Source: Chitinophaga niabensis
GTDB taxonomy: Bacteria > Bacteroidota > Bacteroidia > Chitinophagales > Chitinophagaceae
Length of the DNA: 64,000 bases
Direction: 5' to 3'
Assembly (NCBI GenBank): GCA_017849435.1
Contig: JAFIGY010000002.1
Span: 496,001-560,000 of the forward strand
A model generated the notes under the pieces. It saw only the letters and a program-made list of their open reading frames with translations, was not told the DNA's origin and made no database searches. Shown piece after piece: positions 1 to 64,000 of the stretch (its first letter is position 1; each line of letters opens with the position of its first letter). Position numbers and translations under genes: made by a program.

Positions 1-1414
1 GCTCCGCCGCAATGTAACGGAGGATGTGGATCACTTTACGTGCAAACGGTTGTTCAAAGAGATTGATATGACGTTTAGAGAAGAAAGGCAATCCCTTGAG
101 GCGGAAAAACTGTGCCAGCTCTTCCCCGTATCTGTTCTCTTTATAGATCACCGCGATTTTTCCCGGCTGTACACCTTGTTGCAGGGCCAGCTCCACTTCC
201 AGTGTGATGCCGGCCATTTCATCCGCGGGGGTGTTATACCGGCGGATAACGGGTGGAATATCCAGCGCTGTCAGCTTTTCGTTGGAGGCTGTCAGTTGTT
301 TGCTAAGCCCCGGCAACTGGTCTACCAGCCGGGAGCCTTTGTTCTGGCTGATGAGAGACATGGAAGCGTTGAGGATGTTCTGCACGGAACGATAGTTCTG
401 CGTGAGCACAATGGTGCGCAGATCTGCCGCGAAGCTGGCGGCAAACTGTTCCATGTTCTCGATATTAGCACCCTGGAAGCGGTAAATGGACTGGTCATCG
501 TCCCCTACTACAAAAATATTAGGTCGCTCTTCACCGTTGGTGAACAACTGGATCAGCCGGTTCTGGGTACCGCTGGTATCCTGGTATTCATCTACCAGGA
601 TGTACTGGAACCGTTCCTTATAATCGGCGAGCAGATTGGTGTTGGTCTCAAAGGCGCGGATCACCCAGTTGATCATATCGTCAAAGTCGTAGCGGTTGGC
701 TTTGAGCATCATCTCCTGAAATATATCAAACTGCTCAACGGCAGCCAGTAGTCGCGCCATTTTCTCTCTTTCTCCCGCCAGTTTTTCCGCTTTGATATCG
801 CCTTTCCTGAAACGGCCGGAGGCTCTTTTATAAATATAATCTTCCCGCGAGGGCAGGCTTTCCACATAGGTTTCCACTTTTTCGCGGATGAAGGGTACCG
901 TCCAGCCTTCCCGTTTCATGGTGGAGAAGAGGTTGGCAAGATTGCGCATGTCGAAGTACACATCGCCGCGATAGCGTTTGAGCGGATTATCTTTCGAAAA
1001 TCCGTCGATGAGTGCCTTCAGCAGCTGGATCTTTTCAAGATCGGAGATGGGGTCCAGTACGTTCTTCTCGAAAAGAGAGAGATTATCCTGGATCACTTCA
1101 TTACAGAAAGAGTGGAAGGTATGGATGTTCACGCGGTAGGCATCCGGACCGATGAAATCCGTCAAACGTTTGCGCATGGCCACTGTTCCGGCATCTGTAT
1201 AAGTAAGGCAGAGGATATTGTGTGGCAGGAAGTCTGTATCCCGCAGGATCTTCCCGATGCGGGAGGCGAGTATCTGCGTTTTGCCCGTACCCGGCCCCGC
1301 GATCACCATTACCGGCCCTTCCGTGTTGTCCACTGCTTCACGCTGGCGTTCGTTCAGGCGGGTATAGACCTCCTGGAAACGTTCGTTATATTGTTGCGGA
1401 TCCCTGCTGCTCAT
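1..1414 (-). CDS. UvrD/Rep-family DNA helicase, C-terminal part outside window
   Basis: ATP-dependent 3'-5' DNA helicase of superfamily 1A (UvrD/PcrA/Rep type), expected to act in repair or replication restart. The frame reads from ATG at 1414 to the left edge without a stop, giving about 471 residues of an expected 700 or more. Motifs seen: Walker A AGPGTGKTQ near residue 40, motif II VDEYQDT, motif III VVGDDDQSIYRFQGA, and motif IV QNYRS. The start lies one base after the TAA of the upstream lipoprotein gene, so the two are probably co-transcribed. The C-terminal motifs V-VI and any nuclease domain cannot be seen, so UvrD, PcrA and a longer Bacteroidota helicase cannot be told apart. Confidence 0.9.
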   Translation of the reverse strand, partial: MSSRDPQQYNERFQEVYTRLNERQREAVDNTEGPVMVIAGPGTGKTQILASRIGKILRDTDFLPHNILCLTYTDAGTVAMRKRLTDFIGPDAYRVNIHTFHSFCNEVIQDNLSLFEKNVLDPISDLEKIQLLKALIDGFSKDNPLKRYRGDVYFDMRNLANLFSTMKREGWTVPFIREKVETYVESLPSREDYIYKRASGRFRKGDIKAEKLAGEREKMARLLAAVEQFDIFQEMMLKANRYDFDDMINWVIRAFETNTNLLADYKERFQYILVDEYQDTSGTQNRLIQLFTNGEERPNIFVVGDDDQSIYRFQGANIENMEQFAASFAADLRTIVLTQNYRSVQNILNASMSLISQNKGSRLVDQLPGLSKQLTASNEKLTALDIPPVIRRYNTPADEMAGITLEVELALQQGVQPGKIAVIYKENRYGEELAQFFRLKGLPFFSKRHINLFEQPFARKVIHILRYIAAE

Positions 1415-1415
1415 A

Positions 1416-2561
1416 TTATTGTATGTACCCTTCTTTTAACACGCTTTTCAGGTCTTCAAACGGAACGAACAGGTTGATCTCGCCCATGGCATATGCCGCG
1501 ATCTCATACGGTGTATAGTTGAACACCACGCCTTTGGCGGTGATGAAGAAATTTTCGTTCGGCTCGATATGTTTATCGAAAAGATATCCTTTGTTCAGCG
1601 GCTCTGAAGCCGGAACGTTGTATTTTTTGCGGAAGGATTTTTCCAGTGCGGCTCCCAAAGCCGCCTTGAATCCCGGTTTGAACACATCGTTCGGTTTCAG
1701 TATTTTCTTTTTTGACAGATCTATTACTACAAAATTGCTGCCGTAATTGCCGTGCGCGCCGCCGGTATAGGAATAATCAGCATATTCCAGCACCAGCAGG
1801 GGAGGCTGGTTCCAGACCACTTGTATTTTTGAAGCAGTGTTCCAGCTCCAGCTGGCTCCCATCCCGTTGTTGATCTCGTTGGTATCTACATCGTCCCGGT
1901 TGCTTTTATAATCCCGGAGGAATGTATCCACAGGTATTTTCACGATCAGCTCCGGTTTGTCCGCATACTTTGTATGCGGCGCAATAGCTTCCCTGATGAC
2001 CTTCAGCACTTCATCGTCCGCACCGCCGGTGGGCCATACGATGGCGGAGGAAGCTGTGCCCACAGGGGATTTGGGGTTGGCGGGAAACAGGCTCGCGGAA
2101 TCCGAGAAGCCGAATACATTGAATTGAACGGTATTGGTGTTGTTCTCCCGGAGATCGAAATCGTAGCGCTTCCTGCTGTTTTTCCAGGTGCCGGTGAAAT
2201 GCCCTGCGGCGTCTATCTTTCCGGTGAAGGTGTTGTTATCATCCGGACTGGTATTTTCAATGAGAACGATCCTGCCGGTGGAGTCCTGTTGGGGGAATAA
2301 CCGGATCGGGTCTCCTATCTTATCATAATAATACCATCCTTCGTATTGATCTTCATATTTAATAAGGTTCATCGTGATCGGCTGCCCGGCCACAGCGCCT
2401 TTGAACTGGCGGTAGAATGTTTTGGCTGTTGCAGAGGGAGAAGCCTTTTCGGAGGGGGCTGACATTGTACTGTCCTGTTGCCCGTCCGTTCTTTTTGTTT
2501 TTTGTCGGCAGGCTGTTGAGATCAATGCCAGAGAGGCTAATAAACAGAGGTATATTTTCAT
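1416..2561 (-). CDS. DUF3298-domain lipoprotein (RsiV-like fold)
   Basis: Predicted lipoprotein of 381 residues. The start chosen is the ATG of MKIYLCLLASLALISTAC, which gives a signal peptide ending in a lipobox-like STAC; a longer frame upstream adds residues that do not look like a signal. A Ser/Thr-rich linker follows. The C-terminal half carries the DUF3298 (RsiV-like) signature: a YTGGAHGNY stretch, a DLSKKKIL block and the closing GVVFNYTPYEIAAYAMG. This family is found in anti-sigma RsiV and in secreted proteins of unknown function; no enzymatic role is assigned. It sits directly upstream of the helicase and is divergent from pdxH. Confidence 0.8.
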   Translation of the reverse strand: MKIYLCLLASLALISTACRQKTKRTDGQQDSTMSAPSEKASPSATAKTFYRQFKGAVAGQPITMNLIKYEDQYEGWYYYDKIGDPIRLFPQQDSTGRIVLIENTSPDDNNTFTGKIDAAGHFTGTWKNSRKRYDFDLRENNTNTVQFNVFGFSDSASLFPANPKSPVGTASSAIVWPTGGADDEVLKVIREAIAPHTKYADKPELIVKIPVDTFLRDYKSNRDDVDTNEINNGMGASWSWNTASKIQVVWNQPPLLVLEYADYSYTGGAHGNYGSNFVVIDLSKKKILKPNDVFKPGFKAALGAALEKSFRKKYNVPASEPLNKGYLFDKHIEPNENFFITAKGVVFNYTPYEIAAYAMGEINLFVPFEDLKSVLKEGYIQ

Positions 2562-2634
2562 GAATGCCGTATTAAAACTGATGTAAATTACCACAATAAC
2601 CGATAACGGTCAGCATGTGTGGACAGATAAGCCT

Positions 2635-2642
2635 TAATTTTG
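2635..2642 (+). promoter_or_regulatory. -7 element (TAATTTTG) upstream of pdxH
   Basis: Exact match to the Bacteroidota -7 consensus TAnnTTTG, 15 bases before the pdxH ATG. No TTTG is visible at the usual distance upstream, so only the -7 half is supported. Confidence 0.45.
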
Positions 2643-2657
2643 CGAAAAACCCATACA

Positions 2658-3305
2658 ATGATCAATCAGAAGATTGCGGATTTGCGGCAGGATTACCGGC
2701 GTTCCACGCTCAGCGAGCAGGATGTGGCGGCTGATCCTTTGCAGCAGTTTGGCCGCTGGTGGCAGGATGCGATACAGAGCGAGCTGGAAGAACCTAATGC
2801 CATGACGCTGGCCACGAGTACGCCGGAAGGCAGACCTTCGGCCCGGATCGTGCTGTTGAAGAGTTATGACGAGGAGGGGTTCCTTTTCTTTACGAACTAT
2901 GAAAGCCGCAAGGGGCATGAGATGGCGGCCAATCCTTATGTAACGTTGCTTTTCTTCTGGAAGGAGCTGGAGCGGCAGGTTCGTATAGAAGGGACCGTTA
3001 GCAAGGCCTTGCCGGAAGTGAGCGATGCTTATTTCAATTCGAGGCCGCTGGGAAGTCGCATCGGGGCGATCGCTTCACCGCAGAGTGAGGTGATACCGGG
3101 GCGGGGGTTCCTGGAAGGCCGGGTAAAGACACTGGAAACAGAATTTGAAAAGGCGGTGCCGCAACGGCCGGAGCATTGGGGTGGATATGTGGTAAAACCG
3201 GAGCTGGTGGAGTTCTGGCAGGGGCGGAGCAGCCGGCTGCACGACCGGTTGAGGTATACCCTCGAAGCAGGGCATCGCTGGAAAATAGAGCGGCTTGCGC
3301 CGTAA
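2658..3305 (+). CDS. pdxH: Pyridoxamine 5'-phosphate oxidase
   Basis: FMN-dependent oxidase converting pyridoxine or pyridoxamine 5'-phosphate to pyridoxal 5'-phosphate, the last step of vitamin B6 synthesis and salvage, in the cytosol. It has 215 residues against 218 in E. coli. Diagnostic blocks: RIVLLKSYDEEGFLFFTNY (FMN site), RPLGSRIGAIASPQSEVI, and the C-terminal FWQGRSSRLHDRLRYT closing with WKIERLAP. The ATG at 2658 is chosen over an in-frame TTG at 2640 because it matches the family N-terminus and lies just downstream of a -7 element. Single gene, divergent from the DUF3298 lipoprotein and convergent with the THX gene. Confidence 0.95.
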   Translation: MINQKIADLRQDYRRSTLSEQDVAADPLQQFGRWWQDAIQSELEEPNAMTLATSTPEGRPSARIVLLKSYDEEGFLFFTNYESRKGHEMAANPYVTLLFFWKELERQVRIEGTVSKALPEVSDAYFNSRPLGSRIGAIASPQSEVIPGRGFLEGRVKTLETEFEKAVPQRPEHWGGYVVKPELVEFWQGRSSRLHDRLRYTLEAGHRWKIERLAP

Positions 3306-3359
3306 AAAATAAACGGGTCCCGGACCACAGGAACTTGAAAGTCTGCCGTCCGGAACCCG
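3304..3359 (-). terminator. Intrinsic terminator after the THX gene
   Basis: On the minus strand a 12-bp stem with one G-U pair (arms 3314-3325 and 3348-3359) is followed by TTTATTTTTT. It also lies between convergent pdxH and the THX gene. Confidence 0.65.
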
Positions 3360-3365
3360 GTTATA

Positions 3366-3485
3366 TTAAGCCTTTTTAGCAGCTGCTTTGGGAGCAGCGC
3401 TCTTTTTGGTCTTAGCGGGACGGCTTTTGCCGAATGATCCGTTAGAGATCTTTCCTTTCTTGGTTTTGATATCTCCTCTACCCAT
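3366..3485 (-). CDS. 30S ribosomal protein THX
   Basis: Small basic protein of 39 residues, reading MGRGDIKTKKGKISNGSFGK and then an Ala/Lys-rich tail. This is the THX (bTHX) family, which binds 16S rRNA in the head of the small subunit and occurs in Thermus, Bacteroidota and some plastids. The N-terminal GRGDIKTKKGKI..G..GK signature is intact. Too short for most gene callers. It lies downstream of HU but is separated from it by a strong terminator, and a -7 box sits at the end of that terminator. Confidence 0.88.
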   Translation of the reverse strand: MGRGDIKTKKGKISNGSFGKSRPAKTKKSAAPKAAAKKA

Positions 3486-3517
3486 GATATTGTTTGTTTA
3501 ATTGGTAAATGATGCTG

Positions 3518-3525
3518 CAAAAATA
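3518..3525 (-). promoter_or_regulatory. -7 element (TATTTTTG) for the THX gene
   Basis: Exact TAnnTTTG match 32 bases before the THX start codon, formed partly from the T-run of the HU terminator. No well-spaced TTTG upstream, so this is tentative. Confidence 0.35.
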
Positions 3526-3557
3526 AAAAAAGCAAGAAACAAAACTGTTCCTTGCTT
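3523..3557 (-). terminator. Intrinsic terminator after HU
   Basis: On the minus strand a 12-bp stem (AAGCAAGGAACA paired with TGTTTCTTGCTT, one G-U) with a 4-base loop is followed by a run of Ts. It lies 22 bases past the HU stop codon. Confidence 0.8.
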
Positions 3558-3579
3558 AAATAAGTTGGGTTGCCAACTA

Positions 3580-3849
3580 TTAGAGCTTGTCAGACAGAGC
3601 TTTACCGGCTTTGAATTTAGCCACTTTTTTAGCTTTGATCTTGATGATCTGGCCAGTCTGGGGGTTTCTACCGTTACGTGCAGCACGTTTGGAAACAGAG
3701 AAAGTACCGAAACCAACCAAAGTTACTTTACCACCTTTTTTCAGGGTATCAGCAACAGCTTTAGTGAAAGAATCCAAAGCGTCGTTAGCTTGAGTTTTGG
3801 TAATGCCAGCGTCTTTGGCAAGTTTGTCGATCAATTCGGCTTTGTTCAT
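3580..3849 (-). CDS. hup: HU-family DNA-binding protein
   Basis: Histone-like nucleoid protein that bends and compacts DNA as a dimer. It has the standard 90-residue-class length (89). The N-terminal helical dimer region begins MNKAELIDKLA; the beta-arm core GFGTF is at residues 46-50; the DNA-intercalating loop RNPQTG is at 61-66 with the conserved proline at 63; the tail is Lys-rich. Monocistronic: it has its own near-consensus promoter and terminator. Codon use is typical of a highly expressed gene. Confidence 0.96.
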   Translation of the reverse strand: MNKAELIDKLAKDAGITKTQANDALDSFTKAVADTLKKGGKVTLVGFGTFSVSKRAARNGRNPQTGQIIKIKAKKVAKFKAGKALSDKL

Positions 3850-3891
3850 AGTTAGTTAAGATTTAACTAGTGAGAAAATGTTTGATGTGAG

Positions 3892-3922
3892 CAAATATAG
3901 CGCGTTTTATAAGATTACCAAA
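3892..3922 (-). promoter_or_regulatory. Promoter of the HU gene
   Basis: Minus strand TTTG (3919-3922), 19-base spacer, then TATATTTG (3892-3899): an exact match to the Bacteroidota housekeeping promoter. The leader before the ATG at 3849 is about 35-40 bases. Confidence 0.8.
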
Positions 3923-4145
3923 TTTTTAAAACTTTTTTTTGTCGGCTGAAAAACCCTGCTGGTAACGTTTACAGCAGATTTGCCTTATAGGCCGGCCAAA
4001 TGTTAATATTCAATAACCTTCCTGAAACCCGCTACAGTATTGGATTTATAAGCATCCAGCTATAAAATGCCCTTTTACTTCAACTATTGTACCAAAGCAG
4101 GAATCCCTTGAAAATAGTGAATTTCCTGTGGATAAGTTTGAAGGC
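3923..4145. other. Intergenic region, no gene seen
   Basis: About 220 bases between the HU promoter and the end of the DUF4286 gene. AT-rich, with no ORF, repeat or hairpin that I can support. Confidence 0.5.
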
Positions 4146-4448
4146 TCATACAACCTGCATCACCGTTCGGAAGGCTATAAACTGGTCCCCGAAAGCATCG
4201 AAGGTCTTTTGCCGGAAGAGGGGTGCATGCTCCTGGATGTAAGTATAGTAGTTCTCGAGCGTATCTGTGAAGTACTGTATGGCATAAGTAGGGCCTTCGG
4301 AATCATCCTGTTCCAGCAACCGGCAGATGCGGTAGTCGTGGAAAAGGCCGGTGGCCATGATCTCCGGGATATGCTCCTGTTTCATCCATTCCAGCCACCG
4401 GTCCTTTATCAGGGCGGAAACCTTGATGGTAACGTTAAATATGATCAT
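4146..4448 (-). CDS. DUF4286 family protein
   Basis: Small cytosolic protein of 100 residues matching DUF4286, a Bacteroidota-rich family with a ferredoxin-like (dimeric alpha/beta barrel type) pattern. It opens MIIFNVTIKV, continues WLEWMKQEHIPEIMATGLFHDYRICRLL, and has an aromatic-rich centre (YAIQYFTDTLENYYTYI). Function unknown. The start at 4448 overlaps the exonuclease III stop by one base (TAATG), indicating translational coupling in one operon. A longer upstream reading of the frame lies inside the exonuclease gene and is rejected. Confidence 0.85.
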   Translation of the reverse strand: MIIFNVTIKVSALIKDRWLEWMKQEHIPEIMATGLFHDYRICRLLEQDDSEGPTYAIQYFTDTLENYYTYIQEHAPLFRQKTFDAFGDQFIAFRTVMQVV

Positions 4449-5212
4449 TACTTGTTCAATTGAAGATATACCGGGCAATGGTCGGAATGCTTTACCTGCT
4501 GCCAGATCTGGGCATCTTTCAGGCGGTCTTTTAAAGGTGTTGTAACATTGATGTAGTCGATGCGCCATCCTTTGTTATTGTTGCGGGCGTTGGCGCGGAA
4601 GCTCCACCAGCTGTACTGGTCCGGCTCCTGATGGAATTCACGGAAAGTATCAACAAACCCGCTGCCCAGGAATTTGGTGAGCCATTCCCTTTCTTCGGGG
4701 AGAAAGCCGGAGGAGTCTTTATTGCTGACGGGGTTGTGTATATCGATGGGTTTATGAGCGATGTTATAGTCGCCGAGTACCACCAGTTGGGGGCGTTCTT
4801 TTTTGAGGGTATTCACATAATTGTAGAATTCGTCCAGCCACTGGTATTTATAGGTCTGTCTTTCCTCTCCTGAGGTGCCGGAAGGGATATAGGCATTAAT
4901 GAGGCTGATATCCCCGAAATCGGCCCTTAATACGCGGCCTTCCGCATCGCTCTGGGCATGCCCGTTGCCGTAGTATACGTTGTCGGGTTTTATTTTGGTG
5001 AGGATGGCTACCCCGCTGTACCCTTTCTTCTGGGCAGGGTACCAGAAATCCTGGTATCCCAGTTGCTCAAACTGTTGATAGTCCACATTCTCACGATGGG
5101 CCTTTACTTCCTGCAGGCAGATGATATCCGCCGGGTCTGTTTTGAGCCAGTCCGTGAATCCTTTTGTCATAGCAGAACGCAGGCCATTGACATTGTAGGT
5201 GACGATTCTCAT
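4448..5212 (-). CDS. xth: Exodeoxyribonuclease III / AP endonuclease
   Basis: Mg-dependent AP endonuclease and 3'-5' exonuclease of the ExoIII/APE1 family, acting in base excision repair. 254 residues. Motifs: NVNGLRSA at the N-terminus, the metal-binding Glu34 in LQEVKAHRE, the GDYNIAH block carrying catalytic Asp/Asn near 150, WRIDYINVT, and the catalytic SDHCPV His near the C-terminus. First gene of a two-gene operon with the DUF4286 protein. A -7 box (TATTTTTG) lies 18 bases upstream. Confidence 0.95.
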   Translation of the reverse strand: MRIVTYNVNGLRSAMTKGFTDWLKTDPADIICLQEVKAHRENVDYQQFEQLGYQDFWYPAQKKGYSGVAILTKIKPDNVYYGNGHAQSDAEGRVLRADFGDISLINAYIPSGTSGEERQTYKYQWLDEFYNYVNTLKKERPQLVVLGDYNIAHKPIDIHNPVSNKDSSGFLPEEREWLTKFLGSGFVDTFREFHQEPDQYSWWSFRANARNNNKGWRIDYINVTTPLKDRLKDAQIWQQVKHSDHCPVYLQLNK

Positions 5213-5229
5213 GGGTGCAATGTTTTGGG

Positions 5230-5237
5230 CAAAAATA
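5230..5237 (-). promoter_or_regulatory. -7 element (TATTTTTG) for exonuclease III
   Basis: Exact TAnnTTTG on the minus strand, 18 bases before the start codon; the -33 half is not evident. Confidence 0.4.
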
Positions 5238-5256
5238 AGGATTCGGGGGAAAGGCT

Positions 5257-5289
5257 GTAAAAAGGAAGCCGCCCGGTTGTACGGACGGC
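5257..5289 (-). terminator. Terminator after the double-glycine peptide genes
   Basis: Minus strand 8-bp GC stem with one G-U pair (arms 5268-5275 and 5282-5289), then TTCCTTTTT. It ends the transcript of the two peptide genes. Confidence 0.65.
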
Positions 5290-5332
5290 CCCTTTGTTTG
5301 AAAACCCTCTTAAAATTTAGCAGCGAAAAAGA

Positions 5333-5578
5333 TCATAATCCTCCCAGTATCTTGCCGAGGCCCAGGGTGCTGAGCAGGCTGTTCACGATGTTGGAAACGG
5401 GGGTGAGGAGGTTACCAAGGCCCGTGCTGCCGAGAAGGCCGGTCAGCAGGTTTGTTACGGGGCTCAGGATGTTGCCGAGGCCACCGGTACCGGGCAGATC
5501 AAGACCGCCATTTACTTCTTTTGCAGTTACGGCATCCAGTTCCTGGCATCCGTAATTGTGTGCTTGCAAGTTTTCCAT
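5333..5578 (-). CDS. Double-glycine leader peptide 1 (bacteriocin/RiPP-like precursor)
   Basis: 81-residue precursor-like peptide. Residues 1-25 (MENLQAHNYGCQELDAVTAK, then EVNGG) look like a double-glycine leader of the type cleaved by C39 peptidase ABC exporters. The predicted core (26-81) is hydrophobic and glycine-rich, built of two adjacent 20-residue units (34-53 and 54-73) with shared pattern LGN(I/L)L(S/T)PV(T/S)N, plus a partial third ending GKILGGL. The ATG at 5578 is chosen because it aligns with the second peptide's start; the frame is open further upstream without a leader-like sequence. It lies downstream of its paralogue on the same strand and is followed by a terminator. Activity, export and processing are inference; no transporter or modification enzyme is present in the window. 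Confidence 0.75.
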   Translation of the reverse strand: MENLQAHNYGCQELDAVTAKEVNGGLDLPGTGGLGNILSPVTNLLTGLLGSTGLGNLLTPVSNIVNSLLSTLGLGKILGGL

Positions 5579-5783
5579 GATGGTATGTTTTTTTGTGAGT
5601 GAAGTGTTGTGATGATGGATCAACAAAAGGGTAATTGATCTGTGATCAGGTACTTCAGGGGTATATGGGAAGATTGGAGGACAAATCAATGGAGGACTGA
5701 CCGGAAAGCAGGATGACGGAGGAGAACTTTGTGGTATTCGCACCGTGGGGTACTTTGGGTCAGTCCCCTGATAATAAAAGGTT

Positions 5784-6068
5784 TTACAGGCCAGGCACTA
5801 TACCGCCGAGGCTGCCCAGCAGGCTGTTCAGCAGGTTAGTGACGGGGGTCAGTAAGCCACCGAGTCCGCCGAGACCGGGCAAACCGCCGCCGGTGCCGGG
5901 AACGCCGGGAATACTGGAGAGCAGTGCATTGGTATCCAGTTGTCCGCCTACAGTGATCTTGCCATTTGTGTTAGTAATGCCGAGGGTGAAGAATCCTCCG
6001 TTGACATCTTTTGCAACGGTTGCGTCTATTTCCTGGCAACCAAAGTGCTGAACTTGCAAGTTTTCCAT
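5784..6068 (-). CDS. Double-glycine leader peptide 2 (bacteriocin/RiPP-like precursor)
   Basis: 94-residue paralogue of the next peptide downstream. The leader (1-25, MENLQVQHFGCQEIDATVAK then DVNGG) differs from the first at about nine positions and keeps the Cys11, Gln12, Glu13, Asp15 and NGG positions. The core differs: a polar stretch (26-50) and a Gly/Pro segment (54-67) precede one copy of the 20-residue hydrophobic unit (69-88, LGGLLTPVTNLLNSLLGSLG). Start chosen at MENLQ as for the paralogue. It faces away from the histidine kinase across a 458-base gap. Likely co-transcribed with peptide 1; no terminator is visible between them. Confidence 0.75.
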   Translation of the reverse strand: MENLQVQHFGCQEIDATVAKDVNGGFFTLGITNTNGKITVGGQLDTNALLSSIPGVPGTGGGLPGLGGLGGLLTPVTNLLNSLLGSLGGIVPGL

Positions 6069-6526
6069 ATGATAGGATGTTTGGTTAAAAAGCATCTTGA
6101 GGGTCACCGTTCTTTCCTGGCCGGTGGGATGATCCGGCCACAACTATCCAATATCACGAGTAAATTTTCAGGAAAAGGGCCATACATATTTTGAATGCAT
6201 GGGTGGAGACTTCCGTGATCATTTTTCTATGACGGATGTAAGTTACGGTGGGGCTGTCGAAAGACAATTATTCATTTTATTCATTTTCAGGGCGCATAAG
6301 AGGGCTTGTTCATTTTCTGAACAGCTTATCGTTAGCAAGTAATTAACAAAATAATTCAGGAATAGCCGTGATATTGAATTTTGTAGGCCGTATCGTGAAA
6401 TTCAGCGAAATTACAGGCTGAACAAGGGGCAGCGGGATCATCAGGGGTTCAATTCCGACCCTGTTTCCGCGACCGCGCAATACCCCTCATTCACCAATCG
6501 TTAATAAAAGCCTGATACAATAAACC
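6069..6526. other. Divergent intergenic region between peptide genes and histidine kinase
   Basis: 458 bases carrying the start regions of both divergent units. Only degenerate -7 candidates are visible: minus TAGTTGTG at 6139-6146 and plus GAATTTTG near 6370. A short stem (CAGGG...CCCTG) around 6442-6463 sits in the kinase leader. No ORF is supported. Confidence 0.4.
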
Positions 6527-8464
6527 ATGACAACAAGCCCCTCTCTCCATGTACGGTCTACACCACCATACAAGACGTTTTTATACCTGTTGTTCCCGCT
6601 TGTTATCCTTTCTTACACCGGCTTTTCACAGCAGCACCTCGTTGAAAGCCTCAAGACATCATTGGGTACGGCAAAAGACAGTACGCAGTATGCCGACCGG
6701 CTGAACCGGATCAGCGCGCTGTCCCTCACCCAGCATCTGGACTCCTGTTACCGTTACGCCGCCGCCGCCCAGGAACTCTCCGAGCGGATCCGTTATCATA
6801 AAGGTCTCGCCGATGCCTACATGAACCTCGGGGCTTATTTTACTTTTCAGAACAATGGCCGGTTGGCGCACCGTTTTTACCTTGAGGGTTTGCAACGGTA
6901 CAGGAACCTCGGAGATTCCGCCGGGATCTGTCAGGCCCTTTACTGTATCGGCGGATACTATCATTACCAGGGGCGTACCGGGCTCGCCATTCCTTATATG
7001 AACGATGCAATGGCCATTGGCAGCCGGTTATGGAGGGATTCCGCCTGGGCGCCTATGCTCGCCAATTACTATATGGTGTTTGCGGAAGACAGTTTGCGGC
7101 AGGACTCTGCACGTTGGGCGCTGCATAAAGCGCGGGACATCGCCACCCGTTATCACGACGACCGCATGATCACCTATACCGGGCTTTTCCTGGCGCATGA
7201 AAGGTTCAGGAACGGGGAGTTGTCAGAGGCCATGCAGGAGCTTCGGGATCTGGCGGCCGGAGCTATGAACAGAGGGCTGACCTATCTTGCCGTGTATGCG
7301 TATGCGCAGCTGGACATCTACGCATCCTATGCCCGGTTGCCGGACTCTGTCGACTACCGGAAAAAGATGCTCGAAGCAGCGGTGCATGGAGGATATAAAA
7401 GGTTGATGGTGCGGCCGGTCACCACGTTATATGAATACTATAAACGGAAAGATCCCGCTGAAGCCATGCCTTATGCGGATATCATGTGCGAGATCGCCCG
7501 TCATCAGGAAGATATGCGGATGCAGGGGGAGCGGAATTATATGGAAACATTTTTGCAGGACCAGGAATTGAAAGCGCTTCGCCTTCATAACGCCCTGCAG
7601 GAACAGACCATCGCTACAGACCTGCTGGAGAACAGCAACAGGAAACTGCTCATCATCTTCCTTGGAGCCGGTAGTTTACTGCTGGCCGGTTTACTGCTCG
7701 GCTATTACCGGTTGTATTATAATTCCCGGAAGAAAACCCGGAAACTGAAAGAGTTCAACCGGCTGATGTCAGAAAAGAACCGGCAGTTGCAGCATCACGA
7801 TGATTTCAAGAACAAATTGCTCAGCATACTGGCGCACGATTTTCGCCTGCCGCTCAGTCATATCATTAACGTAACGGAACTTTTCAAGCAGAAAGACATA
7901 CAGGCCGGTCAGTTCCGGGAGATCGCGTTCAGCATCGCCAGTATGGCCAATGAAACCCTGCAGCTGTTCGAGACGGTGCTTCAGTGGATCAAATCACAGT
8001 TATCCGGGTTTGAGTACAAACCACAGCCTTATGTGCTGCGTGACCTGTGGAATGAAGCACAGGAACCGCTGTTCACGGACATCCGGGACAAGGCCCTGCA
8101 GATCGAGCTGCATATCCCGAATGGTTTAACCGTGACTGCCGATAAGGAAATGTTGCAGTTCGTTAACCGGAACCTGCTGCACAATGCCGTTAAATATTCA
8201 TTGCGGGGGGGGCGTATCATGATCGATGCTTCCCGCGATAAAGATCGTGTATACGTAACAGTTACCAATGAAGGAAGCGGAATATCTGCGAATGTTATTC
8301 CCTATATCTTTGACTACAAGGCGCCGGGGGCTTTCTCCCAGGATTCCGCCAGGGGTGCGGGTTTGGCTCTGATCATCTGTAAGGATTTCATGGAAAAGAT
8401 GAAAGGGTCGATCTCTGTGAAGAGCGATGGGCATACCTATACCACATTTGAATATGTCATTTGA
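6527..8464 (+). CDS. Orphan TPR sensor histidine kinase
   Basis: Two-component sensor kinase of 645 residues. A hydrophobic N-terminus (about 17-33) acts as signal or anchor. An extracytoplasmic helical TPR-type region follows (about 40-340) with ALYCIGGYYHYQGR-like repeats, then one transmembrane helix (about 374-396) and a coiled-coil linker. The HisKA domain has phosphoacceptor His437 in ILAHDFRLPLSH. The HATPase domain has N box NRNLLHNAVKYS and G2 box RGAGLAL. The G1 box reads NEGSGI, with Asn581 where Asp is usual; this variant also occurs in active kinases. No response regulator is adjacent, so the partner is elsewhere. Divergent from the peptide genes. Confidence 0.9.
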   Translation: MTTSPSLHVRSTPPYKTFLYLLFPLVILSYTGFSQQHLVESLKTSLGTAKDSTQYADRLNRISALSLTQHLDSCYRYAAAAQELSERIRYHKGLADAYMNLGAYFTFQNNGRLAHRFYLEGLQRYRNLGDSAGICQALYCIGGYYHYQGRTGLAIPYMNDAMAIGSRLWRDSAWAPMLANYYMVFAEDSLRQDSARWALHKARDIATRYHDDRMITYTGLFLAHERFRNGELSEAMQELRDLAAGAMNRGLTYLAVYAYAQLDIYASYARLPDSVDYRKKMLEAAVHGGYKRLMVRPVTTLYEYYKRKDPAEAMPYADIMCEIARHQEDMRMQGERNYMETFLQDQELKALRLHNALQEQTIATDLLENSNRKLLIIFLGAGSLLLAGLLLGYYRLYYNSRKKTRKLKEFNRLMSEKNRQLQHHDDFKNKLLSILAHDFRLPLSHIINVTELFKQKDIQAGQFREIAFSIASMANETLQLFETVLQWIKSQLSGFEYKPQPYVLRDLWNEAQEPLFTDIRDKALQIELHIPNGLTVTADKEMLQFVNRNLLHNAVKYSLRGGRIMIDASRDKDRVYVTVTNEGSGISANVIPYIFDYKAPGAFSQDSARGAGLALIICKDFMEKMKGSISVKSDGHTYTTFEYVI

Positions 8465-9290
8465 GCGAGGTATTAATACCTCTTGCCAGAATGAATAAAA
8501 TGAATGAACGTTTATTCTCTCAGCCATCCTATATTGCAACCGTATTATTTGTTTAACCCAGGAGCAGCGCGGAATCGTACGCTTCTTCAAAAACGACACT
8601 ATGAAAAAAGTAAGATCTGCCACATTGCAACATGTTTGTTCGCCCAATGTTTCCTGCATTGTTCATGCGCCTACCCATCTTCAGCCTTTAAAAGGATTGA
8701 GTCGCTTATTGGTGAGTTTATCGCGGTACTATGATAAGAGTGGTCCTGCAGGGCCGCCGGTTCCGGGAACGGCTGCGTAAGAAGGGGTCGGAATATTCTT
8801 GACCGGTATATGCATTGTCGCTGCAATGCTCCCTTCTCCTGGCCGGGAGTCAGGATTAACAGCATCGGTTCGCCTGCATTGAATGGTAGGGGAGGCGAGC
8901 GATTTGCCTGGGGGCGCTGGGGGGAGGGGCCGGTCATGTCTTTACATTTTATCTTCTTCATAACCGACCGGGATGAGAGGCCTTACGAGAGGGCTTGCTG
9001 ATGCTGGGTGGCCGGCTGGTGAATTACATCCTGATCACGGGTACGGGCATTCGTGTGCATGGTGCCAGCTCCTGATGGATGCGATAAAACAACGCGGTAC
9101 CTCGTACTATATTGACATCCGGTACAACAATACCGCGGCCGGCCATCCGCCATTGGCATGCCAGTCGTACTTCCGGCTTCCGGCTGTGCACTCTGCGCTG
9201 TGGATTGCCTGATGTATCACTGTGCCACTATTTACGTCCTTTCAGTCAATTTCAACCAGTTTTCAATCAGGGTATCAACAAAATATTTCC
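8465..9290. other. Gene-poor stretch of about 820 bases
   Basis: Between the histidine kinase and the transposase-like gene. Apart from one weak 59-codon ORF at 8601, both strands show only short frames without family resemblance. It could be decayed DNA. Confidence 0.4.
8601..8780 (+). CDS. Possible small hypothetical protein
   Basis: 59-codon frame starting ATGAAAAAAG, product MKKVRSATLQHVCSPNVSCI and onward, ending in a Gly/Pro-rich tail. I do not recognise it. The only support is a typical start and the absence of a better gene here; there is no clear promoter, signal peptide or terminator. It may be chance. Confidence 0.22.
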   Translation: MKKVRSATLQHVCSPNVSCIVHAPTHLQPLKGLSRLLVSLSRYYDKSGPAGPPVPGTAA

Positions 9291-9800
9291 ATGATGGAAT
9301 TGCTTACTGTCTGTTGCCGGAATGGGAGAATGTTGTTGCGGGAAGATGATCATAAGCAGATCGTGATGAACAGCCTGCTGTTTATGGTGAACGATCAACG
9401 GATATGGCTATATGGTTTCGTTATTCTGCCGGATGAATTGCATTTGCTGTGGAAGAAGCGGCCGGACTGGGAACATCGGAATGTCAAACAGATGATGCTC
9501 AAGTACACAGCACAGCAGTTCAAACGATCCCTGCGGATCCTGTGGCCGAAAGAGCTGGAGTGCTACAGGAGTGAGCTGAGGGACAGGGAGTTTCAGTTCT
9601 GGGAGCAATCGGCCTACATCACAAAGATCAAAACAGGTGCCGAAGCGGAAGAGGTATTGGAACAACTGCATGAAGTGCCTGTTTCATCCGGACTTTGTAA
9701 TAACGTCAACGACTATCCTTTTTCATCGTCGTCATTCTATCATAACGGGCATGATCCTCATAAAGTACTCACACACTATTACCAATACTTTCCACCGTAA
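9291..9800 (+). CDS. Degenerate REP-associated (Y1/IS200-like) transposase relative
   Basis: 169 residues with the layout of Bacteroidota REP-associated tyrosine transposases: an N-terminal strand/helix region, IWLYGFVILPDELHLLW, WEHRNVKQMMLKYTAQQFK, REFQFWEQ, and a C-terminal NDYPFSSSSFYHNG block. Family members usually have an HUH motif in MPNH(I/V)HL; here it reads LPDELHLL, so the first histidine is lost. The usual LDYIHxNPV block with the probable catalytic Tyr reads LEQLHEVPV, so Tyr appears replaced by Gln. It is therefore probably catalytically dead, either domesticated or decaying, although the frame is intact. The ATG at 9291 is preferred to an upstream GTG because it aligns with the family start. 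A 10-bp-arm palindrome follows 38 bases after the stop. Confidence 0.7.
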   Translation: MMELLTVCCRNGRMLLREDDHKQIVMNSLLFMVNDQRIWLYGFVILPDELHLLWKKRPDWEHRNVKQMMLKYTAQQFKRSLRILWPKELECYRSELRDREFQFWEQSAYITKIKTGAEAEEVLEQLHEVPVSSGLCNNVNDYPFSSSSFYHNGHDPHKVLTHYYQYFPP

Positions 9801-9838
9801 CAGCATTGCACAGCCATATAATTTTAACATGTGTAATT

Positions 9839-9862
9839 TTTCCGGGGAGTCTTCCCCGGAAA
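9839..9862. repeat. REP-like palindrome downstream of the transposase relative
   Basis: Perfect inverted repeat, arms TTTCCGGGGA and TCCCCGGAAA with a 4-base loop. REP-type elements lie next to the transposases that mobilise them; with one copy here this could equally be a terminator stem, but no T-run follows. Confidence 0.4.
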
Positions 9863-9884
9863 CCCTCGCCCATATACCAAAACG

Positions 9885-9935
9885 AAACCGGCCGAAACCC
9901 CTCAGCCCAACGCGCTGAATAATTCCGGCCGGTTT
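9885..9935 (-). terminator. Long-loop inverted repeat after pyrH
   Basis: 10-bp perfect arms (9885-9894 and 9926-9935, AAACCGGCCG type) with a 31-base loop containing a smaller CAGC/GCTG stem. It lies 25 bases past the pyrH stop. The T-run after it on the minus strand is weak, so terminator function is tentative. Confidence 0.4.
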
Positions 9936-9960
9936 AAATATCCATTATCGTATTATCCCA

Positions 9961-10674
9961 TTACCCCATTACCAGGGTGCCTACCTTCCTTCCCATGATC
10001 ACATGCAGCAGATTGCCCGGCTTATTCATGTCAAACACTATGATCGGCAGCTTGTTTTCCTGACAGAGCGTAAATGCAGTCATGTCCATCACGTTCAGCG
10101 AACGCTGATAAACTTCTGAAAAAGTGATGGTCTCATATTTCACCGCTGAAGGGTCCTTTTCAGGATCGGCCGTGTAAATACCGTCTACCCTCGTTCCCTT
10201 CAGAATCACATCCGCCTGTATCTCAATAGCACGAAGCGAAGCCGCTGTATCCGTCGTGAAATAAGGATTGCCTGTACCGGCCCCAAAAATTACAACCCTG
10301 CCTTTTTCAAGGTGACGGATAGCCCGGCGCCGGATATAAGGTTCCGCTATCTGCTCCATTTTGATGGCAGATTGCAACCGGGTATACATACCGGCTCTTT
10401 CAAGGCCGCTCTGCATTGCCATCCCGTTGATCACTGTCGCCAGCATACCCATATAATCCCCTTGCGCCCTTTCAATCCCTGTTTCCGCTTCGTTCATTCC
10501 ACGGTAAATATTCCCGCCACCTATCACCACCGCCACCTGTACTCCCAGGTCGGTGATCGCTTTGATGTCATGTGCATACTGGGATATTACCTTGGGGTCA
10601 ATTCCATAATTACTGTCTCCCATCAGGGATTCACCACTCAATTTGAGCAAAATTCGTTTGTACTTTGGCAACAT
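9961..10674 (-). CDS. pyrH: UMP kinase
   Basis: Bacterial hexameric UMP kinase (amino-acid kinase fold) phosphorylating UMP to UDP in pyrimidine nucleotide synthesis. 237 residues. Motifs: [15 protein letters not shown] at the N-terminus, [13 protein letters not shown], the acidic [13 protein letters not shown] loop that contacts substrate, [14 protein letters not shown], and a C-terminal GTLVMG. It follows the rplM-rpsI-rpsB-tsf block in the usual bacterial order but has its own promoter and is separated from tsf by a terminator. The frr gene that often follows is absent. Confidence 0.96.
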
Positions 10675-10736
10675 GTCAGCTATGATTAATGTAAGATCTG
10701 TTTCTCCCGAACAATATTAAATATACAACTCCGCCT

Positions 10737-10767
10737 CAAATTTATCCCCTGAAAGCGTATATGCAAA
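10737..10767 (-). promoter_or_regulatory. Promoter of pyrH
   Basis: Minus strand TTTG (10764-10767), 19-base spacer, TAAATTTG (10737-10744): full consensus. The TTTG is part of the T-run of the tsf terminator, so the two signals overlap. Confidence 0.7.
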
Positions 10768-10797
10768 AAAAAGGAGAGAATTTTTCGTTCTCTCCTT
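10764..10797 (-). terminator. Intrinsic terminator after tsf
   Basis: Minus strand 10-bp perfect stem AAGGAGAGAA/TTCTCTCCTT with a 7-base loop followed by a run of Ts; 19 bases past the tsf stop. Confidence 0.85.
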
Positions 10798-10815
10798 CTA
10801 TATGAAATAAGGTTA

Positions 10816-11640
10816 TTACCCTAATGCTACACGCTTGAACGTGGTCACTTTCAGATCGCCGTCTAATGATTTCAGATAGTCTGCTACGGATTTGTTGGCG
10901 TCTTTTACGAAAGCCTGCTGCAACAGGGTGCTTTCTTTAAAGAACTTGTTGATCTTACCGGCGGCAATTTTCTCCGCCATTTCAGCCGGTTTGCCTTCTG
11001 CCTTGATCTGCTCAACAGCAATCTCTTTTTCCCTGGCGATCAGCTCGGCCGGAACACCGTCCGCATCCACAGCGATCGGGTTCATCGCCGCGATCTGCAT
11101 GGCTATATCTTTACCCACCTCATCAGAAACAGCTTTGCTGAAACCTACGAGCACACCCATGCGGTAGTTACCGTGAATGTAAGCGGTCACACCAGCACCT
11201 TCCACTCTTTCAAATTTGCTCAGGGTGATCTTTTCACCGATCTTGGCCACCTGGTCGTTCACCTTGTCTGCAACGGTAGCGCCATCGAGAGGAGAAGCAT
11301 TCAGTTCTTCTGCGGTTTTTACATTATTAGCGAGCGCCAGGTCAGCGATGGACTGGGCGAATTTCACAAAATCATCGTTCTTTGCTACGAAGTCGGTTTC
11401 GCAGCTCAGCAATACCACAACGCCGGCTTTACCGTCAGCAGTGGTCTTCGCAATCACTACGCCTTCTTTGGTTTCACGGTCGGAGCGGAGAGCCGCTACT
11501 TTCTGACCTTTCTTACGCAGATAATCAACTGCCTTTTCAAAGTCACCGTCTGTTTCTACCAGCGCCTTTCTGCAATCCATCATACCAGCTCCTGTTTGCT
11601 GACGAAGCTTGTTTACATCAGCGGCTGTAATTGTTGCCAT
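10816..11640 (-). CDS. tsf: Translation elongation factor Ts
   Basis: Guanine-nucleotide exchange factor for EF-Tu. 274 residues. The N-terminal UBA-like region MATITAADVNKLRQQTGAGM is the family hallmark (VxxLRxxTGAGMMDCKKAL). The core contains the TDFVAKNDDF loop that contacts EF-Tu and YIHGNYRMGVLV. Follows rpsB by 135 bases in the conserved rpsB-tsf order; the spacer holds a perfect hairpin that may modulate tsf relative to rpsB. Confidence 0.96.
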   Translation of the reverse strand: MATITAADVNKLRQQTGAGMMDCRKALVETDGDFEKAVDYLRKKGQKVAALRSDRETKEGVVIAKTTADGKAGVVVLLSCETDFVAKNDDFVKFAQSIADLALANNVKTAEELNASPLDGATVADKVNDQVAKIGEKITLSKFERVEGAGVTAYIHGNYRMGVLVGFSKAVSDEVGKDIAMQIAAMNPIAVDADGVPAELIAREKEIAVEQIKAEGKPAEMAEKIAAGKINKFFKESTLLQQAFVKDANKSVADYLKSLDGDLKVTTFKRVALG

Positions 11641-11713
11641 GGTATATAATCAGTTTATAAGTTAAAAATTTGAAGATGCGTACACCGGATGGTGAATAGC
11701 GGATGTTTATAAT

Positions 11714-11749
11714 GTGAATCGTGAACGACGCATATCATTCACGATTCAC
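11714..11749. promoter_or_regulatory. Hairpin in the rpsB-tsf spacer
   Basis: Perfect 12-bp inverted repeat (GTGAATCGTGAA and TTCACGATTCAC) with a 12-base loop. No T-run follows on either strand, so it resembles an attenuator, processing site or mRNA stabiliser more than a terminator. Confidence 0.5.
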
Positions 11750-11775
11750 TATTCTTGATTATCCTATACTGTATA

Positions 11776-12768
11776 TTATCTGGCTGCACCAGGCCTGCCT
11801 GCACCGGAGGGGCGGAATCCACCACCGGAACGGCCACCACCGCCACCAGGACGGTTACCGCCGCCACCGCGATTGCCACCGCCGCGGTTACCCTGACCGC
11901 CACCACGGTTGCCACCGCCCTGGCCGCCACGGTTACCACCGGGACCAGCATTTCTGCCGCCGGGGCCACCACCGGGTCTGCGACCTCTTTCACCACGCTC
12001 GTCGCCGCCTTCCAGTTCGAACTTGCGAACTTTGTTTTCGGCTTCTTCTTCTTCCACGTCATCCGTTTTTTCAACAGCGCGCTCAGCCAGCCCTTCTGCG
12101 ATAGCAGCGGCGATGTAGCTCACGATGATAGCGATGGATTTGGTAGCGTCGTCGTTCGCAGGGATAGCGAAGTCAACTTTGGTAGGATCGGAGTTGGTAT
12201 CCACCATGCCGAAAGTAGAAACGCCCAGGCGTTTTGCTTCAGCCAGCGCAATGTGCTCGTGGCTGATGTCTACGATGAACAGGGCAGCCGGAACACGGGC
12301 CAGTTGGGAAATACCACCCAGCACTTTTTCCATTTTGTCCTTATCGCGGGAAAGCGTCAGACGCTCTTTCTTGGTGATGTTATCAAACGTACCGTCCGTC
12401 AGCATTTTCTCAATGCTCTGCATTTTCTTCACGCTCTTACGGATGGTCGCAAAGTTGGTCAACATACCACCCAGCCACCTTTCGGTCACATAAGGCATGT
12501 TCACACGTTTCGCTGCTTCAGCAACGATTTCTTTCGCCTGCTTCTTGGTAGCCACGAACATGATCTTTTTACCGCTCTTTGCGATGGATTTCAGCGCTGC
12601 GGCTGTCTCCTGCAAACCTTCTACGGTTTTGTTCAGGTCAATGATGTGAATACCTTTCTTTTCTGCGAAAATATAAGGCAGCATCTTCGGATTCCATTTC
12701 TTCTTCAGGTGACCGAAGTGTACGCCGGCTTCCAGTAACTGCTGCTGTAATGAAGTATTATTTTCCAT
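11776..12768 (-). CDS. rpsB: 30S ribosomal protein S2 with RGG-rich C-terminal tail
   Basis: Ribosomal protein uS2, a late-assembling component near the mRNA exit side of the small subunit. Residues 1 to about 250 are standard: [49 protein letters not shown] and [14 protein letters not shown]. An acidic linker ([11 protein letters not shown]) follows. Residues 254-330 are an unusual 77-residue tail made almost wholly of Gly, Arg and Asn with [12 protein letters not shown] repeats. Typical S2 ends near 250 residues. The tail is in frame and ends at a normal stop, so it is not a frameshift product. Third gene of the rplM-rpsI-rpsB-tsf cluster. Confidence 0.96.
11779..12009 (-). repeat. Low-complexity Gly/Arg repeat encoding the S2 tail
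   Basis: 231 bases of repeated GGN/CGN/AAC codons forming RGG-like units. Such repeats are prone to length change, so the copy number may vary between strains. Confidence 0.8.
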
Positions 12769-12813
12769 GTTGTTTTAATCAAATTGATGGTCAAGAATTG
12801 AATGCTACAATCA

Positions 12814-13203
12814 TTAACGTTTAGAGAACTGGAAGCTCCTTCTTGCTTTAGCTTTACCTGGTTTCTTACGTTCAACTGATCTCGGATCACGTTTCAGCAA
12901 ACCTGCAGCTTTCAATGCAGGACGGAACTCGGGATTGATCTCGCACAAAGCACGGGCGATGCCCAGCTTTACAGCCTCAGCCTGACCTTTGATACCACCA
13001 CCCTGCGCATTGATCTTCACATCGAATTTATCCAGCGCATCGATGGTTTTCAGGGGTGCCTCCACCTGGTTCTGCAGGTAGATGAGCGAAAAGTACGTTT
13101 TATAGTCTTTGTCGTTCACCAGAATGGTACCAGTACCCTTGCTCACATATACGCGGGCAACTGCTTCCTTACGACGACCGATAGTATTTTTTTGTTTTTC
13201 CAT
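12814..13203 (-). CDS. rpsI: 30S ribosomal protein S9
   Basis: Ribosomal protein uS9, whose C-terminal tail reaches the P-site tRNA. 129 residues. Motifs: TIGRRKEAVARVYV, INAQGGGIKGQAEAVKLGIARAL, the RDPRSVERKKPGKAKARR block and the invariant terminal SKR. It follows rplM after 13 bases; this pairing is nearly universal in bacteria. Confidence 0.97.
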   Translation of the reverse strand: MEKQKNTIGRRKEAVARVYVSKGTGTILVNDKDYKTYFSLIYLQNQVEAPLKTIDALDKFDVKINAQGGGIKGQAEAVKLGIARALCEINPEFRPALKAAGLLKRDPRSVERKKPGKAKARRSFQFSKR

Positions 13204-13216
13204 TATTCAGGTGTAA

Positions 13217-13660
13217 TTAGAAAGTTAAAGACTGGGGTTTCTGTGCAGCATGCGGATGCTCGGCACCAGCATACACAAAGAGCTTTTTGTACATCGCACG
13301 GCCCAGACGATTCTTCGGCAGCATGCCTTTCACCGCTCTTTCGATCACCACTTCCGGACGACGGCGCAGCAGATCCTTCGCAATCTCCGCTTTCTGACCA
13401 CCGGGGTAACCGGAGAAAGTCAGGTATTCCTTATCGTGCAGTTTGTTGCCGGTAAAAACAACCTTCTCGGCGTTAATTACAATAATGTTGTCGCCGCAGT
13501 CAGTATGAGGAGTGTAGTAAGGCTTGTTCTTACCTCTCAGGATGGCCGCAATTTTGGCGCACATTCTGCCCACTGTCATGTTGGTAGCATCTACAATGTA
13601 CCAGTCGCGCTTTACGTAAGCGTCATTGGCAGATTTTGTTTTGAAACTTAAAGTATTCAT
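13217..13660 (-). CDS. rplM: 50S ribosomal protein L13
   Basis: Early-assembling large-subunit protein uL13. 147 residues. Motifs: [51 protein letters not shown], and [19 protein letters not shown]. First gene of the ribosomal operon rplM-rpsI-rpsB-tsf, with a promoter 38-70 bases upstream. Confidence 0.97.
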
Positions 13661-13697
13661 TGCTTAATAAAATAGTTTAGTCACCCGTTTGGGAACG

Positions 13698-13732
13698 CAA
13701 AGCTAAGTCGGAAAAAGAAAATAACCAGCAAA
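13698..13732 (-). promoter_or_regulatory. Promoter of the rplM operon
   Basis: Minus strand TAGCTTTG (13698-13705) matches TAnnTTTG exactly; a TTTG lies 23 bases upstream (13729-13732), slightly further than the usual 19-21. Confidence 0.5.
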
Positions 13733-13840
13733 TTGAATGGCTTTTTTTGAAGGTGCCTTTGTAATTAATTGATTTTCAATAAAAAATTTGACAGGAAATT
13801 ATTAACACCAGGGTTTGAGCCCTGTTTTAAAGGGTTTTTG

Positions 13841-13873
13841 AACGAAAAAAGGACCGGCACGCCGGTCCTTTTT
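13841..13873 (-). terminator. Intrinsic terminator after susD-like gene
   Basis: Minus strand stem AAAAAGGACCGGC/GCCGGTCCTTTTT followed by Ts, 20 bases past the SusD-like stop. Nearly symmetric. Confidence 0.85.
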
Positions 13874-13891
13874 ATATTTTACGGGAATAGT

Positions 13892-15310
13892 CTACTGTGG
13901 ATAACCCGGGTTCTGGCTTAATGCGGAGTTCGCCTTCCGTTCCCGGTCAGGTACCGGGAAGATCATTTTGTTATCATCCCAGGAAAGACCGCCATAGGTC
14001 TTCCCAAACAACCGTTTCACATCATGCAATACCAGTCCTTCCCCGAAGAACTCGAACACCCGTTCCTTCACCACGTCATTGGCCGTGGGAGTGTTGATTC
14101 TTGGTAATCCGGCCCGGTGGCGGCTCTGGTCAAGGTCGTTGGCAGGGGTATCGCCGATGGAGGTCCCCAGCCGGAGATTACACTCTGCCCGCACGAGATA
14201 CATTTCCGTGATCCTTATCAATGGGATGTTCTGTCCGAATTCTGTGTACTTGCCGCAAGCCAGCGTGCCGGGCCGTGATCCTGTGCCGGTATAGATGAGT
14301 TCTTGTGCACGGAGGTCTGCCGCATCAAAGGTGGCTTTAAACGCATCGGCCACCATAAAATCAGCCCTTCCTTTAATAGCGTCCCCATTGCTGATGTTAT
14401 CATAGAAAGTGGCGAGGCCGTCGTTGGCATTCCCGGCATTGTTCTGATCGTTCTGCTGGAGCTCCCAGATGCTTTCAAGCGTGTTCCTGGACCTGAAAAC
14501 GGTCAACACATCAGGATTGGGTGAATAGCGATTGATACTGAGAACGCTGTTGGCGGCATCCCGGGCTTTCGCATAATCCCCCTGTTGCAGATACACCCGC
14601 GCCAGTATGGCGAGTGCGGCATATCGGTTGGCACGTAGGCCGTTGGATTCCGGCATGGCTGCCGCAGCATCGGTAAGGTCCTTGATCACCTGGGCATACA
14701 CTTCGCTCACGGACTTACGTGCCAGCTTTTGCCTGGCTGCATCTTCCGATTTAACGGCTTTTAGCTCCAAAGGCACACCATCCTGCGGATTGGCTCCGGC
14801 GGGTCCTCCGGACCATTGCTTGCCATAGAGCCTTACCAGCTCAAAATGCAGCAATCCTCTAAGGAAAAGCGCTTCCCCCCGGAATGCGTTTTTTTGATTA
14901 GCGTCCGAAACAACGTCCAGGGACTCCAGAACGATGTTCGCACTGTTGATAGCCCGGTAGGCCTGTACCCAAATACGGGTGATGTTGCCGTTGGCAGGAA
15001 CGATCGTTTTATTTGCGATCTGGCGCTGGTCATTGAAGGTGCCCAGCCATCCACAGTAAGCGGCGCTATTGTTTTTATCGGTCACATAGAGCTCGGGTAA
15101 CATCTCCAGGTCGGTGCCATAAAGCCCCGGACCCCCCATAATGCTGTAAATACCGGTGATCATCAGGTCTACGTCGGCGGCATTTCTGATGGCGCTGTCC
15201 TGATCTATATTTTGCCTGGGTTTTATATCAAGCTGCTTGCCGCATGATCCCGCAAAACCGATTATCATCGCCGCAGCCGCTATGCTTGTAATATATTTTT
15301 TGACGTTCAT
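13892..15310 (-). CDS. SusD/RagB-family outer-membrane nutrient-binding lipoprotein
   Basis: Surface lipoprotein that captures substrate over its SusC partner. 472 residues. The start at MNVKKYITSIAAAAM is chosen for its signal peptide ending FAGSCGKQLDIKP (Cys lipidation); the longer frame overlaps the SusC gene. The N-terminal SusD-like region includes VDLMITGIYSIMGG; TPR-like helices follow; the C-terminal RagB/SusD domain contains ITEMYLVRAECNLRLG, ERVFEFFGEGLVLHDVKRLF and the closing FPVPDRE...SQNPGYPQ. Co-transcribed with SusC. No glycosidase, regulator or sigma factor adjoins the pair, so the substrate (glycan or peptide) cannot be inferred. Confidence 0.93.
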   Translation of the reverse strand: MNVKKYITSIAAAAMIIGFAGSCGKQLDIKPRQNIDQDSAIRNAADVDLMITGIYSIMGGPGLYGTDLEMLPELYVTDKNNSAAYCGWLGTFNDQRQIANKTIVPANGNITRIWVQAYRAINSANIVLESLDVVSDANQKNAFRGEALFLRGLLHFELVRLYGKQWSGGPAGANPQDGVPLELKAVKSEDAARQKLARKSVSEVYAQVIKDLTDAAAAMPESNGLRANRYAALAILARVYLQQGDYAKARDAANSVLSINRYSPNPDVLTVFRSRNTLESIWELQQNDQNNAGNANDGLATFYDNISNGDAIKGRADFMVADAFKATFDAADLRAQELIYTGTGSRPGTLACGKYTEFGQNIPLIRITEMYLVRAECNLRLGTSIGDTPANDLDQSRHRAGLPRINTPTANDVVKERVFEFFGEGLVLHDVKRLFGKTYGGLSWDDNKMIFPVPDRERKANSALSQNPGYPQ

Positions 15311-15332
15311 AACTTGACTGTTTTGAAGATGA

Positions 15333-18323
15333 TCAGAAATTAACATTCAATCCAAATGTGATCGTCCTGGCCTGGGGCGGCGTATAGAAGTCGTGTCCCA
15401 GCTGCTGGCTGCTCAGGTAGGAAGTATTCACCTCCGGATCATATCCTGTGTAATTGGTGATCGTGAAAAGGTTGCTGGCTGCAACATAAACCCTCAAAGA
15501 CTCCATCCTCATATCCCTCGTCCATTTGCGGGGAAGGTTATAGCTGAGGTTCACGGATTTGAAACGAAGGAAGGAACCGTCCTGCATCCAGCGGTCGGAT
15601 TTGGCGGTACCATTACCGTCGTAAAGCCTTGCCTGCGGTACGCGGGTGATGTCGCCTGCTTTCCGCCACCTGTTCAACTGATCGATGGTCTGGTTATCAA
15701 AATAGTCAGCATTTACAGATTGGAACATCCCCGCCTGATTGAACACCTTGTTGCCTACTACGAATTGCGTTTGCACATCCAGTGAGAATCCTTTATAGGA
15801 GAAGGTATTGCCAAAGCCGCCGTAATAGTCCGGATGCGGACTGCCCAGTTTTTGCTCTGCCGCCTGTGAATATTTGTTGGTTGTTTTTCCGCTGGCATCA
15901 TAGTAAAGCGCATCTCCGTTTTGGGGATCCGCACCGGCAAATTTCACGCCATAGAAGTACCCGTAAGGCTCTCCCTCCGCAATACGGCCCAGTGTACGGG
16001 TGCCGGGATTGATGGAAGTGCCTTGCATGTCCAGTACTTTATTCTTGTAGAAAGTCAGCGTGAGGTTGGTGTTCCATTTGAATTCACCAACGAAGTTCTT
16101 GCTGTTGATGCCTACTTCCACACCTTTGTTCTGCATGGAGCCGAGGTTCTTGCGGATGGTGGTGTAACCATTGGATGCGGGCACCTGTACGTCCAGCAGC
16201 ATGTCCAGGGTTTTACGGCTGAACACGTCAACAGAACCGTTGATACGATCTTTCAGGAAGCCGAAATCAAGGCCGACATTTATTTCACGGAGTTTCTCCC
16301 AGCGCAGATCAGGTACCGCCAGCCTTACCGGAACGAGGCCCACTGCTTCCGCATAGCTGACAGATCCGTACAGGCTGCGGGAGTCAAAGTTGCCGATCCT
16401 GTCGTTACCGGTTAAGCCATAGCCGACCCTCAGTTTCAGGAAGTTGATCGCTTCAGAGTTCTTGAGGAAATTCTCTTCACTCAGGATCCATCCGGCCTGT
16501 ACGCCCGGGAAAACGCCGTACTTGTATTTTTTGTTAAACGTACCGAACCGGGACGAACCATTCACGTTCATGTTGGCCTGCAGCAGATATTTATCCATGA
16601 ACTTGTAGTTGGCGCGCACGATATAGGATACGTTCGCATTAGCCGTTTCAAAAGAGGTACCACCGGTGATCTTTGCTGCGTTGGCGATCTTCTGGAATTT
16701 GTCGTTCGGGAAGTTCTGGCCGGTCACATCATTGTTACGGAGCTTGTTGTCGTCATAGATCATCCCCAGCAACGCTGTGATGTCATGTTTTTCAGCAAAC
16801 TTTTTCGTATAGGTGAACGTGTTAGAGAAGATCTGGTTCATACTCTTCACGGAGTTGTTGTAACCGGAACCATGTACGCTGCCCCCTGTTTGCGTTCTGA
16901 GACCGCTGAACTGCTCTTCTTCGAAGCTCACGAAGTTGAAGCCGTAATCCGTTTTGAAGGTCAGCCCCGGAAGCAGGTCGAAGGCGAAATAGACGTTGCC
17001 AAGTCCGGTATAGTTCAACCCCGTGTTTACACCACTTTCCAGGTTGATAAGGTTGTTATAATAGATAGTGGCGGCGTTATAACGTCCCTGTGCATCGTAA
17101 AGGGGCTGTAGCGGCGGAAGCGCATTCAGCTGCACCGGGTTGTCAAAGGCATTGTCATTGGGTACCCGGTTGGTGAAAGTCCTCATCAGGTTCAGGTTTA
17201 CCCCTGTTCTGATGCGGTCTGTAATGCTGTGCTCCAGGTTAACGCGGCCGCCTATACGTTGCTGGTCGTTACCGACGATAATGCCTTTCTGTTTGTTATA
17301 GACACCGCTCAGGTAAAAGCGGGTTTTGTTATCGCCACCGCTGATTCCCAGGGAATATTCATTGTAGAAGCCCTGCTGGAAACCGGCTTCGCTCCATTTG
17401 GTATCATAGTTTTTGTCCCAGTCGGTAGTGCCGGTGTTGCCGTTGAACTCATCCTTGATATTGGCGCCTGCATTGGTCGCCGCCTCTGTGAACAGCTCGC
17501 GGTACTGTGCCGCATTCAGGAATTTCTGAAGATGCGCGGCCTTGCTGGTACCATAGGAAGCATTCAGCGAAATACGTGTTTTTCCGATCTTTCCGCGTTT
17601 GGTGGTCACAAGGATAACGCCGTTGGCACCACGGGCGCCATAGATCGCGGCTGTAGAAGCATCCTTCAATACATCGATGGATTCTATCTCATTCGGATCG
17701 ATAGTGGCCAGCGGGTTGTCAGGCTCGGCATCCGCCGAACCGAGGGAACCTGATACGATGGGCACACCGTCTACAACATACAATGGCGATTGGCCTGCGT
17801 TCACGGAAGAGATACCACGGATACGCACATACGGGGCCTGGCCCAGCTTACCACTTCCGGAGTTCATATAGATACCGGTGGTGCGGCCCTGAAGGGCAGT
17901 TTCGAAAGTAGGCATAGGCTGATTTTCAAAATCCTTAGCCGAAACTTTCGCTACTGAACCGGTCACATCCTTACGCACCTGCGTACCGTAACCGATCACC
18001 ACTACTTCAGACAGCTCTTTGTTGCCGGCAGTAAGCACGGCATCTACAGTACCGGATGCCCCGATGGGCACCTCCAGTTCCCTGTAGCCGATAAATGAAA
18101 AAATGAGGGTGCCTGCGCCAGCGGGCACGGATAATTGGTAAGTACCATCTGCTTTGGTGACAGTACCGAGGTTTGCTCCTTTTACCTTAACGGTAACACC
18201 CGGAAGAGGGGTATTATCTCTTACATCTGTTACTTTGCCGGTTAACATTTTGTTCTGGGCTAATAACGAGAGGGGAAAAATGAAAAGCAAGCCAAGGAAA
18301 AGAACATGGTAGATCCTTCGCAT
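15333..18323 (-). CDS. SusC/RagA-family TonB-linked outer-membrane protein
   Basis: TonB-dependent importer of 996 residues. Signal peptide 1 to about 22 (MRRIYHVLFLGLLF...LLAQ). A carboxypeptidase-regulatory-like domain follows (about 27-105: GKVTDVRDNTPLPGVTVKVKG...FSFIGYRE). A TonB-box-like EVVVIGYGTQ lies near 106-115. The plug contains YVRIRGISSVNAGQSPLYVV and ATIDPNEIESIDVLKDASTA. A 22-strand-type beta-barrel ends FGLNVNF. First gene of the susC-susD pair, with 22 bases between the genes. No SusR- or anti-sigma-type regulator lies nearby, and the N-terminus lacks the extra anti-sigma-interacting domain. Confidence 0.95.
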   Translation of the reverse strand: MRRIYHVLFLGLLFIFPLSLLAQNKMLTGKVTDVRDNTPLPGVTVKVKGANLGTVTKADGTYQLSVPAGAGTLIFSFIGYRELEVPIGASGTVDAVLTAGNKELSEVVVIGYGTQVRKDVTGSVAKVSAKDFENQPMPTFETALQGRTTGIYMNSGSGKLGQAPYVRIRGISSVNAGQSPLYVVDGVPIVSGSLGSADAEPDNPLATIDPNEIESIDVLKDASTAAIYGARGANGVILVTTKRGKIGKTRISLNASYGTSKAAHLQKFLNAAQYRELFTEAATNAGANIKDEFNGNTGTTDWDKNYDTKWSEAGFQQGFYNEYSLGISGGDNKTRFYLSGVYNKQKGIIVGNDQQRIGGRVNLEHSITDRIRTGVNLNLMRTFTNRVPNDNAFDNPVQLNALPPLQPLYDAQGRYNAATIYYNNLINLESGVNTGLNYTGLGNVYFAFDLLPGLTFKTDYGFNFVSFEEEQFSGLRTQTGGSVHGSGYNNSVKSMNQIFSNTFTYTKKFAEKHDITALLGMIYDDNKLRNNDVTGQNFPNDKFQKIANAAKITGGTSFETANANVSYIVRANYKFMDKYLLQANMNVNGSSRFGTFNKKYKYGVFPGVQAGWILSEENFLKNSEAINFLKLRVGYGLTGNDRIGNFDSRSLYGSVSYAEAVGLVPVRLAVPDLRWEKLREINVGLDFGFLKDRINGSVDVFSRKTLDMLLDVQVPASNGYTTIRKNLGSMQNKGVEVGINSKNFVGEFKWNTNLTLTFYKNKVLDMQGTSINPGTRTLGRIAEGEPYGYFYGVKFAGADPQNGDALYYDASGKTTNKYSQAAEQKLGSPHPDYYGGFGNTFSYKGFSLDVQTQFVVGNKVFNQAGMFQSVNADYFDNQTIDQLNRWRKAGDITRVPQARLYDGNGTAKSDRWMQDGSFLRFKSVNLSYNLPRKWTRDMRMESLRVYVAASNLFTITNYTGYDPEVNTSYLSSQQLGHDFYTPPQARTITFGLNVNF

Positions 18324-18503
18324 AGACTTAGATTTTGATTTTGAATGGTTTTCAGTAATGGTTTAACAATTAATTGCGTTTCCTGTTTTCAAGTTAACTT
18401 TATTTTAAATCGGCACCAAAAAAACATCGTGGATGACAAGATAAATTCTTGTTTGGTTGCATAGTCTGAAAAGCTTTGCAGGTAAATGTTGCAGGGATCG
18501 CCT
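18324..18503. other. Leader/upstream region of the susC-like gene
   Basis: About 180 AT-rich bases between the SusC start and the next terminator. No exact TAnnTTTG is seen on the minus strand, so the promoter is not identified. Confidence 0.4.
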
Positions 18504-18536
18504 TAAAAAGAAAAGCCGGAAACAAAGTTCCGGCTT
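18504..18536 (-). terminator. Intrinsic terminator after the zinc metallopeptidase
   Basis: Minus strand 9-bp stem AAGCCGGAA/TTCCGGCTT with a 6-base loop and a T-rich tail (CTTTTCTTTTT), 22 bases past the stop. Confidence 0.8.
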
Positions 18537-18558
18537 AAAAATTTTTCATGAGGAAAGA

Positions 18559-19260
18559 TCAGTTGTTCCTGTTCCTTGCACCAAGATAGATGAGGATATA
18601 TTGGAAAAGGATCACTACAGAAGAAACAGCGGCTACTACATAGGTCATGGCTGCCCACCAAAGTGCATCTTTAGCCATGGCATGTTCCTGTTTGTAAGTG
18701 ATGCCGGCACTATCCAGCCATACCAGCGCTCTTTTGGAAGCGTCAAACTCCACAGGAAGCGTTACCAGGGCGAAGAGGGTGGTCACGGCAAAAAGCACGA
18801 TCCCTCCCAGCAACAGCGCCGGAAATACCTTTATCAGCAATATACCGGCCAGCAGTATCCATTGCACGAGGTTGGAGCTAATCTGTACCGCAGGCACCAT
18901 TTTGGACCGGAAGTTCAGCCATTGGTAGGAATTGGCATGCTGTACGGCGTGTCCGCATTCGTGAGCGGCAACGGCCGCAGCGGCTACGCTGGTGCCGTCG
19001 TATACATCCGGACTAAGGTTCACGGTTTTGTCAGCCGGGTTATAGTGGTCGCTCAGGTGTCCTTCCACGGAAACCACCTTCACATCGTAAATTCCGTTGT
19101 CCCGCAGCATCCTTTCCGCAACTTCCTTCCCGCTAAGACCAGAAGAAAGGGGTACTTCACTGTACTGCTTGAACTTGCTCCTCAGACGCCAGCTTATCAG
19201 CATGCTGATACCGACAAAGATCAATGAGGTGAGCATAACTCCGGGCGATAGTGGCATCAT
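18559..19260 (-). CDS. YugP-type membrane zinc metallopeptidase
   Basis: Neutral zinc metallopeptidase of the YugP family, 233 residues. A transmembrane helix lies at 7-24. The zinc site is HECGH at residues 100-104 inside VAAAAVAAHECGHAVQHA, preceded by the family stretch HYNPADKTVNLSPDVY. Further membrane helices lie at about 128-150 (ILLAGILLIKVFPALLL) and in the last third (VAAVSSVVILFQYILIYLGA). Substrates are unknown; the family is thought to act in membrane protein turnover. Single gene with its own terminator. Confidence 0.9.
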   Translation of the reverse strand: MMPLSPGVMLTSLIFVGISMLISWRLRSKFKQYSEVPLSSGLSGKEVAERMLRDNGIYDVKVVSVEGHLSDHYNPADKTVNLSPDVYDGTSVAAAAVAAHECGHAVQHANSYQWLNFRSKMVPAVQISSNLVQWILLAGILLIKVFPALLLGGIVLFAVTTLFALVTLPVEFDASKRALVWLDSAGITYKQEHAMAKDALWWAAMTYVVAAVSSVVILFQYILIYLGARNRNN

Positions 19261-19718
19261 AATTATTTATAATTTGATTCGTTGTAAAATTACCCTTATC
19301 TACTATCAAAACCCTTACCAGACAGCGGATTTAACATTTTTTACAGGAAATTCCAGCCGCTTTTGCAGAAAGCCTCCCCCTGCCAGGGATTTTGGCAGTA
19401 TAAAAAAATTAACACTGCCACTTTGGCCGGGCGTCCCTCCTGCTTCCCCGGGACCAGGTATTTTATCTATTTAAAATTAATTGTAATATATGTAAATATT
19501 AATATATGAATCGCTATGTTAGTGCCCTTCTTTATCAATATTTTACGAAAGGTTGCTGAAAATACCCTACAGGCGAAACGGGCCACAACAGAGGGTTACA
19601 GCCGACAGGCTGCCAAAGGAATTAACACTTTAAAAGTTATTAACATCCTTCAAATAAACTTTTTTATTCTCAAGCCATTTAGTAATTTAGTCCTGAATTT
19701 AATGGGTTAGTAAGTAGA
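19261..19718. other. Intergenic region without a supported gene
   Basis: About 460 bases upstream of the plus-strand terminator at 19719. It contains short stems (CTGCCA/TGGCAG at about 19379-19397; CAGCC/GGCTG at about 19600-19613) and a 64-codon frame at 19516 that looks non-coding. A short non-coding transcript is possible but no exact promoter is seen. Confidence 0.35.
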
Positions 19719-19757
19719 AAGAGTCAGTGGAGTCTTCCATTGGCTCTTTTCTCTTTT
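19719..19757 (+). terminator. Strong plus-strand terminator with no gene upstream
   Basis: 13-bp stem with two G-U pairs (19719-19731 with 19736-19748), 4-base loop, then CTCTTTT. No coding gene on the plus strand precedes it for more than 9 kb, which suggests an unrecognised short transcript or protection of radA from read-through. Confidence 0.6.
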
Positions 19758-19844
19758 ATGCATTTTTATCCCTCATTTTGGATCATTACACGCCTGAAAA
19801 ATGCTACCTGATTCCTTCTCCGTTTTTTCCGCTTACTTTGTTGC

Positions 19845-21212
19845 ATGAGTAAGATCAAAACGGCTTTTTTCTGTCAGAACTGCGGTTATGAAACAGCGAA
19901 ATGGACGGGCAGATGTCCTTCCTGCAATCAATGGAACACATTCGTGGAAGAGAAAGTGCAAAAGGAGATCCCTTTGCGTCAGCAGGAATGGAGAGCGGAT
20001 CAGGCGCACATCCCCAAAGTAGTGAGCCTTGACGCGGTGGAAGGTCTGGAAGAACGGCGCTGGCTTACGCCGGACGCGGAACTCAACCGGGTGCTCGGCG
20101 GCGGCATCGTAGCGGGTTCGCTGGTGCTTGTGGGCGGGGAACCAGGTATCGGCAAGTCTACTTTATTCCTTCAGAATGCATTGCTATTGAAAAACATCCG
20201 CACGTTATACATCAGCGGGGAGGAGAGTGAACAACAGATCAAGATGCGGGCAGACCGGCTGAAGATCAGGAACGATGAATTTTACCTTTTAACGGAAACA
20301 TCCACACAAACAATCTTTAAAGAGATCAAAAAGCTCGAACCGCAACTGGTGATCGTAGATTCTATTCAAACCCTGCAATCTCCGTTGATTGAATCGGCGC
20401 CCGGCAGCGTTTCCCAGATCAGGGAAACGGCCGCTGAGATGCAACGGTTCGCAAAAGAAACCAACACACCGGTATTCCTGATCGGGCATATCACGAAAGA
20501 TGGTTCCATAGCGGGCCCGAAGATACTGGAACATATGGTGGACACCGTGCTGCAGTTCGAAGGAGATCAGCATTACGCTTACCGGATATTGCGCACCATC
20601 AAGAACCGCTTCGGATCAACGGCCGAGCTGGGCATTTATGAAATGACCGGCCAGGGATTGCGACAGGTAAGCAACCCTTCGGAGATATTGATCTCCCAGC
20701 GGGATGATCTGTTGAGCGGTATCGCCATAGCGGCCACCATCGAAGGATTGAGGCCGATGCTGGTAGAAGTGCAGGCTTTAGTCACACAATCCGTTTATGG
20801 TACACCCCAGCGTACTGCCACAGGCTTTGACCTGCGACGTTTGCAATTGCTGCTGGCAGTGCTGGAGAAACGGGGAGGATTCCATTTCGGCGTGAAGGAT
20901 GTATTCCTGAATATTGCGGGTGGATTGCGGGTGGAGGATCCTTCCATCGATCTTGCGGTATTATGTGCACTTCTTTCTTCTTACGAAGATACCGGCATCT
21001 CCCACAAGTATTGCTTTGCCGGAGAAGTAGGACTCAGCGGCGAAGTACGCGCCGTGAACCGTATTGAGCAGCGTATTGCGGAAGCGGAGAAACTGGGCTT
21101 CGAGAAAATTTTTATTTCGAAATATCACAAGAAAGGACTGGATTATAGTAAATTCAATATTGAAGTTGTGTCTCTCGGAAGAGTAGAGGAAGTGTACCGG
21201 CTGCTGTTCTGA
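19845..21212 (+). CDS. radA: DNA repair protein RadA (Sms)
   Basis: RecA-like branch-migration ATPase acting in recombination and repair. 455 residues. C4 zinc finger C10-x2-C13...C24-x2-C27. Walker A GGEPGIGKST at 97-106, Walker B VDSIQT at 171-176, and the RadA-specific KNRFG motif at 253-257. The C-terminal third is the Lon-protease-like domain (TGFDLRRLQLLLAVLEKRGG, INIAGGLRVEDPS-type block). Standard length. The start lies only a few bases after a TTACTTTG box, so the mRNA may be nearly leaderless. Followed 39 bases later by comF. Confidence 0.97.
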   Translation: MSKIKTAFFCQNCGYETAKWTGRCPSCNQWNTFVEEKVQKEIPLRQQEWRADQAHIPKVVSLDAVEGLEERRWLTPDAELNRVLGGGIVAGSLVLVGGEPGIGKSTLFLQNALLLKNIRTLYISGEESEQQIKMRADRLKIRNDEFYLLTETSTQTIFKEIKKLEPQLVIVDSIQTLQSPLIESAPGSVSQIRETAAEMQRFAKETNTPVFLIGHITKDGSIAGPKILEHMVDTVLQFEGDQHYAYRILRTIKNRFGSTAELGIYEMTGQGLRQVSNPSEILISQRDDLLSGIAIAATIEGLRPMLVEVQALVTQSVYGTPQRTATGFDLRRLQLLLAVLEKRGGFHFGVKDVFLNIAGGLRVEDPSIDLAVLCALLSSYEDTGISHKYCFAGEVGLSGEVRAVNRIEQRIAEAEKLGFEKIFISKYHKKGLDYSKFNIEVVSLGRVEEVYRLLF

Positions 21213-21251
21213 GTCGCGCTGAATAATGTTTGTTAACTGAAAACAGGTGAT

Positions 21252-21935
21252 ATGTTACGTCCATTGTTGCATTTGTTATACCCGCATGTCTGCGGGCATT
21301 GCGGACAGGAGCTTTCCGGAACGGAAACAGTACTATGCCTGCGTTGTGCTTTTCAGCTTCCGGCGACCGGTTTCCAGGGGATAGAGAACAATCCGGTAGC
21401 GCGGATTTTTTGGGGGAGGGTTTCCCTGCAACATGCTATGGCCGGGTATTACTTCAGCCGGCATTCCTGCCTGCAGGGACTTATTCATCAATTCAAATAT
21501 CATGGAAGACAGGATATTGCCGCTTTTCTGGGCAGGCAGCTGGGTCTGCTGTTGCAGCAGAGCGACTGGTGGCAGGAGATATCACTGGTGTTACCGGTGC
21601 CGTTGAGTGCCGTCAAACAACGGCGCCGGGGATATAACCAGGCTGCGATACTGGCGGAAAGCATCGCCGGTGTGCTCAACTGCGCGGTGTTGCCGGAAGG
21701 CTTGCGACGGGAGCCGCTTTCCGTTACGCAAACACATAAATCAAGACTGGAAAGATGGGAGAACGTCTCCACTGTGTTTGCCCTGAACCGGCCGGAAGCT
21801 TTGCAGGACCAGCATGTGTTGCTGGTGGATGATGTACTGACCACCGGCGCAACGCTCGAAGCCTGCGCACAGGCGGTGTTGGGGGCAGGGGAAGTGAAAG
21901 TAAGCGTGTGCAGTCTCGCGTACGCAAGCAAATAA
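21252..21935 (+). CDS. comF: ComF-family phosphoribosyltransferase-like protein
   Basis: ComF protein, needed for DNA uptake in naturally competent bacteria and widespread elsewhere. 227 residues. An N-terminal zinc-ribbon (C14-x2-C17, C29-x2-C32) is followed by a type I phosphoribosyltransferase fold with the PRPP loop LLVDDVLTTGATLEAC near 190-206 and the KQRRRGYNQAAILAESIA block typical of ComF. It lies 39 bases after radA and is probably co-transcribed. The window also holds comEC, but nothing here proves competence. Confidence 0.92.
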   Translation: MLRPLLHLLYPHVCGHCGQELSGTETVLCLRCAFQLPATGFQGIENNPVARIFWGRVSLQHAMAGYYFSRHSCLQGLIHQFKYHGRQDIAAFLGRQLGLLLQQSDWWQEISLVLPVPLSAVKQRRRGYNQAAILAESIAGVLNCAVLPEGLRREPLSVTQTHKSRLERWENVSTVFALNRPEALQDQHVLLVDDVLTTGATLEACAQAVLGAGEVKVSVCSLAYASK

Positions 21936-21963
21936 AAAAATACAGGTGTTCGAAAACACCTGT
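21932..21963 (-). terminator. Terminator of the minus-strand small-gene unit
   Basis: Perfect 9-bp stem ACAGGTGTT/AACACCTGT with CGAA loop. On the minus strand it is followed by ATTTTTTT, so it ends the unit carrying the 63-residue gene; on the plus strand it lies just past comF but lacks a T-run. Confidence 0.75.
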
Positions 21964-22013
21964 CTCTGGTAACTATTCCACGTTATGAATACGCAATTGT
22001 TGCATTATGTCAA

Positions 22014-22205
22014 CTACAGCTTATGAGGAAGTCTTTTCTTTCGTTTCTTTTCCGTGATGCCTGCCACGTGCCGCTTTTGCACGTTTTTGTTGACATACAC
22101 CACTCTGAAGGAATCATCCACCCGGGAGCTTTCCGCAACGATCTGCTGCAGGCCGAGCTTTTCCAGGTTTTCATTCAGTTGTCCGATATAGTCCCTGATG
22201 TTCAT
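22014..22205 (-). CDS. Small basic hypothetical protein
   Basis: 63-residue protein, not recognised. The N-terminal half is a helical, mildly acidic segment (MNIRDYIGQLNENLEKLGLQ), then a strand-like VDDSFRVVYVNKNV, and the last 15 residues are strongly basic (TEKKRKKRLPHKL), which suggests nucleic-acid or ribosome binding. It lies between a promoter at 22408 and a terminator at 21932 on the same strand, so transcription is well supported even though homology is unknown. A 32-codon ORF precedes it. Confidence 0.6.
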   Translation of the reverse strand: MNIRDYIGQLNENLEKLGLQQIVAESSRVDDSFRVVYVNKNVQKRHVAGITEKKRKKRLPHKL

Positions 22206-22255
22206 GACAATATTTTTTTCCGGTTATGTAAATGTGTTTACTGTGATAAGTTGTA

Positions 22256-22354
22256 TCAGCGACACATATAACAACATCCGGCCGCAGCGCGGTGGTGGTA
22301 AGAAAAAGCCACCTGCAGGTGATGAGTATTTTCGGGTATCTCGTTTATAAGCAT
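22256..22354 (-). CDS. 32-residue peptide with Cys-rich C-terminus (possible leader peptide)
   Basis: Short ORF ATG 22354 to TGA 22256; it begins MLINEIPENTHH and ends HHRAAAGCCYMCR. It is the first ORF of the transcript, about 50 bases after the predicted start site, and precedes the 63-residue gene by 50 bases. The dense run of Ala, Gly, Cys, Tyr, Met and Cys codons just before the stop resembles attenuation leader peptides that sense an amino acid, here perhaps Cys or Met. Divergent metH makes sulphur control plausible but unproven. It may instead be a metal- or thiol-binding micropeptide. Confidence 0.45.
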   Translation of the reverse strand: MLINEIPENTHHLQVAFSYHHRAAAGCCYMCR

Positions 22355-22401
22355 CGTTCTTTACTTTAAATGGCTGGTTCGGGTTTGACTTCGTTGTAAA
22401 T

Positions 22402-22431
22402 ACTCTACAAATATAATAGACTTTGTAGAGT
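22402..22431. promoter_or_regulatory. Palindromic operator over a promoter
   Basis: Perfect inverted repeat ACTCTACAAA / TTTGTAGAGT with a 10-base spacer. It covers the -7 box and the adjoining part of the spacer of the minus-strand promoter at 22408, as expected for a dimeric repressor site. Confidence 0.6.
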
Positions 22432-22438
22432 GAGCAAA
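22408..22438 (-). promoter_or_regulatory. Promoter of the small-gene unit
   Basis: Minus strand TTTG (22435-22438), 19-base spacer, TATATTTG (22408-22415): same arrangement as the HU promoter. Confidence 0.75.
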
Positions 22439-22568
22439 TTTATTTTGATGATTTTTTATAGATCGATCATAATAATTTAATAATGAGACTGTTAGGTAAT
22501 TAAGAATTCCTTTCGCCATCCGGATGTCATCCTGCTTTCCTATTTATGTTTATTAATCAGGACTTTTC

Positions 22569-22576
22569 TATCTTTG
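22569..22576 (+). promoter_or_regulatory. -7 element (TATCTTTG) for metH
   Basis: Exact TAnnTTTG match giving a leader of roughly 70 bases before the ATG at 22654. The leader contains a GCCCG(c)AGG / CCTCGGGC stem (22582-22590 with 22611-22618). Confidence 0.55.
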
Positions 22577-22653
22577 CATTTGCCCGCAGGTAGATTTGTT
22601 TATTGTTCGGCCTCGGGCTTCATTGTAAACCGTAACTAATAAACGTTATTGCC

Positions 22654-23670
22654 ATGAAGTCTTTGGAACAGTGCGCCCGTGAGCGCATCCTTATTATTGA
22701 CGGTGCTATGGGCACCATGATCCAGCGCTATAAACTCCAGGAATCCGATTACAGAGGGGAACGTTTTAAAACCTATCACACGGATGTGAAAGGCAATAGT
22801 GATTTGCTGTCGCTTACCCGGCCCCAGGTCATTGAAGCCATTCACAGGGAGTACCTGGAAGCCGGAGCGGATATCATTGAAACGAATACTTTCAGCAGCA
22901 CTACTATTGCGCAGGCGGACTATGATATGCAGGGGCTGGCCGTGGAGATGAACATCGCTTCCGTAACGATCGCCAGGCGGGCTGCGGATGACTACACCCG
23001 CCGCAACCCGGAAAAACCGCGCTTCGTAGCCGGGGCCATCGGTCCGCTCAACAAAACGCTGTCCATTTCCCCGGACGTGAACAATCCCGGCTTCCGCTCG
23101 GTGACTTTCGATGAAGTAGTGACGGCCTATTATGAGCAGGTTAAAGCGCTCACCGAAGCAGGGGCTGACATCCTGCTGATCGAAACGATCTTCGATACGC
23201 TGAATTGCAAGGCGGCCATCTTTGCCATCAAAAAATATTTCCGCGATGCCGGCAGGAAAGAATTGCCGGTCATGATCTCCGGCACTATCACGGATGCATC
23301 CGGCAGAACATTGAGCGGACAAACGCTGGAAGCTTTCTATATTTCCGTGATGCACGCCAAACCCTTCTCCATCGGGTTGAACTGCGCACTGGGAGGGAAT
23401 CAGATGAGGCCCTACATAGAAGAGCTTTCACAGATCGCCAACTGTTATGTCAGCTGCTATCCGAATGCCGGTTTGCCCAACACTTTCGGAGAATATGATG
23501 AACAGCCGCATGAAACGGCGCATATCCTGGAAGACTTCGCTAAGGAAGGCTTCGTCAACATCGTGGGGGGCTGTTGCGGTACAACTCCGGATCACATCCG
23601 CCATATTGCAGAACATGTAAAGCACATTGCGCCGCGCCCTTTGCCGGTGACAGAAACCGTATTGGCATAA
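22654..23670 (+). CDS. metH: Methionine synthase, homocysteine-binding subunit (split MetH)
   Basis: Corresponds to the N-terminal domain of cobalamin-dependent methionine synthase, which binds and activates homocysteine through zinc. 338 residues. Zinc ligands Cys244 (GLNCALGG), Cys307 and Cys308 (GGCCGTT) are present, at almost the same positions as in E. coli MetH. Also seen: [14 protein letters not shown] and [13 protein letters not shown]. The gene stops here and the remaining domains are encoded by the next gene, 27 bases downstream. Both must work together; it is split, not broken, since both ends are clean. Confidence 0.94.
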
Positions 23671-23697
23671 TATCGCACAGCACTGGAGGAACAAAGC

Positions 23698-26406
23698 ATG
23701 AACAATACACATACGATCAAACCATATTTACGTTTAAGCGGCCTGGAGCCGCTGGTAGTAAGGCCCGAAACCAACTTTATCAACGTTGGGGAACGAACCA
23801 ACGTAACAGGATCCAAGAAATTTGCAAGGCTCATACGGGAAGGCCTGTACGAAGATGCCCTCTCAGTAGCACGCCAGCAGGTAGAGAGCGGCGCACAGAT
23901 CCTTGATGTGAACATGGACGATGCGCTGCTGGACGGCGAGAAGGCCATGACCACCTTCCTGAACCTGCTGGCATCGGAACCGGATATTTCCCGGGTGCCG
24001 GTGATGATAGATTCCAGCAAGTTCAGCGTTATAGAAGCCGGTCTGAAATGCCTGCAGGGTAAGTGCATCGTGAATTCCATCAGCCTGAAAGAAGGCGAGG
24101 AGAAGTTCATAGAGCAGGCCATCATCTGCCAAAGCTACGGCGCCTCTGTGGTGGTAATGGCCTTTGATGAAAACGGGCAGGCGGACACGCTGCAAAAGCG
24201 GGTGGACTTTTGCCACCGGGCCTACAAGATCCTTGTTGATAAAGTAGGATATAATCCACAGGACATCATTTTCGACCCGAACATATTCGCCATTGCTACT
24301 GGTATTGAAGAACACAATAACTATGCAGTGGAATTCATTGAAGCCTGCCGTCAGATCAAACAGCTGATGCCGCTGGCCAAGATCAGCGGAGGCGTTAGTA
24401 ACGTTTCTTTCTCTTTCCGCGGCAATGACGCCGTGCGGGAGGCCATGCACTCCGTTTTCCTGCTGCATGCTATCAAAGCGGGTATGGATATGGGCATTGT
24501 GAACGCGGGGATGATCCAGATTTACGATGAGATCGAACCGCAGCTGCGGGAGCTCTGCGAGGATGCGATCCTCAACCGTCGTCCGGATGCCACGGAGCGC
24601 CTGATCGCTTTTGCGGAAACGGTAAAAGCAAAAGGAAAAACAACGGAGAAAGACGAAACATGGCGGAAAGGAACGGTGGAAGAAAGACTCAGCCATGCGC
24701 TTGTGAACGGGATCACCGATTATATCGAATCAGATACGGAAGAAGCCCGTCAGAAATATGACCGCCCGCTCGAAGTGATCGAAGGTCCTCTGATGGACGG
24801 CATGAATGTGGTGGGAGACCTTTTCGGAAGTGGAAAGATGTTCCTGCCACAGGTGGTGAAAAGCGCGCGGGTGATGAAAAAATCCGTGGCCGTGCTTACA
24901 CCTTTCATCGAGGAGGAAAAGGCGCAGCTGGTGGCGAAGAATGGGGGACAGATCAAGTCTGCCGGCAAAATACTGTTAGCTACCGTTAAAGGAGATGTGC
25001 ACGATATCGGAAAGAATATTGTGGGAGTAGTGCTCGGGTGCAATGGGTACGATATTATCGACCTTGGCGTGATGGTGCCGGCAGAGAAGATACTGCAAAC
25101 AGCGCGTGAACAGGAGGTGGATATCATTGGCCTGAGCGGTCTCATTACACCCAGTCTGGATGAGATGGTGCATATCGCCCGGGAATTGAAACGTCAGCAA
25201 TTTGACATTCCTTTACTGATCGGCGGCGCTACCACTTCCCGTACGCACACCGCGGTGAAGATCGCGCCGGAGTACGCAAATGGCGTAGTGCATGTGCAGG
25301 ATGCTTCCCGTAGCGTAACCGTTACCGGCAACCTGTTGAACAAAGCCCTCAACAAGAATTTCCTTCGGGATGTGAAAGAAGAATATGAGAAGCTGAATGA
25401 AGCTTTCCGCAATAAAAGGCCGATCAAGCAATACCTTCCGCTGGCCGAAACCCGGCAGAACAAGGTGCCGATCGATTGGAATGCTTTCCAGCCCGTGAAG
25501 CCTGCCTTCCTCGGAACAAAAACGTTCAATGGATATGATCTGGCGGAGATCGCGCAGTATATCGACTGGCAACCGTTTTTTATTTCATGGGAACTGCACG
25601 GTAAATTCCCGCAGATACTGGAAGATGAGGTAGTAGGAAAGGAGGCCACCCGGCTCTTTAATGATGCCCAGGCCATGTTGAAAAAGATCATCGAAGAAAA
25701 ATGGCTGACGGCAAGAGCTGTGATCGGAATATTCCCGGCCAACTCCAATGCTGCGGATACGGTGACGGTGACCTCCACAAACGGCGCACAGGTGCCGCTG
25801 GAATTCCTCCGCCAGCAGATCAAAAAAGCACCCGGTCAACCCAATATCAGTCTGGCTGACTTCATTGCGCCCGCCACCACCGGCAGGCAGGACTATATCG
25901 GTGGTTTTGCGGTGACCGCGGGGGAAGGGATCGAAAAATGGCTGGATGAGTTCAAAAAAGAGCACGACGATTATAGCAGTATCATGCTGAAGGCCCTCGC
26001 CGACCGCCTCGCCGAAGCTTTCACGGAACTCATGCACGAACGCGTCAGGAAAGAATTCTGGGGCTATGCCTCCAGCGAACACCTGAGCAACGAGGCACTT
26101 ATCCGGGAAGAATACCTGGGTATCCGCCCCGCTCCCGGCTATCCCGCCTGCCCGGAGCATACGGAGAAGTACAAGCTCTTCGATCTGTTGAGTGCTACGG
26201 ACGCCACCGGCATTACCCTGACGGAATCCCTGGCCATGTACCCCACCGCAAGCGTCAGCGGCTGGTACTTCGCCCATCCGGAATCCAAATACTTTGGTCT
26301 CGGCAAGATCGAAAAAGACCAGGTGGAAGATTACGCGCAGCGTAAAGGCTGGACGATCGAAGAAGCGGAGAAATGGCTTCGCCCGAGCCTCGAATATGAC
26401 ATGTAA
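23698..26406 (+). CDS. metH: Methionine synthase, pterin/cobalamin/activation subunit (split MetH)
   Basis: Holds the other three modules of cobalamin-dependent methionine synthase in 902 residues. The pterin-binding domain (about 20-290) begins [20 protein letters not shown] and contains [11 protein letters not shown]. The B12-binding module (about 325-560) has the cap helices and the DxHxxG motif D433-H435-G438 whose His ligates cobalt, plus [13 protein letters not shown]. The C-terminal activation (AdoMet-binding) domain has [16 protein letters not shown] and [18 protein letters not shown]. Methyl transfer from methyltetrahydrofolate to homocysteine requires the preceding gene product. The large subunit is complete for reactivation. 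Confidence 0.95.
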
Positions 26407-26417
26407 TAAACGAACGT

Positions 26418-26951
26418 TTATTTAACCGGTACAGATGCCAGAAAAGCACCGTCTTTGTAAAAACTGATCTTTTGCAGGTCCGGAGAACGGGATATTTTGA
26501 ACACCCACGCCCCGGTGGAAGTATAAGTCTCCTTCTGTGCCCCATTGGTAATAGATACATTCAGCGCCAGCTCCGAAGGATGGCTCCCGGAATTCTCCGG
26601 CAGATGCCGGAAGCTCAGCAGGTGGATCGCCTTTCTTTCATATGAAACAGGCGTGGTGACCGCTACCATGATCTCCTTTGAAAAATCCACCGTATCCTGA
26701 ACCTCCATTACCTTGCCAAATCCGAAAACGCTGTCGCACTCCTGCTTTGACGTGAAAACCCAGCAAGCCACACTGTCTTTCTGATGGAGCGTGTTCTTCA
26801 CGAAATACCCGGAAGTGATCTCTTTGCCATTGAAAACAAGGGAATCCGCAGACTTGGCTGTTGTAGCGGAATCAGCGGATGGATGCCTGGAGGGACCACT
26901 GCCGCAGGCTGCAAAAAATACGGTGGCGCCGGCGAGGATGACTTTTTTCAT
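26418..26951 (-). CDS. Hypothetical lipoprotein
   Basis: 177-residue predicted lipoprotein with signal MKKVILAGATVFFAAC (Cys16 lipidation), then a Ser/Ala-rich linker and a beta-rich body with no motif that I recognise (GYFVKNTLHQKDSVACWVF, IMVAVTTPVSYERKAIHLL). The ATG at 26951 is chosen because the signal begins there; the upstream frame runs into the divergent VOC gene. Probably periplasmic, anchored to a membrane. Single gene, convergent with metH. Confidence 0.7.
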   Translation of the reverse strand: MKKVILAGATVFFAACGSGPSRHPSADSATTAKSADSLVFNGKEITSGYFVKNTLHQKDSVACWVFTSKQECDSVFGFGKVMEVQDTVDFSKEIMVAVTTPVSYERKAIHLLSFRHLPENSGSHPSELALNVSITNGAQKETYTSTGAWVFKISRSPDLQKISFYKDGAFLASVPVK

Positions 26952-27001
26952 GGGTGCAGATTTTAGAGGAAGTTGATATAACGAATATAGATCAAACCGG
27001 C

Positions 27002-27009
27002 TATATTTG
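27002..27009 (+). promoter_or_regulatory. -7 element (TATATTTG) for the VOC gene
   Basis: Exact TAnnTTTG, 17 bases before the VOC start codon; no clear TTTG at the expected distance. Confidence 0.45.
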
Positions 27010-27026
27010 AGCGCAAAGGAAATGTT

Positions 27027-27410
27027 ATGGATCAACAGATTGAAAAAAGAAAACCTTTCGATGGACTGGATACGTTTATCCTTCGCGTAACGGATGTAGC
27101 AGGCACCGGCCGCTGGTATAAAGAAGTATTGGGCCTGGAGGAGATCTGGACGGATATGGAAACAGGGCTTATCGTGCTGGACTCCGGCAACACTATCAGT
27201 CTCACCCTTTGGAAAACAGATCAGGCACCGACCGTTAACAATAATATAACCCCTTTCCCCATTTTCAAATCGTCAGACATTCTGCAATCCCATGCTATGC
27301 TGCAATCAGCCGGCGCCAGGGTTTCGGAGATTAAGGAAGACGCGTTTGTCAGAAGTTTTGTGTTTTATGATCCGGAAGGAAACCAGCTTGAAGCCTGCCA
27401 GGTAAAATAG
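27027..27410 (+). CDS. VOC (glyoxalase/bleomycin-resistance) family protein
   Basis: 127-residue single-domain protein of the vicinal oxygen chelate superfamily: FILRVTDVAGTGRWYKEVLG, ISLTLWKT, and FYDPEGNQLEACQV, where the late Glu (NQLE) is a usual metal ligand. Two beta-alpha-beta-beta-beta halves are evident. Members include glyoxalase I, dioxygenases and drug-binding proteins; the substrate cannot be read from sequence. The usual early His ligand is not obvious, so metal binding may be altered. Divergent from the lipoprotein gene. Confidence 0.8.
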   Translation: MDQQIEKRKPFDGLDTFILRVTDVAGTGRWYKEVLGLEEIWTDMETGLIVLDSGNTISLTLWKTDQAPTVNNNITPFPIFKSSDILQSHAMLQSAGARVSEIKEDAFVRSFVFYDPEGNQLEACQVK

Positions 27411-27462
27411 ATGATGTATTCTTATTACGGGAAAACACGCAGCATTTTGCGTACATCTACGC

Positions 27463-27493
27463 TTGTGCTACCCTCTGAAGGGTAGTACTTTTG
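27463..27493 (+). promoter_or_regulatory. Intergenic promoter with an inverted repeat in its spacer
   Basis: TTG (27463-27465), 20-base spacer, TACTTTTG (27486-27493). The spacer holds a CTACCCT-ctga-AGGGTAG inverted repeat (27468-27485), and a second one (GCGTA/TACGC, 27449-27462) abuts the -33 box, suggesting regulated transcription. Confidence 0.55.
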
Positions 27494-27497
27494 GGGT

Positions 27498-27619
27498 ATG
27501 CTTGAAGAATGCATGTAACCCCAAAAAAGAGTCTCTCAAAGTTAGAAGTTAAGGTACACTGCTTGTTAACCCCAGTTACAGTTGTTAGCAGGGACGCACG
27601 GCGCCTCCCTGCTTTTTTT
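27498..27619 (+). ncRNA. Candidate small RNA of about 120 nt
   Basis: Runs from the predicted start after the 27463 promoter to a strong terminator at 27587-27619, between the VOC gene and ispG. No ORF longer than six codons on the plus strand. An upstream stem can form from TGGGGT...ACCCCA with inner ATGC/GCAT, though part of it overlaps the promoter. It could instead be the 3' part of the VOC transcript, but its own promoter argues for an independent RNA. Confidence 0.45.
27587..27619 (+). terminator. Terminator of the candidate small RNA
   Basis: 8-bp perfect stem AGCAGGGA/TCCCTGCT with an 11-base loop, then seven Ts. The T-run overlaps the last bases of ispG on the other strand. Confidence 0.8.
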
Positions 27620-29606
27620 ATTTTACATCCACCCACATTCCGTTATCCCGGATAAGGTTGATCAGCTCTGCTACTGCTACGTCGCTGTTAAGACCGCGTT
27701 TCACAACTTCCTTGCCACGATAAAGCGTAATTTTCCCCACCCCGCTGCCTACATAACCGAAGTCGGCATCCGCCATTTCTCCCGGTCCGTTCACGATGCA
27801 CCCCATGATGGCTATTTTCACACCTTTCAGGTGATGAGTAACGGCACGGATGCGTGCAGTGGTCTCCTGCAGGTCAAACAGCGTACGGCCGCAGGAAGGG
27901 CAGGAGATATATTCTGTTTTGGAGATCCGGGTACGAGTGGCCTGCAGGATGCCGAAGGCGATGTTATTGATGAGCGCTATTGGTTCAGTTACAACTCCGG
28001 GCTGCCGGGTAACGGCCAGGTCAGGTTGCGCCTTCAGCCAGAGCCCGTCCCCGAACCCGTCCAGCAGCAATGCGCCGGTTTCGGTGGCGTAATGGATCAG
28101 GTCTTCGTCTGGTGTATTATGACCGCTGTTACAGAGAATAATAACGGGAGCGGATATACGTTTTTCCATGATCTCTATCATCGCTCTTCTTACAGTGGCC
28201 ATGGCATGTGCCGAGGTGGAATACAGGACCGGTACTACATCGCCGGATTGTTGCAGGGCTTCGAGGAAGGTTGTGAGATCCGGATTTCCCGGCTCGTCTG
28301 CGGAAGCGGCTACGAAATTGATCTTTGCAAGACGTCCTTCTGCGCGCGCAGCGAGATAGGTGCGTACATCCGCATACGGGAAATGTTTTTCCTTATCGGC
28401 AGTATGGAGCCAGGTATGATATTGTACGATCACTTTGAGTGTACCGGGTAAGGCAAAGTCAGGCACATGATTGCCGGTGAAGATATAGTCTGCCGCGGCA
28501 TCGCCGATATTCCATTTGTCGGTCACCGCATCATAAGTATAGCCAATGCCCCGGAGGTCTGCCGGAGAGATATGCGGCAGATGGCTCAGATCGGCTATTA
28601 CCACGGGCACCTGTTTACCGCCGATGTTATCTATGGCGATCGTTTCTCTTCGCTGGTAATTGAAAGGTGAGTAGGGAAGCTTTTGTTCATCCTGCAGGGG
28701 CTGGATGGGAGGATGAGAAATGCGATGCGTATAGCGCTTCACCAGGTCGCGGCACACCGGCAGCTCAAATTCAGGATCTTCCGTGAGGGAAACCCGGATA
28801 GTATCTCCTACGCCATCTTCGAGCAATGTGCCGATACCGATGGCGGATTTGATACGCCCGTCTTCCCCGTCGCCCGCTTCTGTTACGCCCAGGTGGAGGG
28901 GATAGCAATGGCCGAGTTCCTGTTGCATGGTTTGCACCAACAGCCGGTACGCCTGTACCATTACCTGGGGGTTGCTGGCCTTCATACTCAGCACGATGTT
29001 CCTGTAATGGAGGTCTTCCGCGATGCGCAGGAATTCCATCGCGCTTTCCACCATGCCCATGGGCGTGTCCCCATAGCGGCTCATGATACGGTCGCTGAGG
29101 GAGCCGTGGTTGGTGCCGATGCGCATGGCTGTGCCGTATTCCTTGCAGATATTCACCAGCGGCGTGAAACGTTCCCGGATGCGGTCAATTTCTTCCTGGT
29201 ATGCTGCATCTGTATATTCCAGCAGTTCAAACTTCTTCTTATCCACGTAGTTGCCGGGGTTGATCCGCACCTTCTCCACAATGCGGGCGGCTATTTCCGC
29301 AGCATTGGGCGTGAAATGGATATCGGCCACCAAAGGGGTGGTATAACCGCGCTTGCGTAACTCATTCTTGATCGGCAGCAGGTTTTCTGCCTCGTTTTTG
29401 CTGGGAGCGGTAATCCTTACCAGTTCCGCCCCTGCTTCGATGCAGCGGATGGCCTGTTCCACCGTACCTTTTGTATCCATTGTATCCGTGGTGGTCATGG
29501 TTTGGATACGGATGGGATGGAAATTGCCGATCGTAAGGTCTCCAACTTTGGCTTCCAGGGTGGCCAGGCGTTTATATTGCGTCAGCGAATGACAATAAAA
29601 TAGCAT
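27618..29606 (-). CDS. ispG: 4-hydroxy-3-methylbut-2-enyl diphosphate synthase, long form
   Basis: Iron-sulphur enzyme of the MEP isoprenoid pathway, converting MEcPP to HMBPP. 662 residues: the three-domain type with a central insert between the TIM barrel and the Fe-S domain, found in Bacteroidota, Chlamydiae and plants (the E. coli form has about 370). TIM barrel: VGDLTIGNFHPIRIQTMTTTDT, RINPGNYVD, MRIGTNHGSLSDRI. Insert about 300-540. C-terminal 4Fe-4S ligands are in SCPSCGRTLFDL and IAIMGCIVNGPGEM. Single gene with a -7 box upstream. Confidence 0.96.
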   Translation of the reverse strand: MLFYCHSLTQYKRLATLEAKVGDLTIGNFHPIRIQTMTTTDTMDTKGTVEQAIRCIEAGAELVRITAPSKNEAENLLPIKNELRKRGYTTPLVADIHFTPNAAEIAARIVEKVRINPGNYVDKKKFELLEYTDAAYQEEIDRIRERFTPLVNICKEYGTAMRIGTNHGSLSDRIMSRYGDTPMGMVESAMEFLRIAEDLHYRNIVLSMKASNPQVMVQAYRLLVQTMQQELGHCYPLHLGVTEAGDGEDGRIKSAIGIGTLLEDGVGDTIRVSLTEDPEFELPVCRDLVKRYTHRISHPPIQPLQDEQKLPYSPFNYQRRETIAIDNIGGKQVPVVIADLSHLPHISPADLRGIGYTYDAVTDKWNIGDAAADYIFTGNHVPDFALPGTLKVIVQYHTWLHTADKEKHFPYADVRTYLAARAEGRLAKINFVAASADEPGNPDLTTFLEALQQSGDVVPVLYSTSAHAMATVRRAMIEIMEKRISAPVIILCNSGHNTPDEDLIHYATETGALLLDGFGDGLWLKAQPDLAVTRQPGVVTEPIALINNIAFGILQATRTRISKTEYISCPSCGRTLFDLQETTARIRAVTHHLKGVKIAIMGCIVNGPGEMADADFGYVGSGVGKITLYRGKEVVKRGLNSDVAVAELINLIRDNGMWVDVK

Positions 29607-29628
29607 GTTGATGAATATGAATACAAAG

Positions 29629-29636
29629 CAAAATTA
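29629..29636 (-). promoter_or_regulatory. -7 element (TAATTTTG) for ispG
   Basis: Exact TAnnTTTG on the minus strand, 22 bases before the start codon. Confidence 0.45.
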
Positions 29637-29805
29637 GGAAAAATAAACCCCTGTTTCCTGCATTCATTTTCGCGGGGGCCATTCCGGCGTTTTATTATTT
29701 TTTATGAGCGGTAAAGAACTGGCACCATAAATGCCTAGTTTTAACGATGAAATTTGTTTGTGACCAAATTGATGACCACTAATAGTATGCAGAAGAATTA
29801 AGATT

Positions 29806-30660
29806 GTGAATAGCATACCCTATCAACAATTGCCATTAAGCGGACAGTTCACCGTGTTTGAAGTGGAGGATTTCCACACCGAACTGGCTGGACTGCCACA
29901 CCGGCATCATGATTATCAGATCATATGGTTCACCCGTGCAAGTGGGGAGCATATAGTGGATTTTGTGACGTACGATCTGATGGACAATACCCTTTTCCTT
30001 TTACGCCCCGGGCAGGTGCATCAGCTTCCCCAATCCGGTATTTATGGCTTCAGTGTCACCTTTACGGAAAAATTTTATTTCAGTAATAAACACGACCGGG
30101 AGGCATTATACGATTTTACCACTTTATTTGATGATTCGCAGGAATATGCGCCGATCAGCGTCAGTCGTACTACCGCAGCCGGTTTCGTGATGCTGATCAC
30201 GCTGATGAAGCAGGAGCTTTCCGTGCAGCTGGAGGGAAGCAGCAGCAGTATTATCAAGCATTTGCTGAACGCATTCCTGCTGCTTGCCGAACGGGAGAAG
30301 AAACATAACATCGCAAATGCACCGGCATTGCATCATCATGATAACCGCATTATTCAGCTGCGGCGACTGGTAGAGAAGAATTTTCGCAAAGAGCACCTGG
30401 CGACCTTTTATGCGCAACATTTTGCGCTTACGGCCAAACGACTGAACGAGATCACCCGCGAAGCGATTGGTAAAACAGTAACGGATATGGTGCATGCGCG
30501 GCTGATACTGGAAGCCAAGCGGCAGCTGGCTTTCAGCCACAGGAGTGTAAAGGAGATCTGTTATGAACTGGGGTTCGAGGACCCGGCTTATTTCAGTCGT
30601 TTTTTCAGACATCATACCAATTCCTCGCCCCATGAATTCCGCGAAACTATGTTCAAATAA
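29806..30660 (+). CDS. AraC-family transcriptional regulator
   Basis: 284-residue regulator. The N-terminal cupin-like sensing domain is recognised by LPHRHHDYQIIWFTRASGEH and LLRPGQVHQLP, with clustered histidines. The C-terminal AraC DNA-binding domain (about 185-284) has two helix-turn-helix units: LATFYAQHFALTAKRLNEITRE and SVKEICYELGFEDPAYFSRFFRHHTNSSPHEFR. The GTG at 29806 is taken as start because no in-frame ATG precedes the cupin region; this is somewhat uncertain. The gene is alone and its targets are not evident. Confidence 0.88.
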   Translation: MNSIPYQQLPLSGQFTVFEVEDFHTELAGLPHRHHDYQIIWFTRASGEHIVDFVTYDLMDNTLFLLRPGQVHQLPQSGIYGFSVTFTEKFYFSNKHDREALYDFTTLFDDSQEYAPISVSRTTAAGFVMLITLMKQELSVQLEGSSSSIIKHLLNAFLLLAEREKKHNIANAPALHHHDNRIIQLRRLVEKNFRKEHLATFYAQHFALTAKRLNEITREAIGKTVTDMVHARLILEAKRQLAFSHRSVKEICYELGFEDPAYFSRFFRHHTNSSPHEFRETMFK

Positions 30661-30750
30661 TACCAGCTATTCGGCCCTTTGTCCAAACACCGGGGCTAAA
30701 TGAAAAGTAATTTTACATACTGTTTTCTTAAACGGAACCCATGTTTTATG

Positions 30751-30774
30751 ACGCGTTTGACGGAACGCGTTTTT
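30751..30774 (+). terminator. Terminator after the AraC-family gene
   Basis: 7-bp stem ACGCGTT/AACGCGT, 6-base loop, then TTTT; 90 bases past the stop. Confidence 0.6.
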
Positions 30775-30793
30775 CATTTGGTAAGGAAAGTGA

Positions 30794-30824
30794 AGGGCCG
30801 GTCTCAGCATATGAGACCGGCCCT
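30794..30824. terminator. GC-rich hairpin between convergent units
   Basis: 12-bp perfect stem AGGGCCGGTCTC/GAGACCGGCCCT with 7-base loop, without a T-run on either side. It lies just past the batC-like stop and may block read-through. Confidence 0.45.
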
Positions 30825-30846
30825 CAATATTTGTTGTAACGTGTAA

Positions 30847-31596
30847 TTACCAGTCCTTTTCCACCATGCCAGGGCTTGCTTTCACCTTTTTCATCTTGTC
30901 TTCCTGCAATTTCTTTTCCTGTTGTGCGAGCGCCTGCAGCAAGCGTTTGGCTTCATCCGGCGTCAGCTTACTGGGTTTAGGCTGCGGTTGCTGGTCTTTA
31001 TCCTGATCTTTTTTCTGATCCTGTTTTTGCTGATCGTTCTTTTTGTCCTGGTCTTTTTTCTGATCCTCTTTCTTGTCTTTATCTTTTTGTTTGTCGTTCT
31101 TCTTATCCTGATCTTTCTTATTATCATTACCGCCGCCCTGTTGCTGTTGTTGTTTCAGCATCGCCTGGGCATACGCGAGATTATAGCGGGCCTGTTCATC
31201 AGCGGGATTGGCCTTCAGGGCAGCTTTGTAACTCTTGATACTCTCTTCCCATTTTTTATCTTCCATGAAAGTATTGCCGATGTTATAGTTCGCATCGCCC
31301 TTGATGGCGTTGGCGCCTTCTACTTTCAGCGCACTGGAATATTGCTGGCGGGCTGCGTCGTACCTTTTCTGTTCGTAGTAAGAGTTGCCGAGGTTGTAAT
31401 TCCCTTCCACTGACTTGCCGTTCCGCTCCAGCGCTTTCTTGTAGCTGGCCTCTGCGTCTGTATATTGCTGCTTCCTGTACAGGTCGTTGCCCTGGCGGAT
31501 CAGTTTGTTCGTGCCTTCCTGTGCAGATGCAGGAGTGGTGGCAAACAGCAGGGCTGTTATAACGGCAACGGCTATATGAAAATGATGCTGTTTCAT
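30847..31596 (-). CDS. batC: TPR protein of the Bat (aerotolerance) cluster, BatC-like
   Basis: 249-residue secreted or periplasmic protein: signal peptide 1-25 (ending TTPASAQ), TPR repeats at about 27-150 (LIRQGNDLYRKQQYTDAEAS, YNLGNSYYEQKRYDAAR, YNIGNTFMEDKKWEESI), then a highly charged low-complexity stretch (149-208) of Lys, Asp and Gln, and a C-terminal helix. BatC-type proteins sit beside VWA proteins BatA/BatB in Bacteroidota and are linked to oxygen tolerance or envelope integrity. Its ATG overlaps the batB stop by four bases (ATGA), implying coupled translation. Confidence 0.8.
   Translation of the reverse strand: MKQHHFHIAVAVITALLFATTPASAQEGTNKLIRQGNDLYRKQQYTDAEASYKKALERNGKSVEGNYNLGNSYYEQKRYDAARQQYSSALKVEGANAIKGDANYNIGNTFMEDKKWEESIKSYKAALKANPADEQARYNLAYAQAMLKQQQQQGGGNDNKKDQDKKNDKQKDKDKKEDQKKDQDKKNDQQKQDQKKDQDKDQQPQPKPSKLTPDEAKRLLQALAQQEKKLQEDKMKKVKASPGMVEKDW
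30973..31152 (-). repeat. Lys/Asp/Gln low-complexity repeat in the BatC-like gene
   Basis: About 60 codons of irregular KKDQDKKND-like repeats, codons mainly AAA/AAG/GAT/CAG. Likely an unstructured linker and prone to length variation. Confidence 0.7.
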
Positions 31597-32630
31597 TTCG
31601 CTTCCACGGTTTTAAGTCCGGGCAGGTCTTCTCCTTTCTTCTTTCTGCCTTCCGGCAGGAAGAATTCCAGCACTACCAGCAGCAGGCAGACCCCCAGGAA
31701 GTATTGAAAATAGCTGTTGTAATCGGAAAAAACGTTCTCGCCGAATTCCTTTTGCTCCATGTGATTGATCTTTTCGGAGAGGGCGTCTACTACTTCATCT
31801 GTATTATTCATAAGATGCAGGTACATGCCTCTGCCTTCCGCGGCGATGCCCTTCAATTCATCTTCGTTGAGTTTGGAAATAACGGTATTGCCCTCCCGGT
31901 CTTTTTTCAAACCGCCGGTTTCCGGATCAGGAAGGGGGGAGCCGGTTGGAGAGCCTATGCCAACGGTATTGATCACTACACCGTCTTCCAGCGCTTTCCT
32001 GGCTTCGGCAAGAGCACCGGGATTATGATCTTCCCCGTCTGAAATGATGATCAGGGCCTTGTGTTTCCTTTCTTTTTTATTGAATGCCTCATTGCTTATG
32101 CGGATCGCCTGGTTGATCTCCGTTCCCTGGCGCGGGATGAGTTCCGGGGTTACGCTGCCGAGGTACATACGGGCCGCAGAATAGTCGATCGTGAGCGGCA
32201 TTTGCAGATATGCATTCCCGGCGAACACCACCAGTCCGATCCTGTCATTATCCATCTTGTCCATCAGCTTTGTGATCAGCTGTTTGGCGCGGGTAAGGCG
32301 GTCCGGCTTCGCATCCGGGGCCAGCATGCTTTTGCTGACGTCCAGTGCAATGATCACGTCTACGCCTTTACGGGTGATCTTTTCAACGCGACTGCCTTTT
32401 TGCAGGTTCGCGAGACCGATCACGCCAAGGAAGAAGGCTACGAAGAGGAGCAGAAATTTAATCGTGAACAGCCTGCGGGAGTAGCCGCTGAACAGCTTTT
32501 CTACCATCACGGGGTCTCCTAAACGGCGGATGGAACGGCGTTTCCACCAGGTAACCCAGGCAAAAGCCAGTACCAATACTGTTAGCAATACAAACGCCCA
32601 GAGGTATTCAGTATGTTGAAATCTTAACAT
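31593..32630 (-). CDS. batB: VWA-domain membrane protein BatB
   Basis: 345-residue inner-membrane protein: two N-terminal transmembrane helices (about 9-27 and 53-70), a von Willebrand factor A domain (about 88-290) with MIDAS motif DVSKSM, the later TEI threonine and the Asp in ISDGEDH, and a C-terminal transmembrane helix (about 309-327). BatB partners BatA and TPR proteins in the Bacteroidota Bat operon, usually with a MoxR AAA ATPase. Here only batB and batC are present; the expected upstream moxR and batA are not in this window. Confidence 0.88.
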   Translation of the reverse strand: MLRFQHTEYLWAFVLLTVLVLAFAWVTWWKRRSIRRLGDPVMVEKLFSGYSRRLFTIKFLLLFVAFFLGVIGLANLQKGSRVEKITRKGVDVIIALDVSKSMLAPDAKPDRLTRAKQLITKLMDKMDNDRIGLVVFAGNAYLQMPLTIDYSAARMYLGSVTPELIPRQGTEINQAIRISNEAFNKKERKHKALIIISDGEDHNPGALAEARKALEDGVVINTVGIGSPTGSPLPDPETGGLKKDREGNTVISKLNEDELKGIAAEGRGMYLHLMNNTDEVVDALSEKINHMEQKEFGENVFSDYNSYFQYFLGVCLLLVVLEFFLPEGRKKKGEDLPGLKTVEAK

Positions 32631-32631
32631 G

Positions 32632-32667
32632 GTTAAAACAACTTACCCCGGTCATTGCCGGGGCAAG
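32632..32667 (-). terminator. Terminator after the beta-lactamase gene
   Basis: Minus strand 10-bp stem with one G-U pair (32642-32651 with 32658-32667), core CCCCGG/CCGGGG, followed by a weak TTGTTTT. It lies 75 bases past the stop. Confidence 0.45.
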
Positions 32668-32741
32668 CAATCAAAAATAATTTTTTTGTAACGTATTACA
32701 AGGATGGGGGCAAAGGATTTAGGAGTTTTTTAACAGGCGGG

Positions 32742-33548
32742 TTATTTTTTCCCTTTGAAGAACCCCTCTTCCGCAAGTATCCCCCGTAATATTTCGTTTC
32801 TCACCGCCCGGAGGTCCAGTTTCGGGTCTTCCGTCTCAAAATTGAGCACAAAGAAGCTTGGATGCAGGTTTTCCTCGATCCATCCGGCCACCCATCCGAT
32901 CTGTTTTTTACCCACAGTGCCCCAACCGGTTTTGTAGGCGAGTTTGTATTGAGGAGTCTCTTCCTGCAGCATTACACCGCATACCAACTCCTGTGCCCGT
33001 TTCTGGAAGGGGAGCTGACCGAAATACAACCGCTTTACAAATCCCAGTTCCTCATCCGGAGAGATTTGAAGGGAATTATCCAGCCAGAAGCTGTCGATCC
33101 TGCCAATCTTGCGGTTACCGTACTGGATGGAATCCAGCCAGCGTTGCATGGTATCGCGGCCGATACGGCGCGCAACTTCCTGGTAGTAGGGAACGGAAGA
33201 GGCCCGGAAAGCCTGACCCATGGTGAGATCATGGTTCCATGCTTCGTGAGAGCGGGTAACACTGTCCCATTTGATGACCATATTGGTATCGCTGATCACG
33301 CCGGTCTGCAGGCCAACCAGTGAATTGAATATCTTGAAAGTGGACGCGGGAGTGAAACGCTCCTTGGCCCGGTCGATGTTATAGACCCTGAATGTGCCCT
33401 GACCATTGTCGAAGAGCATGAAACATCCTTCCAGCTTGTATTTTGTAAAATATTTCTCCCATTCTTTCGCTTCTTTCACATTGTTGGGAGAGCAGGCGCC
33501 GAGCATCAGGGCGATAGTCAGCATTAGCAGCAGGCCGGATGTTCTCAT
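32742..33548 (-). CDS. Class D (OXA-type) beta-lactamase, lipoprotein
   Basis: 268-residue serine beta-lactamase of class D. Motifs in order: Ser69-x-x-Lys72 (PASTFKIFN; this Lys is carbamylated in the family), Ser117-x-Val119 (ASSVPYY), Tyr143-Gly-Asn (QYGNRKIG), Trp155 in the omega loop (FWLDNSLQIS), and Lys206-Thr-Gly (YKTGWG). All catalytic residues are present, so it is probably active. The N-terminus MRTSGLLLMLTIALMLGACS has a lipobox (LGAC, Cys19), so it should be membrane-anchored. The ATG at 33548 is chosen over an upstream TTG. There is no mobile element nearby, so it looks chromosomal and intrinsic. The hydrolysis spectrum cannot be inferred. Confidence 0.93.
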   Translation of the reverse strand: MRTSGLLLMLTIALMLGACSPNNVKEAKEWEKYFTKYKLEGCFMLFDNGQGTFRVYNIDRAKERFTPASTFKIFNSLVGLQTGVISDTNMVIKWDSVTRSHEAWNHDLTMGQAFRASSVPYYQEVARRIGRDTMQRWLDSIQYGNRKIGRIDSFWLDNSLQISPDEELGFVKRLYFGQLPFQKRAQELVCGVMLQEETPQYKLAYKTGWGTVGKKQIGWVAGWIEENLHPSFFVLNFETEDPKLDLRAVRNEILRGILAEEGFFKGKK

Positions 33549-33613
33549 TTTTTGCAAGACTTGAAATTTGATGATTTAAAAAGTAAAAATAGGGAATCGG
33601 ACGCACCTCAGCG

Positions 33614-33651
33614 GAAAATAAAAAACGACGGGTGGTTTCACCGCGTCGTTT
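33614..33651 (-). terminator. Intrinsic terminator after kbl
   Basis: Minus strand stem AAACGACG/CGTCGTTT with an inner GGTG/CACC and one bulge, followed by TTTTTTATTTT, 25 bases past the kbl stop. Confidence 0.75.
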
Positions 33652-33675
33652 CCATATGATGCTTTTTACTTTTTT

Positions 33676-34878
33676 TTAAACAACGGTCTTCTCTTTCAAC
33701 ACGCCCAGTTCCCTGCCGATCCTGGTGAAAGCGGCGATGGCTTTGTCCAGCTGCGCCTGGCTGTGTGCGGCGCTCAGCTGCACGCGGATCCTGGCCTGAC
33801 CTTTCGGTACAACAGGGTAGAAGAAGCCGATCACGTAAATGCCTTCCTGCAACAGCTTGTCTGCAAACTCCTGGCTGAGTTTGGCGTCATAGAGCATTAC
33901 CGGAACAATGGGGTGATCACCGGGTTTGATGTCGAAGCCGGCTTCTGTCATTTTTTTGCGGAAGTACCTGGTGTTAAACTCCAGTTTATCGCGCAGTTCG
34001 GTGGTTTCGCTGAGCATGTCCAGCACGGCGATGGAAGCGCCAACGATGCTGGGGGCTACGGAATTGGAGAAAAGGTAAGGGCGGCTGCGCTGGCGCAACA
34101 TGTCTATCACTTCCTTCCGTCCACTGGTGAAACCGCCGGAAGCGCCGCCGAGGGCTTTGCCGAGGGTACCGGTGATGATGTCCACCCGGCCCATTACGCC
34201 GCGGTATTCGTGGGTACCGCGACCGGTTTTACCGAGGAAGCCGGAGGAGTGGCTTTCATCGCTCATCACGATGGCATTGTATTTATCGGCGAGGTCGCAG
34301 ATCTTGTCCAGTTGCGCAATAGTGCCGTCCATGCTGAAAGAGCCGTCTGTCACGATGATCCTGCTGCGGGCGCTTTGGGCTTCCTGGAGTTTGGTTTCCA
34401 GGTCGGCCATGTTATTGTGTTCGTAGCGGAAGCGCTGGGCTTTGCAGAGTCTTACGCCATCGATGATAGACGCGTGGTTGAGGGCGTCGGAGATGATCGC
34501 ATCCTGTTCGGAGAAGAGCGGTTCGAATACGCCGCCGTTGGCGTCGAAAGCGGCTACGTAGAGGATGGTATCTTCTGTGCCGAGGAATTTGGAGATCTTC
34601 TCTTCCAGCTCACGATGAATGTCTTGCGTGCCGCAGATGAAGCGCACGCTGCTCATACCATAGCCATGGGTTTCGATTGCCTCTTTGGCTGCAGCCACTA
34701 CTTTGGGGTGGGAGGAGAGGCCCAGGTAGTTATTGGCGCAAAGGTTGATCACGGTTTTACCTCCCACGGTGATCTCCGCGCCCTGTTCGGACGTGATGAT
34801 CCGCTCGTTTTTATACAAACCGGCGGATCGTATTTCATCCAGTTCCTGTTGTAAGCGTTTAATGAAGTTTTGGTTCAT
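33676..34878 (-). CDS. kbl: Glycine C-acetyltransferase (2-amino-3-ketobutyrate CoA ligase)
   Basis: PLP enzyme of the alpha-oxoamine synthase family. Kbl interconverts 2-amino-3-oxobutanoate plus CoA with glycine plus acetyl-CoA, the second step of threonine degradation via threonine dehydrogenase. 400 residues. Motifs: [64 protein letters not shown], and the PLP Lys in [14 protein letters not shown]. The [13 protein letters not shown] and PVMLYDAKL blocks favour Kbl over BioF or ALA synthase. No threonine dehydrogenase gene adjoins it. Confidence 0.92.
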
Positions 34879-34906
34879 GTTCTCACGTGTTTTTTGCTGT
34901 ATCTAA

Positions 34907-34914
34907 CAAAGTTA
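34907..34914 (-). promoter_or_regulatory. -7 element (TAACTTTG) for kbl
   Basis: Exact TAnnTTTG on the minus strand, 28 bases before the start codon; no well-spaced TTTG. Confidence 0.45.
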
Positions 34915-35303
34915 GGGCAATAAATGTATCAAGGAATGAACAGGTCTTCCGGCGGAAATCCTACAATCATAAAAAGTTTGACCGATGTGTAACATTTATA
35001 AGCCGGTTTGCGTCATACAATTATCATGGACGGTAGATTATGACGAAAGGTACTGTACGCTCACTTATCCGGTGGTTTCCCCTGATCTGTTGCGGGGTGA
35101 TGGTGGGGGCTTTTACGGCCCTTACCTGGTATGCAACGGGGATGGACGTTCCCTGGGCATCCGGCCCTCAGGGGTCTGCTTTGGAGGTCATCAAAAAGCT
35201 GCGCATAGTTGAAATATTGTCATGGAGCTGGTGATAAAGGCTTTACGGGAGGCCTTTTCAACAAAAATGTCGGAAATTAGCACTTTAAAAGCCCTGGCGC
35301 CGG
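34915..35303. other. Intergenic region between kbl and the ECF sigma gene
   Basis: About 390 bases. The only candidate gene is the 64-codon ORF at 35040. A weak AAAGGC/GCCTTT stem lies at about 35236-35257, after that ORF. Confidence 0.4.
35040..35234 (+). CDS. Possible small membrane protein
   Basis: 64-residue ORF with one predicted membrane helix (about 12-33, WFPLICCGVMVGAFTALTWY), positive residues before it and an amphipathic tail. Not recognised. ATG start, followed at once by a weak hairpin. It lies just ahead of an ECF sigma gene on the same strand, in an otherwise empty region. Confidence 0.35.
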   Translation: MTKGTVRSLIRWFPLICCGVMVGAFTALTWYATGMDVPWASGPQGSALEVIKKLRIVEILSWSW

Positions 35304-35789
35304 ATGACGGAAAAGGAGTACAACAAATGCGTGGACCTGTATAGCGACAATCTCTTCCGGTTTATAGTCAAGAATCTTGATCATACGGAAGATGCGAGAG
35401 ACGTGGTACAGAATGCGTTTGAAATATTATGGAAACACTGTAGTGATGTGCCTTTTGAGAAGGCCAAGAGCTATTTATTTACAGTAGCCTACCATAATAT
35501 GATCGATCACGTACGGAAGGTGAAGCGGATATCTTTGGTAGAGGAGTTCAGGGAAGAAGCAAAAGTTACGGAACAAAAGATACATAATGCACGTAATATT
35601 ATAGAAAAAGCGCTTAAACGGCTAAGTGACGTGCAGCGCTCCCTCATCCTGCTGAAGGATTATGAGGGTTATAGTTACGAAGAGATCGGGGAGATCATGC
35701 AGCTCAACCCCTCGCAGGTAAAAGTCTATTTACACAGGGCAAGAGCACACCTGAAAGAATATCTGGTGCGGATGGAGAATGTGATTTAA
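35304..35789 (+). CDS. ECF RNA polymerase sigma factor
   Basis: 161-residue sigma-70-family protein of the extracytoplasmic-function group. Region 2: YSDNLFRFIVKNLDHTEDARDVVQNAFEILWKH (cited in parts: LFRFIVKNL, DARDVVQNAFEILW), with the region 2.4 helix SYLFTVAYHNMIDHVRK. Region 4: LKRLSDVQRSLILLKDYEGY, SYEEIGEIMQLNPSQVKVYL. First gene of a three-gene operon with an anti-sigma-like membrane protein and an outer-membrane barrel protein, so it probably responds to an envelope state. The regulon is unknown. Confidence 0.93.
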   Translation: MTEKEYNKCVDLYSDNLFRFIVKNLDHTEDARDVVQNAFEILWKHCSDVPFEKAKSYLFTVAYHNMIDHVRKVKRISLVEEFREEAKVTEQKIHNARNIIEKALKRLSDVQRSLILLKDYEGYSYEEIGEIMQLNPSQVKVYLHRARAHLKEYLVRMENVI

Positions 35790-35817
35790 TTGTCAAGATG
35801 TTCAAAATCAGAAAATT

Positions 35818-36828
35818 ATGTCGATAGACATTCAAATATCAAACTACGAGGACTATCTCTACAGCTATGTGGACGGGGAGTTGAATGCCGAGGAATCGGC
35901 GGCGCTGGAGCGTTTTGTGGCGGAGCATCCCCAGGTGCGGCAGGAGCTGGATCTTTTGCTGGCTGCCAGGTTGCAGCCGGATGAGGAGATGGTGTTCGAT
36001 AACAAGGCCATGTTGTACCGGGGCGGGGAGATCCATTTGCAAAACTATGAAGGGTATCTTCTGAGCTATGTGGATGGGGAGTTGAACGCAGAGGAATCGG
36101 CAGCATTGGAGCAGTTTATGGTACAGCACCCGAAAGTGCGCGAAGAGCTGGTGATATGGCAGGCTACCCGCCTCTACCCTGATCCGGCGCTGAAGTTTGA
36201 GAATAAATCCGTGTTGTACCGCCATTCCGGAACGCGCGTAGTTCGTTTGCGGAAAACATACTGGTGGGCGGCAGCTGCGATGGTGGCCGGCCTGCTGGCA
36301 TTTCTGAAATTCCATGATAACCATACAGGAACTATCGTAGAGGCGCCGGCGGTAGCGGATCGCCAAACCCCGCCACCACGGAGGGAAACCGCTCAACCAA
36401 AAGTGGCGGACGTACAGCCCCGGCAAGATGTTCCGCAGCCGGCAGCAGCACCGGTTATCAAAAAAACGGCAGCACCTGTTCTGGCCAGGAACACCGGCAA
36501 GGTCAATACCCCCGCCCCGGCAAGCGATCCTACTCCCGTAGACCTGTCAGGCCTGCAAACGGAAATAGCTTCTGAAACCGCGGTGGACAAGGCTATCGTA
36601 GCAGAGTTGAGCAGGAAAGCGGAGCCCGGGAACGTCAGTGGGCAAACACCCACGGCCAATATACGGTCATCTATTGAAGTAAAGGATCACCCTGCGCTGG
36701 CTACCGCGGCACCCGCCGCTGAGCCCGGCGAACTGATCATGTCCGTGACCGGTAACGGACTGGAAAGCAAAGTACTCGATAAAGTAACCAATGTGGCAAG
36801 GTTTTTTGCCAAAAAGAAAAATAAATAA
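35818..36828 (+). CDS. Anti-sigma-like membrane protein with duplicated N-terminal module
   Basis: 336 residues. The cytosolic N-terminus holds two near-identical modules (9-68 and 76-135), both with YVDGELNAEESAALE and HP.VR.EL; this resembles the helical sigma-binding region of Bacteroidota anti-sigma factors but lacks zinc-binding Cys/His. A single transmembrane helix (about 149-164, WWAAAAMVAGLLAFL) leads to a long Pro/Ala-rich periplasmic region with no clear domain. It lies 28 bases after the ECF sigma gene, which makes an anti-sigma role likely. The duplication is also high at DNA level, so it looks recent. Confidence 0.8.
   Translation: MSIDIQISNYEDYLYSYVDGELNAEESAALERFVAEHPQVRQELDLLLAARLQPDEEMVFDNKAMLYRGGEIHLQNYEGYLLSYVDGELNAEESAALEQFMVQHPKVREELVIWQATRLYPDPALKFENKSVLYRHSGTRVVRLRKTYWWAAAAMVAGLLAFLKFHDNHTGTIVEAPAVADRQTPPPRRETAQPKVADVQPRQDVPQPAAAPVIKKTAAPVLARNTGKVNTPAPASDPTPVDLSGLQTEIASETAVDKAIVAELSRKAEPGNVSGQTPTANIRSSIEVKDHPALATAAPAAEPGELIMSVTGNGLESKVLDKVTNVARFFAKKKNK
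35842..36222 (+). repeat. Tandem in-gene duplication (two units of about 180 bp)
   Basis: Units 35842-36021 and 36043-36222 encode the two modules. The best-matching stretch (about 35865-35910 against 36066-36111) differs at only a few, mostly third-position, bases. Confidence 0.8.
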
Positions 36829-36852
36829 AGGACCGGTAAATGGCATAGTCAT

Positions 36853-37776
36853 ATGAAGTGTAAAATTTTACTCAGTCTCCTTACCATTATCCTGTCTTTG
36901 GGCGCTTTTGCCCAACAGGCTGCCATAGATACCATTCAGATCAAGGGCCTGGTGATCATAAAAGGGAAAGACGCCCGTGGGAAAAATATTTTCAAAGCTT
37001 ACCAGGATACAGCTTATGCCCGGCAGAGCCTGAAAAAGAACCTGCATACCCGGTTCCTGGTGTTTGATCTGGGGTTTAATAATTATCGGGACAAGAGCAA
37101 TTATTCCAGCGCCATGGTCATTTCCATGCATCCGTCGCAACAGTACAACGGGATCTATGGCCAGTATTATAACGCCGATAAAAGCCGGGATTATTCCGGA
37201 GCGGCGCTGAATTCTTTCGCTCCCCGGCAGGCCAGCGAACCATTAACTCCATCCGAATTTAAACTTATCACCGGAAAATCGATCAATTTTAATGTATGGC
37301 TTATCATGCAGCGGTTGAATGTTTATAAGCATAAATTGAACCTTATCTATGCTTTAGGTGTAGAAATGAATAATTACCGCTTTGCGAGAAACATCACTTA
37401 TATACCGGGCTATCCGACAACGATCATCCGGGACACTGTGAATTTTTCAAAAAACAAGCTCTTTGCATCTTATCTGACCGTTCCCCTGATGCTGAACTTT
37501 AACTCCAATCCGGTCCGCCCCGGCCGCTCTTTTGAAATGAGCCTCGGGCTGTCCGCAGGATACCTGGTTAAATCCCGCACCAAGCAGATCAGCGCAGAAC
37601 GGGGTAAAGTGAGGCGTACGGACGATTTCAATCTGAATAAATGGCGCGTGGGCCTTACCGGCGAGCTGGGTTACGGTCCCGTTAAACTATATGGCAATTA
37701 CGCCCTCACACCCCTGCACGATTCCGGACTGGAGCAATATCCGTTTTCTATCGGGATCAGGCTGAACGGTTTCTGA
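36853..37776 (+). CDS. Predicted outer-membrane beta-barrel protein
   Basis: 307 residues. Signal peptide 1-20 (MKCKILLSLLTIILSLGAFA). The body alternates polar and hydrophobic residues in strands typical of small PorT-like or OmpW-like barrels (NVWLIMQRLNVYKHKLNLIY, LSAGYLVKSR, GLTGELGYGPVKLYGNYAL) and ends GIRLNGF, with a C-terminal Phe as in many outer-membrane proteins. Third gene of the sigma/anti-sigma operon, 24 bases after the anti-sigma gene. It may be a client or sensor of that system. No specific family is assigned with certainty. Confidence 0.72.
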   Translation: MKCKILLSLLTIILSLGAFAQQAAIDTIQIKGLVIIKGKDARGKNIFKAYQDTAYARQSLKKNLHTRFLVFDLGFNNYRDKSNYSSAMVISMHPSQQYNGIYGQYYNADKSRDYSGAALNSFAPRQASEPLTPSEFKLITGKSINFNVWLIMQRLNVYKHKLNLIYALGVEMNNYRFARNITYIPGYPTTIIRDTVNFSKNKLFASYLTVPLMLNFNSNPVRPGRSFEMSLGLSAGYLVKSRTKQISAERGKVRRTDDFNLNKWRVGLTGELGYGPVKLYGNYALTPLHDSGLEQYPFSIGIRLNGF

Positions 37777-37802
37777 ATATTTTAATATATAAAAATTATC
37801 TA

Positions 37803-37810
37803 TATATTTG
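37803..37810 (+). promoter_or_regulatory. -7 element (TATATTTG) for the 37890 gene
   Basis: Exact TAnnTTTG; TTTT, one mismatch from TTTG, lies 19 bases upstream. The leader is about 75 bases. Confidence 0.5.
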
Positions 37811-37889
37811 GGCGAAATTTTTATCAGGGTAACAATCCGTCACGTTTATTTATCCTATATAAACTGTACACAACCAAACTTCGAGTAGT

Positions 37890-38228
37890 ATGCGTTCATT
37901 CCTAACTTTTGTAGCAGTGATAGGTGGCATCGTTTTTTTTCATGTAAGCAAGATAAAATTACCCGAAACACCTACCCCGATAGCTGCCGGTGAACCGGTT
38001 CCCGACCTGTCCATACCGGGAAGTACGCCGCGTTTGCCCGCTCCCGGGGCTACGGAAGCGCTGGTGTTCATGCCGGACAGCATGTTCCAGTCCTATCACG
38101 GTGATCGCAATTTTTATGTGACTAATCATTTCCACGTATTATACGTTAAAACAGACACCACATTCCTGACCGCTCCCGGCCCCCAGGTGGCCCGTCGTAC
38201 TTACGCCGGCAATATGTTACGCAAATAA
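37890..38228 (+). CDS. Hypothetical membrane-anchored or secreted protein
   Basis: 112 residues. One N-terminal hydrophobic segment (3-19, SFLTFVAVIGGIVFFHV) acts as anchor or signal; then a Pro-rich linker (PETPTPIAAGEPVPDLSIPG) and a short domain with FYVTNHFHVLYVKTD. No family recognised. It has its own promoter, and a CCCGGACAA/TTGTCCcGGG stem lies about 35 bases past the stop. Confidence 0.6.
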   Translation: MRSFLTFVAVIGGIVFFHVSKIKLPETPTPIAAGEPVPDLSIPGSTPRLPAPGATEALVFMPDSMFQSYHGDRNFYVTNHFHVLYVKTDTTFLTAPGPQVARRTYAGNMLRK

Positions 38229-38299
38229 TCTCATCCCCGTAAATCCTGTCTTGTGTCAAAATTCCCGGACAAACTCCCCGATTGTCCCGGGGCATTATT

Positions 38300-38307
38300 T
38301 ATATTTG
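38300..38307 (+). promoter_or_regulatory. -7 element (TATATTTG) for the M16 peptidase gene
   Basis: Exact TAnnTTTG, 30 bases before the start codon; the -33 half is not evident. Confidence 0.45.
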
Positions 38308-38337
38308 GCTATACAATAAAATCTTCAAACCTATTTT

Positions 38338-41274
38338 ATGAGAATATTCAAAGTTTCCCTGTTCCTGCTTATAGCGGGAACGCTGCAACTATCCGCCCAA
38401 ACGAAACATGAGTGGAAGGAGGCAGGCTCCGGAGGTTACCCCTACCGGTATGTGACGGGGGATCCTATGCAAGCCCGCTTTTATACACTGAAAAACGGCC
38501 TTACGGTCATCCTCAGCGTCAACAAAAAAGAACCCCGGATACAAACCCTCATCGGCATACGTGCCGGTAGCAACAGCGATCCCAAAGATCACACAGGTCT
38601 CGCACACTACCTGGAACACCTGTTGTTCAAGGGCACTGTGCAGTTCGGTTCCAAAGACTGGGCAAAGGAGAAGCCGTATCTGGACAAGATAGAGGGACTC
38701 TACGATACTTATAACCAAACCACGGACATGGCAAAACGAAAAACGATCTATCATCAGATCGACAGCGTTTCCGGCCTCGCCGCCAAATATGCCATTGCCA
38801 ACGAGTATGATAAAATGATGGCCGGCATGGGCGCACAGGGAACCAATGCACATACCTGGGTAGAAGAAACGGTATATGAAGAAGATATTCCTTCCAACGC
38901 CGTGGATAAATATCTCGCAGTGCAGTCCGAGCGCTTCAAAGACCCTGTTTTCCGGATCTTCCATACAGAACTGGAAGCCGTGTATGAAGAGAAGAATCGC
39001 GGATTGGATAATGATGGCCGCAAGATGTATGAAAAGATGCTGGAAACCCTCTTCCCTACGCATAACTACGGTCAGCAATCCACCATCGGCACAGTGGAAC
39101 ACCTGAAAAATCCCTCGCTGAAAGCGATCCGTCAGTTCTATAATGAATATTACGTTCCGAACAATATGGCGATCGTAATGGCCGGGGACTTTGACCCTGA
39201 TTATGTGATCAAACGTATCGACGAAAAGTTCAGCTACATGAAAACGAAGCCGGTAAAGGAATATACCGGTTCCAAAGAAGCATCGGTCACCGCACCCATC
39301 GTAAAAGAAGTGTTTGGTCCGGACGCCGAGAACGTGAACATCGCTTTCCGTATGCCGGGTGCACTGGATACGAGATCATCCGTGTTGATCACCGTGATTT
39401 CCCAGATCCTTTCCAACGGCAAAGCCGGCCTGATGGACCTGAACCTGAACAAGCAGCAAAAACTGCTGGGCGCTGGTGTTAGCACGCTGCAATGGAAAGA
39501 TTACACCGTACTGGCATTGAACGGCCGCGCCAAACAAGGCCAGACGCTCGATGAGGTAAAAGACCTGCTGCTGGGCCAGCTGGACATCCTCCGGAAAGGG
39601 GACTTCGATGAATCCCTCATCACCGCCATCGTCAACAATTTCAAGCTGTACGAGATACAGGGGCTGGAAAGCAATGGTAACCGTGCCAACACGCTGATGG
39701 ACGGCTTTATCAAACATCGTGGCAGTAACTGGCGCTATGATGTGGATTTTGTGGACGATATGGGGAAGGTAACGAAGAAAGAGATTGTGGATTTTGCAGA
39801 CAAATATCTCAACAACAACTATGTACTGCTTTACAAACGCAAAGGAGAAGATAAAAGCATCGTAAAAGTGGAAAAACCGCCGATCACTCCCGTGGAAGTG
39901 AACCGTGATGCGCAATCTCCATTTTTGAAAAGCATCGCAGCCATGCCCGCTACGCCGGTAAAACCCCAGTGGCTGGACTATGATAAGGACATCCAGAAGA
40001 GCAAGACCGGAAACGCAGACCTGCTCTATGTGCAGAATAAAGACAACGGTCTGTTCCGCCTCTACTACCGGTTTGACATGGGTACCTGGGGGAATAAAAA
40101 GCTGGCACTCGCTGCGAGGTATCTCGAACTGCTCAGCACCGACAAATACTCTTCTGCCGAACTGGGGAAACAATTCTATGGCCTGGCCTGCGAATGGCGG
40201 GTAAGTCCGGGTAATGAAGAAACCACCATTTCCATCTCCGGTCTTCAGGAAAATTTCGATAAAGCTGTAGCATTATTCGATCATCTCATCAACAACTGCA
40301 AAGTGGATGAACAGGCGCTGGCAGGGCTGAAGAACAGGATGCAGAAACAGCGGGCTGATTTCAAACTGGGCAAAGGCAATATCATGGGCGGGCTGAGAAG
40401 CTATGCCACCTACGGTCCGAAGAATCCGTTCAATAACCAGCTGAGCAACGACGAGCTGAATGGTGTAACCGCACAGGAACTGGTAGACATCCTGCATACG
40501 CTGCCTTCTTACAAACACACCGTGATCTACTACGGTCCGCAAACGCTGGCCGCGGCATCTGAAAGCATCAAAAAACTGCATGACCAGCCGGCAACCTTTA
40601 AAGCGGTACCGGATGGGCAGAAATTTGAGAAAGTACAGCAATCCGCCAACAAAGTATTGTTTGCCAACTATGACATGGTGCAGGCGGAGGTGAACTGGAT
40701 CCATAACGGAGAGCTGTATGATCCTTCCAAAACTGCGGTGGTGAACCTTTTCAACAACTACTTCGGTGGCGGCATGGGCTCTATCGTATTCCAGACCATT
40801 CGCGAATCCAAAGCGCTGGCGTATTCTACTTATGCTGTCTATTCCGCGCCTGCTAAAAAAACAGACCGCTACGGAATGATCGCTTACGTGGGCAGCCAGG
40901 CAGATAAAGTGAATGAGGCGATCAATGGCATGAACGAACTACTCACCACCATCCCCGAATCCGAGAAACTGTTCGAGACCGCCCGCAGCAGTGTAAAAAA
41001 AGATATGGAGACCGAACGCATTACGCAGGACGGGATCATCTTCAGCTACCTGAATGCGAAAAAACTCGGGCTGGATAAAGACATCCGCAAGAGTGTATAT
41101 GAAAGCATCAGCAAACTCAAATTTGATGACCTGAAAAAACTCCATCAGCAAAATATCTCCGGTAAACCCTACACTTATTGTGTGCTGGCTTCCGAGAAAA
41201 AAGTGAGCCCGGACGATCTGAAGAAGTATGGTGATGTGGAGGTTCTCACACTGGATCAATTATTTGGATATTAA
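38338..41274 (+). CDS. M16-family zinc metallopeptidase (pitrilysin-like)
   Basis: 978-residue secreted peptidase. Signal peptide 1-20 (ending LQLSAQ). The N-terminal half has the inverted zinc motif HxxEH at 90-94 (AHYLEHLLFKGT) and the downstream Glu in AVYEEKNRGLDND. An extra helical segment lies between them, as in other Bacteroidota M16 proteins. The C-terminal half is the inactive M16 partner domain (NLFNNYFGGGMGSIVFQTIRESKALAY), so both halves of the clam shell are in one chain. Probably periplasmic, degrading peptides. Single gene ended by a strong terminator. Confidence 0.93.
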   Translation: MRIFKVSLFLLIAGTLQLSAQTKHEWKEAGSGGYPYRYVTGDPMQARFYTLKNGLTVILSVNKKEPRIQTLIGIRAGSNSDPKDHTGLAHYLEHLLFKGTVQFGSKDWAKEKPYLDKIEGLYDTYNQTTDMAKRKTIYHQIDSVSGLAAKYAIANEYDKMMAGMGAQGTNAHTWVEETVYEEDIPSNAVDKYLAVQSERFKDPVFRIFHTELEAVYEEKNRGLDNDGRKMYEKMLETLFPTHNYGQQSTIGTVEHLKNPSLKAIRQFYNEYYVPNNMAIVMAGDFDPDYVIKRIDEKFSYMKTKPVKEYTGSKEASVTAPIVKEVFGPDAENVNIAFRMPGALDTRSSVLITVISQILSNGKAGLMDLNLNKQQKLLGAGVSTLQWKDYTVLALNGRAKQGQTLDEVKDLLLGQLDILRKGDFDESLITAIVNNFKLYEIQGLESNGNRANTLMDGFIKHRGSNWRYDVDFVDDMGKVTKKEIVDFADKYLNNNYVLLYKRKGEDKSIVKVEKPPITPVEVNRDAQSPFLKSIAAMPATPVKPQWLDYDKDIQKSKTGNADLLYVQNKDNGLFRLYYRFDMGTWGNKKLALAARYLELLSTDKYSSAELGKQFYGLACEWRVSPGNEETTISISGLQENFDKAVALFDHLINNCKVDEQALAGLKNRMQKQRADFKLGKGNIMGGLRSYATYGPKNPFNNQLSNDELNGVTAQELVDILHTLPSYKHTVIYYGPQTLAAASESIKKLHDQPATFKAVPDGQKFEKVQQSANKVLFANYDMVQAEVNWIHNGELYDPSKTAVVNLFNNYFGGGMGSIVFQTIRESKALAYSTYAVYSAPAKKTDRYGMIAYVGSQADKVNEAINGMNELLTTIPESEKLFETARSSVKKDMETERITQDGIIFSYLNAKKLGLDKDIRKSVYESISKLKFDDLKKLHQQNISGKPYTYCVLASEKKVSPDDLKKYGDVEVLTLDQLFGY

Positions 41275-41293
41275 AACCGGCATCATCTTTCGC

Positions 41294-41327
41294 AAAAAAG
41301 ACCGCTCCATCGAGCGGTCTTTTTTTT
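41294..41327 (+). terminator. Intrinsic terminator after the M16 gene
   Basis: 14-bp stem AAAAAAGACCGCTC/GAGCGGTCTTTTTT with CATC loop and T-run, 19 bases past the stop. Confidence 0.9.
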
Positions 41328-41382
41328 AACACAATATTCACTTTTCCTCCGTCGTTTATCTAACAGAAAATTTGAAACGTCG

Positions 41383-41937
41383 ATGTGGCGCTATTGCTGT
41401 TTGGCCCTGCTGTGGCCTCTTTTTGCGTTCGAGCACAATAATAATGATCTGTATTCCGTTCGACTGGATCCTTCCCGGATAGATGCAAGTAAAGTTTTTC
41501 TGTTGATCGACAAGAGCGATTACCGGCTTTATATTTATGAGGATGTAACGTTGTTGAAAATATACAAGGTGGTTTTCGGGAACAACGATAAATCTGACAA
41601 ATTTGTACAGGGAGACCGGCGGACGCCTGACGGTACTTTTCATATTCTCTCCAAGCGGTATGATGGCCGCTGGAGCCGTTTTATGCTCCTGGATTACCCG
41701 AATGAAGAAGCCCGCAGGAAATTCCAGGATCGCATGGCCAACGGCCTCATCCCGAGGGGCGCGGACATTGGCGGCGGGATAGGGATCCATGGGGTGGAAT
41801 ACGCTACCGGGATCAGGGATTACTATGTGGACCGGCGCATTAACTGGACGCTCGGTTGCATCAGCCTGAAGAACGGCGATATCAATGAATTGTATGATGT
41901 GGTAAAAGTAGGTACACCTGTTGTGATCCGACCCTGA
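41383..41937 (+). CDS. L,D-transpeptidase (YkuD) family protein
   Basis: 184-residue envelope protein. A short hydrophobic N-terminus (about 2-16) is a signal or anchor. The YkuD domain covers about 37-183: VFLLIDKSDYRLYIYED, DRRTPDGTFHI, and the catalytic pair His136 (GIHGVEY) and Cys159 in NWTLGCISLKN, matching HG...S/TxGC(I/V). Such enzymes make 3-3 peptidoglycan crosslinks or attach proteins. It is convergent with the TonB-dependent receptor gene, with only four bases between their stops. Confidence 0.87.
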   Translation: MWRYCCLALLWPLFAFEHNNNDLYSVRLDPSRIDASKVFLLIDKSDYRLYIYEDVTLLKIYKVVFGNNDKSDKFVQGDRRTPDGTFHILSKRYDGRWSRFMLLDYPNEEARRKFQDRMANGLIPRGADIGGGIGIHGVEYATGIRDYYVDRRINWTLGCISLKNGDINELYDVVKVGTPVVIRP

Positions 41938-41941
41938 ATGA

Positions 41942-44284
41942 TCACAGTCCCTCAACATTTCGCCGGGTCCGTTCCGGGCGCGTATTGAATGCCTTGCCAA
42001 ATTTGTACATCAATCCCAGCCGGAACCAGGGTATTTGGAATTTGCGGGCAATATCCTCTGTATACACATTATCTGCAAACACCCCGCGGGCGATATAATA
42101 TTTGTTGAGAAAATTCTGTAAACGTAGACTGATGGCGGCTCTCTCCCCCCAGAGCTTTTTATTGACGCCCACATAATAATTCCTCCAGCCGATAATGTAG
42201 CCATAGAACAGGGGAGACCGTGATTCCCAATATCCTCCTGCTTCCAGGCCCCATCCTTTTTTAAGCTGGCAGACGGCTGTGGCGGAGGTTTTAATATAGA
42301 TGCGCATGCTGGAAAGCGTGTCGCTGCGAAAGGAAGCGTTGAATACATTGCCGTTGACGTTCAGCTTAACACGGGAACCGATATTCAGCGAAGTGTTCAA
42401 TGCAACCCCGGTTTGCGTGGCGCCGGCGATATTAGCAAAAGTGTTATAGATCACACCCGGCGATTTCATCATCCGCATGCTTTGGATGCTATTATTCGTA
42501 TAGGCATGATAGATAGACACCAGAAAAGAGCTGTTATGATTGAACGTGGTGGATAAGCTCAGTTCGAACCGGTTAATCCGTTCCGGGATCAGATCGGGAT
42601 TCCCTTCCGTGATATTGGTAGAATCGCTGTAATCAACAGCCGGAGTAAGTTGGTATACTTCCGGGCGCTGTATCCTGCGCGAGTAGCTCAGGGTGGCGAC
42701 GAGTTTTTCGCGGATGGTGCGGGAAAGGATGATGTTGGGTGCGAGAATACTATATGGATGAAGGGTTACCACCTGCCCTCGCTGACGTGCATCCAGCGCG
42801 GTGTATTCATAACGGAGTCCGCTGCGCAGCGTCCATTTGTTCAGTACAACGAGGTAGCTGACATAACCGGCAAGAACGGTCTGATGAAAACGATAGCTGA
42901 ATGATCTGGCCGGATCCCGTTCAATGCCCGCGATCGAATCGAAAATAAAAATATCGTAGTCTGCATAAATTCCGCGCCGGGCGTATTTGATACCGGTTTC
43001 TATTTTGTTCTGTTTCCGTAAAGGATGCGTATAATCTGCCTGGAAGATCAGATCGTAGTTGGTGCTATTGTTCTCATTCTGTTCCTGATAGTTCTGTTTC
43101 CCGTGCTCTATTTGCCGCAAAAGATAGCTGCCCCCGTTTTCCCGGAGGGAGTATCCTCCGAGGAGGAAAAGTTCCCGCCCTTGCTGCAGGCGTTTGTTGT
43201 AGGAGAAGGAAGCACTTTTCACTGTATAAATACCGTCCCGGTTGGTTTTTCTCAAATATTCCCGCGTGGGCTGATTCACATCCAGCTCCTGTGTTCGTTC
43301 AACAGGAAAGCGCCCGTAGCGCAGGTTTACATCGAGTGTTTGCGTACTATCCGGCTCCCATCCTCCGTTCAAACTAAAAAAATTGCTCTTCCCGTCAGAG
43401 ATGGTGGAGAGGAACTGACGGGAGGAAAAGTTGTTTAATCCCCGCCTGTCGGAAGTTTCGTCGTTGTAAGTGTGATTGCGGTTGAGAAAGATATTTGCCG
43501 ATGCAGAGAACTTTGCATAGCGGTAGTTGAATTTCTGATCGACGGTTTGAGAAAGCGGACCTGCTTCTGCATTGAATATGCCGGTGAGGCCGCGAAGGCG
43601 GTTCTTTTTCAACGTGATGTTCAGTACGCCGGCCACGCCTTCTGCATCATAGCGGGCGGAGGGATGCGTGATCACTTCCACTTTGGCAATATCGTCCGCG
43701 GATAATTGTTTGAGCAGATCGCTTACATTATTGGCGTAGAACTCGGAGGGTTTGTTGTTGATGAAGATCTTCACGCTGCCGCTGCCCCGGATACTGATGC
43801 TGCCATCCTGCCCGATGGTTACGTAAGGAACCCGCTGGAGCAGATCCTGTGCGTTGCTCCCGGCGGCCACCAGGTCTCCCTGCGGATTGTACACAAGCCC
43901 GTCTATCCGATGTTCGATGGCTGGTGGCCGTTGTGCGAGCACGTTCACGCCCTGCAGCTGCTGTGCGAGCGGGAGCAGGAAAATGGTATCGGGTTGTATG
44001 AAGGGGGCGGAAGAAGAAGCGAGTTGTTTGTAATAAGGATGATAGCCAAGATAGCGGATGCTTAAAAGGAAGCGCTCCTGTACGGGCAGATCAAGCCGGA
44101 ATAATCCGGACTTGCCGGTGGCTGTGCTGTGTATCACGCTGCTGTCCATCCGCATCAGGAGCACCGTTGCAGCATTCAGCGGCTGATGTTTTATACTGTC
44201 CAGCACAATGCCGCGGATCTCCTGGGCCGTAACAGGAACTGCAGTGAGGGTCAGCCAGTAGTATATGAGGAACTTCTTTGCCAT
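41942..44284 (-). CDS. TonB-dependent receptor / outer-membrane beta-barrel protein
   Basis: 780 residues. Signal peptide 1-20 (ending PVTAQ). Carboxypeptidase-regulatory-like domain about 22-100 (IRGIVLDSIKHQPLNAATV, FLLSIRYLGYHPYY). The plug region has DLLQRVPYVTIGQDGSISIRG, FINNKPSEFYANN and IAKVEVITHPSARYDAEG. A long barrel of the outer-membrane beta-barrel family 3 type follows. This subtype is distinct from SusC and has no SusD partner; ligands are unknown and may be siderophores, peptides or cofactors. Monocistronic. Confidence 0.87.
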   Translation of the reverse strand: MAKKFLIYYWLTLTAVPVTAQEIRGIVLDSIKHQPLNAATVLLMRMDSSVIHSTATGKSGLFRLDLPVQERFLLSIRYLGYHPYYKQLASSSAPFIQPDTIFLLPLAQQLQGVNVLAQRPPAIEHRIDGLVYNPQGDLVAAGSNAQDLLQRVPYVTIGQDGSISIRGSGSVKIFINNKPSEFYANNVSDLLKQLSADDIAKVEVITHPSARYDAEGVAGVLNITLKKNRLRGLTGIFNAEAGPLSQTVDQKFNYRYAKFSASANIFLNRNHTYNDETSDRRGLNNFSSRQFLSTISDGKSNFFSLNGGWEPDSTQTLDVNLRYGRFPVERTQELDVNQPTREYLRKTNRDGIYTVKSASFSYNKRLQQGRELFLLGGYSLRENGGSYLLRQIEHGKQNYQEQNENNSTNYDLIFQADYTHPLRKQNKIETGIKYARRGIYADYDIFIFDSIAGIERDPARSFSYRFHQTVLAGYVSYLVVLNKWTLRSGLRYEYTALDARQRGQVVTLHPYSILAPNIILSRTIREKLVATLSYSRRIQRPEVYQLTPAVDYSDSTNITEGNPDLIPERINRFELSLSTTFNHNSSFLVSIYHAYTNNSIQSMRMMKSPGVIYNTFANIAGATQTGVALNTSLNIGSRVKLNVNGNVFNASFRSDTLSSMRIYIKTSATAVCQLKKGWGLEAGGYWESRSPLFYGYIIGWRNYYVGVNKKLWGERAAISLRLQNFLNKYYIARGVFADNVYTEDIARKFQIPWFRLGLMYKFGKAFNTRPERTRRNVEGL

Positions 44285-44366
44285 CGCAATACAAAGGAAG
44301 CGTGGCAGGCAGGCAGCGGAAAATTATTTACATCAGATGTAAAGTTCGCTGGACGAAATGCGGGGA

Positions 44367-44395
44367 ATAAAAAAGGGCACCTGCGTGCCCTTTTT
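44367..44395 (-). terminator. Intrinsic terminator after acs
   Basis: Minus strand stem AAAAAGGGCAC/GTGCCCTTTTT, 4-base loop, T-run; 22 bases past the acs stop. Confidence 0.85.
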
Positions 44396-44416
44396 AGTAT
44401 GGTTGTTCCGGAGCAA

Positions 44417-46330
44417 TTATAATCTGCCGGCTTTGATCTCTTCTACTATGGCAGGATCCAGCAGGGTGGTAGTATCCCCCAGGTTGTCCAGCTCACCTTC
44501 CGCTATCTTGCGAAGGATGCGGCGCATGATCTTACCGGAACGGGTTTTCGGCAGACCAGTCACAAACTGGATCTTGTCCGGTTTAGCGATGGGACCGATG
44601 ATGCGGGATACGGTCTGGATGATATCTTTCTTCGTCAGTTCCGGATCTTTTACATGTTTTTCCGTGATCACAAAGGCATAAATCCCTTGCCCCTTGATGT
44701 CATGCGGATAACCCACCACCGCGCTTTCCACTACGCCTGCGTGCATGTTGATGGCATTTTCTACTTCCGCGGTACCAATGCGATGGCCGCTAACGTTCAA
44801 CACATCGTCCACACGGCCGGTAATGCGGTAATAACCGTCCTCATCCCGCAAACATCCGTCGCCGGTGAAATACAGGTTCTCATAAGTGGCGAAGTAAGTA
44901 GTGCGGCAACGCTCGTGATCACCGTAGGTGGTACGGATCATGCCGGGCCAGGGGAATTTGATGCAGAGGTTCCCGTTCACGCCGTTCCCGGTTATTTCCT
45001 TACCGTTCTCATCTACAAGTATCGGCTGGATGCCCGGTAAAGGCAGCGTGGCGTATCCCGGCTTCTCAGGCGTGATACCGGCAATGGGTGCAATCATGAT
45101 ACCGCCTGTTTCGGTTTGCCACCAGGTATCGGTGATGGGGCATCTTCCTTTTCCGATCTGATCTTTATACCAATGCCAGGCTTCTTCATTGATCGGCTCA
45201 CCTACCGTACCCAGCGTAGTCAGTGAACTGAGGTCTTTGTGGTTAACAGGCCCAAGCCCGAAGCCCATCAGGCTGCGGATCGCAGTGGGAGCAGTATAGA
45301 GCACGTTCACGCGGAACTTGTCCACGATATCCCAAAAACGTCCGGCATCAGGATAAGTGGGAACACCTTCAAACATCAGCGTGGTGGCGCCTGCGCTCAG
45401 GGGGCCGTATACGATGTAGCTGTGACCGGTGATCCAGCCAACGTCCGCAGTACAGAAATACACCTGTCCGGGTTTATACTGGAATGTATTGATGAAAGTA
45501 TAGTTGGCATACACCATGTATCCGCCGCAGGTGTGTACTACACCTTTCGGCTTGCCGGTAGAACCGGAGGTATAGAGGATGAAGAGCATGTCTTCCGCAT
45601 CCATTTCCTCGGCCGCTACGGGCGGGTTGCCCATCGTTTCTACCTGCTTGATCTCATCTTCCCACCATACATCGCGCCCTTTGAGCATACTTACGGGAGT
45701 GCGGGTACGGGTGCAAACGATCACTTTTTTTACGGAAGGGCAGGCCATCAGGGCATCGTCGATCACGGATTTGAGCGGAATGTCCTTCGCGCCGCGGAAA
45801 GCGCCATCGCAGGTGATCACCAGGCTGGCCTGTGCATCCTGGATACGATCAGCGATGGATTGGGCGCTGAAGCCACCGAACACTACGGAATGTATAGCCC
45901 CGATGCGTGCGCAGGCAAGCACGGCTATGGCCAGTTCCGGGATCATACCCATATAGATGCAAACGCGGTCACCTTTTTTAACGCCGTTGTTTTTAAGCAC
46001 ATTGGCGAACTGGCAAACTTTATTGTATAATTCGCGGTAGGTAAGAATGCGATGTCTTTCTTCCGGATCATTGGGTTCCCAAATGATAGCGGGTTGATTG
46101 CCCAATGTACCGAGATGGCGATCCAGACAGTTTTCCGTGATGTTCAGCTTTGCGCCGGAGAACCACTTCACCTCCGGGTCTTTGAAATTCCATTCCAGTA
46201 CCTTGTCCCACTTGCGGCGCCAGTAGAAATGATCTGCAATATTCGCCCAAAATCCTTCCGGGTCTGTAACACTATGCTGCCAGGCCTGCTGGTAGTCTTC
46301 AAAATTCTTGAGTTGATATGGGTACGCCAT
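44417..46330 (-). CDS. acs: Acetyl-CoA synthetase
   Basis: AMP-forming acetate-CoA ligase that activates acetate through acetyl-AMP. 637 residues, the usual length. Motifs: ILYTSGSTGKPKGVVHT (ATP loop), DTWWQTETGGIMIAP, YFTGDGCLRDEDGYYRITGRVDDVLNVSGHRIGT (cited for its GRVDD and SGHR elements), and the C-terminal PKTRSGKIMRRILRK containing the acetylatable Lys. The ATG at 46330 is chosen over an upstream TTG. Single gene with a terminator. Confidence 0.96.
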   Translation of the reverse strand: MAYPYQLKNFEDYQQAWQHSVTDPEGFWANIADHFYWRRKWDKVLEWNFKDPEVKWFSGAKLNITENCLDRHLGTLGNQPAIIWEPNDPEERHRILTYRELYNKVCQFANVLKNNGVKKGDRVCIYMGMIPELAIAVLACARIGAIHSVVFGGFSAQSIADRIQDAQASLVITCDGAFRGAKDIPLKSVIDDALMACPSVKKVIVCTRTRTPVSMLKGRDVWWEDEIKQVETMGNPPVAAEEMDAEDMLFILYTSGSTGKPKGVVHTCGGYMVYANYTFINTFQYKPGQVYFCTADVGWITGHSYIVYGPLSAGATTLMFEGVPTYPDAGRFWDIVDKFRVNVLYTAPTAIRSLMGFGLGPVNHKDLSSLTTLGTVGEPINEEAWHWYKDQIGKGRCPITDTWWQTETGGIMIAPIAGITPEKPGYATLPLPGIQPILVDENGKEITGNGVNGNLCIKFPWPGMIRTTYGDHERCRTTYFATYENLYFTGDGCLRDEDGYYRITGRVDDVLNVSGHRIGTAEVENAINMHAGVVESAVVGYPHDIKGQGIYAFVITEKHVKDPELTKKDIIQTVSRIIGPIAKPDKIQFVTGLPKTRSGKIMRRILRKIAEGELDNLGDTTTLLDPAIVEEIKAGRL

Positions 46331-46410
46331 GATTCCCAATAAGATTTATAAGTTTATAACAGTTTTTTTAACGGGGCTTAAATTTAGTGATTTATGTTTG
46401 AAGATTATCT

Positions 46411-46445
46411 AAAAACAACGATCCCGGCCACCAGGACCGGGATCG
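46411..46445 (-). terminator. Terminator after the TPR gene
   Basis: Minus strand 9-bp stem CGATCCCGG/CCGGGATCG, 9-base loop, then TTGTTTTT; 20 bases past the stop. Confidence 0.75.
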
Positions 46446-46464
46446 CAATGAGGCGGGCCGCATA

Positions 46465-47610
46465 TCAGAGGCTCTTTATCCTTTCTTTCACATAAGTGTG
46501 GATGGACATCTCGTCTTTAGTTTCCGGTTTCGCATCCTGTACATATTGCTGGTAGTACTTCTTGGCTTTTTGCGGATTCTGGAGGTATTGATCGTAAATA
46601 CGCGCGATGCCGTATTGCCGCATGGGGTCCCTGAAAAGATAATAGGAGGTATCGTAGTAAGCGATGGCTGTCCGGAATTTTTTCATCTTCTCAAAATTAT
46701 CCGCGATAGCTGCATAGTAATTGTCGAGGGCTTTTGATTTGGCCAGATCGATGCAGGTTTGCAGCAGTTCGTTGCTCTTTTCGTAATTTCTTTTCTCGGC
46801 GTAAGACAGACCGGTGTAATAGATCAGTGTTTCCGGCGCTGCGCCTCCGTTAAGGGGCATCAGCCGGTCATATACGCTGATGCAGTTATCATATTGCCTG
46901 AGACGATAATAAGCCACACCCATGTAGATGCAGGTTGTTTGATCAACAACGCCCATGTTTAACAGGCGTTCCCCGTAAACTGTTGCCGTCTTCATACTGT
47001 CCCGGAGGTAGGAAAGGCGCACCAGCTGCGCGATCACGGTAGCGTGTGTGCTGTCAAAGGAATAGTAATGCTTCAGCACGCTATCTGCACGCGGGTACAG
47101 CTTCCTGCTCATCAGCACGGAAGCGAGAGAAGTCACGATGCCGGCATCTTTCGGGTTGAGTGAATAGGCGGTCTGTATATAATTGAACGCAGAGTCTTCC
47201 AGCTTCAGTTGATCACAAACCTGGCTCAGCTGTTTGTAATAATTAGCATTATCCGGCCGCAGCGCTACCAGCTTTTCAAAATATTGAAGCGTCATGCGGG
47301 GCTGCTTCTGTTGCCTGGCGATATTCCCGAGGTTTTGCAGGGCCTGGATGTGATTGGAGTCTTTTTCCAGCACGCGGTTGTAATTCCTTTCCGCCAGGGC
47401 CAGTTGTCCACTTTGATAATAAGCATTGGCCAGTATGGCCAGGCCGTTAGGATATTGCGGTTTTATGGAGCCTTCCATGTATTGGATGATCTTGTCATAT
47501 TGTTGCTCCTGGAGGTAATCCATGATGAGCCCTTTATCTACATTGTCCTGCGCTTGTAACGACAGGGCATTTGCAAGCAGGATCAAAACAAGGGTAAAAT
47601 AACGTCGCAT
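46465..47610 (-). CDS. Secreted TPR-repeat protein
   Basis: 381 residues: signal peptide 1-20 (MRRYFTLVLILLANALSLQA) and at least eight TPR-like repeats, for example LAILANAYYQSGQLALAERN, ALQNLGNIARQQKQPRMTLQ and IYMGVAYYRLRQYDNCISVY. Probably periplasmic and a scaffold for protein interactions; partner unknown. It lies downstream of the MscS gene on the same strand, 49 bases away, so the two may be co-transcribed. Confidence 0.8.
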   Translation of the reverse strand: MRRYFTLVLILLANALSLQAQDNVDKGLIMDYLQEQQYDKIIQYMEGSIKPQYPNGLAILANAYYQSGQLALAERNYNRVLEKDSNHIQALQNLGNIARQQKQPRMTLQYFEKLVALRPDNANYYKQLSQVCDQLKLEDSAFNYIQTAYSLNPKDAGIVTSLASVLMSRKLYPRADSVLKHYYSFDSTHATVIAQLVRLSYLRDSMKTATVYGERLLNMGVVDQTTCIYMGVAYYRLRQYDNCISVYDRLMPLNGGAAPETLIYYTGLSYAEKRNYEKSNELLQTCIDLAKSKALDNYYAAIADNFEKMKKFRTAIAYYDTSYYLFRDPMRQYGIARIYDQYLQNPQKAKKYYQQYVQDAKPETKDEMSIHTYVKERIKSL

Positions 47611-47659
47611 AGCATTTCCATTTCGGTAAAACTAATAATTTAGTTGTAAAAAGAAAAAT

Positions 47660-50044
47660 TTAGTTGGTGGGATGATCATGGCGGATGTGGAGATCGCGTT
47701 GGGGGAAGGGGATCTCAATGCCCTGCTCATTGAAGGTATCGTAGATGAGGGTAAGAAGGTCGCTTTTCAGCTGTGCGAGCCGACTGATATCTGACCAGAA
47801 GAGCACGCGGAAATCCACGGAGCTTTCTCCGAGCTGATGTACGAGTACCAGTGGCTTGGGGACGCTTTGTACGCCGTCCGTTTTCTCTAGGATTTCTTTC
47901 AACAGTTCGCCGGCCTTCTTCAGGCTGGAGCCGTAAGCCACCCCAATGATCAGTTCCCCTCTGCGCAGCTGGTTGGTGAGGGTCCAGTTCGTGATATGCT
48001 GGGAGAGCAGGTCGCCATTAGGAACAATGATCTCCGAGCCGTCTACTGTGGCAATTTTGCTGGCCCTGATCCCAATCTCCTTTACTGTGCCATGTTGTGT
48101 GCCGATGTCGATCACATCACCGATCTCTACCGGCTTTTCAAAGGCAAGGATCACGCCTGATACGAGGTTATTGACGATATTCTGTAGCCCGAAACCGATG
48201 CCTACACTCAATGCGCCGATAATGATCGTCAGTTTGTCGATAGGAATGCCGGATGCGGCAAATGCCAGCAGAATGCCGATGGCCAGTACTCCCAGCCTGA
48301 TAAGCAATACAGCGCTGTTCCAGCGGTTCTTCTTCACGGAACCTGAGGGATCATGCCGTCCGAAAATGAATACCATCACTCTGCTGATCAGGAATGCGAG
48401 CCAGATCACCACAATGAAGATGAACACGCTGGAGTAGCTGAAGGAAGTGTTCCCGATCTTCCGTTGCGCGTCCAGGAAATTCAGCACGGCGTCCCGGATG
48501 ATGTTATAGATGTTGAGATTACGGATGAGCGTAACCAGCCAGCCGATGCCGGCCAGGAAGTACAAAGCGGACCGCAATCCCTGCCGGATGCGGTCGAAGT
48601 CCAGGAATGCGGCAAAGCGGCTGTTGTTCTTGCTGGCTTCCACATGCAGGTAGAAGGTCTCCAGCAGGAGTTGCACCAGCGTAAAGAAGGCTTGCGCGGA
48701 GATCAGGCTGAACACGGCGCTCATGCCAAAGAACTTGGCGAGCATCACCCGCCCGAAAAGATTGGCAATGAAGGCAGTGATCATCATCCAGATGGTCAGC
48801 CATACCAGCAGTCGCGTGTAGGGCGGAAATTGCGGGGCAGCTCTTTTCTGTTCCTGTAGGAACCACCAGCAGGTGAGTAATGTTGCGATCTGCAGCAGGA
48901 ACTGGGCCCAACGCTCCTGAAAAGATGATTGCATCATGAGGTTCAGGATAGCGTAGCCGGTATAAAGGAGCAGCAATACAAGCCATTGCCGCCTTAGCCA
49001 GCCGGGAGATTCCGGCCGCAGCAGCAATGTCACGCAAATGGCCAGTGCGAGCCAGAGCAATGCCAGCAGAACGATAGGAGGGTTGGAATAAAAGAAAGGC
49101 CCGATCGTAAAGATGAAGATAAGCGAGGTTAGCAGGGGCCTGCCGGCGGCGTAACGGGCATTTGCGAAGATGCCGTCCTTATCCGGGTGATGCTTGCGGA
49201 TACGCCGGATACTGTTCAACAGCCAGGCAAAGAACAGGAAGAAGAGCAGGATATTCAACGCGTGTACATCCTGATTGAATTTGCTGTAATAATTCAGCAC
49301 TCTTTGCGCGGCTATAACTGAGCCGGAGAAGGTCGTTTCAAAAGGAAATGAGTAATCGGCCGGCCTTACGCTCCAGAGGTTTTTTTCCTCCCGCATCCAG
49401 ATATTCTTCTGCGAGGAGCGTATCCTGAAATCCACCTCGTCCAGCATATCCATGATGGAGATGTAGTTGGTGGCCACTCTGTTCTGTAAAGCACCAATGC
49501 GCAGGAGGCTGTTCCGGTTGGCGGTGTCCGCCTGCAGCCATTTGGTATTGAGTGCGGCAAGCTGATCCTTGTAAAGCAGCTCAAGTCCCGGGTCTTTAGG
49601 CAGCTGGCTGAGGATGGTGTCGTGCAGGATGTTGTTGATCTGCGTGCTCATGTCCGTGATCGTACGACTGTAGGCGGACAGGGATCGCTGCCAGCCTTCG
49701 TGCACTTCCCGCGTTTCCAGCAGGATCACCTGCGCGGAATAGAGGCTGCGGATATTGAGCATGCGGCTGCCGCCCATGATGCTGTTGCGAAGAATCTTCA
49801 CCAGTTTTTCCGTGCCGGGCAGTTCTTCTGAAAGCTCCGTGGTGTCAAATCCCCGGCGCAGGGTATTATTCACCTGGTTGAGCATTTTAGTGATATTCTC
49901 CACCCGCTCCACCACATTTGTCGCCAGGGTATCCGGCCCTTTTGACGCGTTTGCGGGAACGGAAATATTCTGCGCTGCTGCGTTATAGCATAGCAGAACG
50001 AGCAAGAGAATGTACCAGGAGGCGCTCCGGTTCGCTTTCATCAT
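47660..50044 (-). CDS. Large MscS-family mechanosensitive channel
   Basis: 794 residues. Signal peptide 1-24 (ending LLCYNAAAQ). A helical periplasmic domain (about 30-255) and several transmembrane helices (about 260-560) come before the conserved pore helix and beta domain: LIIIGALSVGIGFGLQNIVN, NLVSGVILAFEKPVEIGDVI, ATVDGSEIIVPNGDLLSQHI and NWTLTNQLRRGELI. The C-terminal alpha/beta domain ends FPQRDLHIR. The layout resembles MscK/YbdG-type large channels that protect against osmotic downshock. The start is the ATG at 50044 (MMKANRS); a longer frame upstream precedes the signal peptide. Confidence 0.9.
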   Translation of the reverse strand: MMKANRSASWYILLLVLLCYNAAAQNISVPANASKGPDTLATNVVERVENITKMLNQVNNTLRRGFDTTELSEELPGTEKLVKILRNSIMGGSRMLNIRSLYSAQVILLETREVHEGWQRSLSAYSRTITDMSTQINNILHDTILSQLPKDPGLELLYKDQLAALNTKWLQADTANRNSLLRIGALQNRVATNYISIMDMLDEVDFRIRSSQKNIWMREEKNLWSVRPADYSFPFETTFSGSVIAAQRVLNYYSKFNQDVHALNILLFFLFFAWLLNSIRRIRKHHPDKDGIFANARYAAGRPLLTSLIFIFTIGPFFYSNPPIVLLALLWLALAICVTLLLRPESPGWLRRQWLVLLLLYTGYAILNLMMQSSFQERWAQFLLQIATLLTCWWFLQEQKRAAPQFPPYTRLLVWLTIWMMITAFIANLFGRVMLAKFFGMSAVFSLISAQAFFTLVQLLLETFYLHVEASKNNSRFAAFLDFDRIRQGLRSALYFLAGIGWLVTLIRNLNIYNIIRDAVLNFLDAQRKIGNTSFSYSSVFIFIVVIWLAFLISRVMVFIFGRHDPSGSVKKNRWNSAVLLIRLGVLAIGILLAFAASGIPIDKLTIIIGALSVGIGFGLQNIVNNLVSGVILAFEKPVEIGDVIDIGTQHGTVKEIGIRASKIATVDGSEIIVPNGDLLSQHITNWTLTNQLRRGELIIGVAYGSSLKKAGELLKEILEKTDGVQSVPKPLVLVHQLGESSVDFRVLFWSDISRLAQLKSDLLTLIYDTFNEQGIEIPFPQRDLHIRHDHPTN

Positions 50045-50093
50045 CGGGCAGTTAGGATATGAATTTAAACGATTTACAGCAATGATCCCCAAC

Positions 50094-50127
50094 AAAAAAG
50101 CAAAAAGGACTCTCTCCTTTTTGCTTT
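50094..50127 (-). terminator. Terminator after the 94-residue gene
   Basis: Minus strand 13-bp perfect stem AAAGCAAAAAGGA/TCCTTTTTGCTTT, 5-base loop, T-run. It separates the small genes from the MscS gene. Confidence 0.85.
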
Positions 50128-50149
50128 CCCGATGTCTTTTTCAACAGCC

Positions 50150-50434
50150 TCAGGCAGGTGCTGCTTCGTTGTCTGTTACAATCAGTGTGATGATGTTAGC
50201 TATGGGCGCCTCTACCGGGATTTCCTGGTATGAGAGCGTGGAGACCCCTTGCATTTTGTTGACGGAGATGGCGTTGATCTCGCGATCGGGCGAGAGGTAA
50301 CTGGCTTCGCCGTGAACGCTGACCGTCACATGCCGCACGGACGGACCTGCGGTTTCATGTAAGTCTTGCAGGAAGCGGGTTATTACATCGCGCAGCTCTT
50401 GTTCCTGCCTGGATGAATAATTTGTTGTTTGCAT
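50150..50434 (-). CDS. Small hypothetical protein
   Basis: 94 residues, not recognised. An N-terminal helix rich in charged residues (QEQELRDVITRFLQDLHE) is followed by beta-strand-like stretches (VRHVTVSVHGEASYL, IANIITLIVTD). No signal peptide or membrane segment. It follows the 80-residue HTH-like gene by 45 bases and is bounded by a strong terminator, so the two probably form one short operon. Confidence 0.6.
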   Translation of the reverse strand: MQTTNYSSRQEQELRDVITRFLQDLHETAGPSVRHVTVSVHGEASYLSPDREINAISVNKMQGVSTLSYQEIPVEAPIANIITLIVTDNEAAPA

Positions 50435-50479
50435 AACAAAAAAATTGCTGCTTTCGGTTGGTTGTGCACGGATTTGGAC

Positions 50480-50722
50480 TCACCGGGACCGGTATTTGCT
50501 ATGCCGTTCCTGGATGTCCCTCAGCAGAGTGTCCGCCACTGCGAGGATCTTGTCTTTTTCCGCGTTGCTGAAAGTGTTTTTGCCCTTGGCCTTTCTGTAG
50601 AAAGTAGCCTCGCTCCAGCCGCACTCCTGGCAAACGCTCTCGCGAAAAGACCGTGGTAACTGGATCATTTCGGTGTGTGTATCCATCAGGAGGTTGTTGG
50701 ATGAAAGATTCTTCGATTCCAT
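50480..50722 (-). CDS. Small helix-turn-helix-like protein
   Basis: 80 residues. The middle (about 26-50, SFRESVCQECGWSEATFYRK) looks like a helix-turn-helix in which GWSEATFYRKAKG would be the recognition part, followed by a helix (SNAEKDKILAVADTLLRDIQ). A DNA-binding role is inferred from this pattern and from the divergent arrangement with another HTH gene across a region with nested inverted repeats. Possible autoregulator; no family assigned. Confidence 0.55.
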   Translation of the reverse strand: MESKNLSSNNLLMDTHTEMIQLPRSFRESVCQECGWSEATFYRKAKGKNTFSNAEKDKILAVADTLLRDIQERHSKYRSR

Positions 50723-50770
50723 TTGACAATAATTTTATCGTTTTGATGGTGTATTTGCGCAAATTGTCAA
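50723..50770. promoter_or_regulatory. Nested inverted repeats between divergent HTH genes
   Basis: Outer repeat TTGACAAT (50723-50730) with ATTGTCAA (50763-50770); near its right end a perfect 12-base palindrome ATTTGCGCAAAT (50753-50764). This is a plausible binding site for one of the flanking regulators. Confidence 0.45.
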
Positions 50771-50847
50771 TAAAAAAGTTATATTGATAATCAGAATATC
50801 AAATAATTGGTTGATAAGAATTACAAGTATAATAAAATTTATTTACA

Positions 50848-51423
50848 GTGGAATCAGTCTCGAAAAATATTATTCACGAGGGTGCGAGATTAAAGCAGAT
50901 CGTGCGGGACAAAGGGATGAAGATCCTTGATTTTGCAGAGCGGGCGGACTTTTCCAACCAGATCGCGCATTATTATTTTCGCCAGGAGGCGATCAAGCGA
51001 TCTACGTTACTGGAGTTCTGCACATTGTTGAGCATCAGTCTGGATGAATTTTATTCCTGGAACCATCCCCGCAAGGTATTGGTGCCGGAGAACAGTGATC
51101 TGCATCACGGGCGTCGCCTGGATGAGCTGATCCGGGAAAAGGGATTGAACAAGACGCGCCTGGCGAAGCGGATGGGTTTGAGCAGGAGGGCGTTGTACAA
51201 CCTCCTCGAAAAAGAAACCTTTACACCTGAGCAGTTGCGGAAAGTCTGCCAGATACTGGAGATCAGCCAGAAAGAGTTCCTGGGCGGCAGCCTGGAAGAC
51301 GACGGAACGGAAATGCAGGAGGTGGAAAGCTGGAAGGACAAATACTATAAACTGCTGGAAGATCATAATAAACTGCTGATGGAAAATGCCCGCCTGAAGG
51401 AACAGTTGCAGTCAGGCAAATAA
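50848..51423 (+). CDS. Double helix-turn-helix (XRE-like) regulator with C-terminal coiled coil
   Basis: 191 residues with GTG start. Two Cro/C1-type HTH domains in tandem: about 12-66 (GARLKQIVRDKGMKILDFAE, HYYFRQEAIKRSTLLEFCTL) and about 87-145 (RLDELIREKGLNKTRLAKRM, GLSRRALYNLLEKETFTPEQ). The last 40 residues (WKDKYYKLLEDHNKLLMENA) form a leucine-rich coiled coil for dimerisation. Intracellular regulator; divergent from the small HTH gene. Target genes unknown. Confidence 0.75.
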   Translation: MESVSKNIIHEGARLKQIVRDKGMKILDFAERADFSNQIAHYYFRQEAIKRSTLLEFCTLLSISLDEFYSWNHPRKVLVPENSDLHHGRRLDELIREKGLNKTRLAKRMGLSRRALYNLLEKETFTPEQLRKVCQILEISQKEFLGGSLEDDGTEMQEVESWKDKYYKLLEDHNKLLMENARLKEQLQSGK

Positions 51424-51529
51424 TTAAAAACCCCTTCTCTGATCCGGATTACATCAAAGTGGCATTTTTTTTAAAAAAGGATTTACATATATTAGCAATT
51501 TGACATTTGTAATATCCGATCCCTGAACT

Positions 51530-51955
51530 ATGAAAAGTGTTGCATTATCCCTGTTCATGTGTCTTTACCTCCTGACCGGCCACGCGCAACGGGCTTCCGG
51601 TCCGGAGCTGAAAGAGTTTGAGACTTTCTGGAAGAAGCTGTACACAGCGATTGTGAAAAGAGATTTCCAGCTGGTCAGTCAGTGTACGGAATTTCCCCTC
51701 GTAGTAAAGAAAAGCCTATCAGATACAGCTGTGCAAACCATCCGGAAGGAAGAATTCGTCCGTTTCTTCAGCAATTACCTTGAACTGCCTGCCAATGAGA
51801 CCTTCGGCAATAAGTACAGCCTCCTGAAAGCCCGCAAAGCGCTAAGCGAGGACGATATTTCGCTCGTGACGGATGATTCCGCCACCATTGAAGATTTTGA
51901 GTTTCAAAAGGTGAACGGGCAGTGGAAGCTTGTTTACGTATATGCAACAGAGTAA
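51530..51955 (+). CDS. Hypothetical secreted protein
   Basis: 141 residues with signal peptide 1-19 (MKSVALSLFMCLYLLTGHA). The mature part has an N-terminal helix (ELKEFETFWKKLYTAIVKRD), the segment CTEFPLVVKKSL, and ends NGQWKLVYVYATE; this helix-then-curved-sheet order recalls NTF2-like (SnoaL/DUF4440) folds, but the match is weak. Function unknown. Confidence 0.65.
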   Translation: MKSVALSLFMCLYLLTGHAQRASGPELKEFETFWKKLYTAIVKRDFQLVSQCTEFPLVVKKSLSDTAVQTIRKEEFVRFFSNYLELPANETFGNKYSLLKARKALSEDDISLVTDDSATIEDFEFQKVNGQWKLVYVYATE

Positions 51956-52040
51956 GTGCGGGCAGATATAAGGATTAAATTAATGTAATCATCCCTTCGG
52001 CATCTTCAAATTTTATCTCGCAGAAAATTAAGATTTCCCT

Positions 52041-52048
52041 TAATTTTG
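52041..52048 (+). promoter_or_regulatory. -7 element (TAATTTTG) for carB
   Basis: Exact TAnnTTTG, about 70 bases before the carB ATG. A small TGTCCG-cta-CGGACA hairpin (52060-52074) begins near the 5' end of the predicted leader. Confidence 0.45.
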
Positions 52049-52118
52049 CACGATTTTTTTGTCCGCTACGGACACAAGGATCGAATGGTTTTTCATCATC
52101 AACAGCTAATAAAGAAAG

Positions 52119-54935
52119 ATGCCCAGAGACACCTCCATCAAATCTGTCCTCATTATCGGTTCCGGTCCCATTATTATCGGTCAGGCCTGCGAATTTGACT
52201 ATTCCGGCTCCCAGGCAGCGCGGTCGCTGCGGGAAGAAGGGATAAAAGTGATATTGATCAATTCCAATCCGGCCACTATCATGACGGACCCCATGATGGC
52301 AGACAAGGTTTACCTGCTGCCTTTAACGGTGGATAGTATTGAAAAGATACTGGAAGAAAATCAGATCGATGCGGTGCTTCCCACCATGGGCGGACAAACG
52401 GCCCTCAACCTCTGTAAGGAGGTGGATGAGCTGGGCATCTGGGAAAAGTATAATGTACGCCTGATCGGGGTGGATATTAAGGCTATTGACAAAGCGGAAG
52501 ATCGCGAGCAGTTCCGTCAGTGGATGATCGAGCTGGGGATTCCCGTAGCGCCTGCGCGCACCGCCAACTCCTTCCTTGAAGGGAAGGAATTTGCCCAGGA
52601 GATCGGGTTTCCGCTGGTGATCCGGCCTTCTTTCACGCTCGGTGGTACCGGTGGCGGCTTCGTGCATTCAAAAGATGACCTGGATGAGGCGCTGGACCGT
52701 GGTCTCAAAGCCTCTCCCATCCATGAAGTACTGGTAGAGAAAGCCGTACTGGGCTGGAAGGAATATGAACTGGAGCTGCTGCGGGACAAGAATGACAACG
52801 TGGTGATTATCTGTACTGTGGAAAACCTTGACCCGATGGGTATCCATACTGGTGATTCCATTACGGTGGCGCCGGCCATGACCCTCAGTGACACCGCTTT
52901 TCAGGATATGCGCAACAAGGCCATCCTGATGATGCGCCAGCTGGGTAACTTCGCCGGTGGTTGTAATGTGCAGTTTGCGTTGAACCCGGAGAATGAAGAG
53001 CTTATCGCCATCGAGATCAACCCCCGTGTGAGCCGCTCTTCCGCACTGGCTTCCAAGGCCACTGGTTATCCCATCGCCAAGATCGCTTCCAAACTGGCCA
53101 TCGGTTATACACTGGATGAACTGGAGAACCAGATCACCCGCACCACTTCCGCCTATTTTGAACCGGCGCTTGACTATGTGATCGTGAAAATGCCGCGCTG
53201 GAACTTCGACAAGTTCAAAGGGGCCGATGATACGCTCGGGCTGCAGATGAAATCCGTGGGCGAGGTAATGGCTATCGGCCGTACCTTCCCCGAAGCTATC
53301 CAGAAAGCCTGCCAGAGCCTCGAGAATGAGGCGGTAGGACTTGGCTACTATGGGAAATCCCTCCTGAAGAGCGAACAGCTCATCGAAAAGCTGAAAAGAC
53401 CTACCTGGGATCGCATCTTCCGCATCAAAGACGCATTGATGGAAGGCATGTCCGTAAAGAGTCTTCATCAGCTGACACAGATAGACCGCTGGTTCCTGCA
53501 CCAGATCAACGATATTGTAAGCGTAGAGAAACAGTTACAGGAGCATGACCTGGAATCTGTTCCGGCAGAGCTTTTGAAGGAAGCCAAGCAAATGGGCTTC
53601 TCTGACAAGCAACTGGCGCTCATTTTCGGTAATTGCGAAGAAGAGGAAGTGTATGAGAAGCGCAAAGCCCTCGGCATCATACGCACTTACAAAATGGTAG
53701 ATACCTGCAGCGCAGAATTCGAGGCCAAAACCCCGTACTTCTACTCTGCGTTCGATACCGTGAATGAAAGCATTCCTTCTGAAAAGAAAAAAGTGATTGT
53801 GCTCGGCTCCGGCCCCAACAGGATCGGTCAGGGTATCGAATTCGACTACTGCTGCACCCACGGCCTGCAGGCCATCCAGGAGTGCGGGTATGAAGCCATC
53901 ATGGTGAACTGTAACCCGGAAACCGTGTCCACAGACTTCGACATGGCGGACAAGCTCTACTTCGAGCCTGTATTCTGGGAACACCTCTGGGAGATCGTCG
54001 AGCTGGAAAAACCAGAAGGCGTGATCGTGCAGCTGGGCGGGCAAACTGCGCTCAAACTGGCGAAACGGCTCACGGAGAAAGGAGTGCGGATCATTGGAAC
54101 TTCCTTCGACAATATGGACATTGCCGAAGACCGCGGCCGTTTCTCCGACCTGCTGAAAGAACTCGGCATCCCTTATCCCAAATACGGCACGGCTTACAAT
54201 ACCGATGACGCCATTGAAGTGGCCAAGGAAGTAGGTTATCCTGTGCTCGTTCGCCCTTCTTACGTACTGGGCGGGCAAAGGATGCGGATCGTGATTAATG
54301 AGGAAGAGCTGGAACAATCCGTGTTAAGTCTGCTGAAACACCTGCCGGGCAACAAGATACTCATCGACCATTTCCTCGATCGTTGCCAGGAAGCGGAGAT
54401 CGATGCGATCTTTGACGGGGAGAACTTCCACGTCATGGGCGTGATGGAGCACATCGAACCGGCCGGTATCCATAGCGGGGACAGCAATGCGGTACTGCCT
54501 GCGTTCAACCTCAGCCACATGATCGTGACCACGATGGAGTATTATGCGGAGAAAATCGCCAGGGCGCTGGATATCCGCGGCCTGATCAACATACAGTTCG
54601 CCATCAAGGACGGACAGGTGTTTGTGATCGAGGCAAATCCGCGTGCATCACGTACTACGCCTTTCATCGCCAAAGCATACCAGGTGCCTTACCTGAACAT
54701 CGCCACCAAAGTGATGCTGGGCGCCAACAAGCTCACGGATTTCAAGATCGAGAAACAACTGAATGGCTTTGCCATCAAGGAACCCGTGTTCTCTTTCAAC
54801 AAGTTCCCCGGGGTGAATAAAGAGCTCGGGCCTGAAATGAAATCCACCGGCGAAGCGATTCGCTTCATCAAAGACCTGCGGGACCCTTACTTCAGGGCGC
54901 TTTACAAAGAAAGAAGCATGCACCTGAGCAAATAA
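52119..54935 (+). CDS. carB: Carbamoyl-phosphate synthase large subunit, lacking the MGS-like domain
   Basis: Makes carbamoyl phosphate from bicarbonate, ammonia (passed from CarA) and two ATP, for pyrimidine and arginine synthesis. 938 residues against about 1070 in E. coli. Both ATP-grasp halves are present: first half [50 protein letters not shown]; second half [53 protein letters not shown]. It ends soon after [10 protein letters not shown], so the C-terminal allosteric (MGS-like) domain that binds UMP, IMP or ornithine is missing. The end is a normal stop followed by a terminator, so this is not a frameshift in view. No carA adjoins it. Confidence 0.95.
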
Positions 54936-54943
54936 TAGCTGCC

Positions 54944-54984
54944 AATCGGGATGGACGAATGATGTTCCATCCCGATTTTTTTTT
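54944..54984 (+). terminator. Intrinsic terminator after carB
   Basis: 12-bp perfect stem AATCGGGATGGA/TCCATCCCGATT, 10-base loop, nine Ts; 8 bases past the stop. Confidence 0.92.
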
Positions 54985-55047
54985 CACAGCTGTGAAAGTG
55001 CGAATAATTTTCCCCTTACATTCGCTGCATAAACCATTGTTTGTATC

Positions 55048-57087
55048 ATGCCCGTTAACCTTTGGAAAAGCGCGCCCTTCCTGCGTCTCCTGCCTCCACT
55101 CATCGCCGGGATCATTCTCGGGATGTATGTTCAGCCCTCCATCACGATGATCATGACCCTGTTCGTCCTTTGCGGGACGGCGGTATTGCTGCCTGTAATG
55201 CTCCCGATCGTCCCGCGCTTTGCGTTGCGCAGCATACAGGGCGCCGCGTTGCTGGGATGTACCGGCTGCCTGGGTATGGGACTTTTTTACACCGCAGATA
55301 TCCGGCATACATCGCAGTGGTTCGGGCATCATTTGAAAGACAGCAGCCGGCTGGCCGTTACTTTGCTTGAAACGCCATTCAGGCGCACGAGATCGTGGAA
55401 AGCGGAAGCGGAGGTCACCGCTATACTGGAAAAAGGGGAAGTGAAGCCGGCATCGGGAAAAATATTGCTGTATTTCCGCGATACGCCGGCATTACGGTAT
55501 GGGGACAGGCTGATGACGTCTGCGGTGGTGCAGCGGATCCGCGGGACGGGGAACCCCGGCGCATTCGATTACGGGAAGTATTGCAGTTACCGGAACATCT
55601 TTCACCAGGCTTTTCTCCGGAGCGGCCAGTGGCGGGCATTGCCGGGAAATGAAGGGAACCTTGCCGGTCGCTCGCTGATCAGGATCCGCGATCATTGCCT
55701 CGAAAGCCTTAAAACGTTTGTCCCTCAACGTGAGGAATACGGTGTGGCTCAGGCTTTGCTGATCGGGTACCGGGAAGAGCTGGACAGGGATATCGTGCAA
55801 GCCTATACGAATACGGGCGTGGTGCATATCATCGCTATTTCAGGTCTTCACCTTGGATTGATCTACATCACCCTGCTGCAGTTATTGCAATGGCTGCCGA
55901 AGAAGCGCTGGATCAATATCTGTAAAGCGCTGCTGCTGATCGGGGTACTATGGGTTTTTTCGCTGTTGACAGGAGCTTCTGCTTCCGTGTTGCGGTCGGC
56001 CGTCATGTTCACCGTCATCGCTACGGGCCAGCTGATGATCGACCGGCATTCCAATACCTGGAATACCCTGGCTGCCGCGGCATTCCTGTTGCTGTGCTAT
56101 AACCCGTATTTCCTGGTGGATGTGGGTTTTCAGCTCTCTTTCCTGGCCGTGGGCGGGATATTGCTGTGCTATCGGCCACTGTACGATCTGTGGCTGATCC
56201 GGAACAAGTGGCTGGACAAGCTTTGGCAGATGGTGGCGGTTTCGCTGGCTGCGCAGATTTTCACATGGCCCGTCTGCCTGCTTTATTTCCATCAGTTCCC
56301 CAACCTCTTTCTGCTGGCCAATATCATTGCTGTGCCGCTTTCCACGCTGCTGCTGTATGGTGCGATTCTGTTGGTGTCCCTCGCGGCCGTTCCTGTGGTG
56401 AACATCCTGCTTGGGAAGCTGCTGGGGTGGGGCATTCTGCTGATGAACACGCTTATCCTGCAGATAGACCGCATTCCCGGCGCTGTAACGGACGGTATTC
56501 AGGTGGACCTGGGACAAACTGTTTGTCTCTATGGCGTCACCATCCTGCTTTGCGCCTGGTTGCTGATGAAATGGAAACGCGGCTGCCATTGGGCATTAGC
56601 CATGTCCGTTGTATTTGTCGGTCTGCATACATTACAGGAAGTACAGGCCATGCGGTGCAGGCAACTGATCGTTTACAACATTCCGGGGAGTTCCGCGATT
56701 GCCTGTATCAGCGGCGCACGAAGTGCCTGGTGGGGAGACAGTACGGTCAGGCGGGAACAATATTTATCAGCCCGAGGCGGAGCGTTACCAGTTTCGTATA
56801 GGCGGGAAGGTGAGTTGATCTGTTTTGAGGGTAAGCGGTTGTTGCGGTTGACGAGGGGGCTGCGGGGTGAGGGACCACCAGAGCGATTGAAAATAAATTA
56901 TATTTTATTATCACATAATTCAAAGGTAGATATCAGCCGTTTGCAGGAATTTTTTATATACGACATGCTTATTTTTGATGCATCCAGCACACCTTTCCAG
57001 CTTCGAAAGTGGAAAAATGCCTGTAACAAATTACCTTTGCGCTGCTTTTCGGTTCCGGATGAAGGGGCCTTTGTTGTAAATCTCTAA
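55048..57087 (+). CDS. comEC: ComEC/Rec2-family DNA-uptake channel protein
   Basis: 679-residue polytopic membrane protein. The N-terminal part has two membrane helices and a small OB-like DUF4131 domain (about 60-170). The competence domain (about 220-510) opens with YGVAQALLIGYREELDRDIV and has VVHIIAISGLHLGLIYITLL, SASVLRSAVMFTVIA and PYFLVDVGFQLSFLAVGGIL. The C-terminal region is short (about 150 residues) and lacks the HxHxDH metal site of the beta-lactamase-like domain in full-length ComEC, so nuclease activity is unlikely from this chain. It is followed 12 bases later by purH. With comF it suggests, but does not prove, DNA uptake. Confidence 0.9.
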   Translation: MPVNLWKSAPFLRLLPPLIAGIILGMYVQPSITMIMTLFVLCGTAVLLPVMLPIVPRFALRSIQGAALLGCTGCLGMGLFYTADIRHTSQWFGHHLKDSSRLAVTLLETPFRRTRSWKAEAEVTAILEKGEVKPASGKILLYFRDTPALRYGDRLMTSAVVQRIRGTGNPGAFDYGKYCSYRNIFHQAFLRSGQWRALPGNEGNLAGRSLIRIRDHCLESLKTFVPQREEYGVAQALLIGYREELDRDIVQAYTNTGVVHIIAISGLHLGLIYITLLQLLQWLPKKRWINICKALLLIGVLWVFSLLTGASASVLRSAVMFTVIATGQLMIDRHSNTWNTLAAAAFLLLCYNPYFLVDVGFQLSFLAVGGILLCYRPLYDLWLIRNKWLDKLWQMVAVSLAAQIFTWPVCLLYFHQFPNLFLLANIIAVPLSTLLLYGAILLVSLAAVPVVNILLGKLLGWGILLMNTLILQIDRIPGAVTDGIQVDLGQTVCLYGVTILLCAWLLMKWKRGCHWALAMSVVFVGLHTLQEVQAMRCRQLIVYNIPGSSAIACISGARSAWWGDSTVRREQYLSARGGALPVSYRREGELICFEGKRLLRLTRGLRGEGPPERLKINYILLSHNSKVDISRLQEFFIYDMLIFDASSTPFQLRKWKNACNKLPLRCFSVPDEGAFVVNL

Positions 57088-57099
57088 TTTTTTTCTTGC

Positions 57100-58614
57100 A
57101 TGCAAAAGCAAATCAAATCCGCTTTGATCTCCGTTTTCTATAAAGATAACCTGGAGAATATCGTTAAAACATTGGGCCAGCAGGGCGTTACAATTTACTC
57201 CACCGGGGGAACGCAAAAATTCATTGAAGAGCAGGGAGTAAAATGTATAGCGGTGGAAGACCTGACCGCTTATCCTTCCATCCTTGGCGGCAGGGTTAAA
57301 ACCCTTCACCCTAAAGTGTTTGGCGGTATTTTGGCACGCCGGGAGAACAAGCAGGACCTTGAGCAGCTGGTGCAATATGAGATCCCGGAGATTGATCTGG
57401 TGATCGTAGACCTGTATCCTTTCGAAGAAACGGTTAAAAGCACGAAAGAAGAGCAGGCGATCATTGAAAAAATAGATATCGGCGGTGTTTCGCTTATCCG
57501 TGCGGCTGGTAAGAACTATAAAGATGTTGTGATCGTAGCTTCCAAAGATCAGTATGCTGCCCTGGAGCAGGTGCTGGTAGAAGGAAAAGGTACTACCAGC
57601 CTGGAGCAGAGAAGGAATTTTGCGGCAAAGGCTTTTGAAGTATGTGCGCACTATGATGTAGCGATCGCCGGGTATTTCCTGCAAAATCAGGAAAAAGATT
57701 ATTTCCAGCTTTCCGCGCCGCAGGGCCAGGTGCTCCGTTACGGAGAGAACCCCCATCAGAAAGGTGTTTTCTATGGTGATCTGAACGGGCTCTTCGACAA
57801 ACTGCACGGCAAGGAACTGTCCTATAACAACCTGGTGGATGTAGATGCGGCTGTTCAACTGATCGCTGAATTCACAGAAACCACCTTCGCCGTGATCAAA
57901 CATACCAATGTTTGCGGTATTGCCAGTAGACCTGCATTAGGCGCCGCCTGGGAAGCTGCGCTTGCCGGCGACAAAGAAAGCGCTTTTGGCGGTGTGCTCG
58001 CCTGCAACAAGCCTGTAGATGCGGAAACGGCCAAGGCGATTCATGAGATATTCTTTGAAATACTCATTGCGCCCGGCTTTGAACCGGCGGCACTGGAAAT
58101 CCTCCAGGCCAAAAAGAACCGCATATTACTGCTGCAAAAACAACCGCTGAAAACGGAAAAAATGTTCAAGAATGTGTTGAACGGTGTGCTGGTGCAGGAT
58201 AATGATGAGGGCAGTTTCGAAACCTGGAATGATACCGGCGCACAACCGGCTACCACCGCGCAGAAATCAGATCTTGCCTTTGCGAATATCGTTTGTAAAC
58301 ACCTCAAATCGAATGCGATCGCACTGGTGAAGGATCAGCAGCTGGTAGGTAAAGGTTGCGGCCAGACTTCCCGCATTGATGCCCTCCGTCACGCTATTGA
58401 AAAGGCCCGTCAGTTCGATTTCGATCTGAAAGGTGCTGTGATGGCTTCCGATGCCTTCTTCCCCTTCGATGATTGTGTACGCATCGCGCATGAGGAAGGG
58501 ATCAACGCTGTGATCCAGCCCGGTGGCTCCATCCGCGACAACGACTCCATCACTTTCGCGAAAGAACACGGGATGGTGATGGTGATCACGGGGATGAGGC
58601 ATTTCCGTCACTAA
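57100..58614 (+). CDS. purH: Bifunctional AICAR formyltransferase / IMP cyclohydrolase
   Basis: Catalyses the last two steps of IMP synthesis. 504 residues. The N-terminal MGS-like cyclohydrolase domain (1 to about 190) has YSTGGTQKFIEEQGV, GRVKTLHPKVFGGILA and VDLYPFEETV. The C-terminal transformylase domain has LRYGENPHQKGVFYG, the catalytic Lys-His of VIKHTNVCGI, ESAFGGVLACNKPVD, and a closing VIQPGGSIRDNDSI and GMRHFRH. Probably in an operon with comEC. Confidence 0.97.
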   Translation: MQKQIKSALISVFYKDNLENIVKTLGQQGVTIYSTGGTQKFIEEQGVKCIAVEDLTAYPSILGGRVKTLHPKVFGGILARRENKQDLEQLVQYEIPEIDLVIVDLYPFEETVKSTKEEQAIIEKIDIGGVSLIRAAGKNYKDVVIVASKDQYAALEQVLVEGKGTTSLEQRRNFAAKAFEVCAHYDVAIAGYFLQNQEKDYFQLSAPQGQVLRYGENPHQKGVFYGDLNGLFDKLHGKELSYNNLVDVDAAVQLIAEFTETTFAVIKHTNVCGIASRPALGAAWEAALAGDKESAFGGVLACNKPVDAETAKAIHEIFFEILIAPGFEPAALEILQAKKNRILLLQKQPLKTEKMFKNVLNGVLVQDNDEGSFETWNDTGAQPATTAQKSDLAFANIVCKHLKSNAIALVKDQQLVGKGCGQTSRIDALRHAIEKARQFDFDLKGAVMASDAFFPFDDCVRIAHEEGINAVIQPGGSIRDNDSITFAKEHGMVMVITGMRHFRH

Positions 58615-58632
58615 GCATTATAACAAAACCAT

Positions 58633-58661
58633 AAAGGGCCGTTGATCAACGGCCCTTTTTT
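58633..58661 (+). terminator. Intrinsic terminator after purH
   Basis: Perfect palindromic stem AAAGGGCCGTTGA/TCAACGGCCCTTT then TTTTA, 18 bases past the stop. Confidence 0.9.
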
Positions 58662-58712
58662 ATTACCGCTCAATCCCGGCTACAGATAATTTTTGTACTA
58701 TTGCCAATGTAG

Positions 58713-59276
58713 ATGCCATTCTTACAGCAACATATGATGCAGGATGCGGATGACACCATGCTGGTCCGGAAATACAAGGAAACGGGACAGATGGAATACC
58801 TTGCCGCGCTGTATGAGCGGTACATGAACCTGGTGTATGGTGTTTGTCTGAAATACCTGGACGAAGAATCTTCCAAAGACGCCGTCATGCAGATATTTGA
58901 AGAACTGATCATAAAGGTGAAGCAGCATGAAATACAGAGTTTCCGCGGATGGCTGCATGTATTGAGCCGGAACCATTGTCTCATGAAGATAAGGGGTACC
59001 AAGGGCCGGGTGGTTTCGCTGGAGGATAACGGATTTATGGAAATCGGGGAAAATAATCATCCAGATAACGGGATCAGTCTTGAAACCAACCTCCAGGCGA
59101 TGGAAAAATGCCTGGAAACCTTGCCCGAAGAGCAAAAACAGAGCGTTCACCTGTTTTACCTGCAGGAGAAAAGCTACCGGGAGGTCGCGGACATCACCGG
59201 CTATGAAATGAACAAAGTAAAAAGCTACATACAAAATGGTAAAAGGAATCTGAAGATCTGTATGGAGAGAAATTAA
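58713..59276 (+). CDS. ECF RNA polymerase sigma factor
   Basis: 187-residue sigma factor. Region 2: YLAALYERYMNLVYGVCLKY and SSKDAVMQIFEELIIKV, with FRGWLHVLSRNHCLMKIRG. A short linker is followed by region 4: METLPEEQKQSVHLFYL-type (CLETLPEEQKQSVHLFYLQE) and SYREVADITGYEMNKVKSYI. Its TAA overlaps the next gene's ATG by one base (TAATG), so sigma and its membrane partner are translationally coupled. The ATG at 58713 is used; an internal Met eight codons later is possible. Confidence 0.92.
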   Translation: MPFLQQHMMQDADDTMLVRKYKETGQMEYLAALYERYMNLVYGVCLKYLDEESSKDAVMQIFEELIIKVKQHEIQSFRGWLHVLSRNHCLMKIRGTKGRVVSLEDNGFMEIGENNHPDNGISLETNLQAMEKCLETLPEEQKQSVHLFYLQEKSYREVADITGYEMNKVKSYIQNGKRNLKICMERN

Positions 59277-60673
59277 TGGCTGATAATCAACAATATATCA
59301 CCCCCACTGCGGAGCTTATCCGCCAGTACCTCGAAGGGAAGCTGGACGATAAGACGATGCATGCCCTCGAAAAACAGGCATTGGACGATCCTTTCCTGGC
59401 CGAGGCGTTGGAAGGATATGCTTTGCATCCGCCGGATCAGGGTGCTGCCCAGCATGCGCTGAAAAACCGTTTACAGGAACGGATCAGTGGGGCATTGCCT
59501 GCTAAAGGAAAGGTGCGTCGCCTGGATTATCGCTGGCTGGCAGCCGCTTCCGTACTGATATTGCTTTGTATAACAGCCGTAATGATGTTGAACAAACCGG
59601 CACGGAAGTCCGGGGAAGTAGCGCAAACGCAGGCGAAGGAGGGGACCGCCCCTCAGGCGGATACTACTCCCGCAGCCGGTCGCCAAAACGTTGAAAAAAG
59701 GCCGGAAACGCCGGTACTCGCGGATAACCGTGGACTTCCGGCATTGGCACGCCCCAAACAGGCGGACAGAAGAGCTTTAAAGACAGTGCCCCCGGTGCCC
59801 GCTCCCGCAGCAGAAGTTCATCCGCAGGCAATGGCCGCTCCCGCCATTGCGAAGCGGGCAGACGCAGCGCCGGAAACGACTTATGTGACGAAAGAAGAGA
59901 AACGCCAGCTGGCTTTAGCGTATCCGAACAAGATCGATACTTTTCATGTCGGCAGGATGACAGATACAACTGCCTACGCTTTCCAGAACAGAGCAAGGAC
60001 TTTCAGTACAGCGGAAAAGCTGGTGGAAGGAAAACTTACCGGTGCGGCTGCCCCCTATAACAACGCTTATAACGATCAGGCTGTTCGCATGATCAGCGGG
60101 GTGGTGCTGGATGCGTCAACCGGACAAAAAATATCCGGTGTGCAGGTGTTTGTCAAAGGCACAAATAAAGGGATCGTTACGGATACCTCCGGTGTTTTTG
60201 CACTCCAGGTGGCCGCCAAAAACAATGTGCAACTGGGCTTTTCCTCCATAGGATATCAACATAAAAATGTAACGGTATCAGAAAGCACCAATAACCTGAA
60301 GGTCTCGCTTCCTGTAAGCGAAGCGGCGTTGAATGATGTAGTGGTAGTTGGATATGGAGGGAAGGCGAAGAAAAAAATAAAAACCCCCGAACCGGTAGTG
60401 GGCAAAGAGGTGTATGACGCCTACCTGACTTCGCAGAAGGTTGTTTTCGTTCCCGGACTGACAGCAGAAAAAAGCGGAGAAGTACATATATACTTCACCG
60501 TTATGCCTGACAGCACCCTGCGGAACATTACCGTGGTGAAAAGCATGGGAGACGAGGCAGACAAGGCGGCTATCCGGATCTTGGAGCAAGGGCCGCGCTG
60601 GGTGCCAGGTTCCGGCAGGAATGCAAGGAACGTAACGCTGAAAGTACCTATCGAACTAAAAAGGAAAGAATAA
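59276..60673 (+). CDS. Composite anti-sigma / carboxypeptidase-like / TonB-C-terminal membrane protein
   Basis: 465 residues in four parts. 1-85: a cytosolic helical segment (AELIRQYLEGKLDDKTMHAL) like Bacteroidota anti-sigma N-termini. 87-105: a transmembrane helix. About 110-215: a Pro/Ala-rich periplasmic linker. About 272-350: a carboxypeptidase-regulatory-like domain (ISGVVLDASTGQKISGVQVF...GFSSIGYQHKN) followed by a SusC-type TonB-box-like VVVVGYGG (355-362). About 380-462: a TonB C-terminal domain (VHIYFTVMPDSTLRNITVVK, AAIRILEQGPRWVPG). Coupled to the ECF sigma gene, it is presumably its anti-sigma factor, with periplasmic domains that could contact TonB-dependent receptors. Confidence 0.82.
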   Translation: MADNQQYITPTAELIRQYLEGKLDDKTMHALEKQALDDPFLAEALEGYALHPPDQGAAQHALKNRLQERISGALPAKGKVRRLDYRWLAAASVLILLCITAVMMLNKPARKSGEVAQTQAKEGTAPQADTTPAAGRQNVEKRPETPVLADNRGLPALARPKQADRRALKTVPPVPAPAAEVHPQAMAAPAIAKRADAAPETTYVTKEEKRQLALAYPNKIDTFHVGRMTDTTAYAFQNRARTFSTAEKLVEGKLTGAAAPYNNAYNDQAVRMISGVVLDASTGQKISGVQVFVKGTNKGIVTDTSGVFALQVAAKNNVQLGFSSIGYQHKNVTVSESTNNLKVSLPVSEAALNDVVVVGYGGKAKKKIKTPEPVVGKEVYDAYLTSQKVVFVPGLTAEKSGEVHIYFTVMPDSTLRNITVVKSMGDEADKAAIRILEQGPRWVPGSGRNARNVTLKVPIELKRKE

Positions 60674-60705
60674 AAAAAGATGTACCGGAACAGCACATCT
60701 TTTTT
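60673..60705. terminator. Bidirectional terminator between convergent units
   Basis: 11-bp stem AAAAAAGATGT/ACATCTTTTTT with 11-base loop; T-runs on both strands, serving the anti-sigma gene and the lutB-like gene. Confidence 0.85.
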
Positions 60706-60735
60706 CTTCATGGTTAACTTGGGGAAAGGTGTCTT

Positions 60736-62112
60736 TTATTTTTTCCGCTCTTTCCAGAGCTGGTTAAATGATTTAGGTGCAAATACCGGCAATGCGCGAT
60801 CATCCCCCCAGGCCTTCCCGAACAATTTTCCGATCACGAAATTCTTGGTCTTACCGCCTACCAGGTTCATCATGCGCCGGCTCAGGCAAGCCTGCTTCCA
60901 GCCGAACCATCCGAGCTTTTCGCCGCCGGAGGTATGATTTTCCTCTACTGCTTTGTGCCGGTTGTGTAACAACAATTCATGGAGATTGATCCGAACCGGG
61001 CATACTTCCGTACAGTTGCCGCAAAGGGAAGATGCAAAGCTCAGGTGCATATATTCTTCGATCCCCCGCAGATGTGGTGTGATCACAGCACCAATAGGTC
61101 CGCTGTAAGTGGTTTTGTAGGTATGCCCTCCGATGTTCTTATAAACCGGGCAGGCGTTCAGACAAGAGCCGCAGCGGATACAGTACAGGCTCTCCCGGGC
61201 TTCCACATCCTTGAGAATATTGGTGCGCCCGTTGTCCATGAATATCACATACATCTCTTCCGGGCCATCTACTTCGCCTTCCTGGCGTGGACCGGTGAGG
61301 ATAGTGTTATAGGAAGTGATTTTCTGGCCGGTGCCATAAGTGGCCAGCAGCGGCCAGAACAGCCCCAGGTCATTGATGGAAGGCAATACCTTTTCAATAC
61401 CCACCAGTGCAATATGGGTTTTAGGAAAGGATGTGCTTAGCCGCGCATTCCCTTCGTTTTCCGTTATCGCGATCCCACCGATGTCTGCAATAATGAAATT
61501 GGCGCCAGTGATGCCCACTTCCGCATCCAGGTACTTCTGACGGAGTTTCTCCCGCGCCACCAGTGTGAGTTGTTCGGGGGTGAGGGAAGGGTCTGAGCCC
61601 AGTTTCTCGTGAAAGAGTTGTGCCACCTGCTCCTTGCTTTTGTGCATGGCCGGCGTTACGATATGATAAGGCGGTTCTTCGTCCAGCTGCTGAATATATT
61701 CCCCGAGGTCCGTCTCCACACTTTCAATGTTATGTTCCTGGAGGAAATCGTTGAGATGAATCTCTTCCGTGGCCATGGATTTGCTCTTCACAACGGTCTT
61801 GCAGTTTTTGGCCTTGCAGATGGCGAGTATCTCCTCCCGTGCCTGCTCCGCATTCTCCACCCAGATTACCTTTCCGCCGCGCTTCAGGAAGTTCATCTCG
61901 AAATCTTCCAGGTGCTTGTCCAGGTTCTCGATCGCCTTCCATTTCACGTTCTTAGCCCGCTCTCTCGCAGAAGCGAGATCGGAGAACTGCAGTTTGCCGT
62001 TCTTTACGGCAGCATTATACTTGCTGATATTGAAGTTGATCGTATTGCGGTGACCCAGATCTGCCGCTTTTGTTTCGCTTTCGGAAAGAAAGGTGCTCGC
62101 CGTCTTGTTCAT
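60736..62112 (-). CDS. lutB: LutB-family iron-sulphur lactate oxidation subunit
   Basis: 458-residue protein of the LutB/YkgF family: an N-terminal LUD domain (GANFIIADIGGIAITENEGN, PKTHIALVGIEKVLP) and a C-terminal pair of 4Fe-4S sites (CIRCGSCLNACPVY and CGNCTEVCPV). In LutABC the three subunits oxidise L-lactate; LutB carries electrons. LutA- and LutC-like genes are not next to it here, so they lie elsewhere or it acts with other partners. The last 60 residues contain the family stretch KQACLSRRMMNLVGG. Confidence 0.88.
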   Translation of the reverse strand: MNKTASTFLSESETKAADLGHRNTINFNISKYNAAVKNGKLQFSDLASARERAKNVKWKAIENLDKHLEDFEMNFLKRGGKVIWVENAEQAREEILAICKAKNCKTVVKSKSMATEEIHLNDFLQEHNIESVETDLGEYIQQLDEEPPYHIVTPAMHKSKEQVAQLFHEKLGSDPSLTPEQLTLVAREKLRQKYLDAEVGITGANFIIADIGGIAITENEGNARLSTSFPKTHIALVGIEKVLPSINDLGLFWPLLATYGTGQKITSYNTILTGPRQEGEVDGPEEMYVIFMDNGRTNILKDVEARESLYCIRCGSCLNACPVYKNIGGHTYKTTYSGPIGAVITPHLRGIEEYMHLSFASSLCGNCTEVCPVRINLHELLLHNRHKAVEENHTSGGEKLGWFGWKQACLSRRMMNLVGGKTKNFVIGKLFGKAWGDDRALPVFAPKSFNQLWKERKK

Positions 62113-62208
62113 ATATTCAGATGTATCGTAAAGATAGTCAAAAAGTGATCGGGTGGTTGGTATGGCAGTGCGTTTGCGCTTATACCATCAGCAATTTTCC
62201 AAATCGTA

Positions 62209-62784
62209 TCAATCTTCCAAATGCTGTTTGCTGGCTATTTTATCCAGCGCAGCGTAGAAGTCCGCGCCGTATTTCCGGGTGATCGCTTCCTGGAGGAACT
62301 TGTAAACCGGTACCTGTAGCTGGTTTCCCAGTTTGCAGGCGGGTTTGCAAACACTCCATTTATCGTAATTCACCGCTTCAAAGGATTCGTATTTTGTGAT
62401 GCGGATCGGGTAGAGATGGCAGGAGATGGGCTTTTTGAATGGTACGACCCCGTCCCGGTAAGCTTTCTCGATCCCGCAGCCGACAATTCCGTTGTCGTCG
62501 ATAGTGGCATAGGCGCAGATAGCTCCGTTCACGATCGGTGTAACATGGCCATGCTCATCGTCCCAGGTATGCAGCCCGGTCTGCTCAATTTCCCGGATGC
62601 CTTCTTCCCGCAGATAGGACTTTATTTTCGGGTAGATCTTTTTCAGGATGGGAAGTTCCGCTTCTTCCAGCGGCGCACCGCAATCGCCCGCCACACAGCA
62701 GGCCCCTTTGCATGCGGTCAGGTTGCATACAAAGTTCTTTTCAACCACATCATCGCTGATGTATTTATCATCGATCACTATCAT
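62209..62784 (-). CDS. DUF3109 family Cys-rich protein
   Basis: 191 residues matching DUF3109, common in Bacteroidota and related to YkgJ-type CxxC zinc/iron-cluster proteins. Conserved cysteines: CNLTACKGACCVAGDCGAPL near 20-36, then single Cys in GAICAY, VGCGIEK, SCHLYPIR and VCKPACKLG, enough for a metal cluster. Function unknown; no signal peptide. It lies 12 bases after gldD on the same strand and is likely in the gldE-gldD operon. Confidence 0.85.
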   Translation of the reverse strand: MIVIDDKYISDDVVEKNFVCNLTACKGACCVAGDCGAPLEEAELPILKKIYPKIKSYLREEGIREIEQTGLHTWDDEHGHVTPIVNGAICAYATIDDNGIVGCGIEKAYRDGVVPFKKPISCHLYPIRITKYESFEAVNYDKWSVCKPACKLGNQLQVPVYKFLQEAITRKYGADFYAALDKIASKQHLED

Positions 62785-62796
62785 CTTGCTCTCAAT

Positions 62797-63411
62797 TCAA
62801 TTAGCTTTCCATTTCAGCGTGTTAACCAGGTGCCAGATATCTTCCTGCAGGAATTTATGGACCGGCGCGAGGGAATCCGCGTTGGGCGCAGCGTAAAAAT
62901 ACAAAGCTCCCCGCAAAAAATGACTGCCGGAATCCGTTACATAAAATTGTTTCGCGGAAGCGGCGTTACCCCCTACATCATAAAGCAGGCCATACACCCG
63001 GTTGGGTGTGCGAATTTCTTCTTCATCGATGGAGGAGGCTTTGTAGGTATGTTTATAGGTCAGTTTAAAAGCATCATCGATGAGCTTGTTCAGGTTGTTC
63101 TGCCTGCCTACCACTTTATAGCTGAGGTAGATCTTCCCGTTCAGGCCCGGTATGTCCACATTAATCCACCAGGGATTCTCGGGTTTGGCGTCAAAGAAAA
63201 GCGTGTCCTTCACGATGTTGCCATACACCGGGTACTCAAATGTATATGGGTAGCCGGGTTCATCGAACAGGCGGTATTTTTTCTCCGGCAGATCTATCCG
63301 GAAATAGCCTCTGGGCTTGGGAGTGTAATTGGGCTGGCGGCAGGCGGAGGCCGATAATAGCAGTAAAGCGGCTGTCAGCAGATAAATTGTACTTTTCACG
63401 ACCCGTCTCAT
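62797..63411 (-). CDS. gldD: Gliding motility lipoprotein GldD
   Basis: 204-residue lipoprotein, signal MRRVVKSTIYLLTAALLLLS with lipobox ending SAC (Cys24). The mature part carries the GldD signature: PKPRGYFRIDLPEKKY, FEYPVYG, ENPWWINVDIPGLNGKIYLS, and the C-terminal GALYFYAAPNADS. GldD is required for gliding motility and type IX secretion-related functions in Flavobacterium; its biochemical role is not known. The ATG overlaps the gldE stop by four bases. Confidence 0.92.
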   Translation of the reverse strand: MRRVVKSTIYLLTAALLLLSASACRQPNYTPKPRGYFRIDLPEKKYRLFDEPGYPYTFEYPVYGNIVKDTLFFDAKPENPWWINVDIPGLNGKIYLSYKVVGRQNNLNKLIDDAFKLTYKHTYKASSIDEEEIRTPNRVYGLLYDVGGNAASAKQFYVTDSGSHFLRGALYFYAAPNADSLAPVHKFLQEDIWHLVNTLKWKAN

Positions 63412-64000
63412 TCAGTTTCAATACCCGGTTTGATGCTTACCTGTACTTTCTGGATGCGCATCTTCGTTACTTCCAGTATGGTAAAATCATAATTCTTGTA
63501 GGAGATTACGCTGTTCTCTTCGGGGAATTTGCCGGAGAGCTCCAGGATCAGGCCGCCGAGGGAATCGCTTTCGCCTTTTACCTGTTCGAACGTGTCCGGG
63601 GAGATGTTCATGATACGGCAGACATCGTTCAACATCGTCTTTCCCTCAAAAACATAGGTATGTTCGTTTACTTTGTTATAGTTGAACTCCTCCTCATCAA
63701 ACTCGTCTTTAATATCCCCGATCACTTCTTCCATGATGTCTTCCAGCGTTACGATGCCGGAAGTACCACCAAATTCATCCACTACTACGGCAAAGTGCAT
63801 ATGGCGTGTCTGGAATTCTTTCAGCAGGTCTTCGATCAGCTTGTGCTCATGCACAAAGAACGGCTGGCGCAGCACTTCGTGCCAGTCGAAGTTATCCCCT
63901 TTATCAAGATGCTGAAGCAGGTCTTTGGTATGTACTACGCCCACAATTGTGTCCAGGTTATTCTTGTAGACGGGCAGCCGGGAATAATGGAGGTCCGCTA
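63408..64000 (-). CDS. gldE: Gliding motility-associated CBS/CorC-domain protein GldE, N-terminal part outside window
   Basis: Open to the right edge; about 197 C-terminal residues seen. The end of a CBS pair (LPVYKNNLDTIVGVVHTKDL, MHFAVVVDEFGGTSGIVTLE, DIMEEVIGDIKDEFDEE) is followed by a CorC/HlyC transporter-associated domain (YVFEGKTMLNDVCRIM, SLGGLILELSGKFPEE). The DUF21 membrane part must lie beyond 64000. Assignment as GldE rests on the overlap with gldD, the classic gldE-gldD order; alone it would be called a CNNM/CorC-type hemolysin-like protein. Confidence 0.85.
   Translation of the reverse strand, partial: ADLHYSRLPVYKNNLDTIVGVVHTKDLLQHLDKGDNFDWHEVLRQPFFVHEHKLIEDLLKEFQTRHMHFAVVVDEFGGTSGIVTLEDIMEEVIGDIKDEFDEEEFNYNKVNEHTYVFEGKTMLNDVCRIMNISPDTFEQVKGESDSLGGLILELSGKFPEENSVISYKNYDFTILEVTKMRIQKVQVSIKPGIETE

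What the first reader, a model, noticed from the sequence alone, without database searches (positions are those of the whole stretch)
5333..6068. Two tandem double-glycine peptides whose cores share a 20-residue hydrophobic repeat
Seen: both ORFs start with a closely matching 25-residue leader ending in NGG, but their cores differ in length and order. Peptide 1 has two adjacent 20-residue units and peptide 2 has one, with pattern LGxLL(T/S)PV(T/S)NLLxxLL and conserved glycines. Known: such leaders mark substrates of C39-type ABC exporters (bacteriocins, RiPPs, pheromones). Inference: a secreted, membrane-active or self-assembling peptide family diversifying by repeat shuffling. No exporter or modifying enzyme is in the window, so export would be in trans.
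Basis: partly seen in the sequence, partly recalled or inferred. Interest (0 to 1): 0.75.

Follow-up and report, generated by a model that had tools for sequence, protein, structure and literature searches.

The report
Secreted-peptide genes far from their exporter
These are two real genes for small, greasy peptides of the bacterium Chitinophaga that are probably trimmed and exported by one dedicated pump encoded elsewhere in its genome; the family has no name yet, is well conserved, and usually sits beside a sensor gene that may respond to it.

Summary
Two minus-strand genes (pepA, pepB) encode precursors with similar 25-residue leaders ending NGG and cores built on a 20-residue unit (one in pepA, two in pepB). 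pepA occurs in 22 of 79 genomes of its genus, Chitinophaga, under purifying selection in leader and core. The home genome has a third, distant member (pepC) and one C39 exporter, with a HlyD-like partner, on another contig. Exporter homologues occur in all 22 carriers (in G046 the close copy is in pieces) and in 10 of 57 non-carriers; in those 10, other double-glycine precursors lie beside it. Leader profiles hit none of the 47 genomes without the exporter. Export in trans is well supported but unproven. Function is open: a membrane-active, bacteriocin-like peptide is likeliest, yet neutral charge, conservation, a fixed chromosomal site and no evident immunity gene speak against it. A TPR-type histidine kinase is divergently transcribed beside pepA in 19 of 22 carriers, so signalling is a real alternative. 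'Repeat shuffling' is weakly supported: unit number varies only in pepB.

The parts
5784..6068 (-). pepA: 94-aa double-glycine precursor, first gene of the pair
   Evidence: ORF; homologues in 22 of 79 genus genomes; dN/dS median 0.15 over 110 of 210 pairs
5994..6068 (-). pepA leader, 25 residues ending NGG
   Evidence: sequence; profile hits
5805..5864 (-). 20-residue unit of pepA (LGGLLTPVTNLLNSLLGSLG)
   Evidence: coordinates computed from the ORF
5333..5578 (-). pepB: 81-aa double-glycine precursor, second gene of the pair
   Evidence: ORF; leader profile E 4e-17; a second precursor follows pepA in 13 of 22 carriers (coordinates)
5504..5578 (-). pepB leader, 25 residues ending NGG
5420..5479 (-). 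first 20-residue unit of pepB (LGNILSPVTNLLTGLLGSTG)
   Evidence: coordinates computed from the ORF
5360..5419 (-). second 20-residue unit of pepB (LGNLLTPVSNIVNSLLSTLG)
   Evidence: coordinates computed from the ORF
5265..5292 (-). terminator-like hairpin with T-rich tail about 40 nt after pepB
   Evidence: 4 terminator-like sites in the region against a shuffled mean of 1.2; no test of function
6069..6091 (-). stretch TTTTTAACCAAA...TCCTATCAT before the pepA start codon, well kept among relatives; role unknown
   Evidence: alignment of 16 carriers; exact core once in the window, but with 1 mismatch 3 matches against 1.75 expected
6527..8464 (+). divergently transcribed histidine kinase with TPR-like N-terminal part; candidate partner, not shown to be part of the system
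   Evidence: HATPase_c above cut-off; HisKA and TPR_12 significant by E-value but below cut-off; beside pepA in 19 of 22 carriers

Best explanation
pepA and pepB (with the distant pepC) are precursors of small secreted hydrophobic peptides. The leader docks on the C39 peptidase of the genome's single peptidase-containing ABC exporter (PCAT, with a HlyD-like partner, on contig C12), is cut after NGG, and the neutral, cysteine-free, Gly/Leu-rich core is exported by that type I system. In this clade of Chitinophaga the precursor genes lie away from the exporter; in other species of the genus, precursors lie beside its homologue. Shown: the genes, their conservation and purifying selection, the single C39 exporter, homologous exporters beside double-glycine precursors, and the co-occurrence. 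Inferred: cleavage, export, and the function, for which I put membrane-active bacteriocin-like peptide at about 0.4, surface-active or matrix peptide at about 0.3 and signal at about 0.2. The confidence below is for the export part.
For: Only one C39 domain in a genome rated 99.96% complete; nine carriers have exactly one. The exporter passes NCBIfam TIGR01193, peptide cleavage/export ABC transporter, and aligns over its length with PCAT1 4ry2, E 1.6e-170, the DCGAAC, HFVVIY and DPG segments being matched (that these hold the catalytic residues is recalled). Homologues at E<=1e-170 are in 32 of 79 genomes: 22 of 22 carriers and 10 of 57 non-carriers; G046's close copy is in pieces. In 10 of 10 of those non-carriers double-glycine precursors lie beside the exporter (two of them, G010 and G032, only by a loose pattern and by eye). 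Leader profile A2, made from carrier leaders only, hits 22 of 32 exporter genomes and 0 of 47 others. Leader residues fit PCAT binding positions: GG 26 of 26, L/I at -12 26 of 26, I/V/T at -4 26 of 26, A/L/M/V at -7 23 of 26, in a chosen set of 26 carrier leaders (positions from PMC7018657, passages).
Against: No peptide or cleavage data. In 0 of 22 carriers does a leader hit lie near the exporter (coordinates, draft assemblies included). Position -15, where PCATs bind a hydrophobic residue, is Cys in 26 of 26 carrier leaders but F/L/I in 16 of 18 exporter-linked leaders. Co-occurrence was not corrected for kinship. No outer-membrane partner was looked for. Against a toxin: net charge 0 for both window cores, dN/dS low in the core, fixed chromosomal site, no evident immunity gene.
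Confidence: 0.78

Rival explanations
1. Peptide signal and sensor: the exported core, or part of it, is sensed by the TPR-like part of the divergently transcribed histidine kinase, which then controls the peptide genes or a wider response, in the manner of ComC and ComD of streptococci.
For: Kinase beside pepA, divergently transcribed, in 19 of 22 carriers, even where the kinase is only 33-35% identical (G005, G049). Kinases beside peptides lie on one side of a well-supported branch, 18 against 14 rows. In 14 of 14 non-carrier xthA loci examined (of 57) neither peptide nor kinase was present in about 1.5 kb upstream. Leader and core are conserved.
Against: 3 of 22 carriers (G022, G046, G071) keep pepA without a match to the kinase at E<=1e-50. 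Adjacency may be inherited gene order: xthA and other neighbours are conserved too. No response regulator was seen beside the kinase (by eye). Cores of 56-69 residues are long for a pheromone (recalled). The kinase tree has long branches that meet.
Confidence: 0.2
2. Surface-active or matrix peptide: the exported Gly/Leu-rich cores assemble on the cell surface or in biofilm and have no killing or signalling role.
For: Neutral, hydrophobic cores (GRAVY 0.68 and 0.86, 21-26% Gly, no Cys), repeated units, purifying selection, no evident immunity gene. GG peptides have been linked to biofilm formation elsewhere (PMC7018657, one passage).
Against: No assembly data; structure predictions of pepA are poor (mean pLDDT 57 and 53). 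Some exporter-linked relatives touch class II bacteriocin models weakly.
Confidence: 0.3
3. The leaders are not used for export: the peptides act inside the cell or in the membrane of the producer, and the exporter serves other cargo.
For: No carrier has a leader hit near the exporter, and position -15 differs from the exporter-linked leaders.
Against: The leader is kept (G-16, C-15 and GG in 26 of 26 counted); profiles A2 and A3 hit 0 of 47 genomes lacking the exporter; in nine carriers no other C39 domain exists.
Confidence: 0.12

Closest known systems
Double-glycine peptides of peptidase-containing ABC transporters, including orphan GG peptides (PMC7018657, passages)
   Same: GG at the cleavage site, hydrophobic residues at -12 and -4 (mostly -7), a PCAT in the genome; GG peptides without a nearby PCAT are known and called orphan there.
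   Different: Invariant Gly-Cys at -16/-15 in the carriers; exporter paired with its candidate cargo here only through homologous, linked loci in other species; a kinase neighbour.
Bacteroidetocins (PMC6671954, passages)
   Same: Bacteroidota double-glycine peptides cut and exported by a C39 ABC transporter; no evident immunity gene.
   Different: Those have 15-16 residue leaders, at least two Cys, and transporter and TM protein in the same region; here leaders are 25 residues, cores have no Cys and the exporter is elsewhere.
Class IIb bacteriocins, lactobin A/cerein 7B family (TIGR03949)
   Same: Hydrophobic Gly-rich cores behind GG leaders; exporter-linked peptides of G008 and G024 touch the model (E 6e-4 and 0.0097, both below cut-off).
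   Different: pepA and pepB match no NCBIfam model at E<=10.
RiPP clusters with PCATs in Bacteroidales (PMC10352776, passages)
   Same: GG-motif precursors with PCATs in Bacteroidota; two clusters there lack a PCAT.
   Different: Those clusters are defined with modifying enzymes; none was seen beside pepA/pepB.

Membership tests
Double-glycine (PCAT substrate) peptides | Gly-Gly (or GA/GS) at the leader end | tested here: met
   GG in 26 of 26 carrier leaders counted
Double-glycine (PCAT substrate) peptides | Hydrophobic residues at -4, -7, -12, -15 | tested here: inconclusive
   -12 L/I 26 of 26; -4 I/V 22 and T 4 of 26; -7 A/L/M/V 23 of 26; -15 Cys 26 of 26
Double-glycine (PCAT substrate) peptides | A C39-containing ABC exporter in the genome | tested here: met
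   one, on contig C12
Double-glycine (PCAT substrate) peptides | Cleavage after GG and export | not testable with these tools
   needs biochemistry
Bacteroidetocins | Leader of 15-16 residues | tested here: not met
   25 residues in pepA and pepB (definition)
Bacteroidetocins | At least two Cys in the peptide | tested here: not met
   no Cys in the cores; one Cys, in the leader
[quoted passage not shown]
   exporter on another contig
Class IIb bacteriocin, lactobin A/cerein 7B | Match to TIGR03949 above its cut-off | tested here: not met
   pepA and pepB no NCBIfam match at E<=10
Class IIb bacteriocin, lactobin A/cerein 7B | Two complementary peptides | tested here: inconclusive
   a second precursor follows pepA in 13 of 22 carriers; joint action untested
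RiPP with modified core | Modifying enzyme beside the precursor | tested here: not met
   neighbouring ORFs read by eye; in trans modification not tested
GG pheromone with histidine kinase receptor (ComC-ComD type) | Kinase gene beside the precursor | tested here: met
   19 of 22 carriers
GG pheromone with histidine kinase receptor (ComC-ComD type) | Adjacent response regulator and ComD-like sensor (features recalled) | tested here: not met
   no regulator seen beside the kinase (by eye); N-terminal part TPR-like (below cut-off)
GG pheromone with histidine kinase receptor (ComC-ComD type) | Peptide activates the kinase | not testable with these tools
   needs experiment

The most novel reading that the evidence does not exclude
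A secreted-peptide communication system of Bacteroidota: several dispersed double-glycine peptides leave the cell through one shared PCAT, the pepA/pepB products are read by the divergently encoded TPR-type sensor kinase, and the invariant Gly-Cys of the leader marks cargo of this clade's exporter.
Probability: 0.17. Interest if true: 0.8.

Novelty: new variant of a known kind. Interest (0 to 1): 0.45.

Why it matters
It adds an unnamed, conserved secreted-peptide family in Bacteroidota, pairs orphan precursors with a probable exporter by homology and co-occurrence, and gives a compact test case (one exporter, three known candidate substrates in a 5.0 Mb genome) for how PCATs choose distant cargo. 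Mining that looks for precursor and exporter side by side could miss such genes.

Tried and rejected
Chance ORFs: rejected, because homologues exist in 22 of 79 genomes and dN/dS is low.

Mobile or phage origin: no tblastn match of pepA in the plasmid or phage collection at E<=0.01; gene order around it is conserved in the 13 carrier regions laid out.

Wider spread: leader profile A2 hit 5 of 394 genomes of the family, all in this genus (1 of 101 genera); full-length profile A4 hit 6 of 396 of the order, all in this genus (1 of 164 genera). The broader leader profile A3 was run only within the genus.

Promoter of Bacteroidota type (consensus recalled) before pepA: 1 of 21 carriers at up to 1 mismatch, shuffled mean 1.04, so nothing. 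Structure of pepA: poor, mean pLDDT 57 alone and 53 with 3 rows; no fold search made. No PDB sequence relative of the peptides at E<=1. No PADLOC match at E<=1 for the three peptides; the one Pfam row for pepB (DUF6987) is far below cut-off. pepC touches a lactococcin G-beta model at E 0.069, far below cut-off.

Strict leader pattern: hit 6 of 6 non-carrier exporter loci, 0 of 5 carrier exporter loci, 0 of 28 non-carrier control loci, and also 0 of 13 pepA loci, since it does not fit their leaders. It was written after seeing the first set, so it is a description and not a test. The looser pattern also matched inside other genes; those rows were dropped by eye.

Exporter columns that differ between carriers and others (28 of 31 exporters given were parsed, G022, G071 and G078 dropped, G046 not given) follow kinship and prove nothing.

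dN/dS: own Nei-Gojobori script, 21 of 22 pepA genes (G064, frame split, left out), 110 of 210 pairs kept by a saturation filter; median 0.15 whole, 0.13 leader (108 pairs), 0.16 core; maxima 0.59, 0.61 and 0.77; none above 1.

Papers: nine searches of the held open-access library. No listing showed a paper on this family; nothing wider is claimed. Passages only were seen of PMC6671954, PMC10352776, PMC12648078, PMC7018657 and PMC6363468; the rest were listings.

Full report
Observation. pepA (6068-5784) comes first and pepB (5578-5333) second, with a terminator-like hairpin about 40 nt after pepB. The leaders share 17 of 25 residues; the 20-residue unit occurs once in pepA and twice in pepB, and shuffled cores reached the observed scores in 0 of 2000 trials. 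In DNA the units are 42-45 of 60 identical and the leaders 53 of 75, so these are not recent copies. Names of neighbouring genes (xthA, DUF4286-like, metH, rnhA) are recalled from their sequences and come from no call.

Family. Of 79 genomes of the same genus, 22 have pepA. Two loci from a named collection are titled Chitinophaga (L098 C. chungangae, L099 a record called C. pinensis), and the L098 contig has the same length as G007:C7. A second precursor follows pepA in 13 of 22 carriers (coordinates). pepC lies alone elsewhere in G000 (L005), and counterparts were found in 18 of 22 carriers including G000, two of them divergent (G005, G049) and one with an altered frame (G064). pepA and pepB share a C-terminal block around NLLNSLLGGLG; the pepC core is different. 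pepA and pepB have no NCBIfam match, no Pfam match above cut-off and no PADLOC match.

Selection. Over 110 of 210 pairs of 21 pepA genes the median dN/dS is 0.13 in the leader and 0.16 in the core; the largest values are 0.61 and 0.77 and none exceeds 1. The core, not only the leader, is held by selection, which is not what one expects of a fast-changing toxin.

Exporter. The home genome has one C39 domain, in a 723-aa C39-ABC protein with a HlyD-like gene directly upstream. It passes TIGR01193 (527.6 against 523.85 bits) and aligns over its length with PCAT1. C39 domains as such are common: 78 of 79 genomes have one or more, so their mere presence says little; but nine carriers have exactly one. 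Close homologues of this exporter (E<=1e-170) are in 32 of 79 genomes: 21 carriers at 73-100% identity, G046 (listed hit 60%; the closer copy, 70-80% identical, is in pieces), and 10 of 57 non-carriers at 62-78%.

The telling comparison is with those 10. Beside the exporter lie other double-glycine hydrophobic precursors: G024, G038, G043, G065, G075, G078, G008 and G061, G010 and G032 (loose pattern and eye only; profile A3 missed both). In the eight with profile hits, one hit lies within about 2.1 kb of the exporter (coordinates). In 0 of 22 carriers does a hit lie near it, and eight carrier exporter regions read (G000, G005, G006, G007, G022, G025, G046, G049) showed no such precursor (by eye).

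Co-occurrence. Profile A2, from carrier leaders only, hits 22 of 32 exporter genomes and 0 of 47 others (Fisher 3e-12). Profile A3 includes leaders found beside exporters and is partly circular; it hits 30 of 32 and 0 of 47 (Fisher 9e-20). These tests ignore kinship.

Leader anatomy. PCATs bind residues at -4, -7, -12 and -15 (PMC7018657, passages; -4, -7 and -12 in PMC6363468, passages). In a chosen set of 26 carrier leaders -12 and -4 fit and -7 mostly fits, but -16/-15 is Gly-Cys in 26 of 26, where 16 of 18 exporter-linked leaders have F, L or I at -15. Whether this tunes recognition is untested.

Neighbourhood. pepA lies beside a divergently transcribed TPR-like histidine kinase in 19 of 22 carriers; G022, G046 and G071 have no match to the kinase at E<=1e-50. 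xthA lies on the other side in the 13 carrier regions laid out. In 14 non-carrier xthA loci examined (of 57), a metH-like frame lies upstream and neither peptide nor kinase was found in the 1.5 kb held. Kinases beside peptides form one side of a branch, with long branches as a caveat. This fits functional linkage and also plain inheritance of gene order.

Function. The window cores are neutral, cysteine-free and Gly/Leu-rich. Two exporter-linked relatives touch class II bacteriocin models, below cut-off. I judge membrane-active bacteriocin-like peptide likeliest, with surface or matrix peptide and signal as serious rivals; nothing here decides among them.

Verdict. A real, unnamed family of double-glycine peptides, found so far only in this genus, with a probable exporter in trans: a new variant of a known kind. 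The linkage to a sensor kinase is the part most worth an experiment.

Noticed in passing
window 6069-6091 (-): A stretch TTTTTAACCAAA...TCCTATCAT just before the pepA start codon is well kept among 16 aligned carriers; with one mismatch its core is no rarer in the window than expected.
   Followed up: partly
L005 1378-1593 (-): pepC, a third double-glycine precursor of the home genome with a different, mildly lactococcin-like core (model E 0.069, below cut-off); counterparts in 18 of 22 carriers counting G000.
   Followed up: partly
L216 (G008) and L228 (G032): Double-glycine precursors beside the exporter with many LLGG steps in the core, reminiscent of the C-terminal block of pepA.
   Followed up: no
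L007 6702-8873 (-) and its homologues: A short segment of the exporter peptidase (RQLAATDSKGTN in G000, RQYAGTDKKGTN or similar in most non-carriers) differs between the two groups; it may go with the changed leader position -15 or only with kinship.
   Followed up: partly
window 9222-9800 (+): An ORF that looks like a REP-associated tyrosine transposase (name recalled) follows the kinase; relatives of it lie nearby in most of the 13 carrier regions laid out.
   Followed up: no
G056 C1:292200-293300 (L106): Two tandem double-glycine precursors, one of pepC type and one with an unrelated acidic core.
   Followed up: no
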